The translations under genes and the position numbers were made by a program. DNA of 33,257 bases from a virus, in the IMG/VR virus record IMGVR_UViG_3300036398_002960, positions 1 to 33,257 of that record. One strand, given 5' to 3'. Below the pieces are notes generated by a model that was not told where the DNA came from, ran no database searches, and saw only the letters and a program-made list of their open reading frames with translations. Every line of letters begins with the position of its first letter. Position 1 is the stretch's first letter. Of the stretch, positions 1-33,257 are shown piece by piece.

Positions 1-92
1 TGCTCGCTGCCCATTGGCTTGACCACGACGGACATGCATTCGTGGTAGAAGACTACCGTCAAAGTCGCCCAGCAGATCCGATGTGGGGCTGA
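1..92 (+). CDS. 3' end of an upstream gene (5' truncated by the window)
   Basis: Frame 3 is open from the left edge of the window and ends at a TGA at 90-92. The visible 29 residues (WLDHDGHAFVVEDY and onward, ending PADPMWG) have ordinary protein composition, whereas the other two forward frames hit stops early. The product cannot be identified from this tail. The stop lies only 10 bp before the -35 box of the next promoter, so this gene probably closes one transcription unit just before another begins. Confidence 0.5.
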   Translation, partial: LAAHWLDHDGHAFVVEDYRQSRPADPMWG

Positions 93-102
93 TCTAGGGG
101 GC

Positions 103-130
103 TTGACTCCATATCCGGGGTGGATACACT
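103..130 (+). promoter_or_regulatory. Sigma70-like promoter (TTGACT, 16 nt, TACACT)
   Basis: The -35 hexamer TTGACT is at 103-108 and the -10 hexamer TACACT at 125-130, with a 16-nt spacer. The start of transcription should be near 137, giving a leader of about 58 nt before the gene at 195. The hexamers match the other promoters found in this window. Confidence 0.7.
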
Positions 131-194
131 CAGGACACATCGGCGGTCAACCGCCACGAACCGGGCGAAAGCCCACGAACGAAGGAAGAACAAA

Positions 195-734
195 ATGGCT
201 CTGCTTGATTCGATCATGAACGCTACCGGTGAGTCGACCCCCAACTACGGCAAGAAGGGCACCTACATCGGTCGCCTGCGTCGGATGCGTCTGCGTGATC
301 CGTCTGAGCCCGGTGCAAACCCGGATCTCAAGCCCGGCTTCCGCGTCGACATCGACGTGATCCACTGCTCGCGCCCCGAGGGGGACTTCAACCCCGGTGA
401 CATCGCCACCTTCACGGACCCGTTCAAGTTCGTGCAGACTGCGCTGGCTCGTGTGCGTCGTGCTGCGGCGAATTCGCTCGCCAGCAAGACCGGTAAGCAG
501 GTCTCCGAGGCCAACTTTGGTCTGGTCAAGGCTGACGGCGAGGCGGACGCGGCGTTCGCAACCCGAGTCAAGGCTGAGATCAGCCGTATCCTCGGTGCCG
601 ACCAGCCCTGCAACGGTGCGATCGTCAAGATCGTCGCCACCGAGGGCAAGAACCAGAAGACGGGCACTCCCTACACCCTGTTCGACCTTGAAGTTCCGTC
701 CGAGGCCGACCTCAAGATTGCCGGCCTGATCTGA
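195..734 (+). CDS. Conserved phage protein, possible ssDNA-binding protein
   Basis: A 179-residue protein. The ATG at 195 was chosen over the in-frame start at 120 because it is preceded by a purine-rich ribosome site (GAAGGAAGAA) and because the upstream promoter would start transcription downstream of 120. The sequence has a strand-rich core (FRVDIDVIHCS, then GDIATFTDPF) and a C-terminal segment reading GAIVKIVATEGK followed by GTPYTLFDLEV. The last pattern resembles the closing strands of OB-fold ssDNA-binding proteins found in phage replication regions. That assignment is inference from pattern only. It is the first gene of the early block and lies two kilobases before the DNA polymerase, which fits a replication role. 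Confidence 0.5.
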   Translation: MALLDSIMNATGESTPNYGKKGTYIGRLRRMRLRDPSEPGANPDLKPGFRVDIDVIHCSRPEGDFNPGDIATFTDPFKFVQTALARVRRAAANSLASKTGKQVSEANFGLVKADGEADAAFATRVKAEISRILGADQPCNGAIVKIVATEGKNQKTGTPYTLFDLEVPSEADLKIAGLI

Positions 735-840
735 CGGTCTGACTAAACGTGTGTCGTCGAGCGTAAATAGCAAGGCTCCTGCTCTGCTGACTTGAAGCAG
801 ATCGACGATGAAAAGTGACACCTCGGAGAGACGAGGATTT

Positions 841-918
841 CGGCGGGTAGCTCAGTTGGTAGAGCATCGGTCTGATAAGTCGAAGGTCGCTGGTTCTAGC
901 CCCACACCAGATCGACCA
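841..918 (+). tRNA. Degenerate tRNA-like element, Ile(GAT)-type anticodon arm
   Basis: The 5' half is a convincing tRNA: TA at the 8-9 positions, a D stem GCTC/GAGC (850-853 with 862-865), a D loop AGTTGGTA, and an anticodon stem TCGGT/GTCGA around the loop CTGATAA, giving anticodon GAT. A normal T loop TTCTAGC follows at 894-900 and a CCA lies at 916-918. The 3' half does not fold: the T stem pairs at only three of five positions and the acceptor strand CGGCGGG has no proper complement. Instead 885-917 forms its own 10-bp hairpin with a two-base bulge. It may be a decayed tRNA, a tRNA-derived decoy, or a trace of a tRNA-located attachment site. Confidence 0.35.
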
Positions 919-919
919 C

Positions 920-948
920 TAGACGTAGCCCCCGACCGGGGCTACGTT
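920..948 (+). promoter_or_regulatory. Promoter wrapped around a terminator; leaderless start at 955
   Basis: The -35-like TAGACG is at 920-925 and the -10 TACGTT at 943-948, 17 nt apart. Six nt separate the -10 from the ATG at 955, so transcription would begin on the start codon. The spacer is the hairpin of the terminator at 923-954, and the -10 lies in the 3' arm of that hairpin. The same arrangement recurs at 13371-13406. Confidence 0.55.
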
Positions 949-954
949 GCTTTT
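923..954 (+). terminator. Rho-independent terminator
   Basis: A perfect 10-bp stem (923-932 with 938-947) around the loop CGACC is followed by TGCTTTT. It would end transcription arriving from the 195 gene and the tRNA-like element. The next ATG follows the T-tract directly. Confidence 0.75.
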
Positions 955-1173
955 ATGACGAACACACCACTCGAAACTGAACTGCGCCGAGCATACCTGA
1001 ATCGCGACTCCGTGAGGACTCCAACAGGCGCTGTCGGAATCATCACGTCATGGGAACGGTTCTATGAGATCCCCGGCTTGCTGGATACCTACGTCGACGA
1101 GATTGAGGTAAAGACGTTCACGGGCTTGACGTATCGAACCAGCGATTACACTACCCTCAACGTGACGGAGTAA
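955..1173 (+). CDS. Small hypothetical protein, probably leaderless
   Basis: A 72-residue protein starting MTNTPLETELRRAYLNRDSV. I do not recognise a family. The ATG at 955 sits directly after the T-tract of a terminator and has no ribosome-binding site, but a TANNNT hexamer ends exactly 6 nt upstream, so a leaderless mRNA is the likely explanation. An in-frame ATG at 808 would place the tRNA-like element and the terminator inside the coding sequence and is rejected. The protein is soluble and mixed in charge, with a short stretch VRTPTGAVGIITSW and an acidic segment LDTYVDEIEV. Confidence 0.55.
   Translation: MTNTPLETELRRAYLNRDSVRTPTGAVGIITSWERFYEIPGLLDTYVDEIEVKTFTGLTYRTSDYTTLNVTE
1126..1152 (+). 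promoter_or_regulatory. Possible promoter inside the end of the 955 gene
   Basis: TTGACG at 1126-1131 and TACACT at 1147-1152 match the hexamers used elsewhere, but the 15-nt spacer is short. It would start transcription near 1159, ahead of the 1206 gene. Confidence 0.35.
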
Positions 1174-1205
1174 ATCATGACTTTGCGTTTACCGAAGGAG
1201 CAGCC

Positions 1206-1472
1206 ATGATCGTGTGCCTCTCCTGCCCGCCCGACGACACGGGCTACCGCGTCATGGTGCCGCTGAACGACACGTCCGTGGCGACGAAGAAGTCGAGGAA
1301 GGCGAAGAAGCGGGCGTGGATCAAGCAGACGAAGAAGGAGCACCCCTGCACCATCGTCCGCTGCCCGCGCTGCGGCACCGTCGTCGCCGACGTCAACCGA
1401 GGCATCGCGAGGGAGGAACCGTGGCCCGGTGACTTGGCGCTCGACCTACCACACGACTTGGAACTTCTGTGA
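1206..1472 (+). CDS. Small zinc-ribbon protein
   Basis: An 88-residue protein with two Cys pairs, CLSC near residues 4-7 and CPRC near residues 54-57, the usual spacing of a zinc ribbon. Between them lies a very basic stretch (KKSRKAKKRAWIKQTKKE) that could contact nucleic acid. The ATG at 1206 has a strong site GAAGGAG eight bases upstream. The stop overlaps the GTG of the next gene by four bases, so the two are probably translated together. The role is unknown; a DNA- or RNA-binding accessory protein is the most that can be said. Confidence 0.6.
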   Translation: MIVCLSCPPDDTGYRVMVPLNDTSVATKKSRKAKKRAWIKQTKKEHPCTIVRCPRCGTVVADVNRGIAREEPWPGDLALDLPHDLELL

Positions 1473-1732
1473 CCATCGTAGACGACGAAGACGAGAGCGG
1501 CCCCGAGCCCACCGGAATCATCTGCCGCGTGTGGCCGACCGGCTGCGCCCACCCCCATCTGTGCCAAGACGCCTGCTTCGACGACGACCTCGTTCGTGAG
1601 CGCGAATACCGAGAGGAATCAGATGGAGAAACTTCTGTGGCAGTCGATGATCCAGTAGCACTTACAGTAGCCGCAGTTCTTGGTCTACTTGTAGTTTACT
1701 GCCTTGCAGTAAAAAAAATACTAAACAAATGA
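1469..1732 (+). CDS. Small membrane-anchored protein
   Basis: An 87-residue protein beginning at GTG 1469, which overlaps the previous stop (GTGA). The N-terminal half is acidic and holds four cysteines (CRVW, GCAH, LCQDAC). Residues of about 62-82 form one hydrophobic helix (ALTVAAVLGLLVVYCLAV) followed by KKILNK, so the C terminus probably anchors the protein in the membrane with a short basic tail inside the cell. The DNA turns sharply AT-rich near the end of the gene (AAAAAAAATACTAAACAAA), unlike its neighbours. No family is recognised. Confidence 0.55.
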   Translation: MTIVDDEDESGPEPTGIICRVWPTGCAHPHLCQDACFDDDLVREREYREESDGETSVAVDDPVALTVAAVLGLLVVYCLAVKKILNK

Positions 1733-1773
1733 AAATACAAAGATATAGTTAGTTAGATGAGGCCGAGATTCTA

Positions 1774-1872
1774 ATGGCAATTGGCAGCGGCGATCCGTTC
1801 GCTGCTGCTGCCATAGTGGCACGTCAAACCGGAACAAACCTAGACCTTAGTCAGTTCCGGTATATTTCGTGA
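1774..1872 (+). CDS. Very small ORF or gene remnant
   Basis: A 32-residue open frame (MAIGSGDPFAAAAIVARQTG and onward, ending FRYIS) lies in an AT-rich gap. The same frame stays open and protein-like for a few codons upstream of the ATG (DEAEIL), but no start is available there. It could be a real small protein or the tail of a gene that lost its 5' end. There is no clear ribosome site. Confidence 0.25.
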   Translation: MAIGSGDPFAAAAIVARQTGTNLDLSQFRYIS

Positions 1873-1944
1873 GCGCGAGGGACACACGAGTTCTATTCCG
1901 GGACTCAACTGCACTGGGACATGTCACTAGACAAAGGGATGCAT

Positions 1945-2385
1945 ATGTGCCGCAACATTGCTGTTATGCCTCTTCAATCGTGGATGATGTATTACGTGGA
2001 CGAAGAGGATGGCAGGGAAGAGAATCGCTATCCTCCGTACCAACCTATCATGCACCACGACGGCTGGTTCTGGGATCGTATCGCCAAGCGCGAATGGTAC
2101 GAGTACCGTGGTCACGCTTTTCTGATCAGCAATAACGGCAACCAGTTCCGCTACCAGCTAGGGCTGGCAAACACCCGTGTGCTTTCTGATCGCGAGGTGC
2201 GAGCCTACCAAGAAATCCTGCGTACCCGGCCGCCAAAGGCAATCCGGGTTATGATTCAAGCTGCACTCGCCAGCGATGCCGAAGTAAAGTATTTGTCAGA
2301 TGCTAGAAGATGTGCCATGAAAGCACGCCTGAGGCTTCTGCGCTTTATGAAACAGCGCAGCAGGGAAGCAAATCGCAATGACTAA
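1945..2385 (+). CDS. Hypothetical protein
   Basis: A protein of 146 residues from ATG 1945, or 154 from the in-frame ATG at 1921. The 1945 start is preferred because AAAGGG lies six bases upstream, whereas 1921 has no site. The sequence is rich in aromatic and basic residues (MMYYVDEEDG, then HHDGWFWDRI and REWYEYRGHAF) and ends in a basic helical tail (ARLRLLRFMKQRSREANR). I do not recognise it. It is read in the same direction as the polymerase downstream and is less GC-rich than the genes after it. Confidence 0.5.
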   Translation: MCRNIAVMPLQSWMMYYVDEEDGREENRYPPYQPIMHHDGWFWDRIAKREWYEYRGHAFLISNNGNQFRYQLGLANTRVLSDREVRAYQEILRTRPPKAIRVMIQAALASDAEVKYLSDARRCAMKARLRLLRFMKQRSREANRND

Positions 2386-2424
2386 TGACTATGGAATCCG
2401 CAAACCGAAGAACTGTGGACACAG

Positions 2425-2673
2425 GTGTGGAGAGGACCTCAACAGATCGCCACTTTCTACAATCAGCAAGACGCGGTACAGTACGTCGAGATGCTGTCTC
2501 GCCTCAAGAAGCAGGTAATGAGTGATGTCTTCGATGCAGACCTTCCGCTTCGACACCGAGACCTTTCCTATCCGTCCGGGGCTGCAAGCCCCCAAGTTGG
2601 TGTGTCTCCAATACGCTTTGGACAGCGATGGTGTTGCCGCCCAGAACGGTGCGATACACGTCGTTCTGCGTGA
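2425..2673 (+). CDS. Probable small gene just upstream of the polymerase, reading frame uncertain
   Basis: The frame containing WRGPQQIATFYNQQDAVQYV then EMLSRLKKQ (about 2392-2520) has clear coding character but has no good start and no stop before it runs 150 bases into the polymerase gene. The frame that overlaps its neighbours correctly (ATG 2385 on the upstream TAA, TGA 2523-2525 on the polymerase ATG) encodes an improbable Arg/Thr/Ser-rich peptide. A third frame starts well at 2378 (MTNDYGIRKPK). The simplest reading is a small gene of about 45-50 codons carrying a frameshift, or a sequencing slip. The coordinates given are the longest form of the coding-like frame. Confidence 0.25.
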   Translation: MWRGPQQIATFYNQQDAVQYVEMLSRLKKQVMSDVFDADLPLRHRDLSYPSGAASPQVGVSPIRFGQRWCCRPERCDTRRSA

Positions 2674-4480
2674 CGCAGCCCGGAACGTACTGACCGAGGT
2701 ACTTGACGGCGATGCGTTGCTTGAGGCGCACAACGGGGCCTTCGACCAAGTCGTAACGTGCGCTGCTTTCCCCGAACTCACGCCAAGGTGGTTTCGAGCC
2801 TTGGGCCAAGGTCGAGGGCGAGATACTCTTCTGAGAGATCAACTCACACACATCCGGTCCGGAACGCTACAAGACCGGCACCCCAAGGGCTACTTCAGTC
2901 TCGCGGGCATGGCGGAACGGCGGCTGGGCAAAGTCCTCGACAAATCCGACGAGACGTGGCGGCTGCGCTACGCACTGCTAGACGGTGTTCCGGTTGACCA
3001 GTGGCCCCGAGACGCCTACCAGTACGCCCACGACGATGTCGAGTATCTTCGTCAGGTCTCGCGGTCTTTGACGGAAGAATTCGCCCCAGAAGACGAATGG
3101 CTTCAGGTCGCCACGGCATTCTGCCTGAACCTTGCCCAGACGTGGGGCTTTCGAGTCGACCCAGATCGGTGGGAGTGGGTCAACGTGGCTTTGTTGTCCC
3201 GCAAAGCTGAAGCGGAACGGCTATTGGAGGACGCGGGGTTGTTCAAGGATGGCGCGATGCAACAATCCGTCGTCCGGGCAGCCGTTGAGCGGGCTTGCGT
3301 CCGCGCCGGTAGACCTGTACCCAAGACCAAGCCGTCCAGCAAGTTTCCTGACGGGCAAACTCGTGCTGACGCGGAGACGTGCGAAGACCTCGTCGAGTAT
3401 GATCCGGTGCTGACCCAACTTGGGGCGCACACTAGCGCCAACAAGATGATGTCGGTGTACCTGTCCGGCATGGCGCTTGGTCGCAATTTTGCGTGTGGTT
3501 CGCGACCCAACGCCCTCGTTGCTTCGGGTCGGACGTCATGGGGTGGCGGCAAGTTGCGACAGACGAATCCGTGGTGGCCCGCGCTACCGGACGGCTTCGC
3601 TTACGAAGAAGTTGAGGAAAAGGTCGGGACGAATCTTCAGAACTTTCCGCGAGAAGAGGGTATCCGCGACCTCATCAAGCCCCGTGACGGACGGTGGTGG
3701 CTTTCGGTCGACTACGACTCTCTTGAGTTGCGCGGGCTGGCACAGGTGTGCTTGTGGGTCTGTGGTAATTCTCGGCTGGCTGAACGGTATCAAGAGAACC
3801 CCAACTTCGACCCCCACACCGAACTTGCCGCGACTCTCATGGGCGTGTCTGGTGTAGAAGCCTTGGCGTTGAAGAAGGCCGGCGATAAGCGGCTCAAGCA
3901 CTTTCGCCAGTTGGCCAAGGTGGCCAACTTCGGCTACATGGGCGGCCTCGGAGCCAAGCGATTCGTCGACTACGCCAAGGGCTCCTACGGAGTAGTCGTC
4001 ACCCAAGACGAGGCGTACCGCCTCAAGGAGGCGTGGTTCGACACTTGGCCAGAGATGCGACGCTACTTTGAATACGTCGCTTACACGTCCGAGGTCGGTG
4101 AACCCGTCAAGCAGTTTGTCTCAAATCGCATCCGGGGGCGTATCGGATTCACGGACGGGTGCAACACTCGGGTGCAGGGCCTTGCCGGCGACGGAGCAAA
4201 GCGGGCCTTGTGCGCGGTGTCACAAGCATGTTACGTCGAACCAACGGATGCGTTGTTCGAATCACGGGTCATCACGATGATTCACGACGAATTGTGCTTG
4301 GAGGTCCCAACTCAGACGGCGCACGAAGCGGCGCTGTCCTGCGTCGAACACATGGAGCGAGAAATGCGTGTGGTCATGCCGGACATCCCGATCCGAGCCA
4401 CGCCCGCCTTGTCGACGTACTGGATCAAGGCTGCCGAACCGACGTATGACGCGACGGGTAGGTTGATCCCGTGGGGTTGA
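2525..4480 (+). CDS. DNA polymerase, family A, with 3'-5' proofreading domain
   Basis: A 651-residue family A polymerase that should copy the phage genome. The N-terminal proofreading domain has all three exonuclease motifs: FDTET near residue 10, HNGAFDQ near 72, and YAHDDVEYL near 166. The polymerase domain has motif A (SVDYDSLELR, about 394-403), motif B (KVANFGYMGG, about 464) and motif C (MIHDEL, about 583-588) with the catalytic HDE. There is no 5'-3' exonuclease domain, as in T7-like and many actinophage polymerases. Starts at GTG 2522, ATG 2525 and ATG 2534 are all possible; 2525 overlaps an upstream TGA. The stop codon lies within the -35 box of the next promoter. Confidence 0.93.
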   Translation: MSSMQTFRFDTETFPIRPGLQAPKLVCLQYALDSDGVAAQNGAIHVVLRDAARNVLTEVLDGDALLEAHNGAFDQVVTCAAFPELTPRWFRALGQGRGRDTLLRDQLTHIRSGTLQDRHPKGYFSLAGMAERRLGKVLDKSDETWRLRYALLDGVPVDQWPRDAYQYAHDDVEYLRQVSRSLTEEFAPEDEWLQVATAFCLNLAQTWGFRVDPDRWEWVNVALLSRKAEAERLLEDAGLFKDGAMQQSVVRAAVERACVRAGRPVPKTKPSSKFPDGQTRADAETCEDLVEYDPVLTQLGAHTSANKMMSVYLSGMALGRNFACGSRPNALVASGRTSWGGGKLRQTNPWWPALPDGFAYEEVEEKVGTNLQNFPREEGIRDLIKPRDGRWWLSVDYDSLELRGLAQVCLWVCGNSRLAERYQENPNFDPHTELAATLMGVSGVEALALKKAGDKRLKHFRQLAKVANFGYMGGLGAKRFVDYAKGSYGVVVTQDEAYRLKEAWFDTWPEMRRYFEYVAYTSEVGEPVKQFVSNRIRGRIGFTDGCNTRVQGLAGDGAKRALCAVSQACYVEPTDALFESRVITMIHDELCLEVPTQTAHEAALSCVEHMEREMRVVMPDIPIRATPALSTYWIKAAEPTYDATGRLIPWG

Positions 4481-4504
4481 CCTGTCCCCACCCGGTGTTA
4501 CTGT
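4477..4504 (+). promoter_or_regulatory. Promoter overlapping the polymerase stop codon (TTGACC, 16 nt, TACTGT)
   Basis: TTGACC at 4477-4482 contains the last bases of the polymerase gene; TACTGT is at 4499-4504. Transcription should begin near 4511, giving a 15-nt leader that holds AAGGAG before the GTG at 4526. Confidence 0.65.
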
Positions 4505-4525
4505 GCCAACAAGCAAGGAGCCCAA

Positions 4526-4780
4526 GTGAAGCACTCAGTCAACGACTTCAACAAGGCTATGGCCAATCTTGACGTGGCCATCGTCGAGCAGAACCGTAGC
4601 GTCGAACAGATGAACTACGACGTGGTTGATCTGGTCAACCAGATCATCAACTCCCCGGTGGGACCCTCGATTGTAGCCACTCCGCTCAAGACGCCACAGG
4701 ACATCGCGTATCTCATGGCGCAGTGCTCCGCAAAGCTGCGGATCATTCTCGCCACGTTGGACACAGAAAGGAACGGCTGA
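4526..4780 (+). CDS. Hypothetical small helical protein
   Basis: An 84-residue protein starting at GTG 4526 with AAGGAG seven bases upstream. It reads as two or three amphipathic helices (FNKAMANLDVAIVEQNRSVE, then YDVVDLVNQIIN) and has no membrane segment. I do not recognise a family. It is the first gene of a transcription unit that continues with the DNA methylase and the resolvase, so a DNA-metabolism role is plausible but unproven. The next ATG follows its stop by one base. Confidence 0.6.
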   Translation: MKHSVNDFNKAMANLDVAIVEQNRSVEQMNYDVVDLVNQIINSPVGPSIVATPLKTPQDIAYLMAQCSAKLRIILATLDTERNG

Positions 4781-4781
4781 C

Positions 4782-5291
4782 ATGGTCGCCCATCTCAACG
4801 CAGGACATTTTCAGGCTTGGCGTACCCCACGAAACATCTTCGCCACGCTGTCCGCCGAAGTGGGTGGCTATTGTGCGGATCTGTTCGCCGATCCGGACAA
4901 CGCACTCCACGAACGGTACTTCACGGCGGAACAAGACGCCATCATGCAGCCGTGGTCTTTCCCGGACGGCGTGGCCTTCGGTAACCCTCCCTACGGAGGC
5001 GACTTTCAGGAGGAGGCTCTCACCAAGGCCATCACCGAGGTCCGTGTCGCCGAACGACTCGCGGGGGTGGACTTGCTCGTGCAGGCGAGCATATCGACCA
5101 AGTGGTTCCTTCGTGCCGTGCAGGAATGCGAGGTCCATCTCTTTCACGGACGTATTCAGTTCGACGTCCCTCCGGGGATGACAAATCCGAAGCGCCCCTC
5201 GTTCAGCAACGCACTGGTTCGTGTGCGGCGAGATGGTCTTCACGGCGTGACCGCTATGCGTTCGGCCAAGACAGGTGCTATCATCCGCTGA
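4782..5291 (+). CDS. Phage N6-adenine DNA methyltransferase (Dam-like)
   Basis: A 169-residue protein with the DPPY-type catalytic motif NPPY near residue 68 (in FGNPPYGG) and an N-terminal HFQAWRTPRNIF segment typical of the short phage N6-adenine methyltransferase family. It would transfer a methyl group from S-adenosylmethionine to adenine in DNA, which phages use to protect DNA from host restriction or to mark replicated DNA. The aspartate-containing segment CADLFADPDN near residue 31 fits the family. The ATG follows a GAAAGGAA ribosome site. The stop overlaps the next ATG (TGATG). Confidence 0.85.
   Translation: MVAHLNAGHFQAWRTPRNIFATLSAEVGGYCADLFADPDNALHERYFTAEQDAIMQPWSFPDGVAFGNPPYGGDFQEEALTKAITEVRVAERLAGVDLLVQASISTKWFLRAVQECEVHLFHGRIQFDVPPGMTNPKRPSFSNALVRVRRDGLHGVTAMRSAKTGAIIR
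5279..5284 (+). promoter_or_regulatory. Possible leaderless -10 element for the resolvase gene
   Basis: TATCAT ends 6 nt before the ATG at 5291, the same distance as in five other genes here. No convincing -35 is visible, and translational coupling to the upstream gene is an alternative explanation for the absence of a ribosome site. Confidence 0.3.
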
Positions 5292-5812
5292 TGTCGACCA
5301 ACACGCTGCTCTCCGTCGACCCCGGTAAGTCAGATGCCGGGGTCGCGTTCTTTGTCAACGGGATCCTGACGGACGCTTCGTTTCTAGAAGTACCCAATGG
5401 AGGACCCTATGAAGTGGCTCGTGCCGTGGCCGCATGGGCACGGAGATGCATGATGAACCTCGGCGACGCCGAAGGTCGTGTAGGACAACTCGTCGTCGAG
5501 GGGCAGCAAATCTACCGTCACGTTCGACAGGACCCGAATGATCTGTTGCCCTTGGCGCAGACTGTTGGTGGCGTGTTGGCCCGAGTCGATGCCTTTGAGC
5601 GGGAGGTGATCCTCCCCCGAGTCTGGACCGGTGGTGTTCCGAAGGAAGTCCGTCAGCGGCACTTCCTTTCATCGGCGTCAGAGTGGGAACGGGACATGCT
5701 CATGGCGATCCGCCCCGCGAAAAAAAGACACAACGCTATTGACGCGGTCATGCTCGGGGCTTACTTCCTTGGTCGACTGCCAGTAGAACCGGAAGGTGGC
5801 TATGTCCAGTAA
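5291..5812 (+). CDS. RuvC-like Holliday junction resolvase
   Basis: A 173-residue protein with the RNase H-like fold of RuvC. The first strand carries the acidic residue Asp10 in LLSVDPGKSDAGVAFF, a second strand ends in the glutamate of LVVEGQQ near residue 70, and the C-terminal helix has HNAIDAVMLG with Asp near 151. These positions are the expected metal-binding set. Phages use such enzymes to resolve branched DNA before packaging. The ATG 5291 shares a base with the previous stop. An in-frame start at 5102 would overlap the methylase by 190 bases and is rejected. Confidence 0.85.
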   Translation: MSTNTLLSVDPGKSDAGVAFFVNGILTDASFLEVPNGGPYEVARAVAAWARRCMMNLGDAEGRVGQLVVEGQQIYRHVRQDPNDLLPLAQTVGGVLARVDAFEREVILPRVWTGGVPKEVRQRHFLSSASEWERDMLMAIRPAKKRHNAIDAVMLGAYFLGRLPVEPEGGYVQ

Positions 5813-6377
5813 GACCCAAGACGATGACCGTGTAATGACGAACGTCACGGCGTTCAAGACCCAAATTGACCAGACAACCACGGTGGAGACGATTCCGCAG
5901 TACGTCCATCTCGCCAAGTCGTTGGTTGAGTTGCGCCGTGCGAAGCAATATGTGCAAGCCCGCAAGGAACAGATCACGGCACCTGCCAAGGCACTGACCG
6001 ACACCGCGAAGGAGTGGTTCGGCGGCACCGAGAAAGCAATCGAAGCCACTGAGAAGAGGCTCAAGGATCTCCTTGAGTCGTTCATCGAGGTCCGTACCGA
6101 CACCGCGCAGGCGGCGTCCAAAGAAGCCCTCGATGCAGGCGACGTTCAGAAGTCGATCGCGCTGATGACGATCGTCCCTGACGTTGACGGACTGTCGATT
6201 CGCAACGAAGTCGCGTTCGATGTCGTCGACTACGATGCCATCCCTGACGAATACTTTGAGCGCACCATCAAGACTTCATCTGTAAAGACGGCTTTGAAGG
6301 CGGGACAGACCATTCCGGGCATTGTCCGCAAAGACCGCGTTCAGATCGCCATCTCAAACGCTTCCTCAAAGGACTGA
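5802..6377 (+). CDS. Coiled-coil protein resembling Gam/Gp157-type nuclease inhibitors
   Basis: A 191-residue protein. ATG 5802 is preferred over GTG 5796 because GGAAGG lies five bases upstream of it. The middle is a long charged helix (RAKQYVQARKEQITAPAKAL and KAIEATEKRLKDLLESFIEV). The C-terminal part reads IPDEYFERT, then SSVKTALKAGQTIPGIV, a pattern I associate with phage Gp157 and Gam-like host-nuclease inhibitors, which protect linear phage DNA ends during recombination. The match is from memory, so the function is tentative. It overlaps the resolvase by 11 bases, consistent with a recombination module. Confidence 0.55.
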   Translation: MSSKTQDDDRVMTNVTAFKTQIDQTTTVETIPQYVHLAKSLVELRRAKQYVQARKEQITAPAKALTDTAKEWFGGTEKAIEATEKRLKDLLESFIEVRTDTAQAASKEALDAGDVQKSIALMTIVPDVDGLSIRNEVAFDVVDYDAIPDEYFERTIKTSSVKTALKAGQTIPGIVRKDRVQIAISNASSKD

Positions 6378-6380
6378 ACC

Positions 6381-7373
6381 ATGCAAAATGAGTCCATTCA
6401 GACACTCTTGGTCGAGAAAACCCTCGACCACGCCCGATTCTTGATCTCGTGCGCCGAACCCGTCAAGGCCCATAAGGTGCTCGCGGAATTGGCTCCGGTC
6501 TCAGTGCTGCATCACCCCCGTGTAGTGGCCATGCGGACTTCGCTGGAGAAGCAGATTGACCAGTGGTTCTCCGATGAAGCCTACGTCCGGCGATACACCA
6601 CCTACGACAACGGCGGTGTGCCGAATCAACCATTTTCCGACGTCAACTTGCGGCACTTGTTCCGTGCCTATGCCACCGTAGCGATTGCGCGACAGCAGCA
6701 ACCCAAGCGGTACCTCTCGGTCGGTGGCGGCGAAGGCACCGTTCCGCTCATGGTCATGGAGGGCTGTCAAAAAACCGAGGTAGTCCTCTCGGAGTTGCTC
6801 GGTGTCGGTGGCGACGTCTTCAAGGCGTTATCCGACAAGTTCCCCGGTCGAGTCGACGTCACGGGACGGTACGATCTTGCTTGGCCCGCCTCGAAAACAG
6901 CGGCTCTCGGCTTCGACTTCATCGAGTGTCTTGAAGTGGTCGAGCACGTCACCGACGATCAGGTGTTCCTGACAAACCTGCGCGAAGCAGCTACCGATGA
7001 CGCGACGTTGTGTCTCAGCACACCCAACTCAACGGATTGGATCGAGTCCAAGTTGGTGGAGACCTTCAGCGACGATAATTGGTACCATCACGTCCGGGCC
7101 TACTCCCCGCGATCGTTGGCGGCGGTGCTGCTCCGGGCAGGTTGGTTGCCGACCATCTTCTACGTTGACAAGACCCTTTATGTCTTGGCAAAGCCACTGA
7201 CGCAGAAGCAGACCATCGACCTTACCGAGACCCCATTCACGCAGGAGACTACTTGGGACAAGGTTCCGTCCGACGAAGCCCTCGGAAAAGTATGTCCGGC
7301 ACAGGTCGTGACGAACGTTGCATCTCGCGAAGTCGTCGTGGTCTGTATCGACGGGACTTTGTTGGTTCCGTAG
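6381..7373 (+). CDS. SAM-dependent methyltransferase with N-terminal helical domain (first of a pair)
   Basis: A 330-residue class I methyltransferase. The SAM-binding motif I is YLSVGGGEGTVP near residue 110, and a later motif is FDFIECLEVVEHVTDD near 177, followed by LSTPNS. This is the layout of the Methyltransf_23/UbiG-like group, which act on small molecules, sugars or lipids rather than on DNA. The first 60 residues form a helical region (ARFLISCAEPVKAHKVLAEL, then HHPRVVAMR) that has a counterpart in the methyltransferase at 8261. The ATG has an AAAGGA site. The substrate is unknown; a sugar or glycan is possible given the glycosyltransferases elsewhere in the window. Confidence 0.8.
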   Translation: MQNESIQTLLVEKTLDHARFLISCAEPVKAHKVLAELAPVSVLHHPRVVAMRTSLEKQIDQWFSDEAYVRRYTTYDNGGVPNQPFSDVNLRHLFRAYATVAIARQQQPKRYLSVGGGEGTVPLMVMEGCQKTEVVLSELLGVGGDVFKALSDKFPGRVDVTGRYDLAWPASKTAALGFDFIECLEVVEHVTDDQVFLTNLREAATDDATLCLSTPNSTDWIESKLVETFSDDNWYHHVRAYSPRSLAAVLLRAGWLPTIFYVDKTLYVLAKPLTQKQTIDLTETPFTQETTWDKVPSDEALGKVCPAQVVTNVASREVVVVCIDGTLLVP

Positions 7374-7537
7374 CCGCCGCCAAAATTGCTTGTGGGTATC
7401 CGGTCTCGATTGTAGACCGGTACTCGTGGCGCACCGTGAGTGATGCGGTAAAAGACATGCCTGCTTTCGCCCGAAAGGTCGTGCTAAGACTGGCTGCCGC
7501 TATCGCGAAAGACTTCAAGGAGTACGAATGTCCGTAA
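7292..7537 (+). CDS. Possible small protein between the methyltransferase and phosphoesterase
   Basis: An 81-residue frame. Its C-terminal half, from about 7374 (VAAAKIACGYPVSIVDRYSW and onward to AAAIAKDFKEYECP), looks coding and fills an otherwise empty 150 bases. The N-terminal part overlaps the methyltransferase out of frame and is Arg/Ser-rich, so the true start is unclear; ATG 7292 has only a weak site. It could be a small gene with a later non-ATG start or the remnant of one. Its stop overlaps the next gene, whose ribosome site AAGGAG lies inside it. Confidence 0.35.
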   Translation: MSGTGRDERCISRSRRGLYRRDFVGSVAAAKIACGYPVSIVDRYSWRTVSDAVKDMPAFARKVVLRLAAAIAKDFKEYECP

Positions 7538-8268
7538 AGACTGTTGACGTGATCTCAGACATTCACGTTCCGAGTGAGTGCCGGCCCAGCATCGTGGCGT
7601 GGCTCAACTTTACATCAGATAACCCCCCAGACGAACTGGTACTGAACGGAGATATTCTCGACCTCCAGTCGTGCTCATCACATGGTGATGCTCTCAGCGA
7701 AGACTTGCTCCATGACGAAGTCGAGGCGGGTAACCGCTTTCTTGACCTCGTGCAGGATGCTATCGGCCCGAAGTGCAAGATTCACTACAACGAAGGGAAT
7801 CATGAGTTCCGTTTGACGCGCTACCTCAAGGGCAAGGCTCCGAACCTGCGCAAGATGCTGACCTTGCCGTCGTTGTTGCGTCTGCGGGAACGAGGTATTT
7901 CGTGGTTACCTTACGGGCAGGTTCACTTCGTGTCTGACAAGTTGGGCGTCACGCATGGTACCAAGTGCGGCATCAATTATGCGCGGGATACTCTGATCAA
8001 GTACGGCATGTCGTTGGTGGTGGGGCACTCACACCGGCCACAGATTCACACGATGGGTGTTGCAGGAGTCGACGCCGACGCCATTCGGGGGGTCTTCGGA
8101 CTCGGGTGCATGGTTCCGGTCGACCACGTCGAATACCTCCACGGTCCGTCTGGTTGGTCTAACGGATTCGGGCGGTTCTATATCCTCCCGGATGGGACTT
8201 TCACCCCTTACGTCATCAACTTTACGAAGCAGCGTTTCGCTTGGAACGGGAAGGTGTACGGTGTCTGA
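7528..8268 (+). CDS. Calcineurin-like metallophosphoesterase
   Basis: A 246-residue enzyme with the full metal-binding signature: SDIH (residues 10-13), NGDILD near 40, YNEGNHEF near 87-94 and VGHSH near 165-169. The family hydrolyses phosphomonoesters or diesters, in some members including nucleic acids and nucleotides. ATG 7528 has AAGGAG five bases upstream. It lies between two related methyltransferases, and its stop overlaps the start of the second, so the three probably form a unit. A second, shorter phosphoesterase is encoded at 27883-28494 next to glycosyltransferases, but the two are not close in sequence. Substrate unknown. Confidence 0.85.
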   Translation: MSVKTVDVISDIHVPSECRPSIVAWLNFTSDNPPDELVLNGDILDLQSCSSHGDALSEDLLHDEVEAGNRFLDLVQDAIGPKCKIHYNEGNHEFRLTRYLKGKAPNLRKMLTLPSLLRLRERGISWLPYGQVHFVSDKLGVTHGTKCGINYARDTLIKYGMSLVVGHSHRPQIHTMGVAGVDADAIRGVFGLGCMVPVDHVEYLHGPSGWSNGFGRFYILPDGTFTPYVINFTKQRFAWNGKVYGV

Positions 8269-9166
8269 CGTACCAAACAAAGAGCAAATTCTCGGTTTTT
8301 TTCGCGGTCTGGAGGCCATGAAAGACAAAAACCTCGCTCCTGCGGGGGCCTACGGTACACCAAATGTCGCTCGTGCTGTTTACGTGGCACGATACCGTAG
8401 GGCAGTTATGAACTATGTGGAAGAACTTCTCTATGCAGGGGAACCAATCAAGGCCCTTGAGGTGCTGCAAAACCCCCCAGCATTGTTGGCGCACGACAAA
8501 TACATCATCGAGACCCAAAAGAAACTGGCGGCGCAGCTTGCCCATGCCTTCTCCTTTGAGGCTTTCACGAAGCTATACTCTGGATTCCACACAACTGCCC
8601 CGGGCGGCAAACCACTCACCGACGCCAATCTGTTGAATATGGATCGGTACTACCATCTGGCCGTGTGTCTGAGCAATGTGAAAAACACTTCCGTGCTCAA
8701 CGTCGGTGCTGGCGACGGAATCATTGACTTGGCCATGCTTCACGTTGCGCAGGATATACAGCGTTGGTGTATCGCGGACTTCGAACCGAATTGTTCGGCT
8801 GTGGTTGAGGCCCTCAAGGAACATACTATCGGCAAAGAGATTACAGGACACCCGGTAGCGGAACATCTATTCGACTGGCCATCAGGCCCTTTTGACGTCG
8901 TCATCGCAAGCGAGGTCATCGAGCACGTCCCTGACCAGACAGCTCTGCTGAAAGCAGCACACACCCGGCTCAACCCGGGCGGACATATCATTCTCACCAC
9001 ACCAGACGCGGCTTTTTGGGTCGCTACTCCAACCGAGTATTACCACCATCTAACCGCGAGCACCTCTCGGGGTTTGTCCGACGCTGTTGAGCAGGCCGGT
9101 TTCGTTGTGAAATACTGCGAAGTCAGTCAAGAACAACACACCGTCATTTTGGGGCAAAAGAAATGA
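8261..9166 (+). CDS. SAM-dependent methyltransferase with N-terminal helical domain (second of a pair)
   Basis: A 301-residue class I methyltransferase starting at GTG 8261, which overlaps the phosphoesterase stop by eight bases and has GGAAGG upstream. Motif I is VLNVGAGDGIIDL near residue 145, then WCIADFEPN, and FDVVIASEVIEHVPD, followed by LTTPDA, as in the 6381 gene. The N-terminal domain also matches: VEELLYAGEPIKALEVLQNP here against FLISCAEPVKAHKVLAELAP there. The pair therefore probably arose by duplication and kept a shared helical module. The longer open frame beginning at 8057 is a shadow of the phosphoesterase. Substrate unknown. Confidence 0.8.
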   Translation: MSDVPNKEQILGFFRGLEAMKDKNLAPAGAYGTPNVARAVYVARYRRAVMNYVEELLYAGEPIKALEVLQNPPALLAHDKYIIETQKKLAAQLAHAFSFEAFTKLYSGFHTTAPGGKPLTDANLLNMDRYYHLAVCLSNVKNTSVLNVGAGDGIIDLAMLHVAQDIQRWCIADFEPNCSAVVEALKEHTIGKEITGHPVAEHLFDWPSGPFDVVIASEVIEHVPDQTALLKAAHTRLNPGGHIILTTPDAAFWVATPTEYYHHLTASTSRGLSDAVEQAGFVVKYCEVSQEQHTVILGQKK

Positions 9167-10014
9167 TCGCAACAATCATCCTTGATTCAGAACATTTCAA
9201 CGGAGGTCGGTTGACCACGATGGAACTCAAGATTCCGACTTGTGTGCTGGCCCAATTCAACACCCACCGGATGTTCTCGCGCAATGCTGCGTCGATGCGA
9301 GCCATCCCAACCAAGCGTGTCATTCAGGCCACGCTGTCCGACCCCTACGAGCCTGAGTGGCTGTCCAACAAGCCGGGGATGCAAGGCGGCGAGCCGATCA
9401 AGCACCCGCGCCTCGCTCGGTTCCTTTGGCGGGCTGCTCTGCGGGTCGCCGCAGTATTCGTGGCTACGTTGGCGCGACTCGGGCTACATAAGCAAGTTGT
9501 CAACCGGCTCCTGAGTCCGTGGTCGTACACCAAAGTGCTGACGACAGGTACGGATGAGGCTTGGGCCAATTTTCTGGCTCTGCGGGCAGAACCACACGCT
9601 GATCCGGCGTTGCAGTACGTTGCACGAGCGGCTGCGTTCGCTTTGGCAAACTCAAAGCCGCAAAAACTGGCACTTGGCGAGTGGCATCTGCCTTATTGGG
9701 GCGCGACCTCGCCCCGAGGCGCGGAACACCCCAAACAGGGCATCTTTCAGTCGGTAGCCCGGTGTGCTCGGGTGTCGTACAAGACCTTGGGCGACACGGA
9801 CACATTCAGCGACTTGGCGAAGGATCGGGATCTCTACGGAAAGCTGCTGGAAAGCGACCCAAAACACGCTTCTCCTGCCGAGCATCAGGTCTGCGCTGTT
9901 TTGTCCACAGATCAGGGCGGAAACCTTGGAGCGGGCTGGATGCAGTACCGCAAAACGCTCGTGGGCGAGGCCAAGGCGGATCTGGCGGCGGAATTATCAC
10001 GCCTTGGCTATTGA
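9163..10014 (+). CDS. thyX: Flavin-dependent thymidylate synthase (ThyX)
   Basis: A 283-residue protein with the ThyX signature region THRMFSRNAASMRAIPTKR (residues 34-52), corresponding to the RHR...S...R motif that binds flavin and dUMP, and a C-terminal GWMQYRKTLVGEA. ThyX makes dTMP from dUMP using FAD, NADPH and methylene-tetrahydrofolate, supplying thymidine for phage DNA. It is somewhat longer than common bacterial ThyX, with a central basic segment near residues 75-115. The ATG overlaps the previous stop (ATGA). With the ribonucleotide reductase 400 bases downstream it forms the nucleotide-supply block. Confidence 0.85.
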   Translation: MIATIILDSEHFNGGRLTTMELKIPTCVLAQFNTHRMFSRNAASMRAIPTKRVIQATLSDPYEPEWLSNKPGMQGGEPIKHPRLARFLWRAALRVAAVFVATLARLGLHKQVVNRLLSPWSYTKVLTTGTDEAWANFLALRAEPHADPALQYVARAAAFALANSKPQKLALGEWHLPYWGATSPRGAEHPKQGIFQSVARCARVSYKTLGDTDTFSDLAKDRDLYGKLLESDPKHASPAEHQVCAVLSTDQGGNLGAGWMQYRKTLVGEAKADLAAELSRLGY

Positions 10015-10038
10015 CGCCCGGTTCTAGATGGCTAGATT
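10011..10038 (+). promoter_or_regulatory. Promoter overlapping the thyX stop (TTGACG, 16 nt, TAGATT)
   Basis: TTGACG at 10011-10016 includes the thyX stop codon and TAGATT is at 10033-10038. The predicted transcript starts near 10045 with a short leader containing AGGAG before the ATG at 10059. The design matches the promoter at the end of the polymerase gene. Confidence 0.65.
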
Positions 10039-10058
10039 GCTTTCAACAGGAGACGCAA

Positions 10059-10295
10059 ATGGAAATCATCGTCGGTACCGCCCTCGGCAGTTTCTTTGGC
10101 ACTACTTTCGGTCTGATCTGTGTGGGTCTTGTGGTGAACGCAGCACAGCAAAAGCGTGAACAGGCTTCACTGGCGGCCCTGAACGACCGGCTTGATTTCG
10201 TGAGCAAGAATTTGACCGATCGAGTCAACGAAGCACTGGCAGCCGAAGCACTTCAGGCGATGTCTGACATTCCGCAGCCCAAAGCCTCCGCCTAG
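10059..10295 (+). CDS. Small membrane protein with a cytoplasmic coiled coil
   Basis: A 78-residue protein. Residues 3-28 form one hydrophobic segment (VGTALGSFFGTTFGLICVGL), then comes a charged helix (QQKREQASLAALNDRLDFVS and beyond). The ATG was chosen because it follows the AGGAG of the short leader from the 10011 promoter; the longer frame from 9681 is a shadow of thyX. It forms a one-gene unit bounded by that promoter and the terminator at 10319. No family is recognised. A single-span membrane protein with a helical cytoplasmic tail could be an anchor or an exclusion factor, but nothing shows which. Confidence 0.6.
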   Translation: MEIIVGTALGSFFGTTFGLICVGLVVNAAQQKREQASLAALNDRLDFVSKNLTDRVNEALAAEALQAMSDIPQPKASA

Positions 10296-10318
10296 CCTTT
10301 TTTGACCGGAACACATAG

Positions 10319-10347
10319 TACCGGGTCGATTCGGCCCGGTATTTTTA
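10319..10347 (+). terminator. Rho-independent terminator
   Basis: A stem of 10 pairs (10319-10328 with 10332-10341, one of them T-G) around the loop ATT is followed by TTTTTA. It closes the 10059 unit, 8 bases before the next -10 element. Confidence 0.75.
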
Positions 10348-10354
10348 TCGGTGG

Positions 10355-10360
10355 TAGACT
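10355..10360 (+). promoter_or_regulatory. -10 element TAGACT for the ribonucleotide reductase gene
   Basis: TAGACT lies just after the terminator T-tract. Transcription would start near 10367 and give a 26-nt leader with GAGGGA before ATG 10393. No good -35 was found; that position falls within the terminator hairpin. Confidence 0.45.
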
Positions 10361-10392
10361 CAAAAGTCCCACCTGAATCCAGAGGGACCCCC

Positions 10393-13347
10393 ATGTCGTT
10401 CGATCCTCGTCAAGACCTCGCCAATTTCGTCTTCCTCAAGAACTACGCCCGATTCCGACCGGATCTTCAGCGCAGGGAGACGTGGAATGAAGCCTCAAAG
10501 CGCGTAATGGACATGCACCGTACCAAGTACGGAGTGTCTTTGGCCGACACCGTCTACGATGAGGTCGAGGCAGCACTCAAGAACAAGTTGATTCTGCCTT
10601 CGATGCGGTCGTTCCAATTCGGAGGTGATGCCATTCTGCGTAAGAATATGCGCATTTTCAACTGCTTTACCGCCGAGCAGACCTTCGTTGCGCGGGGCGG
10701 CGTCCGCAGTTTCAACGACTGTTCTGATGGAGACGTTGTCGAGGTGTTGACGCACACAGGAGCGTGGCGTCGTGCTGTGGTCCGCAACTACGGCCAACGA
10801 GAGGTCAACAAGATCACCATCACACGCGGACGTAACCGACACACGGTAGTCGCAACCAGCAACCACCGTTGGCTGCTCTCTAACGGCACTGAAACCACGA
10901 CGCTCAACGTCGGTGATTCCCTGTTGTCTGCCCCCTCCTTCTTCACTGAATTCGCTTTCGACGACGCACCTGTCGACGAGCAGGTGGCGTGGGCTTATGG
11001 CATGGTGTATGGCGACGGTACACGGGTAAAAGACAACCAGCGGGTGGCGTGGGCTTATGGCATGGTGTATGGCGACGGTACACGGGTAAAAGACAACCAG
11101 CGTATTCGTGGATCTATGATCCGTCTTTGCGGCAACGATAAGCGTTTCGTTGACCGTTTCCTTTCGTTGGGCTTTAGTGCCTCTTGGCCGAAGTCATGTG
11201 GCGGCGATCCTATCGTCTACACGGGTTCCTATCAAAAGACACCCATCAGCCTCGACGAAGAACCACGCCTGATCCGCGCCTTTGTGCGGGGATATCTGGA
11301 TGCCGATGGGGCCAAGCGCCCCTCTGGAGAGGAACGCAACCCCTTCCAGTCTATTCAAGTCACCGGTAAAGAGCAGATTGCTTGGGCACGTCGCGCTCTA
11401 CCTCTGGCCGGTGTCTACATTATAAGCGAAGACTCACCCCCTATGGAGACCAACTTCGGCCCCCGTAGCGACGACACCGTGCGGTTCATTATCAGCACTT
11501 ACCCGTCAGGGGCCACCAAGGCTCGGTTCTTGGTCAGCAACATTGAACCGGCAGGAACGGCACAGACGTGGTGTCTTGAAGTTGAGGAGGACGCCTCTTT
11601 TGTCCTCCCCTTTGGGGTGGCGACGGGCAACTGTAGTTACTCATTTTTCGATCGCCCTCGTTTCCTCGCCGAAGCCGTGTGGTTGTTGCTGTGCGGTACA
11701 GGCGTCGGTTTCTCGGTGCAGAAGCATCACGTCGCGAAGTTGCCTCAAATCTCTCCGCCCGGGGCTCGGGTCAACACCCACTACGTCGAAGACTCCATCG
11801 AGGGTTGGGCTGATGCCTTCAAGGTGCTTTTTGAGTCCTACTTCGGGTACGAGGCCACCCAAGGCATTGATTGTGGCATCCGGTTCGACTACTCTCGGGT
11901 CCGACCCGAGGGGGCTCCGCTCTCATCATCGTCGGCAAAGGCTCCCGGTCCCAAGCCGTTGCGCGATTCGCTTGAAGCCGTTCGTCAATTGCTGGATCGC
12001 GTCGTTGCTAATGGCGGAGTGATCCGCCCCATCGACGCATACGACATGGTGATGCATTCGGCCATGTGTGTTCGTGCCGGAGGGGTGCGACGTTCGGCGA
12101 CGATTGCGTTGTTCTCCCCTGACGACGAAGATATGATGCTTGCCAAGACGGGCAACTGGTTTGCTGACAACCCGCAGCGGCGTCTCAGCAACAATTCGGC
12201 CCTGTTGGTTCGGGCTACGGCTTCCGAGGACGAGTTCTTCCGGCTTCTGGATGCGACTCAGAACTTCGGTGAGCCCGGATTCTTCTTCTCCAATTCGACC
12301 GAACACGGGACTAATCCCTGCGCGGAGATTGGACTCGCCCCCGTCGACGAACGCACTGGTGAGACAGGTTGGGCAATGTGCAACCTGACTTCGGTCAACG
12401 TGGCTGCGTGTCCCGATACGGAGACGTTTTACCACGCTTGCAATATGGCGTCGGTGCTGGGCACGTTGCAGGCTGGATACACCAACCCGGACTACCTTGG
12501 CGAGACGTCCCGGTATATCCTTGAACGGGATTCTTTGCTCGGGGTTTCATTGACCGGCATGGCAGACAATCCCGCTATCGCGTTCAACGAGACGTGCTTG
12601 GCTTTCGGGGCAAAGCTGGTCGGCACGACCAATCGAGCCATCTCCGCAGCCATTGGCATTCGTCACGCGGCGCGACTGACCACGGTGAAGCCCGAAGGCA
12701 CAGGGTCGTTGGCTCTCGGTGTCGGTAACGGCGTCCACCCGCATCATTCACGCCGCTACCTGCGCCACGTTGAGGGAGGTAAATTGACTGACCCATTGGT
12801 GGCGTTTATGGCAAAGTATTGTCCTGAAGCGGTGGTGCCCTCGGCCTATTCACAGGGTGAATACAAACTCGTGTTCCCCATCGACCTCGGTGAAGCGCCG
12901 CAGTGGTACAAGGCAGAAACCTCGGCACTCGACCACCTCGCCAAGGTCAAGCTGGTGTACGAGGCTTGGGTCAAGCCCGGAACCGACCGAGGCGACCTGA
13001 CACACAACGTCAGCAACACAATCGTCGTTCGCCCTGCCGAATGGAAAGCCGTGGGCGACTTCGTCTGGGCAAATCGGCAGTCGTTCGGTGGTGTTGCCAT
13101 GCTCGGGTCATCCGGCGATCTGGATTATCCACAGGCTCCGTTCGTAGAGGTGTTGTCCGAGGAAGAAATTCGTCTCAAGTATCCTGACGACGTCATTCGC
13201 GCCACGAAGGCTTTGCTGGTGCTGGAACAATACCGGCAACTTCGATTGAAGTGGACGGCTCTGCCTTGGGGCGACCTGCGGGAGGACACAGACGCTGCGG
13301 GCGGCGTCGAAGTCGTGGCCTGCGCGGGCGGGGCCTGTTCGTTCTAA
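10393..13347 (+). CDS. nrdJ: Class II (B12-dependent) ribonucleotide reductase containing an intein
   Basis: A 984-residue precursor; removing the intein (residues 91-413) leaves about 661 residues, a normal size for the monomeric adenosylcobalamin-dependent reductase. Family marks are LPSMRSFQFGG before the intein, then NCSYSFF, GTGVGFSVQKHH, SNNSALLV, the active-site NPCAEIGLAP, and a C-terminal Cys pair in VVACAGGACSF used for reduction. It converts ribonucleotides to deoxyribonucleotides for phage replication and does not need oxygen. The intein sits immediately before the Cys of NCSYSFF, probably a redox-active cysteine, the kind of conserved site inteins favour. ATG 10393 follows GAGGGA; the frame is open further upstream but runs into the promoter. 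Confidence 0.9.
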   Translation: MSFDPRQDLANFVFLKNYARFRPDLQRRETWNEASKRVMDMHRTKYGVSLADTVYDEVEAALKNKLILPSMRSFQFGGDAILRKNMRIFNCFTAEQTFVARGGVRSFNDCSDGDVVEVLTHTGAWRRAVVRNYGQREVNKITITRGRNRHTVVATSNHRWLLSNGTETTTLNVGDSLLSAPSFFTEFAFDDAPVDEQVAWAYGMVYGDGTRVKDNQRVAWAYGMVYGDGTRVKDNQRIRGSMIRLCGNDKRFVDRFLSLGFSASWPKSCGGDPIVYTGSYQKTPISLDEEPRLIRAFVRGYLDADGAKRPSGEERNPFQSIQVTGKEQIAWARRALPLAGVYIISEDSPPMETNFGPRSDDTVRFIISTYPSGATKARFLVSNIEPAGTAQTWCLEVEEDASFVLPFGVATGNCSYSFFDRPRFLAEAVWLLLCGTGVGFSVQKHHVAKLPQISPPGARVNTHYVEDSIEGWADAFKVLFESYFGYEATQGIDCGIRFDYSRVRPEGAPLSSSSAKAPGPKPLRDSLEAVRQLLDRVVANGGVIRPIDAYDMVMHSAMCVRAGGVRRSATIALFSPDDEDMMLAKTGNWFADNPQRRLSNNSALLVRATASEDEFFRLLDATQNFGEPGFFFSNSTEHGTNPCAEIGLAPVDERTGETGWAMCNLTSVNVAACPDTETFYHACNMASVLGTLQAGYTNPDYLGETSRYILERDSLLGVSLTGMADNPAIAFNETCLAFGAKLVGTTNRAISAAIGIRHAARLTTVKPEGTGSLALGVGNGVHPHHSRRYLRHVEGGKLTDPLVAFMAKYCPEAVVPSAYSQGEYKLVFPIDLGEAPQWYKAETSALDHLAKVKLVYEAWVKPGTDRGDLTHNVSNTIVVRPAEWKAVGDFVWANRQSFGGVAMLGSSGDLDYPQAPFVEVLSEEEIRLKYPDDVIRATKALLVLEQYRQLRLKWTALPWGDLREDTDAAGGVEVVACAGGACSF
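10663..11631 (+). other. Intein with LAGLIDADG endonuclease region
   Basis: The 323-residue insert begins with Cys (CFTAEQTFVARGGVRSFNDC) and ends VATGN before the extein Cys at 11632. Splicing blocks are visible: block A at the start, block B as VVATSNHRWLL (TxxH), block F as WCLEVEEDASFVLPFG and block G as TGN followed by C. The penultimate residue is Gly instead of the usual His. The endonuclease region has motifs AYGMVYGDGTRV and FVRGYLDADGAKRP. The first of these is duplicated by an exact 60-bp repeat. Confidence 0.9.
10983..11102 (+). repeat. Exact 60-bp tandem duplication inside the intein endonuclease
   Basis: Bases 10983-11042 are repeated without a mismatch at 11043-11102. The unit encodes 20 residues (VAWAYGMVYGDGTRVKDNQR) and contains the first LAGLIDADG-type motif, so the protein carries that motif twice in a row followed by the second motif. 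The frame is kept. Confidence 0.97.
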
Positions 13348-13370
13348 CTCCCCGGATCTGACTAGACCCC

Positions 13371-13399
13371 TAGACGCCCCCCGCAAGGGGGGCTATCTT
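13371..13399 (+). promoter_or_regulatory. Promoter wrapped around a terminator; leaderless start at 13406
   Basis: TAGACG at 13371-13376 and TATCTT at 13394-13399 are 17 nt apart, and the ATG at 13406 begins 6 nt after the -10. The spacer is the hairpin of the terminator at 13376-13401. This copies the arrangement at 920-955 base for base in layout. Confidence 0.55.
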
Positions 13400-13401
13400 T
13401 T
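13376..13401 (+). terminator. Rho-independent terminator with GCAA tetraloop
   Basis: Six C and six G plus a G-C pair form a 7-bp stem (13376-13382 with 13387-13393) around GCAA, followed by TATCTTTT. It ends the ribonucleotide reductase transcript 28 bases after the stop codon. Confidence 0.75.
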
Positions 13402-13405
13402 GGGC

Positions 13406-14095
13406 ATGAGATACGAAAACGGCATTCTTCACGCAGACACGGCTGAATTGGTTGGCTTGATTCGCACAGCACAGGAAATCATCGAAGACCTCGATGGGGT
13501 TGTGATACCCAGTGACGTGGAATTGGTTCTGGACCAAACAGAACGCAGCCCCGTTCGCGTCGCAGCCTTTCGGTTGACCAACTGTATCGGAGCGTATAAT
13601 TCCGGCAACACGTTCGATGGCCTTGAACCTCGCTGGGCTTGGAAGGATGCCCAAGGGGTATGGCATCGCGAAACCCGTGCGGGTGCGCTCGTCGCAGGGA
13701 TGACTCGAAATGAGGGCCTCGTTCGCCGTTGGATCGCCGACGCTCCAGTGGTGGCAGAGCAGCCGACGAACCCCGTCGCCCTAGACGAGGGGCCTACGCC
13801 ACTCCAAAGGGCTCGCTTGGTCGGTCGCTCGGAGCGCAGTCCTCGGGCCTACACCAACGTACCTGAGTCGGTACAGGGCAGCATCACACGGCTTTGCGAG
13901 CAGTTCGTAACCGAGGGACCTGTTCCGGGGTTTGTTGTTCCGGGGCATGCATCGCTCGTGCCCAATCGTGACTATCGTATCGCAGTACGTCGCGGACGGA
14001 CTTGGTTCTGGGTATGCCTTCGGGCGGGTGCTGCCCCGATCTCAGAAGGTCGGTCTGGTCGGCGAGCAGCGATCCGTTGGGTCGACGCTGGATGA
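13406..14095 (+). CDS. Hypothetical protein, probably leaderless
   Basis: A 229-residue protein beginning MRYENGILHADTAELVGLIR. The ATG at 13406 has no ribosome site but lies 6 nt after a -10 hexamer. The first 90 residues are acidic and helical; the middle is Pro-rich (PVVAEQPTNPVALDEGPTP) and looks like a linker; the end is basic with strands (RDYRIAVRRGRTWFWVCLR). A two-domain protein is suggested, but I recognise neither part. Its stop is 14 bases before the leaderless start of the small terminase gene. Confidence 0.6.
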   Translation: MRYENGILHADTAELVGLIRTAQEIIEDLDGVVIPSDVELVLDQTERSPVRVAAFRLTNCIGAYNSGNTFDGLEPRWAWKDAQGVWHRETRAGALVAGMTRNEGLVRRWIADAPVVAEQPTNPVALDEGPTPLQRARLVGRSERSPRAYTNVPESVQGSITRLCEQFVTEGPVPGFVVPGHASLVPNRDYRIAVRRGRTWFWVCLRAGAAPISEGRSGRRAAIRWVDAG

Positions 14096-14097
14096 GA

Positions 14098-14103
14098 TAG
14101 ACT
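14098..14103 (+). promoter_or_regulatory. -10 element TAGACT, leaderless start of the terS gene
   Basis: TAGACT is followed by exactly 6 nt (CTAGGG) and then the GTG at 14110. No strong -35 is visible (TTGGGT with a 15-nt spacer is the best). Confidence 0.5.
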
Positions 14104-14109
14104 CTAGGG

Positions 14110-14727
14110 GTGACGAACAAGACTCATCCAGTCAGTGCGCCTCCCGCCGTCGTGGCTGAATTGGCCTCGGCGGCAGTGGCCGTTGCACGGCACGATACAG
14201 ACCCTTTGGCTCCCGTTGTGGCGTTGGCACCAATTGACCTCACGCCGCAAGGTGTGCCGGTTCCAATCCAAAACGACGACGAGGTCTACGCGCTGCACAT
14301 GGCGGGGTACACTCCGTCACAGATTGCCCACCACTTCACCAAGTTGTCCGGCAAGCGTTGGACCCTCGACGACGTTGATCAAGCGGTCGGTCGCGTCGCC
14401 CAATCGAACATCGGTCGGACGCAAGCCCAACTGACTTTCGCGGCACAGCTTGAATTGGATCGCATGGACGCGGCACTCAAGGCGATCTGGCCTTCAGTGC
14501 AGGACGGCAACCTACAGGCGATGGACCGCTGGTTGAAGCTGTCTGCTGAACGACGCAAGATGCTCGGCCTCGATGCGCCTGACGTGCAGGTTCAACTGCG
14601 GCTCGGTACGGGTGGTGACGTGGACTACTCGACCTTGTCGACCGAAGAACTCAAGACCCTCCAAGCCCTTCAGCGAAAGGCGTCATCAGCATCGCGTCAA
14701 AAGGTGGTCCGTGGTCGTACTGAATAA
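14110..14727 (+). CDS. Probable terminase small subunit
   Basis: A 205-residue protein starting at a leaderless GTG. After a Pro/Ala-rich N terminus comes a helix-turn-helix-like segment (DEVYALHMAGYTPSQIAHHF, about residues 56-75). Further on is LDRMDAALKAIWPSVQDG, then MDRWLKLSAERRKMLGLDAP, a pattern I know from the C-terminal helices of many phage small terminases. The protein would recognise the packaging site in phage DNA and recruit the large subunit. In most tailed phages the two terminase genes are adjacent; here the large subunit is 14 kb away. The end overlaps the next gene by 17 bases. Confidence 0.7.
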   Translation: MTNKTHPVSAPPAVVAELASAAVAVARHDTDPLAPVVALAPIDLTPQGVPVPIQNDDEVYALHMAGYTPSQIAHHFTKLSGKRWTLDDVDQAVGRVAQSNIGRTQAQLTFAAQLELDRMDAALKAIWPSVQDGNLQAMDRWLKLSAERRKMLGLDAPDVQVQLRLGTGGDVDYSTLSTEELKTLQALQRKASSASRQKVVRGRTE

Positions 14728-15364
14728 CCTGCCTGCCCATCTTCACACCGAGGTAGGGCTTTGGGTTGACTACTTCAGGTCCCGTGGGAAGGACCCCGAA
14801 CGGGTTGAGTACCCTGACCCAGAATACTTCGTATTCGACGTACTGGCGACGAGGTCGTTGACCGTCAGATTGTCTTGTGTGAACGCCATCAATGAGTGGT
14901 ACGTCAAACACCTCAACCGTCCAGCCCCGTTCGCAAAGAACCCGTGGGGGTACCCGCTTCTCACACGATTTCTGCCCGTAACCTTCGCCGAAGCATACGC
15001 CGCTATCGCCGCCCTACCCAACCCGGATCGCGGCTACGCGGCATTGGTGTTGGTGTGTCGCTTCTCTGCCAAAGACGTGGTGGCGTGGAAGGGTTTCACC
15101 CAACCGAACTTGGTCGGGACAGTGCCCGTCACCGACACTGTGGTTGGGTGGTTGACTCCGTGGCAACCGCCCACGTTGAAGCAAGTACGCGCCGCGTTGG
15201 CTCGGGTGCCGTGGTCTGTGTCGGATCTGCACGGGGCATTGTTCGCCGAACTAGAGCGACGGCAGGTACCTGAAGTTACGCGGGCTTCACTCTATGGCAG
15301 ATGGTCGGCGATGCGTTTTGAAAACGCCACCAAACGGGTTGGGTTCTTCCGGGTTGCGCTGTAA
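14711..15364 (+). CDS. Hypothetical protein resembling a degenerate tyrosine recombinase
   Basis: A 217-residue protein from GTG 14711, preceded by AAAGGTGG and overlapping terS. The overall layout resembles a tyrosine recombinase: an N-terminal helical domain that could be the core-binding domain (HTEVGLWVDYFRSRGKDPER and NAINEWYVKHLNR), then ALVLVCRFSAKDVVAWKGFT where box I would have its Arg, and SVSDLHGALFAELERRQVPE where box II has HxLRH. The catalytic HxLRH is reduced to SDLHG, and no C-terminal nucleophilic Tyr is present in the expected place. If related, it is catalytically dead and may serve as a DNA-binding protein. This is inference; it may be an unrelated helical protein. Confidence 0.4.
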   Translation: MVVLNNLPAHLHTEVGLWVDYFRSRGKDPERVEYPDPEYFVFDVLATRSLTVRLSCVNAINEWYVKHLNRPAPFAKNPWGYPLLTRFLPVTFAEAYAAIAALPNPDRGYAALVLVCRFSAKDVVAWKGFTQPNLVGTVPVTDTVVGWLTPWQPPTLKQVRAALARVPWSVSDLHGALFAELERRQVPEVTRASLYGRWSAMRFENATKRVGFFRVAL

Positions 15365-15430
15365 ATAGGACCCTCATAGGGAAGAGGGGGTCCCATTCGG
15401 ATCCGCTGGGAAAACGACCTTATTGGGGAC

Positions 15431-15590
15431 TTTTGCCGGGATTTTCGTCGGATTTTTACCGGGTTTTTGCCGGGATTTTCGTCAGATTTTCGTCGAAATC
15501 TAGTCGGGATTTTTGTCGGGCTTTTGCCGGGATTTTTGTCGGGCTTTTGCCGGGATTTTCGCCAAATTCTCACCAAATTCTCACCAAAAA
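15431..15590. repeat. Phased T-tract array (about 11.3-nt period)
   Basis: T-tracts of four or five (TTCT in the last two) begin at 15431, 15442, 15453, 15464, 15476, 15487, 15510, 15522, 15533, 15545, 15556, 15567 and 15578, with steps of 11 or 12 and one double step of 23. The units read TTTT(T)GCCGGGA or TTTTCGTCGGA. Steps that are not multiples of three argue against coding. Tracts close to the helical repeat usually bend DNA. Confidence 0.85.
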
Positions 15591-15625
15591 CACATCCAAT
15601 TTCCGTGCCGTTTTTGGTGAGAATT
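15576..15625. repeat. 16-bp perfect inverted repeat
   Basis: AATTCTCACCAAAAAC at 15576-15591 is the exact reverse complement of 15610-15625, with 18 bases between. The left arm is the last unit of the T-tract array. There is no GC-rich stem, so a binding site or cruciform is likelier than a terminator. Confidence 0.85.
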
Positions 15626-16196
15626 TGTTGGTCTTTTTCGTGAAACTTCGCTGAAAATTGATTGACGTTTTCGTCAACCTTTTCACCAAAAACACACCCA
15701 AAACCACACCAAAAACCAAACGAAATTTCTTATGAAGTTTTGTCTTTTTTACGTTCATCCCCCTACCCACCCACCCCCCATATGGACCATGGAATGGTTT
15801 TCGTCCGGCCGGACGGGCGACGGCGCTGTTCGGCTCGGCGGCGGGCAAAAATCTTTTCGGGCTATAGGCCGATTTCGAGGGGGTTCGGGGGCGCACCGAG
15901 GGTGGGATGCGCATCCACACGCACATACATGAACACCCGTTCAGTGCCTGAATTGGCACGGGCCTTGCTAACGGCTTGAAAACGGTGTCAAGGCTTTACA
16001 ACGCTACATGCCCCCACGGTAAACCGGTTTACAACCCGGACTAGGGGGAAACCACACACCACCGGATCGGGTTGTGCGAAAAAACCCACCGGGCCGTATA
16101 CGTCTTATAGCGCCACGTCGGATCGCGTGAAAAACGGTGCAACCCCCCGAAAACGCTAGGAAAAACCACGCAACCGCCGCGTCGCCCGCTAGGTGG

Positions 16197-16230
16197 AGTG
16201 ATCTGTATCTGATCCCAGATACAGATCACT
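16197..16230. promoter_or_regulatory. Perfect 15-bp hairpin or operator-like palindrome
   Basis: Bases 16197-16211 (starting AGTGATCTGTATCTG) pair without mismatch to 16216-16230 around ATCC. It lies about 55 bases upstream of the -35 box of the amidoligase cassette. There is no T-tract, so it may be a regulator site or an RNA structure on an incoming transcript. Confidence 0.7.
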
Positions 16231-16285
16231 GATCCGACCTAAGCCCTTGGATCTCCGTCGCTTTATTTTTTTCTTAGCGCGGCGC

Positions 16286-16314
16286 TTGACCTTTTCGACG
16301 GTCCGCGATAGCGT
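16286..16314 (+). promoter_or_regulatory. Leaderless promoter of the amidoligase cassette (TTGACC, 17 nt, TAGCGT)
   Basis: TTGACC at 16286-16291 and TAGCGT at 16309-16314 have an ideal 17-nt spacer; the ATG at 16321 begins exactly 6 nt after the -10. Confidence 0.7.
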
Positions 16315-16320
16315 GGCGAC

Positions 16321-16737
16321 ATGAACCGCACCACCACCCTCGCAATTGTCTCCGCCCCCGCTCTCACCCTCGCAATCGTCGCCGTATCGATGTCACCCGT
16401 CCTTATGACGGCAATGGTCCTCGCCATCGGCATCGTCATCGCGTGGGATGTCGAAGGGCCGGACCTTTCCTACCTCGACCGTCCCGCCCCCGTGAAGGTT
16501 GTGATCGGCCGTCCCATCCGTCGCCCCCTGCCGATCCGGTTCCTGCCCCCCGTCGACGCCGATACCACCCTCACCGCTACCACCGTCAATGTCCGGATCG
16601 CCACGGTTGAAGACGAGATGACCCGGCTACTTGCGTGTTATCACCGTGCCGTGGCGTCCCGTCATCGTGCCCGCGCCGCCACCTACGCCGCACGGATCGG
16701 CGCGTTGCAGTCCGCCGCCGCTAACGCCGGCAATTGA
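16321..16737 (+). CDS. Small membrane protein heading the amidoligase cassette
   Basis: A 138-residue protein. Two hydrophobic segments follow each other (LAIVSAPALTLAIVAVSM, about 7-24, and VLMTAMVLAIGIVIAW, about 27-42), then a Pro-rich basic stretch (KVVIGRPIRRPLPIRFLPP) and a C-terminal helix with many Arg and Ala. It probably forms a membrane hairpin with a cytoplasmic tail. There is no ribosome site; the start is the leaderless ATG after the -10 at 16309. It is the first gene of a unit that continues with the amidoligase 51 bases downstream, so it may hold that enzyme or its substrate at the membrane. No family is recognised. Confidence 0.65.
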   Translation: MNRTTTLAIVSAPALTLAIVAVSMSPVLMTAMVLAIGIVIAWDVEGPDLSYLDRPAPVKVVIGRPIRRPLPIRFLPPVDADTTLTATTVNVRIATVEDEMTRLLACYHRAVASRHRARAATYAARIGALQSAAANAGN

Positions 16738-16740
16738 CCC

Positions 16741-16776
16741 CCACACCACACCACACCACACCACACCACACCACAC
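16741..16776 (+). repeat. (CCACA)7 microsatellite in the amidoligase leader
   Basis: Seven exact CCACA units lie between the membrane-protein stop and the ribosome site (CGGAG) of the amidoligase. A five-base unit of this kind can change copy number by slippage, and would alter spacing here but not a reading frame. Confidence 0.9.
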
Positions 16777-16788
16777 GGAGCCTAAGCC

Positions 16789-18498
16789 ATGACCGACACC
16801 ATCGCCGAAACGCCCGCCACCGAGACACCCGCCACCGAGACACCCGCCACCGAGACACCCGCCACCGATACCGCCCCCCGTGTAAACCGGAAGATCTGCC
16901 GTCGTGAGGGTTGCGGCATGGAGTGTGACAAGCGTTATTATGTCCACACGTCCGCCGACGTGCGGGGCTTGTGGTGCGGGGCTTGTGCGCGGAATCATGC
17001 CACAACCGTCGGGACGGAACGGTGGGCGACGGCGGCACTGATTGTGGATTGCCGTGGCCGGAAGCGGACCCCCGCACAAGTGGCGCAATGGGCGACGTGT
17101 GAAGATTGCGGCAAGCCCGGCGACCACGATTTTCTCGGTGTCTACGTCGATGCAGATGACGTCATGCGGACTGTATGCACGGCGTGTGTCGGGGAATCCG
17201 ATGAAGGGCACACCCGCCGACTCCGGTCGGACTACACGGACGACGCCCGGATCATCCGATGGGGCGATGATCGCAATCCCTCGGTTCGCCGGGTGACGAC
17301 GTCGCGCTACGGCGACACGGAATGGCAATGGACGTGCGAGCATCACGCGGCGTGTCCGGGTTGTGCTCTGATGGTCGACCGACGCCACGTGTCTTTGACG
17401 CCGGTTGATCTCCTCGCCAGCGAGGTTCCGGGGCCGCGACAGATCCGTGTATGCCGGACATGCGCGGAACACGCGAGACACGACGGCGATACGGTGTCCG
17501 GGTATCACCATACAACGGCGGTGCACCCCGTGCGTCAGGTGGACGGTGCCTTGACTCGCGACGATACAATCGGACCCGACGCGATCACGGTGCGCGGAGA
17601 CCGGGGCTATGCCGGGCGCGTCGTGACGGTGCCCGCTACCTACCCCGCCCACCGTAGGACCCGACGCGCACCGTTGCTCTTTGGTCTGGAGGTGGAATTG
17701 GCGTCGGTCGGTGAGACAACGCCCGGACAAATTGCACGATATTGCCGCGAAACGTGGGGTGTGCTCCACGCCGAGAGCAAGGCCGATTCTTCCATCCAAT
17801 CGCCACACGGTTGCGGCGGTGTCGAGGTAGTGTCTCACCCTGCCACAATCGGTGCCTTCAGGAGCGTCTTCCACAATTGGAAGGCTCCGGCCGGTGCGGA
17901 AGCGAACACATCATGCGGTATGCACGTCCATGTGTCCCGCGATGCACTTTCACCGGGGCAGGTAGACCGTATTTGTTATCTCTTGTCTCGACGTGGGGAT
18001 CAATCCACATGGGCTACTGTGTTCCGTCGCGACCCTAACAATTATTGCAAGGCTTATACGCCCGGTAGCTTCGCCCGTCGCCGTTGGCGCGACGAGACCG
18101 ACCGGTATCGTGTGATCAACATCACACCCCGGGCGACCATCGAATTGCGGTGGCCAGCGTCGACGGTCCGGGGGGATACTATCCTCGCCACGGTAGAACT
18201 GTTCCATGCTGTGTGCCTTTACACGCAAGCCGGCTTTCCCGGTGGGAGCCACCGTAGTGAAGCGTTGTGCTGGACGGCTTTTTCCAAATGGATTCAGTCC
18301 GATCCGCTTGCCCGGTCTGAAACCCGCGCCGCACGGCGGTATCTCGCGGCCCGGGGCTTGATCAACGCCCGGAAGGACCCCCGCGCTACCGCTAGCGTCG
18401 TCGACGACGGCACCGACGCGACGCTACAACCGGAAATGGTCGCGGCTGCCGTCACCTCACCCGCATGGACCCGGATTCAGGCCGCGCTGGCCGCCTGA
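16789..18498 (+). CDS. Zinc-finger amidoligase (Amidoligase_2-like)
   Basis: A 569-residue protein in three parts. Residues 1-30 are a low-complexity tail of PATET repeats. Residues 37-235 are Cys/His-rich with several zinc-binding knuckles (CRREGCGMEC, CGAC, CEDCGK, CTAC, CPGC, CRTC). From about 296 comes a region with marks of the phage/bacterial amidoligase family related to glutamine synthetase-type ligases: LLFGLEVELAS, then ESKADSSIQ, then GGVEVVSHPA, then NTSCGMHVHVSRDALS, then INITPRATIELRWPAST. Such enzymes are predicted to join a carboxyl to an amine using ATP. The class II amidotransferase 33 bases downstream supports a peptide or amide modification pathway. ATG 16789 follows GGAG. 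The target is unknown. Confidence 0.75.
   Translation: MTDTIAETPATETPATETPATETPATDTAPRVNRKICRREGCGMECDKRYYVHTSADVRGLWCGACARNHATTVGTERWATAALIVDCRGRKRTPAQVAQWATCEDCGKPGDHDFLGVYVDADDVMRTVCTACVGESDEGHTRRLRSDYTDDARIIRWGDDRNPSVRRVTTSRYGDTEWQWTCEHHAACPGCALMVDRRHVSLTPVDLLASEVPGPRQIRVCRTCAEHARHDGDTVSGYHHTTAVHPVRQVDGALTRDDTIGPDAITVRGDRGYAGRVVTVPATYPAHRRTRRAPLLFGLEVELASVGETTPGQIARYCRETWGVLHAESKADSSIQSPHGCGGVEVVSHPATIGAFRSVFHNWKAPAGAEANTSCGMHVHVSRDALSPGQVDRICYLLSRRGDQSTWATVFRRDPNNYCKAYTPGSFARRRWRDETDRYRVINITPRATIELRWPASTVRGDTILATVELFHAVCLYTQAGFPGGSHRSEALCWTAFSKWIQSDPLARSETRAARRYLAARGLINARKDPRATASVVDDGTDATLQPEMVAAAVTSPAWTRIQAALAA
16816..16869 (+). repeat. 15-bp tandem repeat encoding PATET
   Basis: GCCACCGAGACACCC is repeated three times exactly plus a diverged fourth copy, in frame, giving ATETP units in the N-terminal tail of the amidoligase. 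Confidence 0.9.
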
Positions 18499-18531
18499 TC
18501 ACCCACCCGTACACTGAATAGGAGCCTAATC

Positions 18532-19596
18532 ATGTGTCTCATTATCAAGCAGACCGCAGCAAGCCCGCTCACCCGTGAGGAAACCGACGCAATCTATCGA
18601 CGCAACAAAGACGGCTTTGGAGTCGCGTGGCATGACGACGAAGGAACCGTACAGTATTGGCGACGTGTCCCGGTTGACGCCGATGATGCGTGGATGCTGT
18701 ATCAGTCGGCGCTGGCGCTGGCGACGTCGGAAAGACCCGTCGTGCTCCACTGGCGCATGGCCACCCATGGCCACATCGTCGACGATCTGGCCCATCCTTT
18801 CGGGCTGCCCGGGGCGGTGTTGGTCCACAACGGTGTACTACCGTACTGGGGATCCGTCGCCGCGCCGGGGCAGTCCGACACGGCGGCACTGGCCGCCGCT
18901 ATCGCCGCTATCGTCACCCGCGCCGCCGATGACGGCCTAAGCCCCGATGCCGTTTACGGATCGGACACGTTCAGGGCGTGGCTGTCGAAGGAGTCGCAGG
19001 GTAGCGCGATCCTAATCGTCCGAAAGGACGGCGTGATCGACCACTACGGCAACACTGGCCTAGTCCATGACGGCCGATGGATGTCCAATACCTACGCCGG
19101 ACCGTCGTCGATTTACCCCCCGCGTCCGGCAGTGTCGCCGACGACGTGGGCAACGTGGCGCGGGTGGGATGCGTGGGATGACCGGACACCGACACCGACG
19201 CCGACGACGGTGACCCGCGCCGCGTCCGTTGGAATGGTCGTCACAAAAGCCGCACGGAAGCGGGCCGCGTTGCGGCGGGTCCGGGCGACCCCGTCATCGG
19301 TCGACCCCCGGGCGTTGATTGCGGGAGGGCTGTACCTACCCCCCATGTCGATCCGTGCCGCTGCGGAAGCCCTCGCGGCGGTAGCGCCGGCCGGGTCCGG
19401 TTGGTTTCTTCTTGACGAAGACATTGACGTGGTGAGGTGGGGGATCGAACAATTCGCGGAGACCTTGACGCCCCATGCCGGGTTCGCCGTCCGGGTGGTT
19501 GACCTCACAAGCGACCGGGTCCTAATCCGGGTGGTCGATATGTCCGACGCGTCGGAACGTCGTCGGGGTCGAGATGACCCCCCCGGATGGTGCTAG
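18532..19596 (+). CDS. Class II glutamine amidotransferase-like Ntn hydrolase
   Basis: A 354-residue protein. It starts MCLIIKQ, placing the nucleophilic Cys at position 2 after removal of Met, as in class II (Ntn-type) amidotransferases. Further family marks are GFGVAWHDDEG near residue 24, VLHWRMATHG near 66, and VLVHNGVLPYWG near 91, with a later SAILIVRKDG. The domain would hydrolyse the amide of glutamine, or a gamma-glutamyl bond, and pass ammonia to a ligase or trim a conjugate. The last 130 residues are not part of the domain and are unknown. The ATG follows ATAGGAGCC, the same leader type as the amidoligase gene. Confidence 0.8.
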   Translation: MCLIIKQTAASPLTREETDAIYRRNKDGFGVAWHDDEGTVQYWRRVPVDADDAWMLYQSALALATSERPVVLHWRMATHGHIVDDLAHPFGLPGAVLVHNGVLPYWGSVAAPGQSDTAALAAAIAAIVTRAADDGLSPDAVYGSDTFRAWLSKESQGSAILIVRKDGVIDHYGNTGLVHDGRWMSNTYAGPSSIYPPRPAVSPTTWATWRGWDAWDDRTPTPTPTTVTRAASVGMVVTKAARKRAALRRVRATPSSVDPRALIAGGLYLPPMSIRAAAEALAAVAPAGSGWFLLDEDIDVVRWGIEQFAETLTPHAGFAVRVVDLTSDRVLIRVVDMSDASERRRGRDDPPGWC

Positions 19597-19627
19597 GCGC
19601 TAGGCGCTAGCCCGACCCGACCCGACC

Positions 19628-19659
19628 CGACCCCGGACTAGATCCGGGGTCGTTTTTTT
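19628..19659 (+). terminator. Rho-independent terminator of the amidoligase cassette
   Basis: A 10-bp perfect stem (19628-19637 with 19643-19652) around CTAGA is followed by seven T. It is preceded by CTAGGCG repeats (19593-19610) that overlap the stop codon and by four CCCGA units (19611-19630). Confidence 0.85.
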
Positions 19660-19997
19660 CCCCCTTGCGTTATGCGCGGAAATATGTGAATCTGCCCGAT
19701 CCGGTTGCGGCTTAGGGGTCCGGGGTCGGGTTGGGTCGGTTTTCAGCGATCACTGAAACCGCACCTAGCGAACCGTAGCGGGTGACACCGGACGCCAGAC
19801 CCGACCTATGTGTGGGCCTTGCCTAGGGGTCTAGCGTTGAATGGCGGCCGTTTTATCGATCCGGTCTAACTCCCTGATTTTCCACGCTTTTTAGTCGACC
19901 ATCCGGACGGTCTGCCCTAAAGCAAAGCCCGTGCCACATCGGAGGGGCACGATAATTGCTAGCGTCGGACCGACGCGGCGATCACCACAGATCACGC
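19660..19997. other. Intergenic region with dyads, no gene seen
   Basis: No open frame with coding character was found. The region has a distant inverted match to the CCCGA repeats (GGGTCGGGTTGGGTCGG near 19722), a near-perfect dyad TTTCAG/CTGAAA around CGATCA (19741-19758), a small hairpin GTGCC/GGCAC (19931-19950) and a dyad GCGTCGG/CCGACGC with one base between (19962-19976), the last just ahead of the next promoter. Confidence 0.5.
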
Positions 19998-20026
19998 TTG
20001 ACGCCATCGGATCCGGCGGATAGACT
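19998..20026 (+). promoter_or_regulatory. Leaderless promoter (TTGACG, 17 nt, TAGACT)
   Basis: TTGACG at 19998-20003 and TAGACT at 20021-20026 have a 17-nt spacer. The ATG at 20033 follows the -10 by exactly 6 nt (CATCAC), and there is no ribosome site. Confidence 0.75.
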
Positions 20027-20032
20027 CATCAC

Positions 20033-20245
20033 ATGAACGACACGATCTGCCTTGACGCCGCTACCCTCCTCACGATGTCTCGTGAGGACCTCTTCGCCGC
20101 GATGGGTCGGTCTGACCTTCTGACGGTCGACGACGCCGTTGCGGCGACGGTTGCATCTCGCCGACGCGGGACCGCTAGCGGCGTCGCCGTCGACACGTCG
20201 CCTTGCATCGTGCTGATCTCCGCCGAGCATAACCCCCTCGCCTGA
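20033..20245 (+). CDS. Small hypothetical protein, leaderless
   Basis: A 70-residue protein, MNDTICLDAATLLTMSREDL and onward, ending IVLISAEHNPLA. It is acidic and helical in the first half and carries a short Arg-rich segment SRRRGTASG. I do not recognise a family. It forms a complete one-gene unit with its own promoter and terminator. Its stop codon lies within the first copy of a 13-bp tandem repeat. Confidence 0.55.
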   Translation: MNDTICLDAATLLTMSREDLFAAMGRSDLLTVDDAVAATVASRRRGTASGVAVDTSPCIVLISAEHNPLA

Positions 20246-20304
20246 AGCCCGACCCTGAAGCCCGACCCTGAAGCCCGACCCTGAAACCGACCCTGAAGCC
20301 CGAC
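20241..20304 (+). repeat. 13-bp tandem repeat, five copies
   Basis: CCTGAAGCCCGAC begins at 20241, 20254, 20267, 20280 (a 12-base variant) and 20292. The array starts at the stop codon of the 20033 gene and ends before its terminator. Confidence 0.9.
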
Positions 20305-20321
20305 CCACACCCGCCGCACAC

Positions 20322-20347
20322 ACACCCGGACCTAGTCCGGGTGTTTT
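20322..20347 (+). terminator. Rho-independent terminator
   Basis: A 10-bp perfect stem (20322-20331 with 20335-20344) around CTA is followed by TTT and CGTTT. Its core CCGGAC resembles the terminator at 19628. Confidence 0.8.
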
Positions 20348-20350
20348 CGT

Positions 20351-20476
20351 TTCCACGGTTGTGGAATTGAACGCTTCCACGGTTGTGGAATTGAACGATT
20401 GTTCGACCCTTCCACGGTTGTGGAATTGAACGATTGTTCGACCCTTCCACGGTTGTGGAATTGAACGATTGTTCGA
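20351..20476. repeat. 35-bp iteron-like array with internal dyads, four copies
   Basis: Copies start at 20351 (24 bases, truncated), 20375, 20410 and 20445. Each begins TTCCACGGTTGTGGAA, a 6-bp dyad around GGTT, and continues TTGAACGATTGTTCGA, a second, imperfect dyad around GATT. Units 2 and 3 are identical over 35 bases. The TTCCAC/GTGGAA halves share TGTGGA with the DnaA box, but the match is partial. Confidence 0.9.
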
Positions 20477-20579
20477 TTCTGGGCGAGATTATGTCAACTG
20501 GCAATTTCCATGCCTATAGCAATAATCGTGCCAAAGATCAAACGGGCCAATATAGCAGATATAATTCCGTCATAACGGA

Positions 20580-20732
20580 CGGCATAATGCCGCACCGATA
20601 CCATGCCGCACCGAGGCATAATGCCACATTGATCCCGTATTGACGTCGACGGGCGATCCGAGGTAGGATCGCGGACGGGGCGTGCAGGCTCCCATCCGGA
20701 CCGGATCGGCCCCGATACCGTGCGGCATAATG
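20580..20732. promoter_or_regulatory. Cluster of GGCATAATGCC operator-like sites
   Basis: Palindromic CGGCATAATGCCG is at 20580-20592, GGCATAATGCC at 20615-20625, and a half-diverged GGCATAATGAC starts at 20724. A fourth, extended copy lies at 21880-21898. They flank the promoter at 20640. A repressor or activator site is the simplest reading. Confidence 0.5.
20640..20669 (+). promoter_or_regulatory. Promoter (TTGACG, 18 nt, TAGGAT)
   Basis: TTGACG at 20640-20645 and TAGGAT at 20664-20669. It would begin near 20676 and drive the small genes from 20832 onward. The operator-like sites lie on both sides. Confidence 0.5.
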
Positions 20733-20759
20733 ACACACCGATCCGACACCGATCCGTGA

Positions 20760-20817
20760 TTGACATGTGGGGCGGATTCATGGGAAGCTGTGATCGGGCG
20801 ATGTCTGCCCCGATCAC
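20760..20817 (+). promoter_or_regulatory. Second -35 (TTGACA) and a 5' leader hairpin
   Basis: TTGACA at 20760-20765 is followed 18 nt later by a poor -10 (GAAGCT). A 9-bp hairpin GTGATCGGG/CCCGATCAC (20790-20798 with 20809-20817) then lies directly before the AAGGAT ribosome site of the 20832 gene and could control its translation. Confidence 0.4.
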
Positions 20818-20831
20818 AAGGATCCACACAC

Positions 20832-21122
20832 ATGACGACGTCAACCCACCCCGTGACCGGCCCGCGTTCTAACCTGTATGGCGTCGGGCGGGACGTTGCC
20901 GACGTCATCCGTTCCACGGTGTGCAACATTGACCCTGACGCGGTCCGGCCCGGTACGGCCCGTCATCGCGACGCGGTTTTGTTCTGGAGTCTGTGGGAGT
21001 CCGCCCGGCAGGGTTGTGATCGGGAAGCGTCGATCTGCGACTGTGTCGCAGTAGTCGCGATCTCCGATCCGGACGCGAAGCGTCTGCGCCGTCTGGCGGC
21101 CCGGATCTGGCCGGTCGGTTGA
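20832..21122 (+). CDS. Hypothetical protein
   Basis: A 96-residue protein from ATG 20832 with AAGGAT eight bases upstream; the frame is open further upstream but that part contains the promoter and hairpin. It is helical and basic at the end (SDPDAKRLRRLAARIWPVG), with three closely placed Cys in the middle (QGCDREASICDCVAVVA). No family is recognised. It is the first of three small genes in a row, the other two of which share a duplicated leader. Confidence 0.55.
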   Translation: MTTSTHPVTGPRSNLYGVGRDVADVIRSTVCNIDPDAVRPGTARHRDAVLFWSLWESARQGCDREASICDCVAVVAISDPDAKRLRRLAARIWPVG

Positions 21123-21189
21123 TCCGGCATCATCGGTGAGCCACGCAACCGCAACCGCAACCGCAATAGGAGTCAAGCCCATGACCCAA
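21121..21189 (+). repeat. 69-bp leader repeat, copy 1
   Basis: This block and 21545-21613 are identical at 68 of 69 positions. Each ends with the ribosome site ATAGGAG, the start codon and the first codons of a gene (ATGACCCAA). Each contains three GCAACC units. The one mismatch is AGTCAAG against AGGCAAG. Confidence 0.95.
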
Positions 21190-21537
21190 ACCGTCCTCCC
21201 CATCCTTGGAAAAACGCTCGTCTCTGTCTCCGGCATTGAAAATAATAAGGTCGTTTTCACACTAAATGACGGTACGGCGTATACGATGTACCACTATCAA
21301 AATTGCTGCGAAAGCGTCCGCATCGAACAGGTGGACGGTGATATTTTCGACCTAATCAACACACCCCTGCTTATGGCGGAGGTAAGCTACGAAGAAAAAG
21401 ATACGGATTACGGCATTGAAGGCTGGACCTTTTATCGCTTTGCCACTATCAGGGGATACGTAACTATCCGTTGGAGTGGCAATAGCAACGGCTATTATTC
21501 CATCGGCGTAGACTTTGAGCCGCACGATTGTGCTTGA
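21181..21537 (+). CDS. Conserved phage protein of DUF7448 type
   Basis: A 118-residue protein. It reads GKTLVSVSGIENNKVVFTLN, then MYHYQNCCESVRIEQVDGDI, then GWTFYRFATIRGYVTIRW, then SNGYYSIGVDFE. These segments match my memory of a widespread phage family of unknown function that always carries HYQxCCE and RWxGxSNGYYS. The number DUF7448 is from memory. ATG 21181 follows ATAGGAG; a GTG at 21136 would add 15 residues encoded by the repeated leader (SHATATATAIG), which is judged untranslated. AT content is higher than in the neighbours, suggesting separate acquisition. Confidence 0.65.
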   Translation: MTQTVLPILGKTLVSVSGIENNKVVFTLNDGTAYTMYHYQNCCESVRIEQVDGDIFDLINTPLLMAEVSYEEKDTDYGIEGWTFYRFATIRGYVTIRWSGNSNGYYSIGVDFEPHDCA

Positions 21538-21544
21538 CCGATCC

Positions 21545-21613
21545 GATCCGGCATCATCGGTGAGCCACGCAACCGCAACCGCAACCGCAATAGGAGGCAA
21601 GCCCATGACCCAA
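21545..21613 (+). repeat. 69-bp leader repeat, copy 2
   Basis: Second copy of the block at 21121-21189, here leading into the gene at 21605. The copies are 424 bases apart. Confidence 0.95.
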
Positions 21614-21853
21614 GCCAAGACCGTTCTCGATATGCTGTCAAACGATGCACACGACACCCTCATTGATATTGTCATCGCGGCCGGTGGACCCGTCGGCTCA
21701 ACCGGAAACCATGCGCGGCTGTATAGTGAAGCCGCGTTGTGTGAATTGGTGGATGCACGATTGATCCGCATCGCGACGTCGGGCATCGTAAGGGCGTCGA
21801 TGTCGACCACACAATATGACGCCCTCGTCGGAGGGTTCGTCGGTGACGGTTAG
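21605..21853 (+). CDS. Hypothetical protein, possibly a small winged-helix
   Basis: An 82-residue protein from ATG 21605 with ATAGGAG upstream in the duplicated leader. Its order of predicted helices and strands (LSNDAHDTLIDIVIAAGG, then SEAALCELVDARLIRIATSG, then STTQYDALVGGF) would fit a small winged-helix fold, but no DNA-binding signature is firm. The first residues MTQ are shared with the 21181 gene because the repeat extends into the coding sequence. It is the last rightward gene before the leftward operons. Confidence 0.5.
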   Translation: MTQAKTVLDMLSNDAHDTLIDIVIAAGGPVGSTGNHARLYSEAALCELVDARLIRIATSGIVRASMSTTQYDALVGGFVGDG

Positions 21854-21879
21854 GTTAGGATCCGATCCGCTGTGAGATG

Positions 21880-21946
21880 GCGCGGCATAATGCCGCGCTA
21901 TATTGAACCGGGGGGGTGTTGACAAACTTGCGCAAAATTGCGCAAG
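21880..21946. promoter_or_regulatory. Two palindromes between converging transcription units
   Basis: GCGCGGCAT/ATGCCGCGC with one base between (21880-21898) is the best copy of the GGCATAATGCC site. CTTGCGCAA/TTGCGCAAG with two bases between (21927-21946) is a perfect second dyad, starting two bases after a TTGACA (21919-21924) that has no matching -10. They may be regulator sites or, for the first, part of a terminator. Confidence 0.5.
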
Positions 21947-22047
21947 GCGGGGGGTCCCGGATTTGGACCGGGTGCTATTGGATTTCCCCTCATCCCCGAA
22001 CGGTGCAAGGGCGTACCGGGGGTATCATTTTTAGAGGCCCCCCGATC

Positions 22048-22070
22048 AAAAAAGGTACCCGGTCAGTACC
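22048..22070 (-). terminator. Weak terminator of the leftward small-gene operon
   Basis: On the minus strand GGTAC and GTACC form a 5-bp stem around a 7-base loop, followed by six T. It overlaps the stop codon of the last gene. Confidence 0.45.
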
Positions 22071-22260
22071 CGGTAGTTTCCCGTTGCTTGGTCTTGATGA
22101 ATTTGACTTCCTCTTCAAGGACAACCACTCGGTCGGCGAGGTGCAGAACAGTTTGCAGAGCCCTCGCAAATTGCACCTGAAGTGTCGTCAGGTCGTCCTT
22201 GAGCGAAGCCGTCTCGTTTTCGTTTTCGGGGGTCGTGGCTTGGGTCATGGCTTGGGTCAT
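22063..22260 (-). CDS. Small coiled-coil protein
   Basis: A 65-residue protein, last of the leftward operon. After a repeated MTQAMTQATT start comes an unbroken heptad-like helix (LKDDLTTLQVQFARALQTVL, then HLADRVVVLEEEVKFIKTKQ). The duplicated MTQA comes from a 12-base repeat at the start codon, so translation could begin at either ATG. AAGGAG lies six bases upstream of the first. The start overlaps the previous stop (ATGA). A short coiled coil of this type could be a scaffold or adaptor; no function is assigned. Confidence 0.6.
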   Translation of the reverse strand: MTQAMTQATTPENENETASLKDDLTTLQVQFARALQTVLHLADRVVVLEEEVKFIKTKQRETTGY

Positions 22261-22478
22261 GGGGTTCTCCTTATTGAACGGTACGCACCGGTAAAGAGGC
22301 GGTCTAGTTCAGACCATATGAATCGTTGGGCTGCCTCCATCGAAGAAGTGGTGAAGACGTGGTGTTTGCCGACGTAGATACGGACGGTTCCGTCCTTGAC
22401 GGGCTGCCAAGACCATTTGTAGCCCACAGGAATGAGCCCCGGTACGGCTGCGGAAGTGCTAGGACCAGTTACCGTCAT
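22257..22478 (-). CDS. Hypothetical protein
   Basis: A 73-residue protein starting MTVTGPSTSAAVPGLIPVGY. The ATG at 22478 is preferred to the longer in-frame start at 22529 because GAGG lies seven bases before it and the overlap with the upstream gene is then only 20 bases. The rest (WSWQPVKDGTVRIYVGKHHV, then EAAQRFIWSELDRLF) looks like a small strand-helix fold. It is translationally coupled to its neighbours on both sides. Not recognised. Confidence 0.6.
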   Translation of the reverse strand: MTVTGPSTSAAVPGLIPVGYKWSWQPVKDGTVRIYVGKHHVFTTSSMEAAQRFIWSELDRLFTGAYRSIRRTP

Positions 22479-22731
22479 CGTCTGCCTCGGCGATAATTGC
22501 TTCGTCTTTGCGTAGGATTTCTTGCTCAATGGCTCGTTTTACGGTGCGTTTTGCTTCGGCCACATCAAATTCGAAGTCGTATTCAAACCAAAACAGCCAC
22601 CAACGACGCTCAATGCGATAAATCTGGCCGTTGTGGCGGTTTGACCATTCGCGTCTGATACGCCATCGGGATTCGTTGGGTAGCCTAGCCGTGATGGTTA
22701 CGGGTTCGGCGAGGACAAGGCGTTCGGTCAT
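22459..22731 (-). CDS. Hypothetical protein
   Basis: A 90-residue protein starting MTERLVLAEPVTITARLPNE. The ATG at 22731 shares ATGA with the upstream stop. The middle is very aromatic (YRIERRWWLFWFEYDFEFDV) and the end is an acidic helix (AIEQEILRKDEAIIAEADDD). The aromatic run is amphipathic rather than a membrane span. Not recognised. Confidence 0.6.
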   Translation of the reverse strand: MTERLVLAEPVTITARLPNESRWRIRREWSNRHNGQIYRIERRWWLFWFEYDFEFDVAEAKRTVKRAIEQEILRKDEAIIAEADDDGNWS

Positions 22732-22964
22732 ACGGTGGCTCCGAGGATGTCGATGGATTGAACGTTGCATTTTGTGTGGGTTCTGGATACGACAACCCAC
22801 ATCTCACCGTTCGCGTGTTTGACGAGGACTTTTGGCCCGGAGACGGCTTCGATGGTGCCGTCGAGCGGAAAGAAGAAGCCCTTGAGTTGAAACCTGAAGC
22901 GTGTGTCTCGCCCGACGAAGCGGCGAAAGAACGAAGGGCCATAGGTGTCGTTTTTGTTGGTCAT
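22728..22964 (-). CDS. Hypothetical protein, probably leaderless
   Basis: A 78-residue protein, MTNKNDTYGPSFFRRFVGRD and onward, with later strands (GTIEAVSGPKVLVKHANGEM, then WVVVS) that suggest a small beta-barrel of the SH3/KOW type. The start has only a weak ribosome site (AGGTG) but lies 6 nt after a TATAGG hexamer with a TTGACG 16 nt further upstream. It heads a run of four overlapping genes. Confidence 0.6.
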   Translation of the reverse strand: MTNKNDTYGPSFFRRFVGRDTRFRFQLKGFFFPLDGTIEAVSGPKVLVKHANGEMWVVVSRTHTKCNVQSIDILGATV

Positions 22965-22970
22965 CGGACA

Positions 22971-22998
22971 CCTATAAGCCCCGACTCCGCCGCGTCAA
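22971..22998 (-). promoter_or_regulatory. Leftward promoter (TTGACG, 16 nt, TATAGG), leaderless
   Basis: On the minus strand TTGACG is at 22998-22993 and TATAGG at 22976-22971; the ATG at 22964 follows by 6 nt. The -10 lacks the final T. A second TTGACG 10 bases upstream makes a direct repeat of ACTTGACGCG. Confidence 0.5.
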
Positions 22999-23004
22999 GT
23001 CGCG

Positions 23005-23688
23005 TCAAGTGCTGGATCGGTGGCGTTCCCAGCGTTCACTGGCCACACACGAGCGACACCACGTGTGATACTTGCTGGGATCGAAGCCCTTTGTCCGACA
23101 AGCCTCCGCAAATGGGCGGTCTTTTGGGTCTTTGGGACGGATCAGGACTTGAGTTGGCTTCGACGTCAGGTCGGTTCCGCAGCGGGCGCACGAAGAGGTG
23201 TCGACGCCTTCACGACGATTGGCACGGATATTGCTGTGGTGCTCGGAGTCGTGACGTAGCGGGGCGACCACGCGAGCAATCCACTTGTCGGCGTCGTCTC
23301 CAGCGAGGCGACCGGTGGCTGCCAGCCACCCCAAGACATCCCGCTCGGGCCTTTCATAGGGGCCTCGCGGCTCATCGAACTTGCGCAGTCGCCACTTGCG
23401 AAGAACGCCTTCTTTTTCGAGGGCGTCACACATAGCGTGATAGGTAGGAAACTGACGTCCTTTGTAAGTGCAGGGCCAAGAGGCGTCCCATGCGGGTTGG
23501 GACGTCATGATGTCGTTGGGATCGGTCGGTGGTTGCAGCGCGAAGGCTTTCGTAGCCTCGGCGACCGGGTCGAGGCCGGCCTCCATCCAACCGAAGTAGA
23601 TGTCTCGGGGGACGCCCTGAGTCGCGAGGTAGTGGCTGTGGGACTGGAAGCCGGGCGGCACAGGGAACGGGGTTTTCTCGTCTGCCAT
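23005..23688 (-). CDS. Hypothetical protein with a C-terminal zinc-binding motif
   Basis: A 227-residue protein. The first part (MADEKTPFPVPPGFQSHSHY and onward) has no known pattern. A middle helical region (RDVLGWLAATGRLAGDDADK, then WIARVVAPLRHDSEHHSNIR) follows. The end carries four Cys in two pairs, SSCARCGTD and TWCRSC, about 45 residues apart, a plausible zinc site like those of HNH-type or zinc-finger proteins; the His and Asn of an HNH nuclease cannot be placed with confidence. The ATG has GAGG nine bases upstream. The 40-bp direct repeats lie just upstream. Confidence 0.55.
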   Translation of the reverse strand: MADEKTPFPVPPGFQSHSHYLATQGVPRDIYFGWMEAGLDPVAEATKAFALQPPTDPNDIMTSQPAWDASWPCTYKGRQFPTYHAMCDALEKEGVLRKWRLRKFDEPRGPYERPERDVLGWLAATGRLAGDDADKWIARVVAPLRHDSEHHSNIRANRREGVDTSSCARCGTDLTSKPTQVLIRPKDPKDRPFAEACRTKGFDPSKYHTWCRSCVASERWERHRSST

Positions 23689-23715
23689 GTGGGGTACCTC
23701 GGTCGTTGTTGAGGG

Positions 23716-23745
23716 AGCACTTTACCACAGGGGTAGCACTTTACC
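23716..23745 (-). promoter_or_regulatory. Repeated 11-mer with -10-like TAAAGT
   Basis: AGCACTTTACC occurs at 23716-23726 and 23735-23745. On the minus strand each contains TAAAGT, which could act as a -10 for the 23688 gene, though no -35 was found. The spacing of 19 bases could also suit a pair of binding sites. Confidence 0.35.
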
Positions 23746-23753
23746 GCGACAGG

Positions 23754-23838
23754 CTTTTTGATGTGGGTAGATGTAGGTTTGCGGACCGTTTCGACAGTCT
23801 TTTTGATGTGGGTAGATGTAGGTTTGCGGACCATTTCG
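23754..23838. repeat. 40-bp direct repeat (period 45)
   Basis: Bases 23754-23793 and 23799-23838 match at 39 of 40 positions (core GATGTGGGTAGATGTAGG). They lie in the leader region of the leftward 23688 gene. A frame through them would encode a 15-residue repeat but is not a convincing gene. Confidence 0.9.
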
Positions 23839-23844
23839 GCTGGT

Positions 23845-24070
23845 TTCCGATGACAGGTGTACTTTTGCTCCAAAAAACGGGTCAAAAACGCCGCATTGCA
23901 ACGCGAAATTTCCGAAAAACGAGATTCTTGCTCAATTAGACTTATCTAGATAGGATCTTGTCTAGTCTAGATGTCTCCTATGAGCAAAGATCCGGATTCT
24001 TGGAAATTTCGCGTTGCAAAGCCGTTTTTTGAGGGTCATTTTCAAGAAAAAAGTACACCTGTCATCGGAA
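23845..24070. repeat. 226-bp element with long terminal inverted repeats
   Basis: The outer 22 bases (TTCCGATGACAGGTGTAC and four T) at 23845-23866 are the exact reverse complement of 24049-24070. The inner TTGCAACGCGAAATTTCC at 23896-23913 is the exact reverse complement of 24002-24019. The two 29-base segments between them match only in part. The 88-base centre is AT-rich with several CTAG motifs and the palindrome TATCTAGATA. No transposase gene is present. Confidence 0.9.
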
Positions 24071-24080
24071 GAGGATCTCC

Positions 24081-24098
24081 ACCGCATTGCAATGCGGT
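24081..24098. repeat. 18-bp perfect palindrome
   Basis: ACCGCATTGCAATGCGGT is fully self-complementary. It lies 10 bases outside the right arm of the 226-bp element, and its GCATTGCAA core also occurs within the left arm. Confidence 0.85.
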
Positions 24099-24141
24099 CT
24101 GGACGTGGCCGCACCGATGGTCATGGGACGTAGTAACCCGC

Positions 24142-24163
24142 ACCGGTTGGTTGACCAACCGGT
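24142..24163 (-). terminator. Hairpin ending the glycosyltransferase operon
   Basis: ACCGGTTGG and CCAACCGGT form a 9-bp stem around a four-base loop, 15 bases beyond the stop of the leftward glycosyltransferase. There is no T-tract, so it is a hairpin-only terminator at best. Confidence 0.5.
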
Positions 24164-24177
24164 CGGGGCAGCCGCTT

Positions 24178-25146
24178 TCAGATGACCAATGAAAACCAAC
24201 CCAACAAGGTTGCCGTGGCATCCCGCCAAGACGGGACGTGAGACGCCGTGACGTCCGCCATCACGGCCTCACCGGACAAGACCGCAAGCAACCCAGCTTC
24301 AAAAGACCGGTTGGTGAACCGGTAGCCGTGCCGGACCGTTTGCGCCAACCCACCGGACGGGACGACGATCGGCGTACAACCCGCTGCCTGAGCCTCTACA
24401 GCCGCCAATGAGAAGAGTTCGTAGCCGTGGCCGGGGTGAACCCAGAAATCCGATTCCCACAGCAACTGGCGCAGTTTACGGTCGTCTGTCTTGGCAGAAT
24501 CTCCGTAGGTCGTTGTAACCAACCGATAACCGGTTTTTGCTTCGATGGCTTGCTCTCGCCACAGATTCTTGAGGTAGTCGAGACCGCGATCCGGACTGGA
24601 CGAGAACACGACCTGTCGTCGCCGTTCCGGAAGAGTCTTCACCTTGTCTGCGTTCGGGATGGCTGTTGGAACGGCATAGAAGCCGTGGTCGATGCCGTGC
24701 GGGACGATTCGTGGGTTGAGGTAACCCGGCATCAGCTTCCGAGCCGCTGCCGAAATAACGACGAGGTCGTCGTAGGCGACATCAAGAGATTCAATCCATT
24801 CACGATATGTCTCGGGATGGTCGAAGTAGAAGTTGGTCCAGATGCGGATTGTCCCGCCGCGATAGGAAGCGATATCGATCGTGGATCGCGGATTCATCAA
24901 CCACACTTCGTCGGCATCCGGACAGGACGTGTCGTGTTCTCGACGATTGCGGAACGTCACCCCATTGCGGACGGTTGTGGGACCGTCGTAGACGACGACG
25001 ACATTTCGTCCAGTCCGGACGGTTTCTTCAGCAGTCCGGACGTAGAAGCGATCAGTCCCTCGGACCGGACATGTCGGATCCCATCGAAAGTTGGGCGGGA
25101 GTTCTTCCGTAACGAAGTAGGTCGTGGCCTTGTCGGTCGTTTTCAT
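24178..25146 (-). CDS. Glycosyltransferase, GT4-like (GT-B fold)
   Basis: A 322-residue protein from ATG 25146, which overlaps the stop of a 31-residue peptide gene. The N-terminal half has strands and loops of a GT-B domain (NVVVVYDGPTT, DEVWLMNPRS, DLVVISAAARKLM). The C-terminal half has the nucleotide-sugar region VVFSSSPDRGLDYL and then DFWVHPGHGYELFSLAAVEAQAAGCTPIVVPSGG in two blocks, with an intact E-x7-E motif (ELFSLAAVE). It should transfer a sugar from a nucleotide sugar to a phage protein, host surface molecule or modified base. It is the last gene of the operon. The longer frame to 25269 overlaps two upstream genes and is rejected. Confidence 0.8.
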   Translation of the reverse strand: MKTTDKATTYFVTEELPPNFRWDPTCPVRGTDRFYVRTAEETVRTGRNVVVVYDGPTTVRNGVTFRNRREHDTSCPDADEVWLMNPRSTIDIASYRGGTIRIWTNFYFDHPETYREWIESLDVAYDDLVVISAAARKLMPGYLNPRIVPHGIDHGFYAVPTAIPNADKVKTLPERRRQVVFSSSPDRGLDYLKNLWREQAIEAKTGYRLVTTTYGDSAKTDDRKLRQLLWESDFWVHPGHGYELFSLAAVEAQAAGCTPIVVPSGGLAQTVRHGYRFTNRSFEAGLLAVLSGEAVMADVTASHVPSWRDATATLLGWFSLVI

Positions 25147-25238
25147 GATAGGAACCACCTGATGATGCGGGTTGAGATGGGTTGGGTCAGGACTACGACG
25201 TAGAAGACGAAGCAGCCCGCTATGACACGGAGCGTCAT
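25143..25238 (-). CDS. 31-residue membrane peptide
   Basis: This tiny gene sits between two larger ones with four-base overlaps at both ends: its ATG (25238) overlaps the previous stop and its TGA (25145-25143) overlaps the glycosyltransferase ATG. The peptide has a single hydrophobic helix (MTLRVIAGCFVFYVVVLTQP) and a basic tail (RIIRW). Because the junctions are exact, translation through it is likely, either as a functional membrane peptide or as a coupling device. No family is recognised. Confidence 0.55.
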   Translation of the reverse strand: MTLRVIAGCFVFYVVVLTQPISTRIIRWFLS

Positions 25239-25450
25239 ACGCTATCCGCTGGATAAGCAGCCGAAACAAAAACCTGTGCTGTTTGTGTCGGATCTGGGCG
25301 AATCACCGTCGTAACAATGGTCCGGTCTTCTGCCTGATCGATACGGACAATGTCGGCACGATAACGTGCGATAAATTCGTGATACTGACGAACAGTACCG
25401 GCGTGAAACACGTGTGTCGAGAAGACTTCGTCCGGGTACTTGGTAGGCAT
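25235..25450 (-). CDS. Hypothetical protein
   Basis: A 71-residue protein, MPTKYPDEVFSTHVFHAGTV and onward, with alternating strands (ADIVRIDQAEDRTIVTTVIR). ATG 25450 has GGAG nine bases upstream. It is read from a promoter at 25477-25505 that lies beyond the terminator of the upstream glycosyltransferase gene, so it starts a sub-operon that includes the membrane peptide and the GT4 enzyme. Not recognised. Confidence 0.6.
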   Translation of the reverse strand: MPTKYPDEVFSTHVFHAGTVRQYHEFIARYRADIVRIDQAEDRTIVTTVIRPDPTQTAQVFVSAAYPADSV

Positions 25451-25476
25451 CGGTTCGCTCCTATCGGGTTGAAAAG

Positions 25477-25505
25477 ACCGTAATCACGATCACCCTGAAA
25501 GTAAA
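25477..25505 (-). promoter_or_regulatory. Leftward promoter adjoining a terminator (TTTACT, 17 nt, TACGGT)
   Basis: On the minus strand TTTACT is at 25505-25500 and TACGGT at 25482-25477. The -35 is made of the T-rich tail of the terminator hairpin. Transcription would begin near 25470 with a short leader containing AGGAG. Confidence 0.5.
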
Positions 25506-25526
25506 GCGGCCCCTTTCGGGGCCGCT
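25505..25526 (-). terminator. Terminator after the large glycosyltransferase gene
   Basis: A perfect 9-bp GC-rich stem (25505-25513 with 25518-25526) with a four-base loop lies 12 bases beyond the stop. On the minus strand it is followed by TTACTTTCA, a broken T-tract. Confidence 0.65.
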
Positions 25527-25538
25527 CGGAGATCCACA

Positions 25539-27809
25539 TCACTCCGTCTTCGGTGGCGACTTGACCGTCCACAGAGCCCCAAACTGCTCCGCGACGACGT
25601 TCCAGTCGAAGCGGCTTACGGCCTTGTAGGCAAGTTCGACGCGATGACTGGTTGGCATCGGCTTCTGAATGGCACTGATAACCGCCGCCGCGTAGTCTTC
25701 CGCCTTCGGGATGAAGGTCGCGTCAGGAGCCACTTCAGGCAGCGCCCCATTCGGAGCCGTGATGACGTGGCATCCTGCCGCAGTAGCCTTCACAGCCGAG
25801 ATGCAGAACGTCTCGACGTCGGTGTTGTCGTAATGGGAGTAGGCCCACACGTTCGCATCTGTCATGGCTTCGTACAAAGCCGCATGGCCGACACCACCAT
25901 GATGCAGCACGTCAAGGTGACGAACTGCCTCATAATGAGACATCACGTCAGCGTAGACCTCGGGCTGTGCTCGCTGCAACATCGACCAATCGTAGTAGAT
26001 GTCGAGATAGGCTTCCGGGCAGGCTTCCTTGATCTTGGGCCAAGCCCGAAGCAGATGCCGCAATCCCCGTGACGGACACGAGGTGTAGATGATTTTATTC
26101 GGATCCTTGGGCTGATTCGCCAGTCCGACAAAATCCGCCTTTCGGATGCCATTGGCCAACTTGACGAACTTGACCTGATGCTCGGCAGGCAAGCCCCGCT
26201 CGATGCACTTGCGGTGATGGTCGGACAGCACCACGACGCTGGACACACCCTTCATGATGGCGTTGGCCAACTTCGGGTCCGCCACACCAACGGACATGTC
26301 GTGCAACCAGAACGACGACGTACCGATGCCAGCCGGCGCGAAAGCAGTCTCGTCGCCTTCTCGCTTGGCCTTGAGCCGACCGATCTGGGTCTCCAACAGG
26401 TGCTTGACGAGCCCGGTCGCTCGCCAGACCACCAACGTGCCGTGCTCGTCATCCACGTCGAACGTCTTGAAATCGCGCCATTCGACCCCGTGCTGGTCAA
26501 GACCACCGATCGACGTTGGCGGCAAAACACCATACACACGGACGTTACGCCCCTGTCGTGCAAGAGCCTGAGTCAGGTACACCACCGCTTCTTCGGATCC
26601 ACCGAGCATCGTGCCGGTAGACGACGCATCGAAAGGCTGCGGCGTGTTCGGCACCAGAATCGTAATCCGGTCAATGTGCTTGCGAATGGACATCGAAGCA
26701 TCAGCGACAGCCGGGTGAGTCCGCAGGTCACCCCGGACGGAATTCATGACCTTCTCAAGACCAGCAGCCGGGTAGTTCAGATGGGCGGCGGCGTCAGCGA
26801 CGCACATCGGAGCGAAGACCTTCTCAAACAGGAAGCCTTCATGGGTCGTCTGTTGGCCAGCGACCGAGGACTTGGTTCCCGCCTCAATACAACGGACCCA
26901 ATTACCCATCGCGTGATATACGATGGCCTCATAGGCAGGCCCCGCCAATTTGGCAAACCCCAAGGCCGACTGGAGGTTATCCGCAGATGCCTCAAGACGA
27001 GACAAGTCGGCATAAGCCTGACGTCCTTCAGGCAGATTTGGGTAGGTGTCACCTACTTCGCGCAGGTAAGGACGAGCCTCGTCGAGTTTGCCATCCAGCT
27101 TGAGTTCCATAGCAATGGTTCGCGCCAGACGAGCCCTATAGGCGAGATCCTCCGTTGTGGCGTAGTCGCGGCGAGCAATCGCGGCATTTCGCCGCAAGGC
27201 CCTGTCCTTCGACGCCTCATCCTTACGCTTGTGCCGCACATGCAGGGTCTCAGAGTTTTCAATCTGAGCAAGCGCCTGCGGGGGCAACGGCTTGCTGGAG
27301 ATGAGCCTCTCATGGATAGCGTCGGCCCAAGACCAATGAGAGCCCCACCGCACAAGGCGAAAGGTCGGAAGTTCCTCAAGCACATCGTAGTCGTAAGGGA
27401 CGAAAAGACCCTCAACGTGGGGGTGATTGCGCTCAGTCTTCTCGATCAGGGCGCGGAGGTTTTCTCCGTGAATTAGCACGTCATCCGTATCGAGGAAGAA
27501 GCGCCACTTACCGGACGCGGCACGGAAGTTGGCGTTGCGAGCCTTCGCGAAGTCGTCGCACCACTCGAAATCGGTCATGACGAAGGACTTGCCCCGTTCG
27601 CGGACAAGATCCCCGAACGATTCAAGAATCTTTCGAGTCTCGTCCGTACACCCGGTGTCCGTGAAGACGAACTCGTCGAAGTGGTCAACGACGGACTCCA
27701 ACAGTGGCCGGATGGTGGCTTCGTTATCGCGGAAGATTACGCACAACGACAGGAACGGCTGCTGGACTCGGGTGATATTCGGCAACTTGATTGGTCGGAT
27801 CGGTTTCAC
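25539..27809 (-). CDS. Two-domain glycosyltransferase: GT2 - TPR-like helices - GT4
   Basis: A 756-residue fusion starting at GTG 27809 behind AAGGAG. Residues 18-200 are a GT2 (GT-A) domain: SLCVIFRDNEATI, VFTDTGCTDET, FAKARNANFRAASGKWRFFL followed by the metal-binding DTDD (107-110), and later HERL. Residues of about 200-380 are helical repeats resembling TPRs (LARTIAMELKLDGKLDEARP and others). The C-terminal part is a GT4 (GT-B) domain with MLGGSEEAVVYLTQAL, IIYTSCPSRGLRHLLRAW, HHGGVGHAALYEAM and TFCISAVKATAAGCHVI. In the last block the usual second Glu of E-x7-E is Lys, so this domain may be altered. The enzyme could add two different sugars in sequence. Confidence 0.88.
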   Translation of the reverse strand: MKPIRPIKLPNITRVQQPFLSLCVIFRDNEATIRPLLESVVDHFDEFVFTDTGCTDETRKILESFGDLVRERGKSFVMTDFEWCDDFAKARNANFRAASGKWRFFLDTDDVLIHGENLRALIEKTERNHPHVEGLFVPYDYDVLEELPTFRLVRWGSHWSWADAIHERLISSKPLPPQALAQIENSETLHVRHKRKDEASKDRALRRNAAIARRDYATTEDLAYRARLARTIAMELKLDGKLDEARPYLREVGDTYPNLPEGRQAYADLSRLEASADNLQSALGFAKLAGPAYEAIVYHAMGNWVRCIEAGTKSSVAGQQTTHEGFLFEKVFAPMCVADAAAHLNYPAAGLEKVMNSVRGDLRTHPAVADASMSIRKHIDRITILVPNTPQPFDASSTGTMLGGSEEAVVYLTQALARQGRNVRVYGVLPPTSIGGLDQHGVEWRDFKTFDVDDEHGTLVVWRATGLVKHLLETQIGRLKAKREGDETAFAPAGIGTSSFWLHDMSVGVADPKLANAIMKGVSSVVVLSDHHRKCIERGLPAEHQVKFVKLANGIRKADFVGLANQPKDPNKIIYTSCPSRGLRHLLRAWPKIKEACPEAYLDIYYDWSMLQRAQPEVYADVMSHYEAVRHLDVLHHGGVGHAALYEAMTDANVWAYSHYDNTDVETFCISAVKATAAGCHVITAPNGALPEVAPDATFIPKAEDYAAAVISAIQKPMPTSHRVELAYKAVSRFDWNVVAEQFGALWTVKSPPKTE

Positions 27810-27883
27810 TTGTTCTCCTTGGGAGCGTCGACGGAGGTTACCACGGGCTCGGTGTCGGGGCTTTTCCGAGTAGGTTCAGACAT
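27806..27883 (-). CDS. 25-residue coupled peptide
   Basis: A short hydrophilic peptide (MSEPTRKSPDTEPVVTSVDA then PKENK) fits exactly between its neighbours: the ATG at 27883 uses the last base of the phosphoesterase stop (TGATG), and its TGA overlaps the GTG of the glycosyltransferase (GTGA). The ribosome site of the large enzyme lies within it. A translational coupling function is the simplest explanation; it may have no function as a protein. Confidence 0.45.
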   Translation of the reverse strand: MSEPTRKSPDTEPVVTSVDAPKENK

Positions 27884-28494
27884 CACAACTCCACCACGAT
27901 GGGGGGCAGCAGTCGCCCACCGGTCGCACAGTTCACCAGACGTGTCTCGGACGACAATACGATTTCACCACGAGCCTCATGGATGTGGCCGTGTAGGTGC
28001 AGCTTAGGCCGGATTGCGTGAATCCGGTTGGCCAAAGCGACGCAACCTGCGTGTTCACCACGAGTCGTCATATCTAGGGCACCAAATCCGGGACCGTGCG
28101 TGATCAACACATCGGTCTTGTCCGGGATCTCTTGCCAGACATATTCCGCAACCCGATGGTCGTACATGAAGGCCCAATCGCCGAAACGGGGCGTCCAAGG
28201 CGAGCCGAAAAAGGACACACCGTCAATAACGACACCTGTGTCGAACAAGTAGGTCACGTCGTCGCCGAGCAAGTCCTCGGTAGCCGTGCCGTCCTCAAAC
28301 GACAAGTCGTGGTTACCAGCGATGACCAGCTTGTTTCGGTGGGGTAACTCGCGCAACCACGCGGCGAAAGAAGCAATCTCATCGCTGCGCCCGAGGTTGG
28401 TGAAGTCGCCGCAATGCACGAACACGTCCCCGTCCGGGACCAATTTCGGGTCGATGTGCCTGCCGTGTGTGTCCGAAATTGCAACGATTCTCAC
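27883..28494 (-). CDS. Metallophosphoesterase of the glycosylation operon
   Basis: A 203-residue protein starting at GTG 28494, which overlaps the upstream stop (GTGA) and has GGAGG four bases before it. Metal-binding motifs are complete: VAISDTHG (5-11), VHCGDFTN, VIAGNHDLSF, ITHGPG and LHLHGHIHEARG. It is shorter than the phosphoesterase at 7528 and belongs to the small YfcE/calcineurin-like type. Its place upstream of a glycosyltransferase suggests it acts on a phosphorylated sugar, nucleotide or lipid-linked intermediate, but substrates in this family cannot be read from sequence. The longer frame to 28539 lies inside the upstream gene. Confidence 0.85.
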   Translation of the reverse strand: MRIVAISDTHGRHIDPKLVPDGDVFVHCGDFTNLGRSDEIASFAAWLRELPHRNKLVIAGNHDLSFEDGTATEDLLGDDVTYLFDTGVVIDGVSFFGSPWTPRFGDWAFMYDHRVAEYVWQEIPDKTDVLITHGPGFGALDMTTRGEHAGCVALANRIHAIRPKLHLHGHIHEARGEIVLSSETRLVNCATGGRLLPPIVVEL

Positions 28495-28685
28495 ACATCC
28501 TCCGGATCTTCCTGCTCGGGGTTCAGGTCGGCCCAACACGCAGGGCAGACATTCATGGCATGAATGCCTGAGCCGACACGGTCGGCGGCATCGTCGATTT
28601 CAACCTCACCGCAACAACCGCACATCTCTACGTCGGTCTCATAGCCGGGATCAGGAAGGTAGCGATCGGGGTCACGAAGTCTCAT
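28491..28685 (-). CDS. Small zinc-binding protein, first gene of the leftward operon
   Basis: A 64-residue acidic protein with two Cys pairs, CGCC (residues 22-25) and CPAC (47-50), a likely zinc ribbon. The ATG at 28685 has GGAGG six bases upstream. It is the first gene after the divergent promoter shared with the large terminase gene, and its stop overlaps the phosphoesterase start by four bases. Possible regulator or adaptor; no family is recognised. Confidence 0.65.
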   Translation of the reverse strand: MRLRDPDRYLPDPGYETDVEMCGCCGEVEIDDAADRVGSGIHAMNVCPACWADLNPEQEDPEDV

Positions 28686-28703
28686 GTCGGCCTCCTAGTG
28701 GGG

Positions 28704-28709
28704 TAGACT
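28704..28709 (+). promoter_or_regulatory. -10 element TAGACT, leaderless start of terL
   Basis: TAGACT is followed by exactly 6 nt and the ATG at 28716, as for the terS gene. No -35 match was found. Its last three bases are shared with the -10 of the leftward promoter. Confidence 0.6.
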
Positions 28710-28735
28710 GTAGACATGCGTCGTAAAAACGTCAA
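28707..28735 (-). promoter_or_regulatory. Leftward promoter of the glycosylation operon (TTGACG, 17 nt, TACAGT)
   Basis: On the minus strand TTGACG is at 28735-28730, inside the terL coding sequence, and TACAGT at 28712-28707. Spacing is ideal. Transcription would begin near 28700 with a leader containing GGAGG. Confidence 0.7.
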
Positions 28736-30314
28736 GGCTGCCCACACGGATCTGGTCGAAGCGGCCATCGAAGCTGAGTTGGTCCGGCGCGACACCGAGA
28801 CCCTCCCACAAGACTTTTACGCCTTTGTGCGAGCCGCTTGGGACGAGGTCGAACAGTACCAGTTCAAAGACGGTATGCACGTTAGAGCCATCTCTGCCCA
28901 TCTGCAAGCCGCCGCCGAGCGACGTATCAAGACCCTATGTATCAACATCCCGCCGCGTTTGGGAAAATCGACCCTATGCTCAGTGCTGTTCCCAGCATGG
29001 ATCCTCGCCCGGTCACCCAAAGAAACCTTGTTGTTTGCATCCTACTCGCAGACCCTCGCTAATCGCGACTCCGTCAAGACGCGAGCCTTGGTGGAATCTG
29101 AGTGGTACCAGTCTCGGTTCCCCCACGTCAAGATCCGGGATGATTCCAACCTCAAGACCGCTTTCATCACCACCGAGGGCGGAGGGAGACAATGCACTTC
29201 CGTGGGGGGCACCGTCACAGGGCTTGGCGGGTCGTTCTTGTTGCTGGACGACCCCCTGAACGCTTCGGATGGAGAATCCGCTGTAGTCCGCGAGACGGCG
29301 AATCAGTGGTTTCAGGAGTCGTGGGCTAATCGCGTCGCTGGTGACCCGAACCAAGCCGTGCGAATTGTCATCATGCAAAGACTACATGCCCGTGATGTCA
29401 GTGCTTTGTGCAAGGATGCCGGGTGGGACATGCTCATCCTGCCTATGGAATACGAAGGCAAATCCGACCCGACTGCCCTCGGTTGGCTTGACCCCCGCAA
29501 CGAATTCGGATCGTTGTTGTGGCCGGAACAATGGGGGCGCGAAGCCGTAGACCGCATGAAGGTGACTCTCGGTAGTTATGCCTACGCGGGACAGTATCAG
29601 CAGCGTCCCGTTCCTCGGGGTGGCGGCATCATCAAGAAGCACTGGATTCGGTACTGGTACGACCCGAACGTGTTGGCCAATCCCGAACCGGTGCAGGTTC
29701 AGTTGCCTGACGGCGAGTGGGTTGAAGCCACACAGGAGCCGTTCCACGTCAAGGAAGACACGTCTACGTTGTCTTCGTGGGACTGTTCGTTCAAAGGAGG
29801 CATCAAGAACGACTATGTCGTCGGGCAGATTTGGCATCGCAACGGGGGCAAGTTCTACCTGCTCGACCAATTCCGAGCCAAGGCCGACTTCCCGGACACC
29901 GTCGCTGCCGTGAGGCAAATGACAAACACATGGCACTGTATGCCTACCTTGATCGAAGGCAAGGCGAACGGACCGGCAGTCATTTCCGCTCTGCAAGGCG
30001 AACTTTCCGGTATATTGGAAATCAACCCCGAGGGAGGTAAAGAATCCCGAGCGTCTTCGGTGGCTCCGCTGTTTGAGGCGGGTAACGTGTATCTGCCTCA
30101 CCCACAGATGGCTGAGTGGGTGCAGGAAGCTGTGCAGGAAATCACGGTATTTCCTCGCGCCCCCAACGACGACATCGTCGACGCCATGTCGCAGGCTCTC
30201 GTACATATCCGGGATCGCCGTGTTGAGATTGTAGATATGGCGGGGGCCTATACCCCCGGAAAAACCGAGGGTAAGACCGCCGATCTCGTAAGCGAGTCCT
30301 ATTGGGCAAACTGA
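28716..30314 (+). CDS. terL: Terminase large subunit
   Basis: A 532-residue DNA-packaging motor and nuclease. The ATPase has Walker A NIPPRLGKST near residues 77-86, followed by LCSVLFPAWILARSP, and Walker B FLLLDDPLN near 171-179. The RNase H-like nuclease has LSSWDCSFKG, MPTLIEGKANG and NDDIVDAMSQA with the expected acidic residues. It cuts concatemeric DNA and pumps it into the prohead through the portal. The ATG is leaderless, 6 nt after TAGACT, with no ribosome site. The small subunit is 14 kb upstream. The stop is two bases from the stop of a convergent gene. Confidence 0.93.
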   Translation: MRRKNVKAAHTDLVEAAIEAELVRRDTETLPQDFYAFVRAAWDEVEQYQFKDGMHVRAISAHLQAAAERRIKTLCINIPPRLGKSTLCSVLFPAWILARSPKETLLFASYSQTLANRDSVKTRALVESEWYQSRFPHVKIRDDSNLKTAFITTEGGGRQCTSVGGTVTGLGGSFLLLDDPLNASDGESAVVRETANQWFQESWANRVAGDPNQAVRIVIMQRLHARDVSALCKDAGWDMLILPMEYEGKSDPTALGWLDPRNEFGSLLWPEQWGREAVDRMKVTLGSYAYAGQYQQRPVPRGGGIIKKHWIRYWYDPNVLANPEPVQVQLPDGEWVEATQEPFHVKEDTSTLSSWDCSFKGGIKNDYVVGQIWHRNGGKFYLLDQFRAKADFPDTVAAVRQMTNTWHCMPTLIEGKANGPAVISALQGELSGILEINPEGGKESRASSVAPLFEAGNVYLPHPQMAEWVQEAVQEITVFPRAPNDDIVDAMSQALVHIRDRRVEIVDMAGAYTPGKTEGKTADLVSESYWAN

Positions 30315-30316
30315 AG

Positions 30317-30676
30317 CTATTCCGAAAAGCCGGGGGGCAGAACTCCTTCAGCGACCCACTTCTTAGCGTCGTTTTCGGCGAAAACGTAAAAGACGTGGTC
30401 GCCGATGTCTCTGCGCCGGCCGATCATCCGCCATTTCGGAAGCTGCGTTTCCTCATCCACCCCGTCATACAGATACAAAGACCAGTTCAGGCCGCCGCAC
30501 CAAGCACGTCGGGTGTCGGGCTGGGGGACGCGATCAGATTGGATGGCGTTGCGGTCTTTGTAGATTTCGCCAAAACGGGCGACTCGCCCTGACGGCGGGG
30601 CAACCGGGGGGCTGCCTGCAAGCCAAGGGTCAAGGAGGTGATTCAGCCAAGCGAGGGTGACTTCGTTCTTGCGCAT
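30317..30676 (-). CDS. Hypothetical protein, convergent with terL
   Basis: A 119-residue protein on the opposite strand between terminase and portal, MRKNEVTLAWLNHLLDPWLA and onward. The last 60 residues have strands (LNWSLYLYDGVDEET, then WRMIGRRRDIGDHVFYVFAE) and suggest a small compact domain. There is no clear ribosome site; TTGTCT and TAGGTC upstream on the minus strand are a weak promoter candidate. Its presence on the opposite strand inside the packaging block marks it as a later insertion. Not recognised. Confidence 0.55.
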   Translation of the reverse strand: MRKNEVTLAWLNHLLDPWLAGSPPVAPPSGRVARFGEIYKDRNAIQSDRVPQPDTRRAWCGGLNWSLYLYDGVDEETQLPKWRMIGRRRDIGDHVFYVFAENDAKKWVAEGVLPPGFSE

Positions 30677-30716
30677 TCCAAAGACCTAAACACCACACCA
30701 CACCAGACAAGGGTGC

Positions 30717-30734
30717 TACCATAAGGGCTTATGG
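30717..30734. promoter_or_regulatory. Palindrome over the portal start codon, with a -10-like TACCAT
   Basis: CCATAAG/CTTATGG with two bases between (30719-30734) is a perfect dyad that contains the portal ATG. TACCAT (30717-30722) ends 8 nt before the ATG and could serve as a -10, giving an almost leaderless start; AAGGG three bases upstream is a poor ribosome site. Confidence 0.4.
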
Positions 30735-32149
30735 CGCGTAACCGAAAGACCTCCCCGATTGCCCCACAGGCGGCTGCCGTGTCCACTGTTCAGATCGGTA
30801 CCCCCGGACTCGACACGTCGGGGGGTTGGATCATGGAGGAAAAGCACCCTCGTCTTCGCGGACGACAGGCGATGCGTATTTACGAGGAGATGTCGCAGAA
30901 CGATGCGGCGTTGTCGGCGGCGCTCTACTCCATCCAAGGCTTTCTGCGGCGCATGAAGTGGCGCGTGTTGCCGGCCAACGCCGATGCTACCTCGCTCGCC
31001 GAGGCGCACTTCGTTGAATCCTGTATGCAGGATATGGACCAACCTTGGTCGGACGTGGTGTCGGACATTCTGTCCATGCTGCCCTACGGCTACTCGCTGC
31101 ACGAATTGGTCTACAAGATCCGCAAGGGACCGGGCGGGAGTCCCCGTTTTCGGTCCCGGTACTCCGATGGGCGAGTGGGCTGGCGAAAGATCGACCTTCG
31201 CGCACAGGCCACCATCGACCGATGGGACATCGCGGACGACGGTGAGATTCTGGGGGCGTGGCAGGTCACGGATACCGGCGACTATTATTTGCCCATGAAG
31301 CGATGTGCGCTGTTTCGCACACGGTCCTACAAGAACAATCCCGAAGGCTACTCGGTCCTTCGTGGCGCATACAGAGCATGGCATTTCAAGAAGCGTCTTG
31401 AGGAAACGGAAGCCGTTGGCTTGGTCCGATCGTTGGTGAACCTCCCCAAGATGGAGATCCCGGCCCGCTTCATGTCTCCGAACGCCTCGGCGGCTGAACG
31501 CAATGTGCGGACCCAATTCGAGAAAATCGTCTCGTTGGTGTCCAAGGATCAGTTGACCGGGCTGGTCTTGCCTGCCGAAAGGGACGAACAGGATCGCCCC
31601 ACCGGATACAAGTTCGAATTGATTGGCGCGGCTGGCAACCAGATGCCGATCGATCCGGTCATTCGCCGGTATGACTCACGCATGTTGATGTCCCTCGCAG
31701 CAGAATTTGTGCTGCTCGGCACCGAAAAGACAGGCTCGTTCGCTCTCGCAGCGGAGAAGTCGAGCAACTTCACCCGCTCGCTGGAGTGGTACGCGGACGT
31801 CATCGCCGATGCGTTCAACACGACGGTGATCCCGCGCCTGATGGAAGCCAACGGGGTGGACCCGGCCTACTGGCCGAAGTTGACCCACGACCCCATCGCC
31901 GAAGTCGAAGTGCGTGACCTTGGCTTGTTCCTGTCTCAGGCTGCGGCTGGTGGCTTTATCACGCCGACCTTGTCCACGGAGAATCGCCTCCGCGAGAAGG
32001 CCAACCTGCCGACGCTGAGTGAAGAAGAGTACGAAGCCGCCCGTGAAGCGGCGGTTGAAATCGAACAGGAGAAAAAGGAAGCACCAGAACCGGAAGAACC
32101 CGAGGAACCGGAAGAACCCGAGGAACCGGAAGAACCCGAAAACGTGTGA
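30731..32149 (+). CDS. Portal protein (DUF935/Mu gp29-like)
   Basis: A 472-residue portal, the ring through which DNA enters the head and to which the tail attaches. Visible marks are LRGRQAMRIYEEMSQNDAAL near residue 42, the helix ALSAALYSIQGFLRRMKWRV, MLPYGYSLHELVYKI near 118, and a long C-terminal part with ADAFNTTVIPRLMEANGV and LGLFLSQAAAGGFITPTLST near 390-415, the layout of the DUF935 portal family. The C terminus is an acidic tail of repeated EEPEEPE from an 18-bp tandem repeat. It follows terL and precedes the head protease, the usual head-gene order. The start is at the palindrome described at 30717. Confidence 0.85.
   Translation: MARNRKTSPIAPQAAAVSTVQIGTPGLDTSGGWIMEEKHPRLRGRQAMRIYEEMSQNDAALSAALYSIQGFLRRMKWRVLPANADATSLAEAHFVESCMQDMDQPWSDVVSDILSMLPYGYSLHELVYKIRKGPGGSPRFRSRYSDGRVGWRKIDLRAQATIDRWDIADDGEILGAWQVTDTGDYYLPMKRCALFRTRSYKNNPEGYSVLRGAYRAWHFKKRLEETEAVGLVRSLVNLPKMEIPARFMSPNASAAERNVRTQFEKIVSLVSKDQLTGLVLPAERDEQDRPTGYKFELIGAAGNQMPIDPVIRRYDSRMLMSLAAEFVLLGTEKTGSFALAAEKSSNFTRSLEWYADVIADAFNTTVIPRLMEANGVDPAYWPKLTHDPIAEVEVRDLGLFLSQAAAGGFITPTLSTENRLREKANLPTLSEEEYEAAREAAVEIEQEKKEAPEPEEPEEPEEPEEPEEPENV
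32087..32140 (+). repeat. 18-bp tandem repeat encoding the acidic portal tail
   Basis: Three copies of GAACCGGAAGAACCCGAG begin at 32087, 32105 and 32123, the last differing at its final base. They encode EPEEPE units. Confidence 0.92.
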
Positions 32150-32163
32150 TAGGATTGAAGCCG

Positions 32164-33257
32164 ATGGTTATCTCCAAGAACCCTACTATGTGGTTGTCTC
32201 CGGTTGCCGCAGCTACCGGAGAGTACGACCTGATGGTTCATGGGGACATCGGCGAATCCCTTTCGGGTGAGTCTGTTTCCGCCAAGAATGTCGTGGCGCA
32301 GTTGCGCAAACTGCCAACCAACACCAAGCAAATCAACATCCGGGTCAACACGTTCGGTGGATCGGTTGCTGACGGCTTGGCCATCTACAACGCCCTGCGA
32401 GAAATCAAGGCGCGTAAAGTAACCCTTATTGATGGGGTTGCTATCTCTGCTGGTTCTCTGATTGCGATGGCCGGCGATGAGATTCGTGCGCCCAAGACCG
32501 CGTTGATGATGATTCACGGTCCGTGGACTGTTGCTCAAGGCAACGCCAGTGAGATGCGTCAGCAGGCTGATGTTTTGGACAAGTGGGCTGACGCAATGGT
32601 GTCCGCCTACGCCCGCAAGATGACCAAGCGCCCCAAAAAGGTGGCGGCTGCCATCGACTTCAGCCCCCCCGAAGGCGTCCGAGCCGAATGCGCTCGTGGG
32701 TTGCAGTGGTATAAAGAAGGTCACGGCGGCGATGGGCTGGTCAGTGCTACCGTCGAGTGGGCCAGAAAACTTGCCGCTGGGCAGAACATCACGCCCGATA
32801 AGGTGCGCAAGATGAAGGCTTGGTTGGCCCGCCACGCAGTCGATCTTGAAGCCGAAGGTGCTAAACCCGGCGAAGACGGTTATCCGTCGCCCGGTCGAGT
32901 TGCTTGGGCTTTGTGGGGTGGCGATCCTGCGGTGGGTTGGTCCAGCAAGTTGGTCCGCGCACTGGATGCTGAAGAGAACAACGCGCAAGCCTCGTTCTCC
33001 GAAGAGGCCGAGAAAATCCGAGCGATGCTCAAAGACGGCGTGGACCATTGGTTCACGGCAGAAGAAGCACTTGAGGCTGGCTTCATCGACGCCTTGATTG
33101 ATGAGGATTTGCCAGAGCACACCAAGGCTCTTTTGGCACGTACCCCCGTAGCCCTTCACGCCACGGCTATGGCTGCTTTTAGTCGGGCTATGCAAATCGC
33201 CCCCCATACGAAGGAAATCACTGTGCCGATTGAAGAACAGACTCCTCCCGAAGCCGC
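32164..33257 (+). CDS. ClpP-like head maturation protease with an inserted domain (3' end outside the window)
   Basis: The frame is open from ATG 32164 to the window edge (364 codons). It is a serine protease of the S14/ClpP type used to process phage head proteins: YDLMVHGDIGE, then VNTFGGSVADGLAIYNAL, then GVAISAGSLIAMAG with the probable nucleophile Ser95, then MMIHGPW with His118. Near residues 164-268 a separate domain is inserted (IDFSPPEGVRAECARGL, ITPDKVRKMKAWLARHAVD, then GYPSPGRVAWALWGGDPAVG), after which the protease fold resumes with HWFTAEEALEAGFIDALI. Such a domain occurs in other phage head proteins as I recall. The continuation may be a scaffold or the capsid protein. Confidence 0.85.
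   Translation, partial: MVISKNPTMWLSPVAAATGEYDLMVHGDIGESLSGESVSAKNVVAQLRKLPTNTKQINIRVNTFGGSVADGLAIYNALREIKARKVTLIDGVAISAGSLIAMAGDEIRAPKTALMMIHGPWTVAQGNASEMRQQADVLDKWADAMVSAYARKMTKRPKKVAAAIDFSPPEGVRAECARGLQWYKEGHGGDGLVSATVEWARKLAAGQNITPDKVRKMKAWLARHAVDLEAEGAKPGEDGYPSPGRVAWALWGGDPAVGWSSKLVRALDAEENNAQASFSEEAEKIRAMLKDGVDHWFTAEEALEAGFIDALIDEDLPEHTKALLARTPVALHATAMAAFSRAMQIAPHTKEITVPIEEQTPPEA

Follow-up and report, generated by a model that had tools for sequence, protein, structure and literature searches.

A phage transcription unit that pairs a predicted zinc-ribbon amidoligase with a class II amidotransferase-like protein

In phages of the phiEco32, PaP3 and LUZ24 type, an Amidoligase_2 gene stands immediately before a gene for a class II glutamine amidotransferase (GATase), which is also the arrangement of genes 2 and 3 in the three-gene phage unit described here. 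The phiEco32/PaP3 cassette is longer and also encodes a COOH-NH2 ligase, an ATP-grasp ligase and a gamma-glutamyl cyclotransferase, whereas the present unit has a zinc-ribbon ligase and no cyclotransferase was found in it; the phiEco32/PaP3 amidoligase lacks the zinc block of CxxC motifs and shows no more than a remote relationship to gene 2 (17–31 bits). The phiEco32-type set has been called a “peptidoglycan modification cassette” and is thought, as a prediction, to prevent superinfection (PMC5498523), and the idea of cell-wall modification has been repeated, again as a prediction, for marine phages (PMC10580990). As relayed by later papers, the cell-wall or peptide modification reading goes back to Iyer et al. 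2009 (via PMC5498523, PMC10580990, PMC3890496). No biochemical test of such cassette enzymes was found in the literature, in which the Marvin paper and Iyer et al. 2009 were represented through the papers citing them. A preliminary description of the locus knew of no characterised phage pathway with this exact set, but the amidoligase–GATase pair and the cell-wall hypothesis are already in the literature (PMC5498523, PMC10580990, PMC3890496), and the pair, as a prediction already made, is not new.

The same pair, a zinc-ribbon amidoligase with a class II GATase directly behind it, is present as gp105–gp106 in the Mycobacterium phage Marvin and in 16 further Marvin-like phages. Like gene 2, gp105 has a Cys-rich N-terminus and GS-type motifs, and like gene 3, gp106 begins with Met-Cys; the two form their own short forward unit, with no cyclotransferase or ATP-grasp gene annotated alongside. 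The Marvin pair differs in its sequence (about 30% identity), in a shorter Cys-rich region and in the gene upstream, gp104, which encodes a different protein of 140 aa. Homologues of gp105 are mislabelled “glutamine amidotransferase” in many GenBank records and are actually amidoligases.

Two bacterial systems offer further comparisons. In the ergothioneine pathway, EgtA, a gamma-glutamyl ligase, belongs to the same kind as glutamate-cysteine ligase, and EgtC is an Ntn hydrolase; the likeness lies in the combination of a ligase with an EgtC-type hydrolase, which gene 3 resembles in fold and sequence, whereas no other ergothioneine genes were seen, gene 3 falls far under the EgtC cut-off and gene 2 has a zinc block. 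MurT has the Mur-ligase fold and GatD is a class I amidotransferase, and together they provide a two-gene, glutamine-dependent carboxyl amidation of peptidoglycan; this comparison concerns only how the system works, since the folds of genes 2 and 3 differ.

The window analysed here is a virus record of 33,257 bases that carries phage genes for DNA polymerase, ribonucleotide reductase, thymidylate synthase, terminase and portal. No close relative of its right 23 kb was found among named phages, and the terminase matches all lie under 60% identity and are scattered across many hosts. Positions 16286–19659, on the plus strand, form a single transcription unit with a promoter-like site, three genes and a strong terminator, as the preliminary description had proposed; direct reading confirmed the coordinates and found every element in place. 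The promoter-like site, TTGACC-N17-TAGCGT (16286–16314), was recognised by direct reading and pattern search; it consists of TTGACC at 16286–16291, a 17-nt spacer and TAGCGT at 16309–16314, and ends 6 nt ahead of the gene 1 ATG at 16321, a leaderless geometry. Identical geometry recurs at 19998–20035 ahead of another ATG, and the pattern search, which included ATG or GTG, returned two sites against 0.33 expected. Gene 1 (ORF1, 16321–16737) encodes a membrane protein of 138 aa according to its reading frame and hydropathy. A GGAG ribosome-binding site (16777–16780) lies 8 nt ahead of the ATG of gene 2 (ORF2, 16789–18498), the amidoligase of 569 aa, and another (18521–18524) lies 7 nt ahead of the ATG of gene 3 (ORF3, 18532–19596), the class II GATase-like protein, an apparent Ntn hydrolase of 354 aa. 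The unit closes with an intrinsic terminator, read from the sequence (19628–19659), whose 10-bp stem and 5-nt loop (stem 19628–19652) are followed by T7. Third-position G+C in the cassette codons is 69–77%, similar to the polymerase and terminase genes, and a PADLOC search of the cassette gave no match and so no defence-system membership.

Gene 2 consists of a Thr/Ala/Pro-rich stretch (residues 1–30), a Cys-rich zinc-ribbon region (about 31–290) and a GS-fold ligase domain (about 293–530). The protein matches Pfam Amidoligase_2 (PF12224) at E=1.7e-8 and 35.1 bits, exceeding the curated cut-off of 22, and so do 52 of its 53 relatives match that family. Most of the ligase domain is modelled with confidence (pLDDT mostly 85–95), and residues 293–528 match YbdK (Z 11.5), GS (Z about 10.5), PafA/Dop (Z 8.6) and also plant glutamate-cysteine ligase, which places the large protein within the GS superfamily rather than outside the amidoligase fold. 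Across 53 sequences of the family there is little or no variation at E301, E303, D333, E346, G377–H379, R414, N444, E452 and R454 (none at E301, E303, E346, H379, R414, N444, E452 and R454), and these sequences retain the ExE, GxHVHxS and ExR motifs, an invariance that is partly by construction in that the GxHVHxS and GxExVxxP residues belonged to the search patterns. These positions correspond to metal- and ATP-binding residues of the GS superfamily. When the amidoligase profile was run against the sequences of solved structures, the matches, none better than E 0.02, were all to unrelated proteins, zinc-finger and similar ones. By family, motifs and modelled fold, gene 2 is a GS-superfamily amidoligase with a predicted ligase activity, and the amidoligase identity given in the preliminary description is borne out by the profile match and the predicted structure alike.

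Ahead of the ligase domain lie five CxxC motifs, which make up the N-terminal zinc-finger block noticed earlier. The pairs C104/C107 and C130/C133 are retained in 96–100% of sequences and the remaining ones in about half. The fold of this region is poorly predicted, and the Cys pairs are putative zinc ligands; the ribbon could bind nucleic acid rather than peptide.

The amidotransferase-like domain of gene 3 spans residues 2–200, and the C-terminal 150 residues are poorly predicted. Its own match to Pfam GATase_4 (E=0.003, 17 bits) is under the cut-off of 23; 41 of 45 relatives match that family at E<=0.01, and the profile built from the gene 3 family picks up the GlmS glutaminase domain at 7e-11. 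The model has an Ntn-hydrolase glutaminase fold, with GlmS at Z 13.2 and EgtC at Z 12.7. Conserved across the family are the glutamine-pocket residues Cys2 (directly after Met), R75, N100–G101 and D116, of which Cys2 was required during sequence selection and the others were not. Gene 3 is thus assigned as class-II-amidotransferase-like from its modelled fold and active-site residues rather than from the GATase_4 profile, and it is through the GlmS/EgtC fold and the GlmS hit of the family profile that the earlier class II identification holds.

The reading with the best support, that the two enzymes are probably an ATP-dependent amide-forming pair, can be envisioned as follows. Gene 2, as an ATP-dependent carboxylate-amine ligase, would phosphorylate a carboxyl group, and an amine would displace the phosphate; the N-terminal cysteine of gene 3 would hydrolyse glutamine and pass the ammonia to gene 2, so that the two would jointly amidate an acidic group on a substrate held by the zinc-ribbon N-terminus. 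The advantage for the phage would most likely lie in altering a molecule of the infected host, be it an envelope peptide or a protein. We consider the chances of such an ATP-dependent, two-enzyme amide-forming module, with ammonia donated by gene 3, to be evenly balanced. The donation of ammonia in particular is not secured, for in the model gene 3 is as close to EgtC, a gamma-glutamyl amide hydrolase, as it is to GlmS, and since GlmS and EgtC share their glutamine-binding residues, fold and sequence cannot separate ammonia donation from a scheme like that of EgtA and EgtC. Under that scheme an amine would receive a gamma-glutamyl group through gene 2, and the gamma-glutamyl amide would later be hydrolysed by gene 3, which would be no ammonia donor. 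The top fold match of gene 2, YbdK, is a relative of gamma-glutamyl-cysteine ligase, EgtC is the top NCBIfam match of gene 3 (E=5e-6, 26 bits, the equivalog cut-off of 218.65 not being reached), and other phage amidoligases are accompanied by gamma-glutamyl cyclotransferase, another enzyme that cleaves gamma-glutamyl groups (PMC11253131, PMC11318856, PMC3485107). However, the scores of gene 3 against GlmS and EgtC are tied and the glutamine-binding residues are identical in both. The surroundings of related genes point the same way: a neighbourhood survey for a conserved third partner found none beyond lineage-specific genes, hence no conserved enzyme that would act between tagging and trimming, and gamma-glutamyl cyclotransferase (PF06094) is absent from the window and from 50 related records, many of which are fragments. 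We regard tagging and later trimming as possible but rather doubtful. In the same 50 records the COOH-NH2 ligase (PF14395) gave no match, in a search that does detect the PaP3 copy used as a positive control.

The presence of PafA and Dop among the fold matches of gene 2 raises another prospect, that gene 2 joins an amino acid or peptide to a host or phage protein, as a peptide ligase or a pupylation-like isopeptide enzyme, and gene 3 is the hydrolase that reverses it. Gene 3 as an Ntn hydrolase and a zinc ribbon that could bind protein would both suit such a role, but YbdK and GS outrank PafA/Dop as matches, and we regard this proposal as unlikely.

How far the pair extends beyond this phage was examined by profile scans. 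A single-sequence scan of viral contigs and a two-sequence scan of genome contigs returned nothing, and broader alignments were needed; scans based on alignments of three members yielded 155 viral loci, and once the window and four named phage records were added, 119 distinct amidoligases remained. An amidotransferase gene lies on the same strand beside the amidoligase, nearly always directly downstream, in 117 of these 119 distinct viral loci, a fraction that is no census in that the loci are the best-scoring ones and the queries were derived from such pairs. At least two CxxC motifs precede the ligase domain in 113 of the 117. Of the two unpaired loci, one belongs to a Clostridioides phage and the other lies on a contig that breaks off within the amidoligase gene; when loci were fetched using the amidoligase alone, 79 of 80 have the amidotransferase, the sole exception being a contig ending inside the amidoligase. 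The pair is also present in 74 of 79 bacterial loci, mainly from gut Clostridia. Among the bacterial loci, resolvase genes occur in 24 and DUF3846 genes in 15, neighbours that suggest mobile elements, and integrase genes also adjoin the module. The pair is genuine and is widespread in phages and mobile elements. A change of the envelope against superinfection is accordingly not the sole reading, given that in gut bacteria the module also has resolvase and integrase genes as neighbours.

That the enzymes are functionally unrelated and simply happen to adjoin within an accessory region might be entertained because several other genes of the region vary between phages. The co-occurrence in other phages on which the preliminary description staked its proposal, and which holds for the enzyme pair in the viral and bacterial loci alike, is kept across phage lineages with differing neighbours and makes a chance association highly improbable. 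One locus (L245) appeared to contain an amidoligase–GATase fusion, which was rejected in that the joining stretch is frameshift-like and a Cys inside the chain could not serve as the N-terminal nucleophile. The pair thus occurs in many unrelated phages as well as in mobile elements of gut bacteria, and its minimal two-gene form makes the reaction directly testable with two purified proteins, and the cultured Marvin-like phages on Mycobacterium smegmatis are a ready laboratory system.

Gene 1 stands apart from this conservation. Its N-terminal 40 or so residues are hydrophobic, corresponding to one or two membrane helices (peak hydropathy 2.26 in a 19-residue window), and its C-terminal part is basic. 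It has no match in Pfam, NCBIfam or PADLOC and a weak match to phrog_29730 (E=3e-4) that covers the hydrophobic part. Among the loci surveyed, a homologue was found solely in the sister phage, L006, where the alignment score of 115 compares with a shuffled mean of 34.5 (sd 5.5). A hydrophobic ORF adjoins the amidoligase in 10 of 105 loci; among other long ORFs the figure is 5 of 241. The gene was considered as a general third partner of the module and rejected on these two grounds, the single homologue and the 10 of 105. Of the three-gene set put forward in the preliminary description, then, the enzyme pair is near-constant in the neighbourhoods surveyed, while gene 1 is homologous in the sister phage only. 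The probable role of gene 1 is that of a helper, or else a passenger, peculiar to this lineage, in which it may anchor the enzymes at the membrane.

The sister phage also gives a measure of how quickly the cassette changes. Its 63.6-kb record, G001, runs collinear with the window and keeps all three cassette genes in the same order, followed by a hairpin and T-run after gene 3. Identity to G001 is 27% for gene 1, 42% for gene 2 and 39% for gene 3, as against 68–91% for most core genes and 86–91% for the polymerase, terminase, portal and RNase E-like genes; the cassette values are three of the lowest between the two collinear phages, in a region where several other genes also vary. The kept gene order, the true homology of gene 1 and the low identities together indicate a cassette that is old in the lineage and whose divergence, or replacement, has been much faster than that of the core. 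Within gene 2 the zinc region is 37% identical to that of the sister phage and the catalytic domain 58%, and the N-terminus is less conserved than the ligase domain in all 309 of the 309 pairs compared. The near-invariant zinc CxxC pairs, the fast-evolving N-terminal region and the divergence of the cassette are what the present analysis adds to the published predictions.

From these sequence comparisons we infer that the N-terminus of gene 2 sets specificity, and the fast divergence is consistent with a cassette that faces the host, although it could stem from recombinational replacement and not from selection. The preliminary description had suggested that the membrane partner, too, may help to specify the target. 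A broader and frankly tentative picture is that a widespread module acts on one conserved type of target in the host and modifies it, that its zinc region diversifies in an arms race, and that in this phage a dedicated membrane protein anchors it. The start of the unit has changed between the two phages as well: in L006 the corresponding place is taken by a TTGACG site, but there gene 1 is preceded by a leader with a GGAG site, and the leaderless start is specific to the present phage.

The ribonucleotide reductase gene of the window (10351-13347) is interrupted, when the protein of the collinear sister phage G001 is taken as the reference in a sequence comparison, by approximately 324 extra residues encoded at 10666-11637. 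Because this insert begins with a Cys, ends in ...VATGN directly before a further Cys, and contains the LAGLIDADG-like stretches YGMVYGDG and RGYLDADG, its sequence looks like that of an intein; a Pfam search returned no intein match to it. The insert also carries a 20-residue tandem duplication.

Between the amidoligase cassette and the terminase, at 24178-27809 on the minus strand, lie two genes whose products, of 363 and 756 aa, are glycosyltransferase-like. At 19998-20035 there is a second promoter-like site, TTGAC-N17-TANNNT, which lies 6 nt before an ATG, the same spacing as in the cassette promoter, a hint that this phage may commonly start its genes without a leader.

Among the surveyed loci, a clade comprising L036, L045, L063, L064 and L074 encodes a single-helix membrane protein of 47-52 aa (DLLAVMIALV...) just upstream of the amidoligase, its ORF in most cases stopping 3 nt before the first amidoligase ATG. 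This protein does not look homologous to the membrane protein encoded by gene 1 of the cassette.

In gut Clostridia, the amidoligase-amidotransferase pair is adjoined by DUF3846 and resolvase genes (L201, 6668-7066; L217, 7716-8327), and the bacterial copies may thus be carried by integrative elements. On an Atopobiaceae contig, the two enzymes share one frame (L245, 4284-6530), an arrangement that probably reflects a frameshift rather than a true fusion.
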